Virus record (IMG/VR): IMGVR_UViG_3300019884_000006 | Span: 1 to 36,455 of that record | Strand: one strand, 5' to 3' | DNA: 36,455 bases | Source: a virus | Shown: positions 1-36,455 of the stretch, piece after piece | Numbering within the stretch: position 1 is the stretch's first letter | Layout: every line of letters starts with the position of its first letter | Notes under the pieces: model-generated | What the model saw: only the letters and a program-made list of their open reading frames with translations | Told to the model about the DNA's origin: nothing | Database searches by the model: none | Program-made: the position numbers and the translations under genes

Positions 1-269
1 TTTTCTCGAGTTGGAACGTTCAACAATTGATAGACTGGCACCTGATTTCTTTCTTGGCCCGTCTTTTGAATGTAGCCTTTTTGAGTAAGTGATTTGAGAG
101 CTTTGTTGATAGTGTTGTGAGATAAGCAAGTGTCGTGTTCAAGTCTGCGTTTTGAAGGCCATGCTTCCATTGTTTCGCCCGCTCTATCTGCATAAGAAAG
201 TAAAACGAGTTTTTCAGTTGCTGTAACATCTTGCAGGCGCCACGCCCAGTTTGTCGCATCAATGCTCAT
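1..269 (-). CDS. Phage replication protein, helix-turn-helix N-terminal part (partial, runs off left edge)
   Basis: The frame opens with ATG at 269, preceded by AAGGA at a normal distance, and has no stop before base 1; 89 codons are visible. Residues about 17-67 look like a winged helix-turn-helix (LEHDTCLSHNTINKALKSL followed by QKGYI), the arrangement of phage O-like / HTH_36 replication initiators, which bind the origin and recruit the host or phage helicase. The tail VYQLLNVPTRE is the usual end of that domain and is normally followed by a PKIG-type linker. That linker is found at the far right end of the window on the same strand (35955-36455). An 80-codon frame that overlaps this gene in another phase is ignored because it has no recognisable domain and a poorer start. 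It is the last member of the Cro-led minus-strand operon. The domain call is inference from pattern. Confidence 0.8.
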   Translation of the reverse strand, partial: MSIDATNWAWRLQDVTATEKLVLLSYADRAGETMEAWPSKRRLEHDTCLSHNTINKALKSLTQKGYIQKTGQERNQVPVYQLLNVPTRE

Positions 270-404
270 AATACAGATCCTTGTATTTGATTTAGACGAT
301 ATAAAGCTGAATGATGTTTTGTTTTTGCATTTAACATGATATGATTATTCCGCTAAGGTTTTAGAACACTATAAGGATGTACCCTTTTTGTGGTGAGAAG
401 GGAC

Positions 405-421
405 TAGGGCAGGATGCCCTA
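405..421 (-). other. Small hairpin after the 80-aa gene
   Basis: Perfect inverted repeat TAGGGC / GCCCTA with a 5-base loop, just beyond the stop codon of the gene at 426-668 and inside the 156-base gap before the replication gene. There is no T-run after it on either strand, so it is not a clear terminator. It may be an mRNA processing or pausing element. Apart from this hairpin I see nothing recognisable in 270-425. Confidence 0.35.
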
Positions 422-425
422 TATT

Positions 426-668
426 TTATTTAGTTTTATATGAGAGCAATTTTAAATCCTCAGTAATTATTTTTAATGCGTGAACAATTTTTTCTTCTTC
501 AATAAGAAAATGTTGTGCCATTTTATTAATTAAAGTTTCTGAATCGTAATGATCTTGATCCATCATCATTTGAGTAAAAGTATAAATACCTAATATATAC
601 GGGTCTCTAATTAAAATAACTTTTTTATCTTCTAAAGCAAAAGCTGGGATTCTTTCTTTGTAAATCAT
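426..668 (-). CDS. Hypothetical protein, 80 aa
   Basis: Unrecognised small protein. I chose the ATG at 668 (MIYKERIPAFALEDKK) rather than the in-frame ATG at 698, because it overlaps the stop of the preceding 55-aa gene in an ATGA, the typical sign of translational coupling. No signal peptide or membrane segment. The second half (about residues 40-80) is predicted helical with a charged surface (NKMAQHFLIEEEKIVHALKI). It belongs to the Cro-led early operon between the small leader genes and the replication protein, a position where lambdoid phages carry small regulators or host-interaction proteins. No function is assigned. Confidence 0.65.
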   Translation of the reverse strand: MIYKERIPAFALEDKKVILIRDPYILGIYTFTQMMMDQDHYDSETLINKMAQHFLIEEEKIVHALKIITEDLKLLSYKTK

Positions 669-832
669 TCTATATCCTCTGTAAAATTTATTAGCCATTG
701 CTCTACTAGCTCAACTTCATTTGCACTAAAACACAGTAGGTTAGTACTGTTTTGACAGCGATCATGCACTGAGTTTGCTATCTTTTCTAGCAGATCAACA
801 GCTTTTAAATGCAAGTCTAATAAAGTTTTCAT
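665..832 (-). CDS. Hypothetical protein, 55 aa
   Basis: Short gene starting MKTLLDLHLKAVDLLEKIAN, with AAAGGGG five bases before the ATG, a strong ribosome site. It is mostly amphipathic helix with two or three cysteines in the middle (DRC, LLC) and an acidic end (NFTEDIE). Its stop overlaps the start of the next gene (ATGA), so the two are probably translated together. I do not recognise the family. Position in the early operon suggests a small regulatory or accessory role, which is inference only. Confidence 0.6.
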   Translation of the reverse strand: MKTLLDLHLKAVDLLEKIANSVHDRCQNSTNLLCFSANEVELVEQWLINFTEDIE

Positions 833-881
833 TAAAACCCCTTTGATATTTTGTCAATCCCTGGTTTATGATATGAAAAGT

Positions 882-909
882 TATTCGTGGGATCGTTGTT
901 TCACGAATA
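882..909. repeat. Inverted repeat TATTCGTG / CACGAATA
   Basis: Eight-base perfect arms separated by 12 bases, in the 140-base gap between the 66-aa and 55-aa genes. No T-run follows on either strand. It could be a protein-binding palindrome or an RNA hairpin in the early minus-strand transcript. The right arm sits inside TGTTTCACG (897-905), which also equals the first nine bases of the parS-type sites found at 3971 and 3626; that may be chance. Confidence 0.4.
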
Positions 910-933
910 GCTGTCACCGGCTATCGCCAGCTT

Positions 934-959
934 GGCGCTAAAGTTTGCGCTTTAACGCC
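934..959 (-). other. RNA hairpin in early minus-strand transcript
   Basis: GGCGCTAAAG and CTTTAACGCC flank a six-base loop. Read as minus-strand RNA, all ten positions pair, one of them as a G-U wobble, so the structure favours that strand. It starts 14 bases after the stop of the 66-aa gene. There is no U-tract, so it is either a weak terminator, a pause or antitermination element, or a stability hairpin. Confidence 0.45.
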
Positions 960-972
960 GAGTCATCTTAGC

Positions 973-1173
973 TTAACTTTCTACTTGCAACAAATCTTGT
1001 TTTTCTTTTTCGTAACGTTCTGCATAACCGCGCTTTGCTGCGTCAAAATGCTCAATAGCTGATTTAAAAAATAGGTATCTTTCATCATCGCTGTGATCCG
1101 AGTCACAACACAAATCAGCTTTTTCGAGTATTTGTCGGGTATGCTTATATAGATTATAAATATCTTCAATCAT
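973..1173 (-). CDS. Hypothetical acidic protein after cro, 66 aa
   Basis: Starts MIEDIYNLYKHTRQILEKAD and overlaps the last 8 bases of the cro gene. GGAG lies about ten bases upstream of the ATG, inside cro. The protein is highly charged and helical, with an acidic centre (CCDSDHSDDER) and a basic/acidic tail. It occupies the place of the cII-type gene in lambdoid phages, but I see no helix-turn-helix, so I do not call it CII. Function unknown. Confidence 0.6.
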   Translation of the reverse strand: MIEDIYNLYKHTRQILEKADLCCDSDHSDDERYLFFKSAIEHFDAAKRGYAERYEKEKQDLLQVES

Positions 1174-1348
1174 GTTTCGTACACTCCATTTTCAAAGTGC
1201 CGTTTGTTATTTTTTCTAGCTTGTATTGAGCAAGCTCGGGAACATAGCCCCATCTTAACCAGTTCCCCAATGTTGAGCTTGACATACCCGTTATTTTCCA
1301 AAATTTATATTTTGTTCCATAATATTTTTCTACTTGTATCGGCGTCAC
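1166..1348 (-). CDS. cro: Cro-like repressor (P22/lambda Cro family)
   Basis: A 60-residue DNA-binding protein that most likely represses its own operon and the divergent one. The sequence MTPIQVEKYYGTKYKFW, then ITGMSSSTLGNWLRWGYVPE, matches the P22-Cro pattern: a TP-x-V-x-x-YG start, helix-turn-helix at about residues 14-36, and the P-E-x-x-QY-x-L-E segment that follows. I chose a GTG start at 1348 because AGGGG stands eight bases before it and family members begin at this point; an upstream ATG at 1390 lacks both. The gene is divergent from the ribbon-helix-helix gene at 1523, with a palindromic control region between them. Family length is about 60-66 residues, so it is intact. High confidence in family, moderate in exact role. 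Confidence 0.82.
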   Translation of the reverse strand: MTPIQVEKYYGTKYKFWKITGMSSSTLGNWLRWGYVPELAQYKLEKITNGTLKMECTKHD

Positions 1349-1408
1349 TTGTTTGTCCCCTTTTGATTGGTTTCTCGCACTATACCGCATATATTGCTGT
1401 ATTGGTAG

Positions 1409-1431
1409 TTATCCACAGAATCTGTGGGTAA
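1409..1431. promoter_or_regulatory. 23-bp inverted repeat: operator and/or DnaA boxes
   Basis: TTATCCACAGA and TCTGTGGGTAA pair in 10 of 11 positions around a single A. The left arm contains TTATCCACA, a perfect match to the E. coli-type DnaA box; the right arm read on the other strand has one mismatch. It lies between the cro gene and the promoter of the plus-strand operon. It could be the operator for Cro or for the neighbouring ribbon-helix-helix protein, or a pair of head-to-head DnaA sites. The sequence cannot decide between these. Confidence 0.6.
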
Positions 1432-1460
1432 TGCTGTTAGTAAAAAAATTGCAATAAAAA

Positions 1461-1489
1461 ATGGCATTTATATTCTTTGATGCTATAAT
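1461..1489 (+). promoter_or_regulatory. Sigma-70-type promoter of the plus-strand early operon
   Basis: ATGGCA (-35, four of six) and a perfect TATAAT (-10) with a 17-base spacer, 33 bases before the ATG of the first gene of the operon. A likely partner on the other strand is TATAGT (minus strand, 1379-1384) in front of cro, but it lacks a good -35 and is not listed separately. Confidence 0.65.
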
Positions 1490-1522
1490 AACATACAACT
1501 TTAAAATTTAGGACACACAAAA

Positions 1523-1708
1523 ATGGAAAAAGAAAAGAAAGAAATAATCTGCACTCAAGTGAGAATGCCGCGGGAATTGCAAGTATTTTTGCGCGACCAA
1601 GCCTTTTTTAGAAAAAAATCAATTAATTCAATAATCTGCAAGTGCCTAGAAAATTTCAAAGAAAATTACGAAAAGTCCTTGCATAACCCTGATAGCATGT
1701 TATCATAG
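1523..1708 (+). CDS. Arc-like ribbon-helix-helix DNA-binding protein (1)
   Basis: 61 residues. A short strand (CTQVRMP, about residues 10-16) is followed by two helices joined by a turn (PRELQVFLRDQAFF, then KKSINSIICKCLENF), the plan of Arc/MetJ-type repressors, which bind operators as dimers of dimers. R14 and Q12 would face DNA, by analogy with Arc. It is the first gene of the plus-strand operon, directly after the TATAAT promoter, and faces cro, so it may be the counter-regulator in this immunity-like region. It is a paralogue of the gene at 3154-3321. Family assignment is good; the operator and the role are inferred. Confidence 0.75.
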   Translation: MEKEKKEIICTQVRMPRELQVFLRDQAFFRKKSINSIICKCLENFKENYEKSLHNPDSMLS

Positions 1709-1743
1709 CATCACTTAACAACAACAACAGAGGAAAACAAGCA

Positions 1744-1968
1744 GTGATAGAAATAGAAGCTCCAAAATCTCAAAATATAACTATTGAAAGAATCAGACAA
1801 GTAACTGATATCGTTGAAAAACATCTTGACGCAATGACAGACGAAATTTGGAACACATTAAAAGAAAGCGAAAAAATACCTTCTTTGGGTCATTCGCTTG
1901 TTGAGATGTCTCACCGTGTAACTGACGAAATTATGAACGAATTGATTGCAATTAATGCGTGTGATTAA
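1744..1968 (+). CDS. Hypothetical protein, 74 aa
   Basis: GTG start at 1744 after an AGAGGAAAA ribosome site. The protein starts MIEIEAPKSQNITIERIRQV and is acidic and mostly helical, with a conserved-looking core (TDIVEKHLDAMTDEIWNTL). No membrane segment, no cysteine motif. It lies 35 bases after the first Arc-like gene in the same operon. Family not recognised. Confidence 0.6.
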   Translation: MIEIEAPKSQNITIERIRQVTDIVEKHLDAMTDEIWNTLKESEKIPSLGHSLVEMSHRVTDEIMNELIAINACD

Positions 1969-1991
1969 CATAACAAGAGAGGTAATTTAAG

Positions 1992-2126
1992 ATGAGCTTA
2001 CCGCAACATTTACAAGAATTAGCAAAAAAGATAAATGAAAATTTAGGAAAAAAAGAAGTTAAAGGAATGCTTGGATATAAAATTGAAGAAATTACAAGTG
2101 ATGAAATATTTGGGGATAAAAAATGA
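1992..2126 (+). CDS. Hypothetical protein, 44 aa
   Basis: Small frame beginning MSLPQHLQELAKKINENLGK, preceded by GAGGTAATTTAAG, a good ribosome site. Lysine-rich, helical, ends GDKK. Its TGA overlaps the ATG of the next gene (ATGA at 2123-2126), which supports it as a real coupled gene despite the short length. No function seen. Confidence 0.55.
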   Translation: MSLPQHLQELAKKINENLGKKEVKGMLGYKIEEITSDEIFGDKK

Positions 2127-2260
2127 GAAACATAGCATTCGATACGTTGGAATATACAAACACTCTGAAAGAATCAGGATTTACACAACAGCAAGCAGAA
2201 GCAATCATTAAGGTTACTTTTAAAATGATACAAGACTTTAAAAATAAATATGGCTTATAA
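2123..2260 (+). CDS. Short paralogue of the DUF1640-like protein, 45 aa
   Basis: The sequence FDTLEYTNTLKESGFTQQQA then EAIIKVT closely resembles the first 35 residues of the next gene (FDTLEYMDELKKSGMKQEVA then EAITKAT). This is the N-terminal signature of the DUF1640 / CCDC90-type coiled-coil family. The present copy stops soon after and lacks the coiled coil and the membrane helix. It is either a tandem duplication that lost its 3' part or a stand-alone head domain that pairs with the full-length neighbour. Coupled by ATGA to the gene before. Confidence 0.6.
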   Translation: MRNIAFDTLEYTNTLKESGFTQQQAEAIIKVTFKMIQDFKNKYGL

Positions 2261-2278
2261 AATAAAACGGGGATAAAA

Positions 2279-2560
2279 ATGAGATCACATGTAAATTTTG
2301 ACACACTTGAATATATGGATGAATTAAAAAAATCGGGAATGAAACAAGAAGTAGCAGAAGCTATAACTAAGGCCACGTCTAAAGCTCTTAATCAGATGAT
2401 GGAAACAAAAGAAATAGCCACTAAAAATGATATTCAAGAATTGAAAATAGAATTAGTTAAATTTATTAGTGCAAGTACCTGGAAAACCGTAGGAATATTA
2501 GCAACATTTCAGGTTATCACGCTCGGGATGTTCGGCTTAATGAAATATTTTATTAAATAG
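2279..2560 (+). CDS. DUF1640-like coiled-coil protein with C-terminal membrane helix
   Basis: 93 residues. The head (NFDTLEYMDELKKSGMKQEV) is followed by an alpha-helical stretch (about residues 30-62, with KNDIQELKIELVKFI as the coiled coil) and a C-terminal hydrophobic helix (VGILATFQVITLGMFGLMKY, about 70-90). DUF1640 proteins with this order occur widely in phages and bacteria as tail-anchored coiled-coil proteins of unknown function. GGGGATAAAA gives a ribosome site. It probably sits in the inner membrane facing the cytoplasm. The duplicated head lies directly upstream. Confidence 0.7.
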   Translation: MRSHVNFDTLEYMDELKKSGMKQEVAEAITKATSKALNQMMETKEIATKNDIQELKIELVKFISASTWKTVGILATFQVITLGMFGLMKYFIK

Positions 2561-2567
2561 GTGCAAA

Positions 2568-2783
2568 ATGAAAATACACGAAATAATAAGTCAATCACGT
2601 AGAGATTTTAGAGCAATCTTTGAATGCGAGCATTGTAAACATTCCGAAATAATGAATGGTTATGATGATGCTTATTTTCACAATAAAGTAATTCCATTAA
2701 TGAAATGTAAGAAATGCGGCGAATCTTCACCAGAAAATTATCGGGAATTAAAAACAAAATATCCTGAAGGAATGACCGTATGA
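2568..2783 (+). CDS. Small zinc-finger-like protein, 71 aa
   Basis: Two CxxC knuckles (CEHC at about residue 20 and CKKC at about 46) with 24 residues between them suggest one zinc ribbon. Starts MKIHEIISQSRRDF after AGGTGCAAA. Its last bases overlap the start of the next gene (ATGA). This type of small zinc protein is common in phage early regions and is often of unknown role. I infer metal binding only. Confidence 0.6.
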   Translation: MKIHEIISQSRRDFRAIFECEHCKHSEIMNGYDDAYFHNKVIPLMKCKKCGESSPENYRELKTKYPEGMTV

Positions 2784-3157
2784 ACAAAAAAACACGATTG
2801 ATTCCATTCGATTGGGATAGGTACAAAGCGGGTGCGACGGCGGTTTGTAGAAATCCAAGATATGAAATTCAGTTTATAGCCGCAGATAGTCTAGGTATTA
2901 CTGTCGTTTATTTTCATAAAAATTGTTACAAACCAGCAAGCCTTGAATTAAATGGAATATACATTGAAGGCGAAGAATCTGATTATGATTTATTTCTCAA
3001 AGAAGAAATCGAAGAAAAGACGTTTTATATTAATATTTATTCTGATAGTAAGCTGGGTTACTTACATGAATCCGTAAGAGAGGCCGAAATAAGACACAAT
3101 GATGGTTGGCTCGGCATATTAAAAGTCACCTACACCGAGGAGGATTTGATCAAGTGA
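2780..3157 (+). CDS. Hypothetical protein, 125 aa
   Basis: No family recognised. The N-terminal part (RLIPFDWDRYKAGATAVCRN) resembles the opening of many small phage proteins in which a residue pair FD-W-x-x-Y/A-x-x-G is followed by beta strands; the rest alternates short strands and acidic loops (GIYIEGEESDYDLFLKEEIE). No membrane segment. ATGA overlap with the gene before and GTGA overlap with the gene after place it firmly in the operon. Confidence 0.6.
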   Translation: MNKKTRLIPFDWDRYKAGATAVCRNPRYEIQFIAADSLGITVVYFHKNCYKPASLELNGIYIEGEESDYDLFLKEEIEEKTFYINIYSDSKLGYLHESVREAEIRHNDGWLGILKVTYTEEDLIK

Positions 3158-3321
3158 CTTCAAACAAAGAAATAACGCCGCTGTTGATAAGACCTACGAA
3201 AAGTTTACATACTTTTTTAAAAAAAAAATCATTCAACGAAAATCGATCTATTAACGAAATTGTATGTGAATGTTTAGAAAAATATAGGGAGAATTACGAA
3301 AATAATGTTGACATTAATTGA
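3154..3321 (+). CDS. Arc-like ribbon-helix-helix protein (2)
   Basis: 55 residues from a GTG start that overlaps the previous stop (GTGA), with GAGGAGG eight to eleven bases upstream. A longer frame from an ATG at 3106 has no ribosome site and would overlap the previous gene. The strand TPLLIRPT and helices LHTFLKKKSFNENRSINEIV, then CECLEKYRENYEN align with the first Arc-like protein (shared SIN-I-C-CLE-x-x-ENYE). The two genes also share sequence just after or at their stop codons (see findings). Probably an operator-binding dimer. Confidence 0.72.
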   Translation: MTSNKEITPLLIRPTKSLHTFLKKKSFNENRSINEIVCECLEKYRENYENNVDIN

Positions 3322-3344
3322 TACTATGATATCATAAACAAGTT

Positions 3345-3372
3345 GAGTTAGGAGACGGCAACCCCCTAACTC
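3345..3372 (+). other. Leader hairpin GAGTTAGG / CCTAACTC
   Basis: Perfect eight-base arms with a 12-base loop, between the second Arc-like gene and the next gene. No T-run follows, so it is probably not a terminator. It ends 38 bases before the GTG of the next gene and could be a regulatory or processing hairpin. A perfect palindrome TATGATATCATA lies just before it at 3325-3336. Confidence 0.45.
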
Positions 3373-3409
3373 TCAGATAGACACAATTTAAACTAACGAG
3401 GAATAAATA

Positions 3410-3559
3410 GTGAATGATGCGACTATATCGCAGTTAAATACTGCTTTGCAAGACAATGCTATAAGATTTAGTGTTGATGGAAGTGAAGTATTTTGCCCGA
3501 TGTGTGAAATCTGGCACGAGAACAATACTTTTTGTCAAATGTCCATGGAGGGCTTCTGA
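3410..3559 (+). CDS. Small cysteine-motif protein, 49 aa
   Basis: GTG start at 3410 with GAGGAATAAATA before it. The C-terminal half reads FCPMCEIWHENNTFC, i.e. CxxC, then H and a further C, a possible single zinc site. Ends one base before the ATG of the next gene. Short phage proteins of this type are common. No function assigned; listed because the ribosome site, the spacing and the metal motif agree. Confidence 0.55.
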   Translation: MNDATISQLNTALQDNAIRFSVDGSEVFCPMCEIWHENNTFCQMSMEGF

Positions 3560-3961
3560 ATGTTATCTATATTATCTGCTAACAAAACACTCATAAATAT
3601 CATTGATGACCATATATCGAACCAATGTTTCACATGGAACATGTTGGATGAAAACGAACAAGAGTGGCTAGTTGCTGAAGCCATGCGCGGTTTGGGTGAC
3701 GAGGCTTATGTCTGCATCGCTGAATCTGACGAGCTTGTCGAAATCATGAAAGACCTACGAAAACACATGGTCACGGGCAACAATTCTTATGATCTAGCTT
3801 TGTCTATGACTCGCGCTGCGAGACTATATTTTACCCCTGAATTAGCAGCCCTCTTTGTAGATCGCAAAGAAGCCTACGACTACGACACATATTATGAAAA
3901 TGGTTTTGTACCAACTGTTGATAAGCAAACCGGCGAGCGTGAGTGGGCTAGACCATCCTAA
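3560..3961 (+). CDS. Hypothetical protein, 133 aa, carrying an internal parS-like site
   Basis: Starts MLSILSANKTLINIIDDHIS immediately after the preceding stop. Predicted mainly helical, with a patch FTWNMLDENEQEWLVAEAMR and a charged tail (DKQTGEREWARPS). Family not recognised. The codons for C-F-T-W-N (3626-3641) spell a parS-like 16-mer with one mismatch in the centre. The mismatch may reflect the need to keep the coding sequence. Confidence 0.6.
   Translation: MLSILSANKTLINIIDDHISNQCFTWNMLDENEQEWLVAEAMRGLGDEAYVCIAESDELVEIMKDLRKHMVTGNNSYDLALSMTRAARLYFTPELAALFVDRKEAYDYDTYYENGFVPTVDKQTGEREWARPS
3626..3641. promoter_or_regulatory. parS: parS-like site (one mismatch)
   Basis: TGTTTCACATGGAACA. 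Compared with the bacterial chromosomal parS consensus (TGTTNCACGTGNAACA) it differs at one position of the central CACGTG. It lies inside a gene, 345 bases before the perfect site at 3971. ParB would be expected to bind it less well. Confidence 0.6.
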
Positions 3962-3970
3962 AAAGTTAGA

Positions 3971-3986
3971 TGTTTCACGTGGAACA
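3971..3986. promoter_or_regulatory. parS: parS centromere site, consensus match
   Basis: TGTTTCACGTGGAACA, which read on the other strand is TGTTCCACGTGAAACA, the classical chromosomal parS sequence bound by ParB/Spo0J. It lies in the 60-base gap before recT. No ParB, ParA or Noc gene is present in the window, so the binding protein must come from elsewhere, most simply from the host. Confidence 0.85.
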
Positions 3987-4021
3987 TATCGAAAACAATT
4001 TTATTTAATGAGGAATTTATT

Positions 4022-4894
4022 ATGAGTATTCAACGTTTACACCCGCAGACCCAACAATCACACCGCCCTTTTGTTATATCACCAACTAATATAATGGAGG
4101 CAATGGAATATTCAAAGATGATCGCATCTAGCTGTTTTTGCCCAACGTCAATGAAGGGAAAACCTGGCGATGTCATGGTGGCAATGCAAATGGGTGCTGA
4201 AATTGGATTAAGTCCAATTCAAGCATTGCAAAACATTGCTGTTATAAACGGAAAGCCTTGCGTTTACGGCGATGCTGCGCTTGCAGTTGTTATCGGGAGT
4301 CCTAGTTATATTTCTCATAGAGAATGGTTTGAGGGTTCGGTTTCTGAGGGAAATCTAACCGCTTTTTGCGCTGTAACACGCCGGCACTCTGAAGAATATA
4401 TAAAATCATTCAGCATGGATGAGGCAAATAAAGCGGGGCTTTGGAAAAAACCTGGTGTTTGGCAACAATATCCTACCCGTATGCTACAAATGAGAGCACG
4501 CGCTTTTGCGATTCGTGATAAGTTTGCCGATGCGCTTCGAGGTATCAATGTTCGCGAAGAAGTTGAAGATTATCATAAACCAATTAAAGCAACTTTTTCT
4601 GTCTCTACAAAAAAAGAACCTGTTAAGCAAATTATTAATCAAGTCGAAATATCTGTTCCACCAGTTGTTGAAGATGACCTTGATATGCAATTGATGGATT
4701 TTACTGATGAAATCAATCAAGCAACTGATATGGATTCTCTCGGTAAAACTTTCGAAGCAATCAAAAAGATTAACTGGAATGCGACAGATTATCTTAAAAA
4801 ATTAATCGATCTAAAAGATGCTAAAAAATCAGAGTTGAGCGTTAAGGAATTTCAAGATGAATATGATTCTGAAACTGGCGAGGTGACACAATGA
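4022..4894 (+). CDS. recT: RecT-family single-strand annealing protein
   Basis: 290 residues. It anneals complementary single strands during phage recombination and replication. The RecT signature is clear: a helical N-terminus with the segment AMQMGAEIGLSPIQALQNIA (about residues 54-73) followed by VINGKPCVYGDA, then a second conserved block YPTRMLQMRARAFAIRDKF at about 151-169. The last third is an acidic, low-conservation tail (from about 215), usual for the family. TGAGG precedes the ATG. The next gene (Gp157) overlaps by four bases, so the two are co-translated. No partner exonuclease of RecE/YqaJ type is adjacent; the VRR-NUC protein at 34290 is the only nuclease candidate apart from terminase. 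parS sites stand on both sides of this pair. Confidence 0.85.
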   Translation: MSIQRLHPQTQQSHRPFVISPTNIMEAMEYSKMIASSCFCPTSMKGKPGDVMVAMQMGAEIGLSPIQALQNIAVINGKPCVYGDAALAVVIGSPSYISHREWFEGSVSEGNLTAFCAVTRRHSEEYIKSFSMDEANKAGLWKKPGVWQQYPTRMLQMRARAFAIRDKFADALRGINVREEVEDYHKPIKATFSVSTKKEPVKQIINQVEISVPPVVEDDLDMQLMDFTDEINQATDMDSLGKTFEAIKKINWNATDYLKKLIDLKDAKKSELSVKEFQDEYDSETGEVTQ

Positions 4895-5382
4895 GCAATC
4901 TCTACGAAATAGCAAATTCTTATCAATCTATCATGAATAAAATAATGAAAGAGGATGAGATTAGTCCTGAAATGCTAGATCAATTAAATTCTGTTGAAAG
5001 TGATATTAAAGAGAAAGCCGTGAACGTTGCGGCTTTTATCAAAAATCTTGAATCAGAAGCAGAAGGAATTGAAAAAGCAGTCAAGATTATGAATGAACGA
5101 TGTTCACGTATTTTCAAGAAAGCACAATCCTTGAAAGAATATCTAAAAAATAATCTTGAGAGTTGTAATACACGAGAAATTAAATCACCATTTTTTGATA
5201 TTAGAATCAAAATGAATCCTGAGTCTGTTTCAATAAAAGATGAAAGCATCATACCAGGATTTTATTGGCGTGAAATATCGACAAAGCGTGTGGATAAAAC
5301 ATTGATTGCGCGTGATCTTAAAAGTAACATTGCGATTCCAGGCGCTGAGCTTGCACGACAAACTAGAATTGAAATTAGATAA
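4891..5382 (+). CDS. Gp157-family phage protein
   Basis: 163 residues, matching the Siphovirus Gp157 family (first noted for Streptococcus phage Sfi21 resistance). The signs are the opening MSNLYEIANSYQSIMNKI, the block ISPEMLDQLNSVESDIKEKA, the FIKNLESEAE coiled helix and the C-terminal strand part beginning FFDIRIKMNPESV. Function is unproven; in many phages it sits beside the annealing protein or SSB genes, as here. It overlaps recT by ATGA, and its TAA is followed directly by a perfect parS site. Confidence 0.8.
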   Translation: MSNLYEIANSYQSIMNKIMKEDEISPEMLDQLNSVESDIKEKAVNVAAFIKNLESEAEGIEKAVKIMNERCSRIFKKAQSLKEYLKNNLESCNTREIKSPFFDIRIKMNPESVSIKDESIIPGFYWREISTKRVDKTLIARDLKSNIAIPGAELARQTRIEIR

Positions 5383-5398
5383 TGTTCCACGTGAAACA
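5383..5398. promoter_or_regulatory. parS: parS centromere site, perfect consensus
   Basis: TGTTCCACGTGAAACA begins at the first base after the stop codon of the Gp157 gene. It is identical to the site at 3971 read on the opposite strand, so the two copies face each other around the recT-gp157 pair, 1.4 kb apart. By composition alone the 14 fixed positions of the consensus would be expected about 0.0001 times in a window of this length; two are present. Confidence 0.88.
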
Positions 5399-5608
5399 TA
5401 TTTAAAATGAGTTATGGCCGACGATAATTGTACTGATAAGGAAGTAAGGCGCCACCTTTGAGGCAATAAAATAGGCCACCTAACCATAACCTAATGGCTC
5501 GACGGTTAAGCATGCAAATGCTACTGCTTTAAATATCGAGAAACGGTGACAGCCGGAGAGACGGCATTTTTATGGTTAAACTGCGGGGAAAAGAGAGGGG
5601 AATATAAA
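5399..5608 (+). other. Structured non-coding segment after parS
   Basis: About 210 bases without a convincing gene. It holds AGCAT / ATGCT around GCAA (5509-5522), enclosed by CTCGA (5498-5502) and TCGAG (5536-5540), and then GCCG / CGGC (5552-5565) followed by ATTTTT. The last element resembles a weak intrinsic terminator on the plus strand. GGCGCCACCT and GGCCACCT form an imperfect direct repeat near 5450-5480. It may be an mRNA leader, a small RNA, or part of a partition/origin region next to parS. An upstream ATG-like start at 5546 for the next gene falls inside this structure and is not used. Confidence 0.35.
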
Positions 5609-5977
5609 ATGAATGAAGAAATATTTGTTTTATTTGATACATTCATGGTTAAAAAAACGGAAATTATTTATTCACAAATAAAGCAAGATAATTCAGTTGA
5701 GTTACACATAAAAAAAGGAACTAATACTCAAATATTGGTTGTACCACATGAAGATTATTATAGAGCAAAAGAAACATTAAGCAACTTAGCGATGACAGTG
5801 GATGCTACGGTGTTAAATTATAATAAAACTGCATTAATTGAACAAATTGGCTGGTTGACAGGTAATATTAGGACAAGTGAAGTAGAGCTTGAAAGAATTA
5901 GCAAAGAATTAAAATATTTACGAATAGAGTTGAGAAGAAACAGAATTAATATAAAAAAGGATAAGAATAATGAATAA
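5609..5977 (+). CDS. Hypothetical coiled-coil protein, 122 aa
   Basis: Starts MNEEIFVLFDTFMVKKTEII after GAGAGGGGAATATAAA, a strong ribosome site. The first 65 residues look like beta strands; residues about 70-120 form a coiled coil (IRTSEVELERISKELKYLRI) with a very basic end. No membrane segment. Overlaps the next gene by eight bases. Family not recognised. Confidence 0.6.
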   Translation: MNEEIFVLFDTFMVKKTEIIYSQIKQDNSVELHIKKGTNTQILVVPHEDYYRAKETLSNLAMTVDATVLNYNKTALIEQIGWLTGNIRTSEVELERISKELKYLRIELRRNRINIKKDKNNE

Positions 5978-6284
5978 CCTAACAAAACCAAACGGAACAA
6001 CAGAAATAACACCGATCGATCAAGTACTAGACGCGCATCAATTTCTAAAAGATTTTTTAGCAAAATTTGATCATGCACAACGCGGCGGCATTCACGACTT
6101 TATGGAAATGGCACTATTCAACATGGTAAATTTGTCGATCAAGAATATTGATAATTATTTGCAAACGGGTCATCGTCAAGTTAATGCAACTGAGATAATG
6201 CACATTGTGGCTGATTCTTATCAGAAAGTTTTGGATGGCATTAAGCGTAATTTAGAAACTATGAAGCCGGTGAATTTTAGATAA
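5970..6284 (+). CDS. Hypothetical helical protein, 104 aa
   Basis: Starts MNNLTKPNGTTEITPIDQVL. All-helical prediction with a glycine hinge (HAQRGGIHDFMEMALF). No cysteine motif or membrane segment. It overlaps the end of the previous gene, with a ribosome site (AAAAGGATAAG) inside it. Not recognised; early operon member. Confidence 0.55.
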   Translation: MNNLTKPNGTTEITPIDQVLDAHQFLKDFLAKFDHAQRGGIHDFMEMALFNMVNLSIKNIDNYLQTGHRQVNATEIMHIVADSYQKVLDGIKRNLETMKPVNFR

Positions 6285-6295
6285 GTCATGATTAT

Positions 6296-6742
6296 ATGGT
6301 TACTAAAACTTGTTTCAAACATGGTGATTTACTTGAAAAGGAAATATATGTTAACAAGAAAGGATGGAAAATATGCCGAATTTGCGGTAGAGAAGCATCT
6401 AAAATAAATCGAACAGAAAATAAAGAAAAAGTTGCTGCATCAAATAAAAGATGGTATGAAAAAAATCCCAATTATAGAAAAAATAGAAGCGAAGAAGAAA
6501 AAGATAAAATTAACAAAAGACAAAAAAAATATTACCATCAAAACAAAGAAAGATATTCTGATCTTAGAAAAAAAAATGCTAATCGAAAAATATCCGATAA
6601 AAATAATGTTTTGGAGCTTAAAAATTCATATATAAAAGGGTTGATAGTTAGACATTCTTCGTTGAGTAGGCAAGATATAACACCAGAATGGATTGAATTA
6701 AAAAGAATTGTTATTAAAATAAAACGAAAATTAAGGAAATAA
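6296..6742 (+). CDS. Basic protein with N-terminal zinc motif, 148 aa
   Basis: The first 35 residues hold C-x2-H (TCFKHGDL) and C-x2-C (ICRICGRE), a zinc knuckle like that of HNH-type or ribosome-like phage proteins. The middle is extremely rich in Lys and Arg with aromatic residues (NKRWYEKNPNYRKNRSEEEK). The end (SYIKGLIVRHSSLSRQDIT, then PEWIELKRIVIKIKR) matches a C-terminal module that I recall from many phage proteins of unknown function. No HNH catalytic motif is visible. Probably binds nucleic acid. ATG at 6296 has only a poor ribosome site. Confidence 0.6.
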   Translation: MVTKTCFKHGDLLEKEIYVNKKGWKICRICGREASKINRTENKEKVAASNKRWYEKNPNYRKNRSEEEKDKINKRQKKYYHQNKERYSDLRKKNANRKISDKNNVLELKNSYIKGLIVRHSSLSRQDITPEWIELKRIVIKIKRKLRK

Positions 6743-6743
6743 T

Positions 6744-7004
6744 GTGAATATAAAAAATATTGATGATTTAAGACAACATGCATTAAATACCCTTGAAGAT
6801 TTAGAAATTGGTAAAATTAGCATAGAACAAGCGGGTGTTACTGGAAAGTTATGCGAAAATGTTATGTCAACTTTAAAGACACAGATAGAAGTAGCAAAAA
6901 TGCTAGGACGTGAGCCGAATATTCCTTTTTTGGGAAATACTTCAAAAGGAAGGCTGATTAGTATCAAACAAACCAAAAGATTGGAACTAAAGGAAAAAAA
7001 ATGA
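6744..7004 (+). CDS. Conserved phage protein, 86 aa
   Basis: GTG start at 6744 with AAGGA six to ten bases before. The pattern DLRQHALNTLEDLEIGKISI and the following helix EQAGVTGKLCENVMSTLKTQ resemble a widespread phage family that usually reads DLR-x-H-L-F-x-T-L-E-x-L followed by a helix ending in V-E. The function of that family is unknown. It is the last gene of the plus-strand early operon and ends ten bases from the stop of the convergent minus-strand gene. No terminator separates them. Confidence 0.6.
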   Translation: MNIKNIDDLRQHALNTLEDLEIGKISIEQAGVTGKLCENVMSTLKTQIEVAKMLGREPNIPFLGNTSKGRLISIKQTKRLELKEKK

Positions 7005-7013
7005 ATTTTTTAT

Positions 7014-7172
7014 CTACTGTTTAACAGCGTTACTTTTAGTTGCAAAACCTAAGCTAACACCGCATTCAGGACAAAATTTAAAGATTAAGTCCATGCCATC
7101 TGTATCTTCATATTCAAAATATATATTTCCTTCCCAATCAGAATATACACCTAATATATGCCTGCAAATCAT
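7014..7172 (-). CDS. Small zinc-ribbon-like protein, 52 aa
   Basis: Starts MICRHILGVYSDWEGNIYFE; C3-x-x-H5 and later CPEC (about residues 36-39) could bind one zinc ion. Its ATG overlaps the stop of the gene upstream (ATGA at 7169-7172). It is the last gene of the whole minus-strand structural/lysis transcript. Function unknown. Confidence 0.55.
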   Translation of the reverse strand: MICRHILGVYSDWEGNIYFEYEDTDGMDLIFKFCPECGVSLGFATKSNAVKQ

Positions 7173-7360
7173 GGATAATATTTTTCCCATTCTGTAACAG
7201 AATATAATAATTCTTCTGCTAATTGTTTAGCATTTTGTCTGTATTTTTCCCATGATATTTCATTATCTAATTCTAAACGTTTTAAGGTATCTATACACTC
7301 ATTTACGCGTTGTCGGAACCAAAAATGACGCGGTGTTAATCCTAATGACGGCGCAATCAT
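7169..7360 (-). CDS. Conserved phage hypothetical protein, 63 aa
   Basis: The opening MIAPSLGLTPRHFWFRQRVN and the helix ending EELLYSVTEWEKYYP resemble a small family (LTPRH-[IF]-W then a helical tail with EL-x-x-W-x-x-YY) often located by lysis genes. It is all-helical, without a signal or membrane segment. Coupled to both neighbours by four-base overlaps. No biochemical role known to me. Confidence 0.6.
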   Translation of the reverse strand: MIAPSLGLTPRHFWFRQRVNECIDTLKRLELDNEISWEKYRQNAKQLAEELLYSVTEWEKYYP

Positions 7361-7500
7361 TTATATTCCTTTATTGAATCGTATCTAAATACTTTTTTAC
7401 CACAATGACTGCAAGTTTTAATTTTTAATCCTGCGCCTTTTGATACTGTCCAACGATGATAATTTAAAAAGTAGCAACAAAACCATGATGTAATTTTCAT
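7357..7500 (-). CDS. Small cysteine-rich protein, 47 aa
   Basis: I chose ATG at 7500 (MKITSWFCCYFLNYHRWTVS) because it overlaps the lysozyme stop in ATGA and follows AGGGA; an ATG at 7560 lies inside the lysozyme gene. A CSHC motif (residues 34-37) plus CC at 8-9 and H15 may form a zinc site. Resembles the many 45-60 residue prophage zinc proteins (DUF1660-like), without certainty. Confidence 0.5.
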   Translation of the reverse strand: MKITSWFCCYFLNYHRWTVSKGAGLKIKTCSHCGKKVFRYDSIKEYK

Positions 7501-7904
7501 TTTCCCTCCCTGAGCATTACTGCAACATCTTTGGCACGCTGACCGACTTGTTTTGCCCATTTGCTATTAAGCGCTTCTTGCGCTGCTAATGTATAGTTTT
7601 TTTCCTCCAAAGCGGCAATCATAAGCTTAAATCCTTTGAGACGTGGAAGCCCAAGATTGAAGCACATGTTCATCAAAGCTGCTTGCACACCTTCGGGTTG
7701 ACTGCTATACCACGAACATTTGGCAAGCTCTCGTTGGCAGTTATCAAAATCATTATCAAAGAGATAATCAGCCTCTTTTTGAGAGATGCCATTATCATAA
7801 AGATTCCTGCCCCAACCGATAGTCAATACTCCTTCTGTGTCCAAATAAGGATGCAATACGCATCTCTCGCATTTCTTTATCCATGTTTTTGAATTGTATT
7901 TCAC
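7497..7904 (-). CDS. Endolysin, GH24 (T4-type) lysozyme
   Basis: Cleaves the peptidoglycan glycan chain between MurNAc and GlcNAc to release progeny. The catalytic triad of T4 lysozyme is present with the same spacing: E13, D22 and T28 in the stretch CERCVLHPYLDTEGVLTIGW, followed by the usual GRNLYDNGIS. The later helices NMCFNLGLPRLKGF also fit. I chose the GTG at 7904, since GGAGG stands just upstream and the catalytic Glu then falls at residue 13, near E11 of T4; an ATG at 7949 would add 15 residues without a ribosome site. 135 residues is a little short for the family (about 140-165). There is no N-terminal signal anchor, so it needs a holin, which I cannot identify. Overlaps the upstream gene by 110 bases. 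Confidence 0.88.
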   Translation of the reverse strand: MKYNSKTWIKKCERCVLHPYLDTEGVLTIGWGRNLYDNGISQKEADYLFDNDFDNCQRELAKCSWYSSQPEGVQAALMNMCFNLGLPRLKGFKLMIAALEEKNYTLAAQEALNSKWAKQVGQRAKDVAVMLREGK

Positions 7905-8334
7905 AATTATCCTCCATATAATAATTCCATCCAAACCAACGAACGGCATAAAACATGATGGATGATTTTATAGTTGATATTCCTTTATTTTTTAACATGT
8001 AATAAAAAATTAAATCTGTTTCATAACGAGTAAAATCACACGTTTTGCGATAAAACCAATCATGAACAATTGCGGGTTGAATTAAAGATGAATGCGCGGG
8101 CGACATAATTGGCCAGATAAATTTTGGAATGCTCGCAAGATCAGTTTCAAAATTTGAAGGTATTTCAAATTTACGATCATTAATAATAAATTTTATTTTT
8201 TTACATGTATGATAATGATAATCATAAAATGGTTTGATGCAACTATTAGACAAAAATTCTGTATGGATGCTATTTTGATTGACATAACATCCAGACAGTA
8301 ACAATAATGCTAGCACCAATACTTGGCGCATCAT
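7795..8334 (-). CDS. DUF1353-domain lipoprotein
   Basis: 179 residues. The start MMRQVLVLALLLLSGCYVNQ is a lipoprotein signal with lipobox LSGC (Cys16), so the protein is probably an outer- or inner-membrane lipoprotein. The body has the DUF1353 signature: FETDLASIPKFIWP at about residues 62-75, then a conserved AIVHDWFYRK. The function of DUF1353 is unknown; in phage genomes it is often next to lysis genes. The position in front of the endolysin makes an outer-envelope lysis role possible (spanin-like in topology only). Residues after about 143 (from the overlap with the endolysin start) are not part of the conserved domain. Confidence 0.75.
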   Translation of the reverse strand: MMRQVLVLALLLLSGCYVNQNSIHTEFLSNSCIKPFYDYHYHTCKKIKFIINDRKFEIPSNFETDLASIPKFIWPIMSPAHSSLIQPAIVHDWFYRKTCDFTRYETDLIFYYMLKNKGISTIKSSIMFYAVRWFGWNYYMEDNCEIQFKNMDKEMREMRIASLFGHRRSIDYRLGQESL

Positions 8335-8338
8335 GGCA

Positions 8339-9214
8339 TTAAGCGGGAGAAGACACAGCGCGAATTAACTGATAGTTAAATACAGTATCCGCTTGAGGAT
8401 CAGCACTAAATGTAACCGTTAATGTATTATCTGTAACAACGGCTTGCAATGCGGTCACATTTCCTGTGCCATTATTAACTATTTGAACAAATGCTGTGTC
8501 AGTAGCTCCAACGGCACCCGTTACAGTAAATGCTTCTGTTGCATTCCCGCCTACGGTGGTCGGCTGTCCTGCAAATTTAATTATATGCGATGGGGAAATT
8601 CCGGAATGTAATTTAAGCAATGTAACAGCACCATCAAGAATTTTTGCAGTTGTGATAGCGTCTGCTTGAATAGTTGTAGCGCCCGTATTAGAAATAGCAA
8701 CATCGCCCGACATTGCAACTACTGTCGCCACATTACCAGCGGAACCAACTAAAATATTAGCACTTGTTAATGCCGCTAATTTGCTATATGCAATCGCAGC
8801 GGAAGCGCTAATATCAGCATTAACAATAACATCAGCAGCAATAGCAAATACGCCGCTGTTGCTAATAGTGCCGTCACCGGACATTGCAACGCCGGTTGCA
8901 ACATTAGATACGTTTCCGACAAAAATATTACCGCTTGATAATGTGCTCGATAAACCCGCATTTCCTGCTAATTCAACAAAAGCACCAGTTTCTGAATTGT
9001 AAGTATAGAATCCAATGCCATCCGAAAGATAAATTAACCACAAATCAGTTAATGAAATTTCAAACTCACCGTTGTTTAATACTTCAATTTCAGAAACACT
9101 TGCTGCTGAAGTGAAATAATCATTTGTTGTGACTTCAGCCGCAGAATCATCGGTTACCATCGTTACAATGTTTGGTTCACCATCAAAATTACGTGCAATA
9201 GCTAGAATAGACAT
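8339..9214 (-). CDS. Phage structural protein with internal beta repeats, 291 aa
   Basis: Low-complexity, Ala/Ser/Thr/Val-rich protein typical of phage fibre or baseplate components. The motif SGNIFVGNVSNVATGVAMSG (residues 94-113) recurs as SANILVGSAGNVATVVAMSG (151-170), a 57-residue period. Residues 130-150 and 180-205 (DISASAAIAYSKLAA; DAITTAKILDGAVTLLKL) are the I-x-x-S/K-I-x-x-G-A-I-x-x-x-K-L type repeats seen in fibre shafts. The last 75 residues form a separate beta domain. AAGGAGATAAGG precedes the ATG. Probably an accessory tail fibre or a fibre-associated protein. Confidence 0.65.
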   Translation of the reverse strand: MSILAIARNFDGEPNIVTMVTDDSAAEVTTNDYFTSAASVSEIEVLNNGEFEISLTDLWLIYLSDGIGFYTYNSETGAFVELAGNAGLSSTLSSGNIFVGNVSNVATGVAMSGDGTISNSGVFAIAADVIVNADISASAAIAYSKLAALTSANILVGSAGNVATVVAMSGDVAISNTGATTIQADAITTAKILDGAVTLLKLHSGISPSHIIKFAGQPTTVGGNATEAFTVTGAVGATDTAFVQIVNNGTGNVTALQAVVTDNTLTVTFSADPQADTVFNYQLIRAVSSPA

Positions 9215-9250
9215 TCCTTATCTCCTTAATTTATTCCATTATTTATCAGT

Positions 9251-9454
9251 TTATTTCGTTTGTTTGTTAAGTCTTTTACGTCTGAGCCGATCTAAATCAT
9301 CTATTCCCAGATAACCTACACCTTCGGCTGCTGCATCAGTGCGCACACCATATTTTCCCGAACTAACAGCACTAGCAATAAGCTCATCATGACTAGCATG
9401 GCCTTTGCCTTCTCTCACTTCTATTGGTTTTCGTGGAACATCGTCATAAGCCAT
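9251..9454 (-). CDS. Conserved hypothetical protein, 67 aa
   Basis: Starts MAYDDVPRKPIEVREGKGHA after AAGGAGG, a strong ribosome site. Hydrophilic, with glycine- and alanine-rich middle and a basic end (DRLRRKRLNKQTK). It is one of four short, basic or charged proteins (9251-10010) between the two fibre genes. No family recognised. Confidence 0.6.
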   Translation of the reverse strand: MAYDDVPRKPIEVREGKGHASHDELIASAVSSGKYGVRTDAAAEGVGYLGIDDLDRLRRKRLNKQTK

Positions 9455-9470
9455 CCTTAGCCTCCTTAAT

Positions 9471-9578
9471 TTATTTACGTCCTTTTTTTACAGGTTCCTT
9501 TTTTTTCTCCAATTTAGGTTCTTTAATGCCTAAATTACGAATATTTTTTTCAGGTAATTTTGTGCCTTTTTTTTTCAT
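9471..9578 (-). CDS. Very basic small protein, 35 aa
   Basis: Starts MKKKGTKLPEKNIRNLGIKE with AAAGG next to its start and its ATG overlapping the preceding stop (TGA shared). About one third of the residues are Lys or Arg. Possibly a nucleic-acid-binding or packaged virion peptide. Listed because the coupling and ribosome site are clear. Confidence 0.5.
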   Translation of the reverse strand: MKKKGTKLPEKNIRNLGIKEPKLEKKKEPVKKGRK

Positions 9579-9799
9579 CCTTTAGCTCCTCTGTCGCCTT
9601 TATCTAATACCCGATTTGCCTTGGAATCAATTTTAGCTTTTGAAGATGATGATAACTTTCCTTTGTTTACCATTTGCGTAGCACGAGCTTTTGCGTTCGC
9701 AGCGTGAGCCTTATCTGGCATAGGATATTTTTTTTCACCAGGCAACCCAAAATCACTTTTAGGCAACTTGTTCCGTTTTTTCGCAGTTATCTTCGCCAT
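9575..9799 (-). CDS. Conserved basic phage protein (LPKSDFGLPGEKKYPMPD family)
   Basis: 74 residues from ATG 9799, which has AGGAG nine bases upstream; a GTG six bases earlier is too near that site. The core LPKSDFGLPGEKKYPMPDKA, then HAANAKARATQMVNKGKLS, is a motif widely found in phages and bacteria (DUF6582-like, from memory). The family has no proven role; it is basic and may bind nucleic acid. It overlaps the upstream coiled-coil gene by 41 bases. Confidence 0.65.
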   Translation of the reverse strand: MAKITAKKRNKLPKSDFGLPGEKKYPMPDKAHAANAKARATQMVNKGKLSSSSKAKIDSKANRVLDKGDRGAKG

Positions 9800-10010
9800 T
9801 TTCACTCGCTCCTTGATTGTCTTTGGCTTTTTCTTCCATATCCGCTTTTATTTTCTCAATCATTTGATTACAAGCAAAAATAGCGCCGTTCAATTGCTGA
9901 AGTTGAATTTGAATCTGACTGCTTTGCTGTACAAAAGCATCACGTTCCTGGATAAATTGCTCTAACAAACTTAATTTTGGAATTTCTGGCGCTGTTGGCA
10001 TATTAAGCAT
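9759..10010 (-). CDS. Coiled-coil protein, 83 aa
   Basis: ATG at 10010 with GGAGAG upstream. Pro-rich start (MLNMPTAPEIPKLSLLEQFI), then a coiled coil from about residue 17 to 60 (QQSSQIQIQLQQLNGAIFAC) and an acidic Asn/Glu-rich tail. Such small coiled-coil proteins near fibre genes may act as fibre chaperones or linkers; this is inference from position. First gene of the short-protein cluster after the fibre gene, with a possible own promoter (10049-10077). Confidence 0.6.
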   Translation of the reverse strand: MLNMPTAPEIPKLSLLEQFIQERDAFVQQSSQIQIQLQQLNGAIFACNQMIEKIKADMEEKAKDNQGASENGEDNCEKTEQVA

Positions 10011-10048
10011 GTATAACTCTCCATATTGTATTAAAAAAAATCATGTAT

Positions 10049-10077
10049 ACTTTAGCATAACTTTATTTTCGTGTTAA
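10049..10077 (-). promoter_or_regulatory. Possible internal promoter
   Basis: On the minus strand TTAACA (five of six) and TAAAGT (four of six) are 17 bases apart, in the 76-base gap between the large fibre gene and the coiled-coil gene. It could boost the four small genes and the lysis genes. Confidence 0.3.
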
Positions 10078-10086
10078 TTAACATTA

Positions 10087-12612
10087 CTAAGAAATAAATT
10101 CGGTAATAACACATATCCCTGGATTGCCAGGCTGCCCATTTCCAGTTGAGCCACCCGCGCCCACAGAAAACCTACCAGAAGCACCTTGGCCGTGACAATC
10201 AGCCCGAGTTCCGCCCGATCCGCCTCCTGTAGTGTTCCCATGCATGTAAGAATTGGGACATAAAAACGACCCCCCTCCTGCGCCACCATAAACACCCGCC
10301 GCTGCCGCAAATGACATACCAGGTACTCCGTCTGACCCCGTCACTTCTAAACCACCATTCGTTCCCGCTCCACCAGGATTTCCACCGGCTGCGATTTGAA
10401 ATGCTGCACTTTGGCTCATTCCAGCCCCTCCAACACCGCCCGTTGCAGTTAGAGTTACACCTGAGCCGCCAGGAATGAATGTCGATGATCCGCCGGTGCC
10501 CCCCGTTCCTGCACCAGTTCCACCTGTCCCACCTGCGCCTGTCGTAACTTCAGCATCAACACCCAGTTCTACTAATGAATAATCTCGTCTTACATAGCCG
10601 CCACCAGCGCCACCCCCGCTGATAGCGCCTTGTCCTGCTGTTCCTCCTGTAATTGCGCCCGCCCCTCCCCCGCCTCCTATCAATTCTACAATGATGTACT
10701 TGGTGTTTGCCGTGGGAGTGTAAATTACTGCGGTTCCCTGGACTAAAACTATGTTTACAGATTTTATTGATGTATTATCCGTCCACGATGGCAATGCTGC
10801 CGCCCCGTTTGACTTTAAAATTTGATCAGTAGTTCCAACCCCTGAAACATTTTGAAATGCTCCTGTTGCCGTAGTTCCCGCGCAAATCACAGAATATGCA
10901 GTAAATGTTGAATTTCCAGTGCCGCCGCCTTCTACCACAGCGGTTCCAAAAACTGGTTGAGATGCAGCACCTTGGGAAATCAAAGGCACACCCGATGTTG
11001 CACTTGGAGCAACAGAGTTAGGAAGATTACTAGCGCCTCCGGTTAAGACGTTATATTGCGTAATTGCAGTACCAGTAAATGCACTTGTTCCATTGCCAGT
11101 TAACAATCCTGTTAAAGATGCTGCACCCGTCCCGCCTCCTGCAACGGGCAAACCTGTCGCATTTGTTAGAACAAGAGACGCAGGGGTTTGCATAGCAAGA
11201 CCTGTGGGTAACGTTGAGCTGATAGACGGCACACCAGCACCACTTGTTACTAAAACTCCGTCATTAGCCGTTGCAAGCCCTGTTACCGTGTTTGCTCCAT
11301 TAGAAAATAAAAGATTGCTTGCTGTGTAAGTATCCGCAAAAGTTGCTGTTGTATAAGTGTTTGTTGTTCCATTTGAACGCAATATTTTTCCTACTGTTGC
11401 GACAGAATTTGGCCAAATTGATGTTGATGCAATCCAATTTACTCCACCACTGATTATCATTTTTCCGGCGGTCGCACTTGCGTTGGGAAACAAAGGGGTT
11501 GAAAGAATAAAATTTGTTCCATCTGAAAAAATAATTTTCCCTGCGGCGCCGGCGACATCAGGATAAGTTGCAGTTGACCACGCTGGTGTTGTACTTGATC
11601 CCGACAATAAAACCTTATTTGCAGTCGCAGTACCGGCTAATATTTGCATTTGACTAGCATTTGACCAAACAATACCGCCATTTGATGCTGTTAAATTGGC
11701 ATTAGTTCCGCCACGGCTTAAGTCAAGCTGGCCAGTCCATCCCGCTGTAATTGATGCGGCATTGATAAGTGCCGTAAGCGGTGAACCACCTAATGTTAAT
11801 GTGACATTTGTATCATTTACCGCTGATAATGGTTCCCCTGTAGGGATATCGCCTACAAATGCTATAGTTCCGTCCGCATCTTGCCATGTTACGGTTCGAT
11901 TTGCCGCGGTATTTGCCATTGCAAAATTGGTTACATGTTGCGCGCCAGTTCCCGAATAAAAATTAAAAGGAAGTGACGTATTTTGTGTGCTGAAACCAAT
12001 GCCGCCCTCATTCTTTCCCGCTAATAATAGACCTACATTTAAATCAATACCTGCCGCTATAATAATTGGCACATTACCAGTAGAATTATTAAGAAACTCA
12101 ATATAATTAACAGCACTTGCTATTTCTTGAAAATAAACAACTATATTGCCATTGCTATCTTTAATACCTTGAGGCGATTTTAAAAATCCCACCATTCCAG
12201 GGCCATAAAAGTTAATTTCATTAACGGCAATGTCGAGCGTTGCGATGCCAGCAGAAATGGTTTGCCTCAATATTCCATCAGCTAATAAGCCTAGGTTTTG
12301 CGCATCAGGCAAACTTACGTCAGCCGTATAAGTTACAAACGGGCCCACAGTGAAAGCACTCTCTTGCAATTGTGTCCAAAGACCTAAAATTGCATCGTAG
12401 TACTCATAGAGCTGATCTTCTGTATTAAAACGAAGACGATAATTAATCGTAGCCGATGGAGTTGGTCGTTGAGCTGTTGTACCTGGCGGTAAAAAAGTCC
12501 ACGGATTATTAAAAAGGACATTTGCACCCCCTAATAATCCAGGCACTTGATTATCATTATTGATATCACCGCCATTCGTCATCTGACTAAACTTTATAGT
12601 ATCGACCATCAC
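10087..12612 (-). CDS. Tail fibre with repeat shaft and glycine-rich C-terminal tip, 841 aa
   Basis: Largest gene of the window and probable receptor-binding fibre. The N-terminal 85 residues (FSQMTNGGDINNDNQVPGLL and YRLRFNTEDQLYEYYDAI) resemble the attachment domain of many phage fibres. Residues about 280-640 form a shaft of approximately repeated segments (for example GKIIFSDGTNFILSTPLFPN, GKMIISGGVNWIASTSIWPN, GKILRSNGTTNTYTTATF). The last about 190 residues are a glycine-rich domain (ELIGGGGGAGAITGGTAGQG and several GGTGG/GGAGG runs) ending in a hydrophobic strand, like the Gly-rich fibre tips built from polyglycine helices. No P22-type tailspike is present. Codon use is more GC-rich in the glycine part. 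Confidence 0.8.
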   Translation of the reverse strand: MMVDTIKFSQMTNGGDINNDNQVPGLLGGANVLFNNPWTFLPPGTTAQRPTPSATINYRLRFNTEDQLYEYYDAILGLWTQLQESAFTVGPFVTYTADVSLPDAQNLGLLADGILRQTISAGIATLDIAVNEINFYGPGMVGFLKSPQGIKDSNGNIVVYFQEIASAVNYIEFLNNSTGNVPIIIAAGIDLNVGLLLAGKNEGGIGFSTQNTSLPFNFYSGTGAQHVTNFAMANTAANRTVTWQDADGTIAFVGDIPTGEPLSAVNDTNVTLTLGGSPLTALINAASITAGWTGQLDLSRGGTNANLTASNGGIVWSNASQMQILAGTATANKVLLSGSSTTPAWSTATYPDVAGAAGKIIFSDGTNFILSTPLFPNASATAGKMIISGGVNWIASTSIWPNSVATVGKILRSNGTTNTYTTATFADTYTASNLLFSNGANTVTGLATANDGVLVTSGAGVPSISSTLPTGLAMQTPASLVLTNATGLPVAGGGTGAASLTGLLTGNGTSAFTGTAITQYNVLTGGASNLPNSVAPSATSGVPLISQGAASQPVFGTAVVEGGGTGNSTFTAYSVICAGTTATGAFQNVSGVGTTDQILKSNGAAALPSWTDNTSIKSVNIVLVQGTAVIYTPTANTKYIIVELIGGGGGAGAITGGTAGQGAISGGGAGGGYVRRDYSLVELGVDAEVTTGAGGTGGTGAGTGGTGGSSTFIPGGSGVTLTATGGVGGAGMSQSAAFQIAAGGNPGGAGTNGGLEVTGSDGVPGMSFAAAAGVYGGAGGGSFLCPNSYMHGNTTGGGSGGTRADCHGQGASGRFSVGAGGSTGNGQPGNPGICVITEFIS

Positions 12613-12632
12613 GATATCCTTGTGATTAGTTA

Positions 12633-12971
12633 TTAACTTCCTTGTAATTGCCTTAATGACATTCCAACATAGGCATTAGTATCAGAGGTTACGAAATGCA
12701 GCACGTCTCCGCCGCGTACGTAGCGCTTTTTTGGTTTAAATTCATTGTATGGTTGTTCCCCCATAGTTCCGCTCGCCGGAAGACTAGGAGACGAATTTTT
12801 TCGTACAAATACATTTGAGTTTTCAGCATATTCAAAATATGCCTGGTATTGCTGTAAGGAAGTGCCTGGAACCGTATAAGTTTGCGCAACATTTTGTGCG
12901 CAATTTACCTGGATGCAAACATCACTAAATGGCATCGTTTCTAAATAATTTTCATTATACTGAATAGTCAT
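12633..12971 (-). CDS. Structural protein, 112 aa
   Basis: Beta-rich protein (MTIQYNENYLETMPFSDVCI; later YFEYAENSNVFVRKNSSPSL). It sits between the collar-type protein and the fibre, 20 bases from each, so it is in the tail operon. It could be a small fibre-associated or virion decoration protein. Family not recognised. Confidence 0.55.
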   Translation of the reverse strand: MTIQYNENYLETMPFSDVCIQVNCAQNVAQTYTVPGTSLQQYQAYFEYAENSNVFVRKNSSPSLPASGTMGEQPYNEFKPKKRYVRGGDVLHFVTSDTNAYVGMSLRQLQGS

Positions 12972-12991
12972 TTTATTCGTCCTTGTAATGA

Positions 12992-14644
12992 TTATCGATA
13001 TCTAATACATGTTTTAACTAATGCTGTTGGTTGTATATTGTTATGTGCAGCGCTACCCCCTTCGTATGCCACTGTTACAGTGACAGGTGTATTTGCAAAT
13101 GATATTAGACCTCCCGTATAGACTGGATATCGAAAGGTTCCAACACCAACACGATCATACGGTTCTGCTTCAAGATTCCAAAAACCACTTGAACCAGGAT
13201 GGTTATGACTTGGAATTTCAGCAATAGTTAATGTATGAGTTTGTTCGCCACCCGCAAGGCCGACACCATTATTTTCACCTGCAAACAACGTACCATTTGC
13301 ACCCGCTCTTACTATTGCTCGTAAATCTGGAACATTAAATGTGGCTGCTCCATCACCATTTCCCCATGCAAAAAATCGTACATTAGATGGGCCGGTGGCT
13401 GTTGCATTATTAGACATCGTGATAACTGCACCTGTTATCAATGTAATAGTAGTTGATGCAGGAATGCCTATACCTTCTATCTTCATTCCTTGGTGATAAT
13501 CTACAATGGATGCAGAAGTAAATGTATTAGTTCCACTAATCAAAGTAACAGCTTCAATTACAGTTAGCGCATTAAATAATAAATAATCTCGCAGACGATC
13601 TTTGGCTGAACCATCACATAAATAATAATGTGCTGGAACAACAAATCCGCCAAAATCAATAATAGAGCCAACTGGAACAATTGGATAAGCATTATTGTAC
13701 GTATGATCTATTTGACGATTTATTGAATCTTGTTCAAAGGATGGTTTAATCGGTAAATCTTGAGCGACAAGTTGAAAACTAGTGAGATAAATATCAATAT
13801 TGCTTGGCAATGAAAGTCTGTAGTCAATATACGCTGCTGGTGGAACATCAGGATTGGTTGAAGAAGGTAATTGAGCATAACCTGTAAATTCATTCCATGA
13901 TTCGTTAACTGCTGTTATCGGCAATACATTACCGATCACTGACCCATTTGAATCAATCAATTCTGCGGAAATCGATTGCGGACTACCTTCTAAACGTGCT
14001 GTCACAGTAGATGAAACAATTTTATTAGCCCATAACATTCCATTTTGCTCAAATCGCTGGAATAAGATAACCGATCCATCTGTCCAACCGTTCATAGTAA
14101 GACGTAAGGCATAAGGTGCATTTGATGGGTTACTATTTGAATTGGTGAGCGCAACTTGTGAAATCGTAACTGTTCCTGTACCAGAAGCGAATAAGAACCA
14201 TCCTGGCGCAACCTCAAGATCAGAAATTCCTGATACACTGCTAATCGTTACAGGATTTTGTAAGCTCATCAATGCAAATTGAGGATTTGTTATTTGATTA
14301 CTTGAAGCAAAGGCAATCGTGTCAACAGGAGACGAACCGCCTGAACCTGCCACATAATCGTTAACTTCATAAATCAGCGGATAAGCTTGAGTTGGCCCTT
14401 GTCGAAATTCAAGTCGATAAACAAAATCAGCTTCAAAATAAATATCAATTGGCAATGTGCCATTGCCTAAAAACTGAATTGGTTGTGTCCAAGGCGTATT
14501 TAAGTCTGGATCGTGATAAACGGTTGCAGGAACATACGGAATCGTATTTTCAAGTACGAACAAATAGAACGTGTCGTCAAACAAGGCTCCTTGTAAATCA
14601 GCGAGTAGCCAGACCGGACATGATCCCCTAATACCGAGTGCCAT
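12992..14644 (-). CDS. Tail fibre protein with phage tail collar domain, 550 aa
   Basis: The N-terminal 110 residues (VYHDPDLNTPWTQPIQFLGN) form an attachment domain; about 115-300 look like a carbohydrate-binding-type beta sandwich. The C-terminal part is a tail collar domain: PVGSIIDFGG at 324-333, YLCDGSA at 341-347, FNVPDLRAIVRAGANGTLFA at 436-455, then SHNHPG at 479-484. Between CDGSA and FNVPDLR, where 20-30 residues are usual, an extra domain of about 60 residues (365-425) is inserted. The same small beta domain occurs in the neck protein at 20363-21307. The C-terminal strand ALVKTCIRYR is typical. Probably a side fibre or tail tip protein. Confidence 0.8.
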   Translation of the reverse strand: MALGIRGSCPVWLLADLQGALFDDTFYLFVLENTIPYVPATVYHDPDLNTPWTQPIQFLGNGTLPIDIYFEADFVYRLEFRQGPTQAYPLIYEVNDYVAGSGGSSPVDTIAFASSNQITNPQFALMSLQNPVTISSVSGISDLEVAPGWFLFASGTGTVTISQVALTNSNSNPSNAPYALRLTMNGWTDGSVILFQRFEQNGMLWANKIVSSTVTARLEGSPQSISAELIDSNGSVIGNVLPITAVNESWNEFTGYAQLPSSTNPDVPPAAYIDYRLSLPSNIDIYLTSFQLVAQDLPIKPSFEQDSINRQIDHTYNNAYPIVPVGSIIDFGGFVVPAHYYLCDGSAKDRLRDYLLFNALTVIEAVTLISGTNTFTSASIVDYHQGMKIEGIGIPASTTITLITGAVITMSNNATATGPSNVRFFAWGNGDGAATFNVPDLRAIVRAGANGTLFAGENNGVGLAGGEQTHTLTIAEIPSHNHPGSSGFWNLEAEPYDRVGVGTFRYPVYTGGLISFANTPVTVTVAYEGGSAAHNNIQPTALVKTCIRYR

Positions 14645-14662
14645 ATTGATATCCTTATCAAA

Positions 14663-14803
14663 TTATTTCTTTTTAGGCTTCTTGCCTTTTTTTGCCTGGG
14701 AGAAAGCAATTGCCACAGCTTGCTTTTGTGGCTTCCCTGCTTTTACTTCAGTCTTAATATTATCAGATATTACCTTTTTAGATTTCCCTTTTTTTAGTGG
14801 CAT
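14663..14803 (-). CDS. Conserved basic phage protein, 46 aa
   Basis: Starts MPLKKGKSKKVISDNIKTEV, followed by KAGKPQKQAVAIAFSQAKKG, a strongly conserved small phage protein pattern (PL-x-x-GKS-x-x-x-I-x-x-N-I-x-x-E, then GKPQ-x-QAVAIA). ACAGGAG precedes the ATG. Lysine makes up about a third of the residues. The function is unknown; it is normally found within structural modules, as here. Confidence 0.7.
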   Translation of the reverse strand: MPLKKGKSKKVISDNIKTEVKAGKPQKQAVAIAFSQAKKGKKPKKK

Positions 14804-14852
14804 TGTAGACTCCTGTCAATTAATGCTTGCTATTTATCCATTTTTTAAATAA

Positions 14853-14871
14853 CCTGTCATTTTTTGACGGG
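14853..14871 (+). other. Hairpin in the gap 14804-14943
   Basis: CCTGTCA and TGACGGG with a five-T loop; as plus-strand RNA all seven pairs form (one G-U). On the minus strand one pair is lost and a moderately T-rich stretch follows, so it could act as a weak terminator or pause after the 595-aa gene. On the plus strand its 3' arm holds a GACGGG that could be the ribosome site of the tiny frame at 14878. Confidence 0.35.
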
Positions 14872-14877
14872 ATTGTT

Positions 14878-14937
14878 ATGGTATTACTTGTAGGTGCCTT
14901 TTTAATTGCATACGGTGTTTGGTTACAAACACATTAA
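14878..14937 (+). CDS. Candidate 19-residue hydrophobic peptide on the opposite strand
   Basis: MVLLVGAFLIAYGVWLQTH would form one short membrane helix. It is the only plausible plus-strand frame in this minus-strand operon and lies in a true intergenic gap. The start has a weak ribosome site within a hairpin. Without a promoter or homologue this remains doubtful. Confidence 0.2.
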   Translation: MVLLVGAFLIAYGVWLQTH

Positions 14938-14943
14938 TTTAAT

Positions 14944-16731
14944 CTATGGCTTGCTACTCTGATTTCCCACATATTGACTTACACCTTTACTTAAAGACGT
15001 TGCAATAGCGGCCATTTTTAATTGTTTATCTGGTATTTTATCTAAATTTTCCATTTGTTTTAACCAATCTTTGCTGGTAATAAATTCGATAGCTTCTTTG
15101 TCATGTTTGCCACCAGTAAAAACACTATCCAATAAACTTTCTAAAAATGCACCTGTGCTCCTAGATTGATTCATTCCGCGTTCTTCAGTACCTTTTGCAG
15201 TTTTAATAGTTGGTGGCCCCATTAGATTATTAAACAAACTACGCATTGCTTTTAAATTTTCTTGAGCTTCTGGTGCTTTTTTAAGATGCCCCATCAATTC
15301 ATCAAATTTTTTTTCAGAAGCTAATGCTCTATAGAAGTTTGTACCATTGATTTCTTTTTGATCAAACACTTTTTCTAAGCTTTTTCTAACCATTTTTCGT
15401 TCATAAAGTGAACGAGCTTCTTTATATTCTGGAAATGCCTCATCCATTTGGTTTCTCATTTTAGCTCTAGTATCAGAAATTATTCGTGCCTCGTTGTTAT
15501 TACCAAGACGTTCTGATTTATTGACCATGTCATCTAAAGCACGTTTAACGTGATCCCAATATACCAAGCTTGTAGATTGCGGGTCAGATTGTCCAGGTTT
15601 TAATTTAAAATTATCAGGTAATAATTCTTTTAAACTTTCTTGATAGGCAGGACTATTTTCAACTATGTTTTTTGCATGATTAATTATTTCATTATCTTTG
15701 TACTGCAAAGGAAATTCGGGAGGTAAATTAACCTGATTTAATGATTTATAGGCATTTGTTACTTTTTCATCCATTTTTTCTGGATCATAAATTAATTTAA
15801 GAGTATTATTTATAGCACTTCGTTCGCTTGCTTGTCTTTCTTTTCCTTTTGCATACAACATTCGTCCGCCTTCTTCTGTTCTTCCTAATTGGCCTTGACG
15901 CTTTGCAATCCAAGGGTTAACACTTGCCTCAGCGGGTGTCAAATAAGTTAATCCCAACTTTTGTGCTGCTTTCAAACGTTCTTGAGCGGTATTAGTATCT
16001 AATCCTTCAGTAAGCTTGCGTATCGTATCGTTTTTAGAGGCAAAATGCCTGCCTCCTAGTGCTCCCCCCACAATCGCTCCAACATCTGAACCAAGCTCAC
16101 CAAATCCTAATTCTTTTGCGCCTTCACGACCAGTTAATCCACCAAGCCCGATAGCAGCCCCTTTTGCTAGCATACGCATTTTTTTGCTAGAGTTATTCAT
16201 TAATTCAGATAGCATACTTAAAGGGGCCATTGTGGTGGAAGTTGCTCCGGCGGCTTTTAAGTTATCTTGAGGTGCTTGGGCAGCACTATAAGCTGCTTGA
16301 GGAATAACATCAGAAATAGCTCTTGATATAAATCTTCCGGCTCCTGGTATCATTGACAATGCTTTTCCTGCTCGTCCTAATCCAATGCCAGGAATTGCCA
16401 AGGAAGGCGCATATTGTCCTCCAAATTGGATTAATTTATCTAATGAGGTTGGTTGGTCAACACCCAAAGCACTCCCAAAATCAAAATTTGATGGTGAAAA
16501 TTCAGGAATATGACCGCCAGAAATTTTATGAGGCAAATTAGCAAATTCGCGACCCATATTAAGCACCCCTATAGCTGGGTCTTTTAAGCCATATTTAACT
16601 ACTTTTTGTAATAAATTTTCAGAATCTTCCGGATTTTCTTCATTAAGTTGAGCCAACAAAGCAGGATCAGTGACCTTTCTTGCATTAAGCTGCTTTAAAA
16701 TGTCAGGATCGGTGACTTTAGTCTGACTCAT
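14944..16731 (-). CDS. Probable DNA ejection / internal virion protein, 595 aa
   Basis: Position (after two smaller Gly/Ala-rich virion proteins and the gp10-like protein) and composition match the ejection proteins of P22-like phages (gp20/gp16 type), which leave the capsid with the DNA and form a conduit in the envelope. It starts with two repeats KVTDPDILKQLNARKVTDPA, a motif of short T-D-P-x-L-x-x-L repeats. It has a glycine- and alanine-rich hydrophobic part at about 185-235 (MLAKGAAIGLGGLTGREGAK; GSDVGAIVGGALGG) that could insert in the membrane, and a long helical C-terminal half. No enzymatic motif seen. It overlaps the upstream gene by 14 bases. Confidence 0.65.
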   Translation of the reverse strand: MSQTKVTDPDILKQLNARKVTDPALLAQLNEENPEDSENLLQKVVKYGLKDPAIGVLNMGREFANLPHKISGGHIPEFSPSNFDFGSALGVDQPTSLDKLIQFGGQYAPSLAIPGIGLGRAGKALSMIPGAGRFISRAISDVIPQAAYSAAQAPQDNLKAAGATSTTMAPLSMLSELMNNSSKKMRMLAKGAAIGLGGLTGREGAKELGFGELGSDVGAIVGGALGGRHFASKNDTIRKLTEGLDTNTAQERLKAAQKLGLTYLTPAEASVNPWIAKRQGQLGRTEEGGRMLYAKGKERQASERSAINNTLKLIYDPEKMDEKVTNAYKSLNQVNLPPEFPLQYKDNEIINHAKNIVENSPAYQESLKELLPDNFKLKPGQSDPQSTSLVYWDHVKRALDDMVNKSERLGNNNEARIISDTRAKMRNQMDEAFPEYKEARSLYERKMVRKSLEKVFDQKEINGTNFYRALASEKKFDELMGHLKKAPEAQENLKAMRSLFNNLMGPPTIKTAKGTEERGMNQSRSTGAFLESLLDSVFTGGKHDKEAIEFITSKDWLKQMENLDKIPDKQLKMAAIATSLSKGVSQYVGNQSSKP

Positions 16732-17557
16732 GCCATTCTCCGTTTATTTTCACATAATCAATGCCGTTTATGGTTTTTTTCTCCTCAGGAACAGCACTTG
16801 CTGTATCAACCTTTTTCGACTTAATAACTGATAATGATTTTTCTTTTCTAGCCATTAAATCCTTTTTAAAATCTTTTAGCCGTTTAATATAAGAATCTGT
16901 GCTTTCTCCAGTTCCTCTTCTAATTTGTTGAGAGACCAAATCAACACTTTCTTTTACTTGAGGCAATCCCTGTGCAGCAACTAATAAATCAATCATTCCA
17001 CCCGTTTTAGCATTATAGGCGGCTTTTTTAGAAGGGTTAATATCCCATCTTCCATATATAGTGTTAGGATGAGTAATTAAATCATTCATTAATGGCAATA
17101 TAGTATCAATGGCTTGGGATGCTTTTTGATTTTGAGTCAATACTGTATTAGTTGCTGTGTCACCACTTCTATTAGATACTCGTATATCATTTTTTTTCTT
17201 AAACAAATCAAGCTCTGCTGCTTCTTTCTGTTCAGGGGTTTCGGCAAGCGGATCATAACCAAATTCTTTTTTGAAAAACCCACGAAGCATAGGATTTTTC
17301 TTTAAAGTATCTAAATTAACGCCGCCTGTGCCATTTCCTTGGCCCATTAATTGTTGTCTTAAATTTTGATTTAATTGATACGCAGCATGCTTATCTTTTA
17401 ATTCCTGAAGTTGATCGGGCAACAATGATCCACTTTGCCTAAGCCTTTCACGCTCTAAATTAGCATTCATTATACGGCTCATTAAAGTTGAACCTGTATC
17501 AAGTCCTTTGAGTAACGCATCGCCTGGTGCATCGGGCATCGGTATATCAAGCGCCAT
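16718..17557 (-). CDS. Probable virion/ejection protein, 279 aa
   Basis: ATG at 17557 shares bases with the preceding stop (TAATG) and has GGAGG in front; an upstream ATG at 17578 lies inside the previous gene. Helical N-terminal half with Gln-rich coiled parts (QLQELKDKHAAYQLNQNLRQ), then a conserved-looking block ITHPNTIYGRWDINPSKKAA and LVAAQGLPQVKESVDLVSQQ. No hydrophobic segment. Location between two Gly-rich proteins and the large ejection-like protein suggests a member of the ejection set. Family not certain. Confidence 0.6.
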   Translation of the reverse strand: MALDIPMPDAPGDALLKGLDTGSTLMSRIMNANLERERLRQSGSLLPDQLQELKDKHAAYQLNQNLRQQLMGQGNGTGGVNLDTLKKNPMLRGFFKKEFGYDPLAETPEQKEAAELDLFKKKNDIRVSNRSGDTATNTVLTQNQKASQAIDTILPLMNDLITHPNTIYGRWDINPSKKAAYNAKTGGMIDLLVAAQGLPQVKESVDLVSQQIRRGTGESTDSYIKRLKDFKKDLMARKEKSLSVIKSKKVDTASAVPEEKKTINGIDYVKINGEWHESD

Positions 17558-18261
17558 TATCCACCTCCTAACGACCAACTACTTCCACCACCAGCACCGG
17601 CGCCCCCACCTCCGCCGCGCCCTCCCATTATGCTTGCGACTGTACCTAACATTTTACCAAATAAAGCACCTGGCGCATTTTCCTGACCGTATGCCATCTT
17701 AGCTGAATCCTCACCCATGCCCATCGCACCTCGGCCCATATTCATGGCGTTTTCACCCATTTGACCCGCAGCACCTGCACCAGTACCATAAATATTACCT
17801 GCAATATTGGCACCAGCTAAATATTTTTGCATAAGATTATCAAGATAATTTTGTCTATCATTAAGCCCAATTTGTGAAGTACCACCCTGAATGGCATTAA
17901 GCGCAGTATTAGACCCCATAAGCCCCAACCCACTTGCAGCATCAAGCCCATGCTCTTGCGCCATGCGTTCAGCATTTTTAGCCGACTCTGACTCAGCATA
18001 ACCTTTCATCCAATCACTTTCTAATGCCGCAGGATCAAGCAAGCGTTTCATCGCTCCCAAATAATCCCCATGAACATCTTGACCAAATTGATTGTAAGGT
18101 TTTAAGTTGCCTTGGGCATCCGTATAGTATTGAGTCGCTTGGTTATAATATTTATTTAATTGATCTTGGCCTTTTTCGTATCCTTTTTCGGGATGAAGAA
18201 AACTACTAATCATATTAGTAGTATCTCCAAGACCACCAGCTAACGAATCAAATAAGCCCAT
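17557..18261 (-). CDS. Gly/Ala-rich virion protein, likely DNA transfer (gp7-like) protein
   Basis: 234 residues. Starts MGLFDSLAGGLGDTTNMISS, ends with a run of glycine and serine (SIMGGRGGGGGAGAGGGSSW). The middle is Met/Asn/Gly-rich with short amphipathic helices (ANIAGNIYGTGAGAAGQMGE). This start and composition are usual for pilot or DNA-transfer proteins of podoviruses (P22 gp7-like). Translationally coupled to the next gene. I infer injection with the genome; no catalytic signature is present. Confidence 0.6.
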   Translation of the reverse strand: MGLFDSLAGGLGDTTNMISSFLHPEKGYEKGQDQLNKYYNQATQYYTDAQGNLKPYNQFGQDVHGDYLGAMKRLLDPAALESDWMKGYAESESAKNAERMAQEHGLDAASGLGLMGSNTALNAIQGGTSQIGLNDRQNYLDNLMQKYLAGANIAGNIYGTGAGAAGQMGENAMNMGRGAMGMGEDSAKMAYGQENAPGALFGKMLGTVASIMGGRGGGGGAGAGGGSSWSLGGG

Positions 18262-18270
18262 ACCATCTCC

Positions 18271-18567
18271 TTATGGATAAGCAGCGGTCGTAAATTTAAC
18301 TAACGAACCGCTTTGTCTCCCTACATAGATATTATTCGTAGTGTCATATAGAATAACACCATTATTCAACTGTCCTGCGGTATTCATATCTGTAATTTCT
18401 GTTTGCGTATAACTCATTGCGGTTAACAAATTAAATGAGTTTTGAATATCGGATATATTTTCATTTAAAGAATCTACTAGCACCCATAACCATTGTAAAA
18501 ATTGCGGATCAAACTGTGTATTGCTGGCAATTGGAACCGCATCAATTCTATCCAGAAACATCGTCAT
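18271..18567 (-). CDS. Small structural protein, 98 aa
   Basis: Starts at the ATG that overlaps the stop of the gp10-like gene (TAATG at 18567). The sequence FDPQFLQWLWVLVDSLNENI, then NDIQNS-type helix, and the end GVILYDTTNNIYVGRQSGSL resemble the N-terminal adaptor part of phage fibre or tail needle proteins. It may cap the gp10-like hub. Assignment is by position and pattern only. Confidence 0.6.
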   Translation of the reverse strand: MTMFLDRIDAVPIASNTQFDPQFLQWLWVLVDSLNENISDIQNSFNLLTAMSYTQTEITDMNTAGQLNNGVILYDTTNNIYVGRQSGSLVKFTTAAYP

Positions 18568-20360
18568 TAATTCGATCCCCCGCTAACTCGTTTTGTATTT
18601 CTAACACCCCCTAAAATAACAATAGGCGCCGATGATACACATACGAGTTTGTAACAACGGTTTCGACTGCAACCTAATTCATACCAACGCATTCGCCATC
18701 GGTACTGACCGAGCGGACTAAATTCACGTACATCGGCTGGCAAATAAGTTTCACCACCATCATCTGAATAATACAATTCAACATACGGTTTAAATAATGC
18801 ATTGTAATGTTGGTCATCAAATTCCGGTGTATTGCTGCCCTCGGCAAGAATAAATTTATCATCTTCTGTAAGCATATAAATCGGATTATCTACGGTGCTA
18901 TTTTCAGCAACAATAAACTGAGCATTCAAAAATGGCGCCATACTTTGATAAAAAGTTTTATTACCAAATACGAAGTCAATTTCAACATACTCATCCTCAA
19001 ATTCGGCATAATCTTCTAAGAAAAGTTGTTTAGTTACTAATTCATAACGCATAGGAAATTTTAAAAACGCATCTGTTGCTTGTTCATCTGTTTGGGCAGT
19101 ATTTCTTGTTTCATTGTAATAAATATTTCCTGCCATCTGATAAATAGCCGGATCATCTTCTACAGTCACTAAATGTTGATTGTTAAAATAAACATGTTTT
19201 TTTATGCGATTACGCTCACCGTTCAATTCAATACAACGACCCCATTTTCCGGTTTCAAAGTTATATTCAATTGAGTTTGCATTATCAATCACATCTAAAT
19301 CACCAAAACCTACGAAAGTACCACCAGCAGCACGATAAAAAATTGTGTTTTCATATTGATACAAAAATCCATCAACTTCGGTTGTCAAAAATGGGCTTAA
19401 AGTATCTGGATGAGTTGAGTTTTCTAATAAAACATTAATTGCTTGACTAGAAATATCTTGAGGTGCCGAACCATTGCTCATCATGAATGAAACAAGGCCA
19501 TCTTGATTTTTAGCAAGCCATACCATCATCCCAAAATTGACCGCTAGACTATTTGGATCAGAAATTCCAAAATTAAAATTGTATGAGCTATTCAATTTCC
19601 AGGGAAATTCACGCGTCACATTGCCCACGGTAATTTGTGAAATAATATTCGCCCAAACATCAGTGGTGAAATCACACATTATATATAACTGGTTGTGCAA
19701 AACAGCAAATTGCCCAATTATACCGGATGCTCTACCATTCAATGCCGCTCCATTAATGGTAAAATAACTACCTGCATTGCCAGTTAAGTTAATGGTGCTT
19801 AAATAAAAATCCGGTGTGTTCTGCACATTTACTACAAATCGATTACCAAAAACACCCACATATAACGGTTTTCCACCTGTCGTTGCACCGCCTGGCGCAT
19901 TAGAATCCGTAACTAACTCAGCAGTAACGGTTGAGCCATCTTCTTTAATTACGAATATATTATTTTCATCTGTCATCATATTATAAACTAATGTGCCAAC
20001 AGCTAATGTAGCAAACCAAATTGCTGAACCTAGCGTGACACTAATAGATAATATTTTTTGATTATAGAAACTGTCATATTGATAAACTGTTGTACCAACT
20101 ACAACATACAAATAATTAAATGACTTAAACTCAACACGCGGTTCTGCATTAAATATTAATCGATTTTGATTAAGAAAATTGATATGTTTGCGTCCCATTG
20201 CGGGATAGAGTGCTTGCTTCTTTTTGCCAGAATCAACCTGTATGCCATACCAATTGGCACAATCCATTGCTCCAAATTGCTTAAATCTTTGCACATCATA
20301 ATAAGTAAATATCGGAAGTGGCTCAATCTTAGCAATTTCTTGTTTCATTAAAGCGGCCAT
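18567..20360 (-). CDS. Packaged DNA stabilisation / tail hub protein (P22 gp10-like)
   Basis: 597 residues, longer than P22 gp10 (about 470). In P22 this protein closes the portal channel after packaging and carries the needle and spikes. The C-terminal block YYSDDGGETYLPADVREFSP, followed by GQYRWRMRWYELGCSRNRCY, is the strongest match, and the beta-propeller-like body (for example YEFNFG-type strands, KWGRCIELNGERNR) fits the family. Starts MAALMKQEIAKIEPLPIFTY, next to the stop of the gp4-like gene (two bases apart). Confidence 0.75.
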   Translation of the reverse strand: MAALMKQEIAKIEPLPIFTYYDVQRFKQFGAMDCANWYGIQVDSGKKKQALYPAMGRKHINFLNQNRLIFNAEPRVEFKSFNYLYVVVGTTVYQYDSFYNQKILSISVTLGSAIWFATLAVGTLVYNMMTDENNIFVIKEDGSTVTAELVTDSNAPGGATTGGKPLYVGVFGNRFVVNVQNTPDFYLSTINLTGNAGSYFTINGAALNGRASGIIGQFAVLHNQLYIMCDFTTDVWANIISQITVGNVTREFPWKLNSSYNFNFGISDPNSLAVNFGMMVWLAKNQDGLVSFMMSNGSAPQDISSQAINVLLENSTHPDTLSPFLTTEVDGFLYQYENTIFYRAAGGTFVGFGDLDVIDNANSIEYNFETGKWGRCIELNGERNRIKKHVYFNNQHLVTVEDDPAIYQMAGNIYYNETRNTAQTDEQATDAFLKFPMRYELVTKQLFLEDYAEFEDEYVEIDFVFGNKTFYQSMAPFLNAQFIVAENSTVDNPIYMLTEDDKFILAEGSNTPEFDDQHYNALFKPYVELYYSDDGGETYLPADVREFSPLGQYRWRMRWYELGCSRNRCYKLVCVSSAPIVILGGVRNTKRVSGGSN

Positions 20361-20362
20361 TA

Positions 20363-21307
20363 TTATATTCCCGCTCTAGTTCTATATGCCCCATTTAATA
20401 GCGACTGCTCATCACCTACAATCGATAAATTGACTTCGGAAGCGGCTTCCATTTGCATTTTAAGCTCGAGATAATCCGATTCTAAATCTTGCGTCCATGC
20501 ACCACTACGTCCTTTAAATTTGCACACATATTTTGCCACTGCATAGAGCAAAAATAGCTCTTGATACTCTGGCAATCCTTCCATCGTATCATTGGATGTT
20601 AGTGGCACTTTTTGAAACTTCCCCCGACAAAAAAAATCAAAAAATTGGCTAGGTGCAGCATACAACTGCGCACGCACAACGTTAGTTTCGGGAAAAGTAA
20701 TTAAAAAACGCGGCAAGCCCTGTAAAGGCTCATATTTCCATGCCGCTAAGAATTCATCCCTGCTTTTGACAATTAAAGGATAAGTCACACCGTTTAATTG
20801 AAGCCACGCATTATCTAAGTTTGCAAGTCGTCCTTGCTTGATATACGTTATAGTGGGTGTGGGAATCTCATGCGAAAATGTCAATACTGAAGACCCTGTA
20901 AGCGTCGCATTCACCGTCATTGTGATTGCATTACCAACAATCGTTAATATCTTTGCTCCAAGTGGAATCCCTCCACCAGAAACGCCATCACCCACGCTAT
21001 AAAGCGTACCATCTACAACGCCAAAACTAGGCGATGCCACTGCCAAAATACAGGTTTCTTGCTGCGTGGTAACCGGCCCAATATAATCCGGCGAAGTAAA
21101 CCAAATCTCTTTAATTCCTAAATTGATTGGCACTGTTTCTGTTTTAGCAATCGTTAAAAGCAAACCCGTTGACGCATAGCTAGTAAGAATGCGATTTAAT
21201 GTACGAATAGCCAAATTTTCATCGTCACCATGTAGCGGCACTGTAGGCGTTGAGGCCGTGATCAATCGGTACATATCAAATACAAATTGCCTAACCGTAG
21301 TTGCCAT
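20363..21307 (-). CDS. Head-to-tail adaptor (P22 gp4-like) with inserted beta domain
   Basis: 314 residues, nearly twice the length of P22 gp4 (166). The N-terminal helices (VFDMYRLITASTPTVPLHGD and AIRTLNRILTSYASTGLLL) and the C-terminal part (MEGLPEYQELFLLYAVAKYV) fit the adaptor that binds below the portal. The extra length is partly a small beta domain at about residues 85-146 with the motif GIPLGAKILTIVGNAITMTV then NATLTG, which is repeated in the collar protein at 12992-14644. It is encoded between a small Lys-rich protein and the gp10-like hub, the expected order. Confidence 0.7.
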   Translation of the reverse strand: MATTVRQFVFDMYRLITASTPTVPLHGDDENLAIRTLNRILTSYASTGLLLTIAKTETVPINLGIKEIWFTSPDYIGPVTTQQETCILAVASPSFGVVDGTLYSVGDGVSGGGIPLGAKILTIVGNAITMTVNATLTGSSVLTFSHEIPTPTITYIKQGRLANLDNAWLQLNGVTYPLIVKSRDEFLAAWKYEPLQGLPRFLITFPETNVVRAQLYAAPSQFFDFFCRGKFQKVPLTSNDTMEGLPEYQELFLLYAVAKYVCKFKGRSGAWTQDLESDYLELKMQMEAASEVNLSIVGDEQSLLNGAYRTRAGI

Positions 21308-21318
21308 GCGTGACTCGC

Positions 21319-21624
21319 TTAAATTGCATCATCCGTGACTTCAAACACCATTTCATCATCAGCAAGCAAATCATTTGAATCGTCAATTTCTTCGACTATT
21401 TCAGATTTTGCTTTTGACTTTGATTTAGGTTTGGGCTTAGATTTTGGTTTTAACTTTTCTTCAGCATCTTCTTTTCTTGCAAACCAAATCCCTGTTTGCA
21501 TGTTTGCTTCAAATTCATCCCATGATTCAGCAAGTTTTCTTTCGCCATTTTTTCCATAAATAAATGCACGAAAATTTTTCTTCTCAACGATTCGACCAAG
21601 ATATATCGCAGGCGTTCCATTCAT
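21319..21624 (-). CDS. Small protein with basic repeat and acidic tail, 101 aa
   Basis: ATG at 21624 preceded by GGGAGAG; an ATG at 21654 has no site. The first 55 residues are a compact domain (YLGRIVEKKNFRAFIYGKNG), followed by a Lys/Pro/Ser repeat (EKLKPKSKPKPKSKSKAKSE) and a very acidic end. Directly after the coat gene. It may be a capsid decoration or head completion protein; this is inferred from position only. Confidence 0.55.
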   Translation of the reverse strand: MNGTPAIYLGRIVEKKNFRAFIYGKNGERKLAESWDEFEANMQTGIWFARKEDAEEKLKPKSKPKPKSKSKAKSEIVEEIDDSNDLLADDEMVFEVTDDAI

Positions 21625-21678
21625 TTTTTCTCTCCCGAGCGATAATGCCCCCATTTTAGAGAGGGCATAAAAGATGGA

Positions 21679-22917
21679 TTACGAGCAAATACGAATCGCA
21701 AATTCGGGGTTAATTGCGACACCGCAAATAACATCGATACGATCTAATTGTTCATAATTTCTAATATCAGCGCCGAGAGAATAGGTCATTGCTAATTTGT
21801 ACAAGTCAGAATAACGGGTTACTGCTTCAACCCCACCGCGCAATTCTTTAATTGGAGGCGCCGCAAATACAACGGCTTGAGTATGATACGCAAGAGATAC
21901 ATTATGAGAATCTCTCAATAAAATTTGCGCACCATCAGGAATAGCAGCAGAGATATTTTGACGAGCACCATCAATAACAATGGTTGGATTAACGGGAATA
22001 CTTGCAGTACCACCACCGCTAGCAATGACGGTCTCTGTAACAACAAACTGTGCGCGCTGTTCTAATGGTTCGTATGTCAATGGATTAACCATAAACACAC
22101 CGGCAGCATCATCAATTTCGATAATATCGCCAATATTAAATGCGACAACACTTGCGACTAATCCGCTAACTTCAATCGTATTACCACTAACAATCGGGCC
22201 GTTAGTTACAATTCCGCCCAATTTAAAGCCAGCAGGGGGTGATCCACCAGCTTCACCAGCACCAGCAATTTGACGAGTCAAAAAGTTAGTTTTGAAGAAG
22301 TCAAAACCTGATAAATGACCCACAAAACCGTCAATCAATGCGCCGGTATTAACGGTATTATTGAAAGTATTGTAAAGATCATTAGAAAGGTTAGCGGCAA
22401 TACGTGGGCCAACACCCGCATAGCGTTTTCCATCTTCTGGAATCGCTAATTCAGTCATGTAAGCATCAGCATTTAAGATCGTATTAAAATCGACAGGCAC
22501 ACCTGGCGTACCAACTGCTTGATATGTCTTAGTTTGAAATTCGCTAGCAATAAAGCGTTCAACCATATTACCTAGGCGCTTTGCACGAGGTGCATTTGCC
22601 ATTTCAAGATATGGTTCGTCACGAGCGCGATCAAAGGTTAAATTAAAACCTGTGTACTCGAGCATGATACGGAATTGTTTGCTGATTGTTAGTGGTCGAA
22701 TAACCTGTACGCGTGCTTCAGAAGTTGCGCTTGCACCTTCACCGCCCAGATATCTTTCTTCTAAACGATAGTCTAAGGTTTGACCTGTTGCAAAGCGTAG
22801 ATTTTTGAAGTCGCCTTCGAGGTTTCGGTTAGATGTTCTTGCGAATGATAAACTGTTCCAGAAGCGGACGAACACGTCGTCCAAAACGTATTGTGATTCC
22901 CTAAATAGATTAGGCAT
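21679..22917 (-). CDS. Major capsid (coat) protein, P22 gp5 family
   Basis: 412 residues (P22 coat 430). The start MPNLFRESQYVLDDVFVRFW and the block EYTGFNLTFDRARDEPYLEM fit the P22-type HK97-fold coat family, as do the C-terminal block YSDLYKLAMTYSLGADIRNY and the last residues GVAINPEFAIRICS. An insertion-domain-like part lies at about 225-330 (GGSPPAGFKLGGIVTNGPIV). GGGAG precedes the ATG. First gene of a long minus-strand operon driven by a near-consensus promoter (23042-23070). In related phages the scaffold gene is directly upstream; here a 5.3-kb block on the other strand separates them. Confidence 0.85.
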   Translation of the reverse strand: MPNLFRESQYVLDDVFVRFWNSLSFARTSNRNLEGDFKNLRFATGQTLDYRLEERYLGGEGASATSEARVQVIRPLTISKQFRIMLEYTGFNLTFDRARDEPYLEMANAPRAKRLGNMVERFIASEFQTKTYQAVGTPGVPVDFNTILNADAYMTELAIPEDGKRYAGVGPRIAANLSNDLYNTFNNTVNTGALIDGFVGHLSGFDFFKTNFLTRQIAGAGEAGGSPPAGFKLGGIVTNGPIVSGNTIEVSGLVASVVAFNIGDIIEIDDAAGVFMVNPLTYEPLEQRAQFVVTETVIASGGGTASIPVNPTIVIDGARQNISAAIPDGAQILLRDSHNVSLAYHTQAVVFAAPPIKELRGGVEAVTRYSDLYKLAMTYSLGADIRNYEQLDRIDVICGVAINPEFAIRICS

Positions 22918-23041
22918 TATCGTACTCCCTGTACAAATAATTAGAAAAAATACTCTTTCGAGTGCATTTAACTTTTCATTTGTCCAGCGGACGACAATTA
23001 CGCGCCTAGCGGGTGACGGAATCCCTTACTCATCATTTCAA

Positions 23042-23070
23042 ATCATAAATAATAGATGACAAATTGTCAA
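23042..23070 (-). promoter_or_regulatory. Strong promoter of the coat-to-lysis operon
   Basis: On the minus strand TTGACA (six of six) and TATGAT (five of six) are 17 bases apart, the best sigma-70-type promoter in the window. It reads into the coat gene after a leader of about 115 bases. A palindrome (23057-23069) covers its -35, so it is probably regulated by a repressor. Confidence 0.75.
23057..23069. promoter_or_regulatory. Palindromic operator candidate TGACAAATTGTCA
   Basis: Perfect six-base arms around one A. It overlaps the -35 of the coat promoter on the minus strand and a possible plus-strand promoter (ATGACA at 23056, CAAAAT at 23079, 17-base spacing). The adjacent gene codes for a ribbon-helix-helix protein, a natural candidate for binding. 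Confidence 0.55.
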
Positions 23071-23128
23071 TAAATTGCCAAAATAATCATTAACATCTAA
23101 AGAGACAGATCAAGCACAAAGGACGGAA

Positions 23129-23347
23129 ATGATTAGGAAGCCAAAGACAAAAACTTTAACCATTCGTATAACACCTGCAAACAAAGAATTACTCAAAACT
23201 ATTGCGGAAAATGAAGACCGTTCAATGGCAAGTATGATAGAAATTTTTATTCGTAATTATCGTAAACAAAATATTTTTGATACATCTTCTGCGAAAATTC
23301 CAGTTTGCATTCATGGTTTGGTGTCACATTGCAAGGTGTTTAAATAA
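23129..23347 (+). CDS. Ribbon-helix-helix protein (3), first gene of the inserted cassette
   Basis: 72 residues. A beta strand (TKTLTIRITP, 7-16) is followed by two helices (ANKELLKTIAENEDRSMASM, then IEIFIRNYRKQ), as in CopG/Arc-type repressors. A tail of about 22 residues with two cysteines and a histidine (VCIHGLVSHCKVFK) could bind metal, which is unusual for this fold. It is transcribed away from the coat gene; between them lies a palindrome that overlaps the coat promoter. Likely regulates itself and perhaps the coat operon. Confidence 0.72.
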   Translation: MIRKPKTKTLTIRITPANKELLKTIAENEDRSMASMIEIFIRNYRKQNIFDTSSAKIPVCIHGLVSHCKVFK

Positions 23348-23704
23348 ATGAAAACAAAAACGTTTGAAATACGGGATAGAGCAACATTTATTCCCGTTGT
23401 TGCTGTAAAACTTTCGTATGATGAAAATGAGAATGAGAATGATAGATATTTATTAGGTCGCTGCGGACTTGGGTTGTTAGGATCATTTGATATTGCTCTG
23501 TTTCAACTTCAAACTGGTATAGGTTATTTTGATCCATACGAATGGAGCGGCGCACCAATTGTGCGAACAATGCCTGTTGCACACAAATACATTGAAGAAA
23601 ATTTTGATAAACTAGACTCAGGTGCTGTAATAGATGTTGAGTTTATTCTTGGCGAGACTACAACACCTAAGAAAAGCGAAAAGTTTGAGACTGGGCCTTA
23701 TTGA
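23348..23704 (+). CDS. Conserved phage protein, 118 aa
   Basis: Opens MKTKTFEIRDRATFIPVVAV, and the end of the domain VRTMPVAHKYIEENFDKLDS is followed by GAVIDVEFILGETTTPK. This combination is a phage family I have met repeatedly without assigned function. The gene starts directly at the stop of the ribbon-helix-helix gene. Compact alpha/beta protein with no membrane segment. Ends within four bases of a TTG that could start the next frame, but the better start lies downstream. Confidence 0.7.
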   Translation: MKTKTFEIRDRATFIPVVAVKLSYDENENENDRYLLGRCGLGLLGSFDIALFQLQTGIGYFDPYEWSGAPIVRTMPVAHKYIEENFDKLDSGAVIDVEFILGETTTPKKSEKFETGPY

Positions 23705-23721
23705 TATTTGAAGGTAAAAAA

Positions 23722-24000
23722 ATGAACCAAAAATTTAAGAAATTAATCGATAAATTGCAAGATAACTTACAAGATATGACATTATCTTTTTTATATAAAC
23801 ATTTAGAAGATGAAGAAAATACGTCTGATGTTTTAAATATAATTTTAAGTTCGCACCTATCTTCATGTTTTACTCTAATGAGCCAAGTATCTAAAGAACA
23901 TCCGAAAATTTATGAAGAAGTAGAAGAATTTATAAAAAATATTAATAAGGCTATTTCTGAACAATCACAAATTATGAGCGTAGAGATTAACATTGAATGA
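23722..24000 (+). CDS. Helical acidic protein, 92 aa
   Basis: ATG at 23722 with GAAGG in front; the frame is open upstream to a TTG at 23701 without a good site. All-helical (KFKKLIDKLQDNLQDMTLSF, then YEEVEEFIKNINKAI). Its TGA overlaps the next ATG (23997-24000). Not recognised. Confidence 0.6.
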   Translation: MNQKFKKLIDKLQDNLQDMTLSFLYKHLEDEENTSDVLNIILSSHLSSCFTLMSQVSKEHPKIYEEVEEFIKNINKAISEQSQIMSVEINIE

Positions 24001-24230
24001 AAAATTTCCTAAAACAATTATTCTGCAATCATGACATTGTAGTAAAAACAGAAAGCCATTCGCCAGAACATGTTTTCATTGTGAAAAGCATAATTGAATG
24101 CACAAAATGCCAAAAAACATTCGCACAGCATCCTAATGCTCAATGTTGCTATGTGTTACATATTCACAGCAAAATTATGCAAGACCATTGGATAAATATA
24201 TATAAGGCAATGCAGCAACCACAACAATGA
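23997..24230 (+). CDS. Small Cys/His-rich protein, 77 aa
   Basis: CNHD at residues 10-13 and CTKC at about 36-39, together with a later CC and several His, suggest a zinc-binding fold. N-terminus MKNFLKQLFCNHDIVVKTES resembles the many small phage proteins beginning with a CxH-type knuckle. ATGA-coupled to the preceding gene. Confidence 0.55.
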   Translation: MKNFLKQLFCNHDIVVKTESHSPEHVFIVKSIIECTKCQKTFAQHPNAQCCYVLHIHSKIMQDHWINIYKAMQQPQQ

Positions 24231-24260
24231 ACTATAACAATATAAAGAGGTAAAATTTTG

Positions 24261-24764
24261 ATGGATAAGATATATCAATGGTATGAGGATGCGCGTGATT
24301 CATTAGCACGATACGAACTAGAAAAACAAAATCCTGAACGCCATGAAAGTATTGATGAAATGGAAAAGTGGATAAAAGATCGGAAAGAAATTGTACACAA
24401 TATTAATAAAAAACATCCAGAACTTAAAAAACAATATGAGCAAAAACAAAAAGAAAAATTAGCATTTGCCGAATTGAAAACCGAAATTGTAAAACTAATG
24501 TTTGAATTTACCAATAAATATGCCATAAAAGGTGAAAATTGTTTATATCCTAATGTGAGTAAAATTTTGGTAGATGTATTGGTTGCTTGTTTATCTGAGG
24601 CTCAATATCAAATAAAAGGCATTCCCGCATTTACTTCAAAACAAATCGATCATATATGTTATCAAATTGGCGAATGGTATCTGATGATGAAACCGTTACT
24701 CGAAGGACAACATAATTTAGGTCGCATGAAAGAAAAACTTAAAATCATGATATGTGGAGATTAG
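24261..24764 (+). CDS. Helical protein with coiled coil, 167 aa
   Basis: ATG at 24261 after AGAGGTAAAATTTTG; a TTG three bases earlier is equally open. The first 75 residues form a charged coiled coil (EKWIKDRKEIVHNINKKHPE, LKKQYEQKQKEK); the rest is a helical bundle (VSKILVDVLVACLSEAQYQI). No membrane segment or metal motif. No family recognised. Confidence 0.55.
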   Translation: MDKIYQWYEDARDSLARYELEKQNPERHESIDEMEKWIKDRKEIVHNINKKHPELKKQYEQKQKEKLAFAELKTEIVKLMFEFTNKYAIKGENCLYPNVSKILVDVLVACLSEAQYQIKGIPAFTSKQIDHICYQIGEWYLMMKPLLEGQHNLGRMKEKLKIMICGD

Positions 24765-24766
24765 TG

Positions 24767-25021
24767 ATGGATGATTTAGTATTTATGTTTTGCCCACCTT
24801 TCTCTCAGTATAAAGAACAACCGACAGATCAATCAAAGTGTGAGTTAGTTGATTGTCCTACTTGCAAACAATCTATGTGGTTATCAGAGAAAAAAGATTC
24901 ATTAAAAAAGATAGGGACAGCTTTCGGAAAAGAGGTAATTTGTGAATGTTATGACTGTTTTACAAAAAGAGCAAAAGAAAATCCAGAATTAATACGTGAT
25001 CACAAGATGATTAATATATAA
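24767..25021 (+). CDS. Zinc-ribbon-like protein, 84 aa
   Basis: ATG at 24767, two bases after the previous stop, with GGAG upstream. Cys pairs CPTC and CECYDC, about 35 residues apart, indicate a zinc ribbon similar to small phage DNA-gyrase-inhibitor-like or DksA-like proteins, but the sequences between do not allow a family call. Hydrophilic, cytoplasmic. Confidence 0.55.
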   Translation: MDDLVFMFCPPFSQYKEQPTDQSKCELVDCPTCKQSMWLSEKKDSLKKIGTAFGKEVICECYDCFTKRAKENPELIRDHKMINI

Positions 25022-25033
25022 AAATGGAGATAA

Positions 25034-25483
25034 ATGATGGACAGCATTACAAGTATTTCAAAAGACCATTACGAGTGGAAAGTTAAGTTTTCTAAAAAGA
25101 TGATTGCATGGAATGGTATTTGGTTACTATTCAGTTCGGCAGTCACTTTTTATGATCTGATCACATTAATTCATGACCATAATTATTTAAACGGAATTCC
25201 ATTTGGAATGATGCTGATGACATCTTTATGGTCATTTTTTTATTTACTTGATTCGCTACGTGAGCTAAAAACAGACAAATCATATCTTAAGTTTCAAACA
25301 GAATTACACGAAAACCAATTAGCATCTAGCGAACGTCAATCGTATTTGTACCAAAAACAACTGTATGAGCAAATGATAGCTAAAATGGAAAAAACAAAAA
25401 AAGAATCTCATAACGCAGATTGGAACTCCACTGCCGCATCAAGCATGGTTCATGATGACCCTGGCAAATCGGATGAGGAATAA
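25034..25483 (+). CDS. Membrane protein with two transmembrane helices and coiled-coil tail
   Basis: 149 residues. Hydrophobic helices at about 26-46 (NGIWLLFSSAVTFYDLITLI) and 54-74 (IPFGMMLMTSLWSFFYLLDS), then a Gln/Glu/Lys coiled coil (YLKFQTELHENQLASSERQS) and an acidic end. GGAGATAA precedes ATGATG. The topology (two helices, long cytoplasmic tail) could fit a holin-like or a superinfection-exclusion protein, but its place in an early-type cassette argues against a simple holin. Function unknown. Confidence 0.6.
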   Translation: MMDSITSISKDHYEWKVKFSKKMIAWNGIWLLFSSAVTFYDLITLIHDHNYLNGIPFGMMLMTSLWSFFYLLDSLRELKTDKSYLKFQTELHENQLASSERQSYLYQKQLYEQMIAKMEKTKKESHNADWNSTAASSMVHDDPGKSDEE

Positions 25484-25486
25484 AAA

Positions 25487-25882
25487 ATGAACCTTGAAAA
25501 TCAATGTGTAAGTTTAGAGCTAGCCAAAAAATTAAAAGAGCTTGGAATTGAGCAAAATAGTATATTTAATTGGGAATATTACGATGAGCAATGCTATGCA
25601 ATAAAATATTTTCCATATTCAATACTTCCCGACAATGTTAATAAATTTCAATTATATTCAGCCTTCACCTCTGACGAGCTTTTTGAAATTCTATTCCAAC
25701 AAAATTACGATCATTTAGAGGAAACTGGATATTTAGAAATTACAACTGAAAAAGTTTATCGATCAACTGGCGATTTTTATCGGATAACAAATAATTTAAC
25801 CGAGCATCTTATAGATTCACCAAAACTCGCCGATTGCTTGGCCGAATTACTGATTTTAGCCAAAGAACAAGGGTTGGGATGA
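25487..25882 (+). CDS. Conserved phage hypothetical protein, 131 aa
   Basis: The pattern LAKKLKELGIEQNSIFNWEY, later YSAFTSDELFEILFQ and a C-terminal helix LADCLAELLILAKEQGL resembles a widespread phage/bacterial family (AKKL-x-ELG-x-x-Q-x-S/T-x-F-x-W ... AFT-x-x-EL-x-x-x-LP ... A-x-AKMLIYLIE-type helix) with no known function. Separated by three bases from the preceding gene. Confidence 0.65.
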   Translation: MNLENQCVSLELAKKLKELGIEQNSIFNWEYYDEQCYAIKYFPYSILPDNVNKFQLYSAFTSDELFEILFQQNYDHLEETGYLEITTEKVYRSTGDFYRITNNLTEHLIDSPKLADCLAELLILAKEQGLG

Positions 25883-25885
25883 CCT

Positions 25886-26101
25886 ATGAGTGAATTTACT
25901 TGTTATAAATGCCAACAAACATACGTTATGCGAAATGACGAAGAATGGAACAACAAGAAAGCAGCAGAAGAATTATTAACTTTACATCCTGAATCAAAAA
26001 ACGATTCCACAGATATTTTATGTGATGATTGTAACGAAGAATTTAAAATATGGTTTGCCACTTTGACCGATGAACAAAAGAGAGAGATGCGAAATGGATA
26101 A
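25886..26101 (+). CDS. Small zinc-ribbon-like protein, 71 aa
   Basis: CYKC (about residues 6-9) and CDDC (about 46-49) define a zinc ribbon with a helical middle (NNKKAAEELLTLHPESKNDS). Phage proteins with exactly this FTC-x-x-C ... ILCDDCNEEF pattern are common and unassigned. Overlaps the next start by eight bases. Confidence 0.65.
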   Translation: MSEFTCYKCQQTYVMRNDEEWNNKKAAEELLTLHPESKNDSTDILCDDCNEEFKIWFATLTDEQKREMRNG

Positions 26102-26201
26102 TCTCAAAATAATCGGGATATGGATTGCAACATTTTTTATCTGCTTAGGCATAATTATTATGACGTGTAATCTGGTAACTCCAACTAATTGGCATTTTTA
26201 A
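26094..26201 (+). CDS. Single-pass membrane peptide, 35 aa
   Basis: MDNLKIIGIWIATFFICLGI with a continuous hydrophobic helix (about residues 5-25), then a short polar end. GAGAGATGCGAA precedes the ATG within the preceding gene. Three such tiny membrane proteins occur in this cassette (also 27530 and 27618). Confidence 0.5.
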   Translation: MDNLKIIGIWIATFFICLGIIIMTCNLVTPTNWHF

Positions 26202-26212
26202 TTAAGGAATAT

Positions 26213-26482
26213 ATGAAAGTAAAATACCATAAACCAAAAAACACGATTGAAAAAATAACCGAAGTTTACTGTTTTGTTTCAGTTGATGAAAGAGGCGAAG
26301 GAATAATAGGTCATTCAATGGAGATACCTGAAACTGGTCAACAAATGATGATGCCTTTTGTCTGCGCAGATAAAGCACGAATGGAATCACTTAAACCTTT
26401 GGCTAAAAAAATGTCTTTAGAATCTGGAATGAAAGTAAAATTAATAAAGTTAACCAACAGAGAAGAACTTGAAGTTATTTGA
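26213..26482 (+). CDS. Hypothetical protein, 89 aa
   Basis: ATG at 26213 with AAGGA four bases ahead; a longer frame from TTG 26189 overlaps the membrane peptide. Beta-rich start (VYCFVSVDERGEGIIGHSME), a CADKARMESLKPLAKKM helix and a final strand (KVKLIKLTNREELEVI). Family not certain, though the ISVDE-x-G-x-EGI pattern recurs in phage early genes. Confidence 0.6.
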   Translation: MKVKYHKPKNTIEKITEVYCFVSVDERGEGIIGHSMEIPETGQQMMMPFVCADKARMESLKPLAKKMSLESGMKVKLIKLTNREELEVI

Positions 26483-26491
26483 GGAAAAATA

Positions 26492-26698
26492 ATGATGCAA
26501 CCAGAAGATTTAGATTTCAGCAACCTAACCAAAGAGCAATTAAAAATATATAAAATTGCTTTTTCTTCATATAACCAAGGAACAATTGATACGGGAACCA
26601 TAATAATGGAATCTTTTAAAGCTGTGATAGAAAAATCAATAGAAATGTATGACAAAAAAATAAAAGAAATTGATGAGATTTTGGGGAAGGATAATTAG
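26492..26698 (+). CDS. Hypothetical helical protein, 68 aa
   Basis: Starts MMQPEDLDFSNLTKEQLKIY after GAGGAAAAATA. Two helices, acidic; ends immediately before the next ATG. Not recognised. Confidence 0.55.
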   Translation: MMQPEDLDFSNLTKEQLKIYKIAFSSYNQGTIDTGTIIMESFKAVIEKSIEMYDKKIKEIDEILGKDN

Positions 26699-27025
26699 AT
26701 GTCGCTGTATTATAAACTTGATAAAGCTAAAAAAGCTTTGCCATGTAATGCGCGCGAATGGGGATTGCAGCGAGAAGAAATGCGTGATAATGGTACAAAA
26801 ATTATAGCTTTAGGTACTATACATGGAAAACGTATTTCTACAGTATGGATTGGAATTAATAGCGAATCGGATTTTACATTACCACCATTAATATTTGAAA
26901 CAATGATATTTGGAGATAAAGGCGAAACAGAAGATTATTGTGAGCAATATTCAACATGGGATGAAGCGTTAGCGGGTCATCAACGTGCTATTGAATGGGT
27001 TAAAACTGGGTGTAAAGATGACTGA
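26699..27025 (+). CDS. Conserved phage protein, 108 aa
   Basis: The sequence HGKRISTVWIGINSESDFTL and the C-terminal YCEQYSTWDEALAGHQRAIE, then WVK, match a frequent phage family (ISTV-[WF]-[IL]-GI-[ND] ... PPLIFETM-[IV]-FG ... QY-STW-[ED]-EA-x-AGH-x-x-[AM]-V/I-x-x-V) of unknown role. This domain is among the better conserved members of the cassette. Overlaps the next gene by eight bases. Confidence 0.7.
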   Translation: MSLYYKLDKAKKALPCNAREWGLQREEMRDNGTKIIALGTIHGKRISTVWIGINSESDFTLPPLIFETMIFGDKGETEDYCEQYSTWDEALAGHQRAIEWVKTGCKDD

Positions 27026-27299
27026 CTTTGACGAACGCATTAATGATATAGAAAAACGTTTAATTGCTTTGGAAACAGGATTTATTCAAAGAATAGGTCA
27101 TTTAGGAGAAACTTTGCATGTTTTACAAGGTGAAAATAATGATTTAAGAAAATGTAATTTGCCGCATGTATGCCCAATTTGTTCAGGTCGCGGCAGCCCA
27201 TTTATTCAAAGTGATACATGCGCCGCAGCACCTAGAAAACATTGGATTGAAACAAATCCGTGTATTGCCTGTGAAGGCAAAGGAATAGTATGGAGATAA
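27018..27299 (+). CDS. Protein with DnaJ-type CxxCxGxG zinc motifs, 93 aa
   Basis: ATG at 27018 overlaps the preceding stop; an in-frame ATG 33 bases earlier lies deep in the previous gene. Residues 1-45 form a coiled coil (ERINDIEKRLIALETGFIQR), followed by CPICSGRG and, about 30 residues later, CIACEGKG, like two repeats of the zinc centre of DnaJ. No J-domain here; the separate J-domain protein at 34931 lacks zinc motifs. May be a small zinc-dependent adaptor. Confidence 0.65.
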   Translation: MTDFDERINDIEKRLIALETGFIQRIGHLGETLHVLQGENNDLRKCNLPHVCPICSGRGSPFIQSDTCAAAPRKHWIETNPCIACEGKGIVWR

Positions 27300-27301
27300 G
27301 T

Positions 27302-27361
27302 ATGCAACAGGCTCAACATCGGTTCAGGATGAACCTATTTTGGAATATAAAACATGAATAA
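27302..27361 (+). CDS. Candidate 19-residue peptide
   Basis: MQQAQHRFRMNLFWNIKHE with GGAGATAAGT right before the ATG, overlapping the start of the next gene by eight bases. The ribosome site is excellent, but the size is minimal. It may serve mainly to couple translation of the next frame. Confidence 0.3.
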   Translation: MQQAQHRFRMNLFWNIKHE

Positions 27362-27533
27362 TGGACATTTTAGATATCCATGTGGATGCTATATGATGAT
27401 AGAAAAATCTGGAACTGGAATTGGAAAATCTTGTGATCAATGTAAATATTTACAAGCAAAAGATAGAGAGCAATATACTGGGATAAAACAAATTAATTCT
27501 GAAAAAATTGATTTGAGATTTTACAAAACATGA
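27354..27533 (+). CDS. Small cysteine-motif protein, 59 aa
   Basis: MNNGHFRYPCGCYMMIEKSG, with CGC and later CDQC giving a possible zinc site. Ends in an ATGA overlap with the next tiny gene. Unrecognised. Confidence 0.5.
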   Translation: MNNGHFRYPCGCYMMIEKSGTGIGKSCDQCKYLQAKDREQYTGIKQINSEKIDLRFYKT

Positions 27534-27613
27534 ACTGGCCAGAAGCGATTGCAATTTCGATTGTAGCAATTTCTTTTGCTGCCGTGTGGGTGGTTATAAT
27601 AATATGGGGATAA
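27530..27613 (+). CDS. Membrane peptide, 27 aa
   Basis: MNWPEAIAISIVAISFAAVW plus VVIIIWG: one hydrophobic helix through nearly the whole length. Overlaps the previous gene by ATGA. Candidate small membrane regulator; too short for firm calling. Confidence 0.4.
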   Translation: MNWPEAIAISIVAISFAAVWVVIIIWG

Positions 27614-27617
27614 TTAA

Positions 27618-27713
27618 ATGAGTATTATCTTTTGTGTAGGTTATGCATGTTTCATTATTTCTTGTTGTGCTGCTATGATTATTATAGCTTTGTCTAGTAG
27701 AATTCCTCTATGA
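27618..27713 (+). CDS. Membrane peptide, 31 aa
   Basis: MSIIFCVGYACFIISCCAAM followed by IIIALSSR: one hydrophobic helix with four cysteines. Four bases after the previous stop, and its own stop overlaps the next start (ATGA at 27710-27713). Confidence 0.4.
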   Translation: MSIIFCVGYACFIISCCAAMIIIALSSRIPL

Positions 27714-27886
27714 CAAAATGGATTAGTGTTAAAGAGCGAATACCTCAACCATATAAAATTGTTTTAATATTTTTACCCGATGAAACTATACCTATCAGAA
27801 TGTGTCAATTTAATGATTACGATATCATGGAACGACTGGGAATAACCCATTGGATGCCACTACCGGAGAAACCTAGTGATACTTGA
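27710..27886 (+). CDS. DUF551-like protein, 58 aa
   Basis: MTKWISVKERIPQPYKIVLI at the start and ITHWMPLPEKP at the end are the two halves of the DUF551 signature (WISV-x-ERLP ... THWMPLP). DUF551 proteins are common in phage and prophage early regions; function unknown. Short of the usual 65-110 residues but with both ends intact. Overlaps the next gene by 11 bases. Confidence 0.75.
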   Translation: MTKWISVKERIPQPYKIVLIFLPDETIPIRMCQFNDYDIMERLGITHWMPLPEKPSDT

Positions 27887-28181
27887 AGAAGCACTCACAG
27901 CCTTACGCAACGGCGCTAAAATCAGACATCCTACAATGGAACCGGATGAATATTTTCAAGCATGTATAGTTGGAATTATACACTGTGATATTCCAGAAGA
28001 TGCACCAATATCAATCGTTAAAATGAAGGGTGATAATGTACATATTGATATGGTTCCTAGATTGCCATTTTATGAACATACAGATTTGATAGATAAATAT
28101 CCTTTTTTAAGAGAAAAAATAACTTTTCCGACTATAAACTTACTTTTGATTATGTCTGACGAATGGGAAGTATTAAAGTGA
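27876..28181 (+). CDS. Phage protein, possibly distantly Tad2/DUF2829-like, 101 aa
   Basis: GTG start at 27876 with GGAG ahead. The opening LEEALTALRNGAKIRHPTME recalls DUF2829/Tad2 proteins (F-x-EAL-x-x-L-x-x-G-x-K-[VI]-x-R), and the end LLLIMSDEWEVLK recalls their D-x-L-A-x-DWE-[VI]. The middle (SIVKMKGDNVHIDMVPRLPF) differs from typical Tad2, so this may be a separate family with the same ends. Tad2 proteins sequester cyclic ADP-ribose signals of the Thoeris defence. I regard the link as tentative. Overlaps the next gene by GTGA. Confidence 0.5.
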   Translation: MILEEALTALRNGAKIRHPTMEPDEYFQACIVGIIHCDIPEDAPISIVKMKGDNVHIDMVPRLPFYEHTDLIDKYPFLREKITFPTINLLLIMSDEWEVLK

Positions 28182-28366
28182 AATGGAATGACCCAAAAAA
28201 ACAACTTCCTAAAGATGATGCAGAAGTATTAGTACAAACTGGTAGACTATTTAAAACAAGAAAATTTGCTTTGTTTATAGAAAACAGCTTCATGCACAGA
28301 GGCGAAGATATTACACATTGGGTAACGCATTGGATGAAAGTTAAAAAACCCACCTACCAAATATAA
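28178..28366 (+). CDS. DUF551-like protein (2), 62 aa
   Basis: GTG at 28178 overlaps the previous stop; GAAG lies upstream. An ATG at 28163 lacks a site. WNDPKKQLPKDDAEVLVQTG and the end ITHWVTHWMKV fit DUF551 (W-x-x-x-x-x-x-LP ... VLV ... V-THWM). Second member in the cassette, separated from the first by one gene. Its stop codon lies in the loop of the terminator hairpin. Confidence 0.6.
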   Translation: MKWNDPKKQLPKDDAEVLVQTGRLFKTRKFALFIENSFMHRGEDITHWVTHWMKVKKPTYQI

Positions 28367-28376
28367 TAGGTGGGTT
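28347..28376 (-). terminator. Intrinsic terminator at the convergent junction
   Basis: AACCCACCTA and TAGGTGGGTT pair perfectly (10 bp, 10-base loop). On the minus strand the stem is followed by TTTTTT, giving a standard terminator for the terminase-to-Acb2-like transcript. On the plus strand it follows an A-run and has no T-run after it, so it is weaker there but could still end the cassette. Confidence 0.85.
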
Positions 28377-28386
28377 GGCACCATAA

Positions 28387-28653
28387 TTATTTATGAACCT
28401 GACATGGTAATTCATCAACTTTTATTGTGTGCATTCCACGTTGGTTATATTTATCATTCTTAGCAAGCGCAGACCCAAAGTGCATTAGTGCCAAGTGCAA
28501 TGCACGAAACGCCAAAGTTTTTTCTGCACAATTAGGCGTTTCATCATCCATCATTACTGCAATATCTTTAACTGCACTATAAAATGATTGATGAATTTTT
28601 CTGTCATGCTCGTCAAATGTATGTCTATCAAAAATATCATCTACTAAACTCAT
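28387..28653 (-). CDS. Acb2/Tad1-hairpin-like protein, candidate anti-CBASS sponge, 88 aa
   Basis: Helical protein with H-x-x-KIHQSFYSAVKDIAVM, then P-x-x-AEKTLAFRALHLALMHFG, then SALAKN. The Acb2/Tad1 hairpin family (including T4 Vs.4) has the same plan: a first helix with F-x-x-L/A-x-x-I, the segment P-x-x-RE-x-[ST]-LA-x-[TR]-x-L-x-x-A-x-M-[WH]-x-x-[AS]-A-[IL]-A. Family members bind cyclic di- and trinucleotides made by CBASS and thereby block host defence; some also bind Thoeris signals. Typical length is about 70-100 residues. Lies at the end of the packaging operon, right before the terminator, eleven bases after the scaffold gene. Recognition is from memory of the pattern. Confidence 0.6.
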   Translation of the reverse strand: MSLVDDIFDRHTFDEHDRKIHQSFYSAVKDIAVMMDDETPNCAEKTLAFRALHLALMHFGSALAKNDKYNQRGMHTIKVDELPCQVHK

Positions 28654-28664
28654 TTACTTATCTC

Positions 28665-29639
28665 CTATCGATTAGACTTATGACGACTTCTAACAGTCGC
28701 CAAACGCTTTGCATCTGCTTTTGCTAGCAAATCATCCCCACTCGTGTCCTGCTGTTTAGGCGTTACTTTTGCTGTTGAATCTTCTTTTGTTCGTCCTAAA
28801 GGTCGAGGTGTCTTTGTTATGGGTTTATTACGCCGCATACGCTCCTCAAGTTTGCCCATTTCGACTGCCTTAACAGTAGGGTCTCGTAATTTTGAGATAC
28901 GTTCAAGCTCTTGCGGATGACGCTTGCTGGCGGCATAAATAAAAGCTGTGGGGTCTGACATTCCACGTAATGATATCGTCATAGCGTCATCAATAGGCTG
29001 CTTGCCCACAACTTCTCTAAAGTCATCAAAACGCGTCATACCTTGAGTAAACTTTACTTGAAACTCACGCTGCGCTCTAGCTTCGTACTGTTCGCGTATT
29101 TTCTGGTGTTCTTCGGTTTGCATATTGTTAACGGTTTGTTTTACAAAGTGGGATAATTGCTGTTCCCAAGCCCCTTCGTCATCGGGATTATATTTAAAGT
29201 CTTTAACTGCTTGCTGAACATCACGATTAGCACCTTGATTAGCTAATTGTTGACGCAATATTTGCAATTCCTGGTCACGCTGTTCAATTTCACGTTGAAA
29301 CTGCTTTTCTTTTCTCTCAAGTCGTTCTTTTACACCTGGACTCATACGCTCTTTTTTATTTCCGTACTCATCTTCATCATAATCTTCATCTTTTTCAGGT
29401 TTTTCTGATTTTTCCTCTGATTCATCATTAGATTCTGATTCTGCTGCTAAATCTGGCGTATCATCTTCATAATCATCATCATGATTTGGCTCATTTTCCG
29501 GTTTTTCTGATTCATCCTTTTCCATTTCTTCAATCGGTTCTTTTTCTTCCTGAATTTTTTCCTTGTGTTCTGGTGTTGCCGGTTGTTGTGAATTACCTAT
29601 ACCCATCAATAAATCATCAATGCTGCTTATATTGCTCAT
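28665..29639 (-). CDS. Scaffolding protein, 324 aa
   Basis: Directs coat assembly and leaves before packaging. Length is near P22 gp8 (303). The first 110 residues are extremely acidic and disordered (NEPNHDDDYEDDTPDLAAES, DESEEKSEKPEKDEDYDEDE), then comes a coiled coil (VKERLERKEKQFQREIEQRD, QELQILRQQLANQG) and helices through about 270; the C-terminus is very basic (RLATVRSRHKSNR), as expected for the coat-binding end of P22-type scaffolds. GAGGG precedes the ATG. Between portal and coat in gene order, though the coat is 5.7 kb away. Confidence 0.75.
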   Translation of the reverse strand: MSNISSIDDLLMGIGNSQQPATPEHKEKIQEEKEPIEEMEKDESEKPENEPNHDDDYEDDTPDLAAESESNDESEEKSEKPEKDEDYDEDEYGNKKERMSPGVKERLERKEKQFQREIEQRDQELQILRQQLANQGANRDVQQAVKDFKYNPDDEGAWEQQLSHFVKQTVNNMQTEEHQKIREQYEARAQREFQVKFTQGMTRFDDFREVVGKQPIDDAMTISLRGMSDPTAFIYAASKRHPQELERISKLRDPTVKAVEMGKLEERMRRNKPITKTPRPLGRTKEDSTAKVTPKQQDTSGDDLLAKADAKRLATVRSRHKSNR

Positions 29640-29658
29640 GCGTTCCCTCGCTACGTTG

Positions 29659-32013
29659 TTATTGAACCTTTGAAGTCAAAATTTTGACCAAATTGTCAGT
29701 ATGCGCGATATCCTTATCGGTTTCAGTGCGATGCGATTCAGACATAAAGCGCATTTTGCTTTCTTCAACATCACCCGCTAATTCTAATTGCGCTATTTGA
29801 AGCTTCATGCGCTCAATCTCGATTTCAGCTTGTGATTCTTTCTGTTTAAGTGCCAATTCTTGCATTTTGATTTGTAGTTGAGCTTGTTGAAATTGGGCCT
29901 GCTGTTGCATTTGCTGTTGTTCTGGTGTTGGGCCTTGTGCGCCTTCTTGCGGCATCTCGCCCGTTTTACCTGCTTCAATAATTGCTGGTGATACACGCGT
30001 TTTGAGTCGGTTTTTAATCTCAATTGTGTTGGCGAGCGGTAAGTTTTCAGCGTATAAATCAGCAACTAGATTGAATGTGGTTGGATCGATCTGTAATACG
30101 TCACGCAGAGATTGAAGCGCTTGCTCTTTCTGTCCTTCATAAGATGGGCCAGGTTTTAATCTAACTTGATATGTTCCTTTGCGAATATCATTCTCAATAT
30201 TCTCACCGTACTCATCCGTTTGACGATTCACGGTTACATTTTTCATACCTTTATCGGGCATCATGAGAGTCAATACACGCTCGGTATCATATACGCGAGG
30301 AATCATCTCATTTACTATCTCACCACCCGTTGCAATAGCTCGATTAATTGAATTAAAAAACACATACGTAGCATAGCTGCCTTGTCTTGTTCTTGCGTCA
30401 ATTGCAACGCCAGAAGCTTCATCGCCATTATTACCCATTCGAGCAGGATAAAGGCCCGTTGAAGTATATAAATCTTCGATGGCAAGTTGATATTGTTGAA
30501 AGAGTGATTGTGACAATTCTGGGGGTTTGATTTGTTTTGGCTTATTTCCTTCGGGTGACTCGTCATAAGTTAACATCCCTTGAATAGCTGTGGGGTCTTT
30601 CCAATTACGTTGAGTGTCAAGACTTGATACATTTTTCTTTGACCCGATCCACTGGTCGTACCGACTTACTTTAAGAACATAAGCTGATTGTGTTCTGAGA
30701 TAGTTAATGTATCTTTGAGTATCTCGGCAATCTCCAAAGAATGAACGCGTAATTTGCTTGCCTGATTTATCGTAATAGCTGTTATTATCAACGAAAACGA
30801 GCGGCAATTGCTCACTTGGGAATTCTGTTTTATCAAGCTCATATTCACCCGCTATACGATAATGAACGATTTTATGTTTCTTTGACGGTCGTTTTTCTTC
30901 GATGCGTACTTGCTCGCCGTCATCCCACAGCATCATTGTGTCAATGCTTTCTTTTTCTTCATCCATCGGTGCGTTTTTTGCGCTTGGCGTAACATCAACG
31001 CCCTTATCTTGCGGCAATATGTCGTGATCACCTTGCATGCCAAACCCTTGCGGGTTATACGATTGGCCTTGCGGTTGTTCGGGTTGTTGCTGTCCCATTT
31101 GGGATAATTGCGCAACTAAATCTTGAGACGGGCCGCCCATTCCGCCTTGACTCTGCTGCATCATTGGTGCCATTTGCGCATCCATTTCAGCATGACGTGC
31201 ATTCATCTCACGCGATTTCTCGATAAGATCGTCCATTTCTTCTTGATTTAACACATTACCGTTTGAGAGTTTATACAGCGTATCTTTCTCATACTTGCGC
31301 ACGTAATGATCGATGATCGTGATTGATTCATCGTCCGCCCACATAAACGGATTACCTGACTCGTTAGGTTGCACTGCAAGCGCTATTTCTTCTTTAGACT
31401 GCGTTATGCTGCTGGTTTTCATGATGTTTTGTTCGACATCTTTGCCGTACATATCTTTAAACTTTTGTCGTGTCATGCGGGATAAATAGCCGCAAACTGT
31501 ACCGTCTGTTTTGTTTATAGACTCAGCGCCTACGTCCCAATAACACCGCGTTGCATCTTTGAAATACCAATACTGAATATCTTGATCAAACGACTTAGAG
31601 TATGCATAATCAGTACCGACACAAAACGCACCAAATCCGCCAATGGCTGCTTGACCTGCTGCTACTTGATACGCAATCGTTGCCGATGTTGAAAACATGA
31701 TATCTTTTGTGATTATTTCGCGAAGTGATGCGACTTTGTCATCGCATCCGGTCATCGGGACTACTTGTAACTGAGGGGTATTTTGCTGCTGTTCGCCGAG
31801 TAGCGCGTTTGCCATCGTGCCGAGTTTATTAGACGTTAAGGGCACCTTGCGGTACGTCTTAATCATGTCATCTTCTTCTTCGTCAGACCATTGAGAGCCG
31901 AGAACAAACTCGTGCATAGTATGATATAGGTCGATGTTTTGTTTGAAACTAGCGTAAAACTTTTCGTATGCTATACGAGCTTGACGAGCGATCTTCTCAT
32001 TCTGCTTAGCCAT
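29659..32013 (-). CDS. Portal protein, P22 family, 784 aa
   Basis: Forms the dodecameric DNA channel at the capsid vertex. The N-terminus (IDLYHTMHEFVLGSQWSDEE at 27-46 and VPLTSNKLGTMANALLGEQQ at 57-76) is the P22-portal signature; the wing and stem follow, and the end is a long coiled coil rich in Gln/Met (about 685-760; QQQMQQQAQFQQAQLQIKMQ), matching the P22 barrel. P22 gp1 is 725 residues. The surplus is a disordered Gln/Gly/Met/Pro-rich insertion at about 275-345 (MMQQSQGGMGGPSQDLVAQL; QPEQPQGQSYNPQGFGMQGD). AAGGA lies before the ATG. Confidence 0.88.
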   Translation of the reverse strand: MAKQNEKIARQARIAYEKFYASFKQNIDLYHTMHEFVLGSQWSDEEEDDMIKTYRKVPLTSNKLGTMANALLGEQQQNTPQLQVVPMTGCDDKVASLREIITKDIMFSTSATIAYQVAAGQAAIGGFGAFCVGTDYAYSKSFDQDIQYWYFKDATRCYWDVGAESINKTDGTVCGYLSRMTRQKFKDMYGKDVEQNIMKTSSITQSKEEIALAVQPNESGNPFMWADDESITIIDHYVRKYEKDTLYKLSNGNVLNQEEMDDLIEKSREMNARHAEMDAQMAPMMQQSQGGMGGPSQDLVAQLSQMGQQQPEQPQGQSYNPQGFGMQGDHDILPQDKGVDVTPSAKNAPMDEEKESIDTMMLWDDGEQVRIEEKRPSKKHKIVHYRIAGEYELDKTEFPSEQLPLVFVDNNSYYDKSGKQITRSFFGDCRDTQRYINYLRTQSAYVLKVSRYDQWIGSKKNVSSLDTQRNWKDPTAIQGMLTYDESPEGNKPKQIKPPELSQSLFQQYQLAIEDLYTSTGLYPARMGNNGDEASGVAIDARTRQGSYATYVFFNSINRAIATGGEIVNEMIPRVYDTERVLTLMMPDKGMKNVTVNRQTDEYGENIENDIRKGTYQVRLKPGPSYEGQKEQALQSLRDVLQIDPTTFNLVADLYAENLPLANTIEIKNRLKTRVSPAIIEAGKTGEMPQEGAQGPTPEQQQMQQQAQFQQAQLQIKMQELALKQKESQAEIEIERMKLQIAQLELAGDVEESKMRFMSESHRTETDKDIAHTDNLVKILTSKVQ

Positions 32014-32066
32014 AACAATCCTTGTTATTTATCAATTATCCGTAATTGATCTATAGCTTTATTTTC

Positions 32067-33590
32067 TTAAATCAGCATACCCGCGTGATGCTCAGGCAGC
32101 TTATTCGGCTTATAGCCGCTATCTGTAACATATTCTCCGCCATAAAACGTCAATGTCAACGAAACTGCCGTGTCGGGCGACAAGCAGCCACGCTTTTTCA
32201 AATCTTCTGTGCTTTCAATCTGCAATTTATCACTTGAATCGTATTTATACCCTATGTTGATCAAATCTGTTTGTAACTCATCGCTATCCGGTATTTCAAC
32301 GCCCATCTCTTGCAATAACCAATCTCGTGTGCGACTCCATAATTCAGCACGACAGTTTTTGTACTTATGTCGTTCTTCGGCCCGTGTTGCGACATTCACA
32401 CCGATCACAATATCGTGATAACCTAATTCATGCAATCGATCTACAACGCCTGCACCAATTCCTATGCAATCAATACATACACGGCGCGGATGTTCTCTTT
32501 CTATTATACGCTTAACAATGCCAGCAAGCTCCATTGTATCGATATTATAATGCGTTTCAAGTTTAAATGCTTTACGTCCTTTACGTCTAATAATTGCTAT
32601 TCTATCGTCACCCATCCGCGCCGGATCAACGCCTACAACAAGCGGGGCTTCACTTTGAACAATAGTCGTGCGCGCCTTTTGCACGCATTCAACATGTATA
32701 AAAGTATCCGTGATTGAAGATAAAAACGCTTCTTCATCCGTGAATGGATATTCCTGTCTGAATTTGCGACATTTTTGCTCATAATCGCCCTTGATATCTT
32801 GTAGCTTAATCCTGCGCCAATTTAAATGGCCTTCTTTTAACCCGTTGGCGCCAAATTTTGCAAACCACTCGCGTTCCTCCTCGTTTGGTTTGAATGTGGC
32901 TTCATTTATACAATATTCATCCTGCCAATACCACGGCACAAATATCGCTTGATATCGCGTTTTGCCGTTCTTTGCTTCCATCCAGTCTAAGTAAAAATCG
33001 TTATCAATACCATTCGCTGTTGACTCTTTTATAATTTCAGTATCTTCTATTTCAGCAACAGTGTTCATTAATCCCATGCCAATTTTTGCCGCATCTTTGT
33101 AGAACGCATATTCTGATAGATGCAAATATTGATTAGTCATACCTCGACCTACTTCAGTACTTCCGGCTGTACCAACGCGATAACCTGAGCCGAGGTTATT
33201 ATACATAAGCGTGTTGTCGTTTTTTTTGTCCGGTTGCGGAAATAAACTAGTGTCAAGATGCTCGCTATAACGCTTTGTCATCTCAAAGATAGCGCGCGTA
33301 GCGTCTGATAGATGTGTTAGAATAAATGCTTTCTTGCCGCGTTTAGTGATGATTTTGTGAAAATAGCGTGCTTGAATTAGCGTAGATATGCCTTGCTGTC
33401 GGCCTTTGAGTATGAGCGCACGTACTTTGCCTGTGACTTTGTATTGCGTTTCTAATCTGTCATGCACATATAATTGCGCACGATTAAAAACAAATTGACG
33501 CTCAGCGCCTGATTTGTCATGTATAATCAGAAAGTTTTTAGCAAAAAGAGGTAGGGATTTTAATGTGCGTATGAGTTTTTCTTCATCCAT
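32067..33590 (-). CDS. terL: Terminase large subunit, 507 aa
   Basis: ATPase and headful nuclease that packages DNA. Walker A-like LKGRQQGIST at 61-70; Walker B with catalytic Glu in LHLSEYAF (156-163, E160); the coupling motif ESTANG at 189-194. The RNase H-like nuclease has D322 in VVGVDPARMGDD (318-329) and D374 in CIDCIGIGAGVVD (372-384). P22 TerL is 499 residues, so it is full length. Its ATG shares a base with the TerS stop. The family (headful P22/Sf6-type) suggests terminally redundant, circularly permuted virion DNA, consistent with a circular assembly. Confidence 0.93.
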   Translation of the reverse strand: MDEEKLIRTLKSLPLFAKNFLIIHDKSGAERQFVFNRAQLYVHDRLETQYKVTGKVRALILKGRQQGISTLIQARYFHKIITKRGKKAFILTHLSDATRAIFEMTKRYSEHLDTSLFPQPDKKNDNTLMYNNLGSGYRVGTAGSTEVGRGMTNQYLHLSEYAFYKDAAKIGMGLMNTVAEIEDTEIIKESTANGIDNDFYLDWMEAKNGKTRYQAIFVPWYWQDEYCINEATFKPNEEEREWFAKFGANGLKEGHLNWRRIKLQDIKGDYEQKCRKFRQEYPFTDEEAFLSSITDTFIHVECVQKARTTIVQSEAPLVVGVDPARMGDDRIAIIRRKGRKAFKLETHYNIDTMELAGIVKRIIEREHPRRVCIDCIGIGAGVVDRLHELGYHDIVIGVNVATRAEERHKYKNCRAELWSRTRDWLLQEMGVEIPDSDELQTDLINIGYKYDSSDKLQIESTEDLKKRGCLSPDTAVSLTLTFYGGEYVTDSGYKPNKLPEHHAGMLI

Positions 33591-34057
33591 TAATCCACCA
33601 GTTTGTCAATCAACATCTCAATCACAGTTTTAGTATCGGCCTTTTCTTCTTCTGCGTGTTGTCCATATTGCTTAGGCAACAGCTTAGATGCAAGCCATTT
33701 TCTAGTGTCAATACGTAAGCGGCTACGTGCAATAAATTCTGTGTTGCACAGTGCGTTTCCATCATCATCGAAAATCGTGTCATTTGAATCATTATCAGCT
33801 ATATCCAAGCATTCTTCAGCTAATAAATCTGCCTGAAAAAGCTTAGCCCGTGCGTATCGAGAGGAAAAGTCAGAGTGTTTATAACGCCACAAATTAATAG
33901 TTGTTCGGTCTGGTAAATCGTCATGTAGAGCGCAAAGTTTAGCCAATCCTACTGTTGAAGTTGCAACACGTTGACAAATTAATTCTGCAATTTCTTCACA
34001 ATAAAGAGTTGGTCGCCCCATTTTAACTTTTTTTTCAGGACATTTATGCGCTGTCAT
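33590..34057 (-). CDS. terS: Terminase small subunit, 155 aa
   Basis: Recognises the pac site and forms a ring that stimulates TerL. KKVKMGRPTLYCEEIAELIC at the start is the GRP(T/S)-x-Y entry of Sf6-like small terminases; a helix-turn-helix follows (LAKLCALHDDLPDRTTINLW), then a helical region (RYARAKLFQADLLAEECLDI) and a flexible tail for TerL contact. Length is similar to Sf6 gp1 (about 140). The pac site is often inside this gene. Four-gene packaging order (small ORF, TerS, TerL, portal) is conventional. Confidence 0.85.
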   Translation of the reverse strand: MTAHKCPEKKVKMGRPTLYCEEIAELICQRVATSTVGLAKLCALHDDLPDRTTINLWRYKHSDFSSRYARAKLFQADLLAEECLDIADNDSNDTIFDDDGNALCNTEFIARSRLRIDTRKWLASKLLPKQYGQHAEEEKADTKTVIEMLIDKLVD

Positions 34058-34059
34058 TT

Positions 34060-34245
34060 TTACGGCCCTTTTTGAGCATTACTCTTTTCGCCCTTCATTT
34101 CGTCACCCACAGAACCTGGCATGCAGTATTTCGGTTGCATTTTGTTTTGACTATCGACACTTTTACCGTACGCGCTCGGCACGCCGTTATAGTGCGTGTT
34201 TCCGGTTTCTGCGTCACTTGATGTGTAATCTTTGACATCATCCAT
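34060..34245 (-). CDS. Hypothetical protein, 61 aa
   Basis: ATG at 34245 with GAGGG eight bases ahead. Polar, Gly/Asn/Ser-rich (MDDVKDYTSSDAETGNTHYN), no strong secondary structure; Met/Pro/Gly cluster in the middle (MQPKYCMPGSVGDEMKG). Ends two bases before the TerS start. Probably expressed with packaging genes. No function seen. Confidence 0.6.
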   Translation of the reverse strand: MDDVKDYTSSDAETGNTHYNGVPSAYGKSVDSQNKMQPKYCMPGSVGDEMKGEKSNAQKGP

Positions 34246-34289
34246 GAGATAGCCCTCAATAAATTAATCACTTACTGAAAATATTACCA

Positions 34290-34748
34290 CTATAAAAAAT
34301 AATCTTCAACAACTTGCTTAAACTTATCAAAACCGTGAACGCAAACAGATTTATAACCACGATCATTAAGCTCTTTTAATACTTCGCGCTGAACAGGGCT
34401 TAAATGCCCGTCTAGCGCTTTTAATTCTACAAACAACCCGTGGTATAGCTGCGTAGGATAAAGTATCTCAAAATCTGGCCAGCCTGGCTTTACTCCCATA
34501 CGCTTGAGCTTAGCGCCAACATGCAATGAGCGGCGCTCGCCATTCGGCGAATGATGGAAGTATATGTTTTTAGATCGCAAAAAATTAACGCATTTAATGT
34601 GTTCAGATTCTTCTGTTAAGCAACCGCGCGGCTTGCGGGGTTTTTTAGCTATTAAAGCTTCGTCTATGGCTTCTGCGTCCCCGTAGAGCTGACCAAAAGC
34701 TAATTGATATTTTTTCTTTTGCGCTTTATTCAAATCGTTCCATGCCAA
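34290..34748 (-). CDS. VRR-NUC domain nuclease, 152 aa
   Basis: PD-(D/E)xK nuclease of the VRR-NUC type. GWPDFEI (D92), GLFVELKA (E108-x-K110) and SPVQREVLKELNDRGY (Q120) are the catalytic and core motifs; HHSPNGERR before them is typical. Start uncertain: TTG at 34748 follows AAGGA at normal distance, whereas the frame is open to a TTG at 34802 without a site. In phages such nucleases are thought to act as Holliday-junction or flap resolvases, helping to produce packageable DNA; this could complement RecT/Gp157. First gene of the packaging operon. Confidence 0.85.
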   Translation of the reverse strand: MAWNDLNKAQKKKYQLAFGQLYGDAEAIDEALIAKKPRKPRGCLTEESEHIKCVNFLRSKNIYFHHSPNGERRSLHVGAKLKRMGVKPGWPDFEILYPTQLYHGLFVELKALDGHLSPVQREVLKELNDRGYKSVCVHGFDKFKQVVEDYFL

Positions 34749-34865
34749 AATAATCCGTCCTTGATTAATTCTGTCATCTATATTTATCAGCAGTTTGCAC
34801 AAAAATCAAGCAGGGGAAATATCATAAAAATTTATAAATAGGATGTTTCCCTAAATAATATACGT

Positions 34866-34898
34866 CAAGTGTTGACATATATGCCAAGTATTGACATA
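34866..34898. repeat. Tandem repeat CAAGT(G/A)TTGACATA
   Basis: Two 14-base copies, 13 identical, starting at 34866 and 34885 (19 bases apart). Both contain TTGACA, and they cover the promoter region of the J-domain gene. Suggests two binding sites for one regulator on nearly the same face of the helix. Confidence 0.5.
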
Positions 34899-34900
34899 CT
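34872..34900 (+). promoter_or_regulatory. Promoter of the J-domain gene
   Basis: TTGACA (perfect) at 34872 and CATACT (four of six) at 34895 with a 17-base spacer, 31 bases before the ATG. It lies within the tandem repeat, so it is probably under control. No clear promoter was found for the divergent VRR-NUC/packaging operon. Confidence 0.55.
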
Positions 34901-34930
34901 ACTCTCGTCAACAACACAGAGAGCAATAAA

Positions 34931-35425
34931 ATGAAAATGACTCACAAAGATGCGCTAAACATTCTTGCATTACCAAGTACCGCAGTATTTGACGATATCA
35001 AAATAGCTTATCGCCGCGCTTGTATGACGTACCACCCCGATCGCAATCCAGCGGGCCTTGAAATGATGAAATTGATTAATGCGGCGTGGTCGTGTTTATC
35101 AGATTTTGTACCTGGCAGCGAAAAATATGCGTTCGATGCAAGCAACTATGGTACCGAATTAAACGCGGCACTTAATGCGATTATCAATTTAGGGCTTGAA
35201 ATAGAAATTTGCGGTAGTTGGCTTTGGGTGTCGGGTGATACACGACCGCATCGCGAAGTATTAAAATCTGCTGGCTTCAAGTGGGCGCCAAAAAAGATGA
35301 TGTGGAATTTTAGACCAGCAGAATGGAAGTCATTTTCGCGCGGCAAGTTTTCGATGGATGATATTCGCGAAAGACACGGCAGTGTTACAGTAAAAACAAA
35401 TCATCAAGCACGTTTAACAGCATAA
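34931..35425 (+). CDS. J-domain protein with phage-type C-terminal module, 164 aa
   Basis: Co-chaperone of Hsp70 (DnaK). J-domain at residues 1-60 with the essential HPD at 35-37 (YRRACMTYHPDRNPAGLEMM). No Gly/Phe-rich or zinc region follows. Instead a second domain at about 88-128 (LEIEICGSWLWVSGDTRPHR, then SAGFKWAPKKMMWNFRP) is a module often found at the end of phage/plasmid J proteins. Alone on the plus strand with its own promoter. Likely directs host DnaK to a phage-specific task such as replication-complex remodelling; the client is unknown. Confidence 0.85.
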   Translation: MKMTHKDALNILALPSTAVFDDIKIAYRRACMTYHPDRNPAGLEMMKLINAAWSCLSDFVPGSEKYAFDASNYGTELNAALNAIINLGLEIEICGSWLWVSGDTRPHREVLKSAGFKWAPKKMMWNFRPAEWKSFSRGKFSMDDIRERHGSVTVKTNHQARLTA

Positions 35426-35489
35426 TTTAGGCGCAACAAAACCCTGCGCTCACTAGCAAGTAAATAAATCTTGTGGTTATCGCAAATTG

Positions 35490-35690
35490 TTAGCGTGCGA
35501 TTTCCACATTTTTTGCAACTGGGCCTTTCGCAGAGGCGCCAGCTTGAAACGTCACTTGGTCGCCTTCTTTCAGCGTTTTAAACCCCGACCCTTGAATTTC
35601 TTTGAAGTGTACAAAAAAATCGCCCCCTTCTGATGCAATAAAACCAAATCCTTTGCCTTCGTTGAACCATTTTACGGTGCCTTTCTGCAT
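35490..35690 (-). CDS. Cold-shock domain protein (CspA family)
   Basis: 66 residues covering one complete cold-shock domain. [20 protein letters not shown] includes RNP1 (KGFGFI) and DFFVHFKEI includes RNP2. The ends are typical except for a short N-terminus. It binds single-stranded RNA/DNA and can melt mRNA structures. AGGAAAGAGACGAA precedes the ATG. It follows the replication gene on the same strand and converges with the J-domain gene. A host-derived gene kept by the phage is likely. Confidence 0.93.
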
Positions 35691-35755
35691 TTCGTCTCTT
35701 TCCTATCGTTAAAAATCCATTTCTAGGGGGTAAATTTGCGATTCTAGCAACTTTT

Positions 35756-36025
35756 TTACCCTACCCCACCCTTTGCCTTACCTTGTTCTAAGTACGCGCC
35801 AAAATGCTTGTATTTCTCGTATGACCCGTTTGCGTAGTCACACATACCATGCTCTTTCCAAACTTTGACGTGCGCATCTAGCGTTTCGTACAAAATTAGG
35901 CCAGCTAACATATCTTGTTTATCTTCTTCACTCAAGAGCCGCTCAGATATCAGCTTAGGCTGTACTTTGTTCCTGATAGCGAGCTTGATTATCATTTTTT
36001 TGCATTCTTCGATTGATCGACTCAT
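35756..36025 (-). CDS. Hypothetical helical protein, 89 aa
   Basis: ATG at 36025 (MSRSIEECKKMIIKLAIRNK) has GAGG eight bases upstream; it overlaps the end of the replication gene by 71 bases. A longer frame from 36118 would overlap further and lacks a site. All-helical with a conserved-looking block LSEEDKQDMLAGLILYETLD and an aromatic end. Lambdoid phages carry P/helicase-loader genes here, but this protein is too small for that and has no such motif. Not recognised. Confidence 0.6.
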   Translation of the reverse strand: MSRSIEECKKMIIKLAIRNKVQPKLISERLLSEEDKQDMLAGLILYETLDAHVKVWKEHGMCDYANGSYEKYKHFGAYLEQGKAKGGVG

Positions 36026-36455
36026 CCGCTTTGCCTCGCACTTTCGCAAACATTTCTTTGAATCCAGGAATTGAGCTAGCTTGCACCATCGCTCGAACCG
36101 AGATTTTGTCCTGCTCATACTCTGCTTTCTTGTCTGCTTCGTGCTGTTCGTCTTTTTCTCGAATCGATTGGCTTGTTATTCCATTCCAGCCGTGAGGAAT
36201 ATTCCACATTTTTTTCTTAAGTTGGTTAAGCGCTATGTGAGCTGATTCAACTCGATCTCGCTTGCTAGCGCATTTCTCTGCATAGAAACAAATCTGGTCA
36301 ACTGTCGATTCATCAAACTCAATTGCTGCCTTTTTCAAAATTTCTTCGATGTACGCTTTGAAGAAAGAGAGATTTTTAAAAGAAGAAAAAAGAGGCTTTT
36401 CGCCCTTTGGATTCCTCTTTGGGTTCTTATTATGATTCAGGGTACCAATTTTGGG
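35955..36455 (-). CDS. C-terminal part of replication protein (partial, open at right edge)
   Basis: The frame is open from the edge to a stop at 35955 (166 codons). It begins PKIGTLNHNKNPKRNPKGEK, the Pro/Lys/Gly-Asn linker that often follows the helix-turn-helix of O-like replication proteins, then SFFKAYIEEILKKAAIEFDE and a helical, charged region (MWNIPHGWNGITSQSIREKD). If read on from the left-edge gene, the two would make one protein of about 255 residues provided one base is added at the joint. An internal TTG at 36338 could start a shorter protein but has no need to. Confidence 0.7.
   Translation of the reverse strand, partial: PKIGTLNHNKNPKRNPKGEKPLFSSFKNLSFFKAYIEEILKKAAIEFDESTVDQICFYAEKCASKRDRVESAHIALNQLKKKMWNIPHGWNGITSQSIREKDEQHEADKKAEYEQDKISVRAMVQASSIPGFKEMFAKVRGKADESINRRMQKNDNQARYQEQSTA

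Follow-up and report, generated by a model that had tools for sequence, protein, structure and literature searches.

The window, by which we mean the whole stretch of 36,455 nucleotides analysed here, is an IMG/VR virus record in its own right (IMGVR_UViG_3300019884_000006). Its minus strand carries a unit in which genes for the small and large terminase subunits, the portal and the scaffold follow one another, with an 88-amino-acid (88-aa) open reading frame (ORF) last (Table 1). This ORF begins with ATG 11 bp past the scaffold stop, is preceded by a Shine–Dalgarno sequence (AGGAGA) and has a 13-pair stem and T run downstream, in agreement with the preliminary description, which had placed it as the closing gene of the packaging operon and had quoted two peptides that are both present in the translation. 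Comparisons of the window copy with its relatives (computable pairs with unsaturated synonymous sites) gave dN/dS values of 0.11–0.25, so the ORF is a real gene, and it is under purifying selection. In the window, approximately 5 kb of small plus-strand ORFs separate this gene from the capsid gene, compared with a scaffold–capsid stretch of approximately 0.2–2 kb in relatives; none of the nine ORFs scanned in that block had a confident Pfam match.

Table 1 Features of the window and of the scaffold–capsid interval in related loci (locus label before the colon).
Feature	Position	Strand	Basis
Predicted divergent Acb2/Tad1-hairpin protein, 88 aa	28387..28653	-	ORF, Pfam/PHROGs, profile-profile, AlphaFold2
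Terminator-like 13-pair stem-loop and T run, just 3′ of the 88-aa gene	28347..28376	-	pattern scan
Scaffold gene, upstream neighbour of the 88-aa gene in one unit	28665..29639	-	phrog_8865 E 7.5e-13
P22-like portal gene	29659..32013	-	PF16510 319 bits
Terminase large subunit gene	32067..33590	-	phrog_2 E 1.3e-29
Sf6-like terminase small subunit gene	33590..34057	-	PF20901 107.8 bits
Major capsid protein gene, which in relatives bounds the cargo slot on its other side	21679..22917	-	phrog_283 E 3.4e-35; slot analysis
Small ORFs between the 88-aa and capsid genes	23129-28366	+	
Phe13 codon, column of the Acb2 N-terminal aromatic (T4 Y8; canonical F/Y), kept in 9/10	28615..28617	-	alignment columns
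Tyr25 codon, helix-1 column with Arg in 63/63 canonical, Tyr in 8/10 of the query family	28579..28581	-	alignment columns
Arg50-His58 codons (RALHLALMH), in place of canonical TKLEEAMFW	28480..28506	-	alignment columns
Acb2_Tad1_hairpin protein directly behind the scaffold gene	L211:5158-5379		36.8 bits, above cut-off
DNA-methyltransferase-like genes	L002:5300-6232, L003:1391-2443, L009:976-2277, L206:11351-12094		sequence motifs only
DUF6378 protein	L218:7400-7702		106.8 bits
MALDIRL family members	L173:5286-5540, L174:11398-11637, L178:7479-7727, L207:11384-11626, L243:11402-11674		
phrog_1761/5120 examples	L010:5935-6126; L092-L171		

The interval between scaffold and capsid genes was examined in 74 loci, mostly supplied by portal relatives, and slot counts use the 54 in which both genes were seen. 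A hairpin protein occupies the slot in 11 of these 54 related phages, comprising the query family (ten sequences, with relatives taken from IMG/VR) and one further phage, L211, whose protein is the only one in the slot to pass the PF24729 cut-off. Six of the 54 loci had first been fetched with the 88-aa protein itself, of which L001, L007 and L008 were recovered again by the portal search; with this sampling bias removed, 8 of 51 carry a hairpin protein, and L007 and L008 encode an identical query-family protein. Most relatives do not carry the 88-aa gene while their scaffold and capsid genes persist, several have a gap of only about 180–220 bp, and other slots contain DNA-methylase-like genes, a DUF6378 protein or other small ORFs. 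The 88-aa gene is accessory cargo, which favours a counter-defence role over an essential one in head assembly. A third small helical family (MALDIRL...ALARTxNEQACQ) also lies behind the scaffold gene in this slot; as an Acb2 branch it is no more than a lead (weak PF24729 scores of 18.8–22.3 bits in three of the four members scanned, and profile–profile comparison with Acb2 no better than shuffles), and a PDB search with this family did not find Acb2.

The preliminary description had put the protein forward as a candidate for the Acb2/Tad1 hairpin family, a membership that holds as distant homology between profiles but not for the lone sequence, whose best Pfam match, PF24729 (Acb2_Tad1_hairpin), reaches 18.8 bits (E = 0.0019) against a curated cut-off of 27 bits. 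Scores of its relatives range from no match to 23.1 bits. NCBIfam returned no match to the 88-aa protein, PDB searches by sequence (single or with the family-only profile) gave chance matches only, with Acb2 absent, and a family-profile search of bacterial genomes found no relatives; Fe-S_assembly, tried as an alternative family, was rejected at 13–14 bits, far under its cut-off. The best PHROG for the query (E = 3.4e-5) and its relatives is phrog_1454, which includes gene 1 of the Mycobacterium phage Bernal13 and gene 46 of the Gordonia phage Anon, both clear members of PF24729 (74.9 and 78.3 bits, respectively). In tblastn against 50,697 phage records, only eight records had a match at E ≤ 1, all of them Gordonia and Mycobacterium phages, and the two distinct proteins checked from these records (Anon and Bernal13) are both Acb2-hairpin proteins.

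Profile–profile comparison exceeded every shuffled control. Using hhalign, the ten-member family profile matched a canonical Acb2 profile built on 63 sequences at 91.5% over 64 columns (best of 60 column shuffles, 1.9%), and an earlier six-sequence profile matched it at 88% (at most about 3% in 100 shuffles, and 0.2% when reversed), the match running collinearly from the N-terminal aromatic motif through the end of helix 2. When a canonical Acb2 hidden Markov model (HMM) made without the query family was run blind against 13,220 stop-to-stop frames from the 74 related loci, all 10 matches at E ≤ 10 fell in the scaffold–capsid slot, and the reversed-sequence control on the frames of these loci gave none. 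A profile merging the query family with canonical Acb2 retrieved Acb2 homolog 43 (2e-8) and Tad1 (about 1e-3) from the PDB, matches that are driven by the canonical rows. Distant homology to the Acb2/Tad1 hairpin superfamily is thus well supported by these profile comparisons; classing the protein as Acb2 proper would nevertheless be unwarranted, given its curated score and the residues found at its dinucleotide site.

Structural models weakly agree with an Acb2 fold, in a way that is partly circular. AlphaFold2 with the family alone (6 sequences) gave a pLDDT of 62, and with canonical Acb2 rows added it gave a core pLDDT above 90, a mean of 79.6 and a pTM of 0.58. The predicted helices are a short N-terminal one (residues 3–7) and two long antiparallel ones (residues 15–38 and 43–64), a short-plus-two-long arrangement that also appears in the family-only model and corresponds to the layout described for Acb2 (PMC10419184); the tail from about residue 70 is weakly predicted. 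Neither model contains a strand, unlike Tad1 with its N-terminal β-sheet. Foldseek found no Acb2 match for the family-only model. For the second model, the match was first in rank but not significant: T4 Vs.4/Acb2 (7UQ2) came first with an E value of 2.5 and a TM-score of 0.51, Tad1 was also listed, and the structural Z of 6.3 to Acb2 was equalled by unrelated helical hairpins.

The replacement of the usual LEEAxMWANAA helix, noted from the window copy at the outset, is real and family-wide in the alignment columns. Among 63 canonical homologues, the helix-1 Arg is present in all 63 and the helix-2 Thr in 59, and the E, W and N of the motif are invariant or nearly so. In the query family, Arg is replaced by Tyr (Tyr25; 8 of 10), Thr by Arg (Arg50; 10 of 10), Glu by His (His53; 10 of 10) and Trp by His (His58; 9 of 10), and the canonical N column is mostly Gly (Gly60). 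R50, L52 and H53 are invariant within the family, H58 is kept in 9 of 10, and most of the E-K turn is retained. Our literature search found no open text giving the pocket residues of Pseudomonas Acb2, so only those of T4 Acb2, from the Panoptes papers, were used: T68 is a position of the cyclic dinucleotide (CDN) site, with T68M in Bas35 reducing binding (PMC12657230), and Y8 and F82 have tested functional roles (PMC12657218). In our reading of the alignments, Arg50 occupies the column of T68 and Phe13 that of Y8; at the Acb2 dinucleotide pocket, the aromatic residue is kept (Phe13), but Thr has become Arg50 and the helix-1 Arg has become Tyr25. In the solved Pseudomonas p26 Acb2, too, the sequence has neither the W nor the E-E of LEEAxMW, so loss of that motif alone is compatible with a sponge; more telling is that the Thr and the basic residue of helix 1 are both lost. 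Positive charge may have moved in compensation to the facing helix, where the Arg is invariant.

Taken together, these observations make it somewhat probable, in our view, that the 88-aa protein is a divergent Acb2-type hairpin sponge with a rewired pocket, carried as optional cargo immediately after the scaffold gene in a lineage of P22-like podoviruses. Acb2 is a hexamer that sequesters cyclic nucleotides (PMC12043709, PMC10419184), and it is by analogy with Acb2 that we infer oligomerization, ligand binding and a counter-defence role, and that a sponge of changed specificity becomes the best explanation. The helical hairpins would assemble into a small oligomer that sequesters a host-made nucleotide immune messenger, leaving the defence effector switched off. 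With the helix-1 basic residue lost to Tyr25, Arg50 in place of the helix-2 Thr, and His53 and His58 further along, such a pocket would probably bind the common cyclic dinucleotides weakly or not at all, and the ligand would be another messenger (a cyclic trinucleotide, a gcADPR-like molecule or one yet to be described). The initial proposal of a cyclic-oligonucleotide sponge that defeats CBASS thus keeps its basis in distant hairpin homology but not in the pocket, where most canonical residues are replaced, and its functional part stands by analogy. A sponge is favoured by the 91.5% profile match, the confinement of blind HMM matches to the slot, the L211 protein, the patchy presence of the gene, the methylase-like neighbours in the slot, the alignment of Arg50 and of the aromatic Phe13 with T68 and Y8 of T4 Acb2, and the second model (core pLDDT and first rank of T4 Acb2), and it is weakened by the sub-cut-off Pfam score, the non-significant structure matches and the lost ligand-site residues. 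A place in the head operon also implies late expression, which would be late for blocking signalling and counts against a sponge; Bernal13 gene 1, which adjoins terS, is an earlier example of a packaging operon that includes an Acb2 homologue. A search for SMODS and AGS_C gave no matches in one assembly of approximately 2.1 Mb holding a related phage, a result that weighs little, as the link of this assembly to the host of the present phage is not established.

An alternative that we regard as unlikely is that the hairpin fold has been kept without nucleotide binding and that the protein acts alongside the scaffold in head assembly, as a minor virion component or as a late regulator. The gene comes directly after the scaffold gene in one transcription unit, gene starts overlap or abut in L001–L003, and the canonical pocket residues are lost, all of which would fit such a role; however, most relatives sharing the scaffold, portal and capsid do without the gene, several with gaps of just a couple of hundred base pairs, and the same slot is elsewhere filled by unrelated genes or, in L211, by a canonical Acb2-hairpin protein. 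Quite unlikely, to our minds, is counter-defence by a hairpin-superfamily protein whose target is a protein of the host (a cyclase or an effector, for instance) and not a nucleotide: the accessory slot, the superfamily itself and a conserved set of residues (R50, H53, H58, K68 and Y69) that differs from known sponges are compatible with it, but the characterized superfamily members in the cited literature are nucleotide sponges (PMC12043709). That two short amphipathic helices resemble Acb2 by chance, for which the weak single-sequence scores, the commonness of small helical hairpins and the middling structural Z might speak, is already disfavoured and very improbable given a ten-member family, the shuffle and reversal controls, blind matches confined to the slot, and few tblastn matches, in Gordonia and Mycobacterium phages, of which the two checked are Acb2-hairpin proteins.

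Returning to a sponge of changed specificity, a related residue pattern is seen in phrog_1761/phrog_5120, a large function-unknown group (EKSAGLRKLLEAKDC; hundreds of phage records; the L010 protein is one member and has no Pfam match). These proteins share the P-[DN]-C-A-E-K-[ST] turn and have Arg at the Arg50 position, and their profile matches the query family at 74–85% over only 23–26 columns; unlike the query family, their helix 2 runs on as LLEAKDCxVRA. Against the canonical Acb2 profile they reach 79.8% along a brief helix-turn-helix segment (the highest of 100 shuffles was 6.5%) and may, on this similarity, be an unrecognized Acb2-hairpin branch. With Panoptes, a phage that sponges dinucleotides does so to its own cost, and the authors of that work suggest that the specificity of Acb2 may be tuned away by phages (PMC12657218). 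We offer, as a speculation that we regard as unlikely, that the query family and the larger phrog_1761 group could form an arginine-type Acb2-hairpin branch that has abandoned the dinucleotide site and would sequester another messenger, retaining a sponge that does not set off systems that guard dinucleotides, such as Panoptes; the scaffold–capsid slot of this podovirus lineage would then be a site where several sponge variants are exchanged. With its dinucleotide site naturally replaced, the 88-aa family allows a direct test of the proposal of the Panoptes authors, and if still a sponge, it would be a natural specificity variant that points to a further immune messenger.

Among known systems, Tad1 (Thoeris anti-defense 1; PDB 7UAV/8KBB) has an N-terminal β-sheet (PMC12043709), whereas the 88-aa protein is hairpin only, and it is the C-terminal hairpin of Tad1 that the merged profile matched (E of about 1e-3). 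The phrog_1454 proteins (Bernal13 gene 1 and Anon gene 46) are 34% identical to the query family over 64 hhalign columns, with a nearly invariant canonical TKLEEAMFWANAAIAR helix that is absent from the query family. Relative to canonical Acb2 homologues, the 88-aa protein differs at Tyr25, Arg50, His53, His58 and Gly60, has a four-residue deletion after the N-terminal aromatic and ends its core in an invariant K-Y, thereby widening the range of the Acb2 hairpin to a lineage in which a new and consistent set of residues stands in place of the known ligand site. In common with Acb2, for which our references were T4 Vs.4 (PDB 7UQ2), Pseudomonas phage p26 (PDB 8H2J/8IXZ) and Acb2 homolog 43 (PDB 9PTQ), it has the size, the helix order, the collinear N-terminal aromatic motif and the proline turn between the long helices, and it shares with canonical homologues the E-K-[ST]-L-A that opens helix 2.
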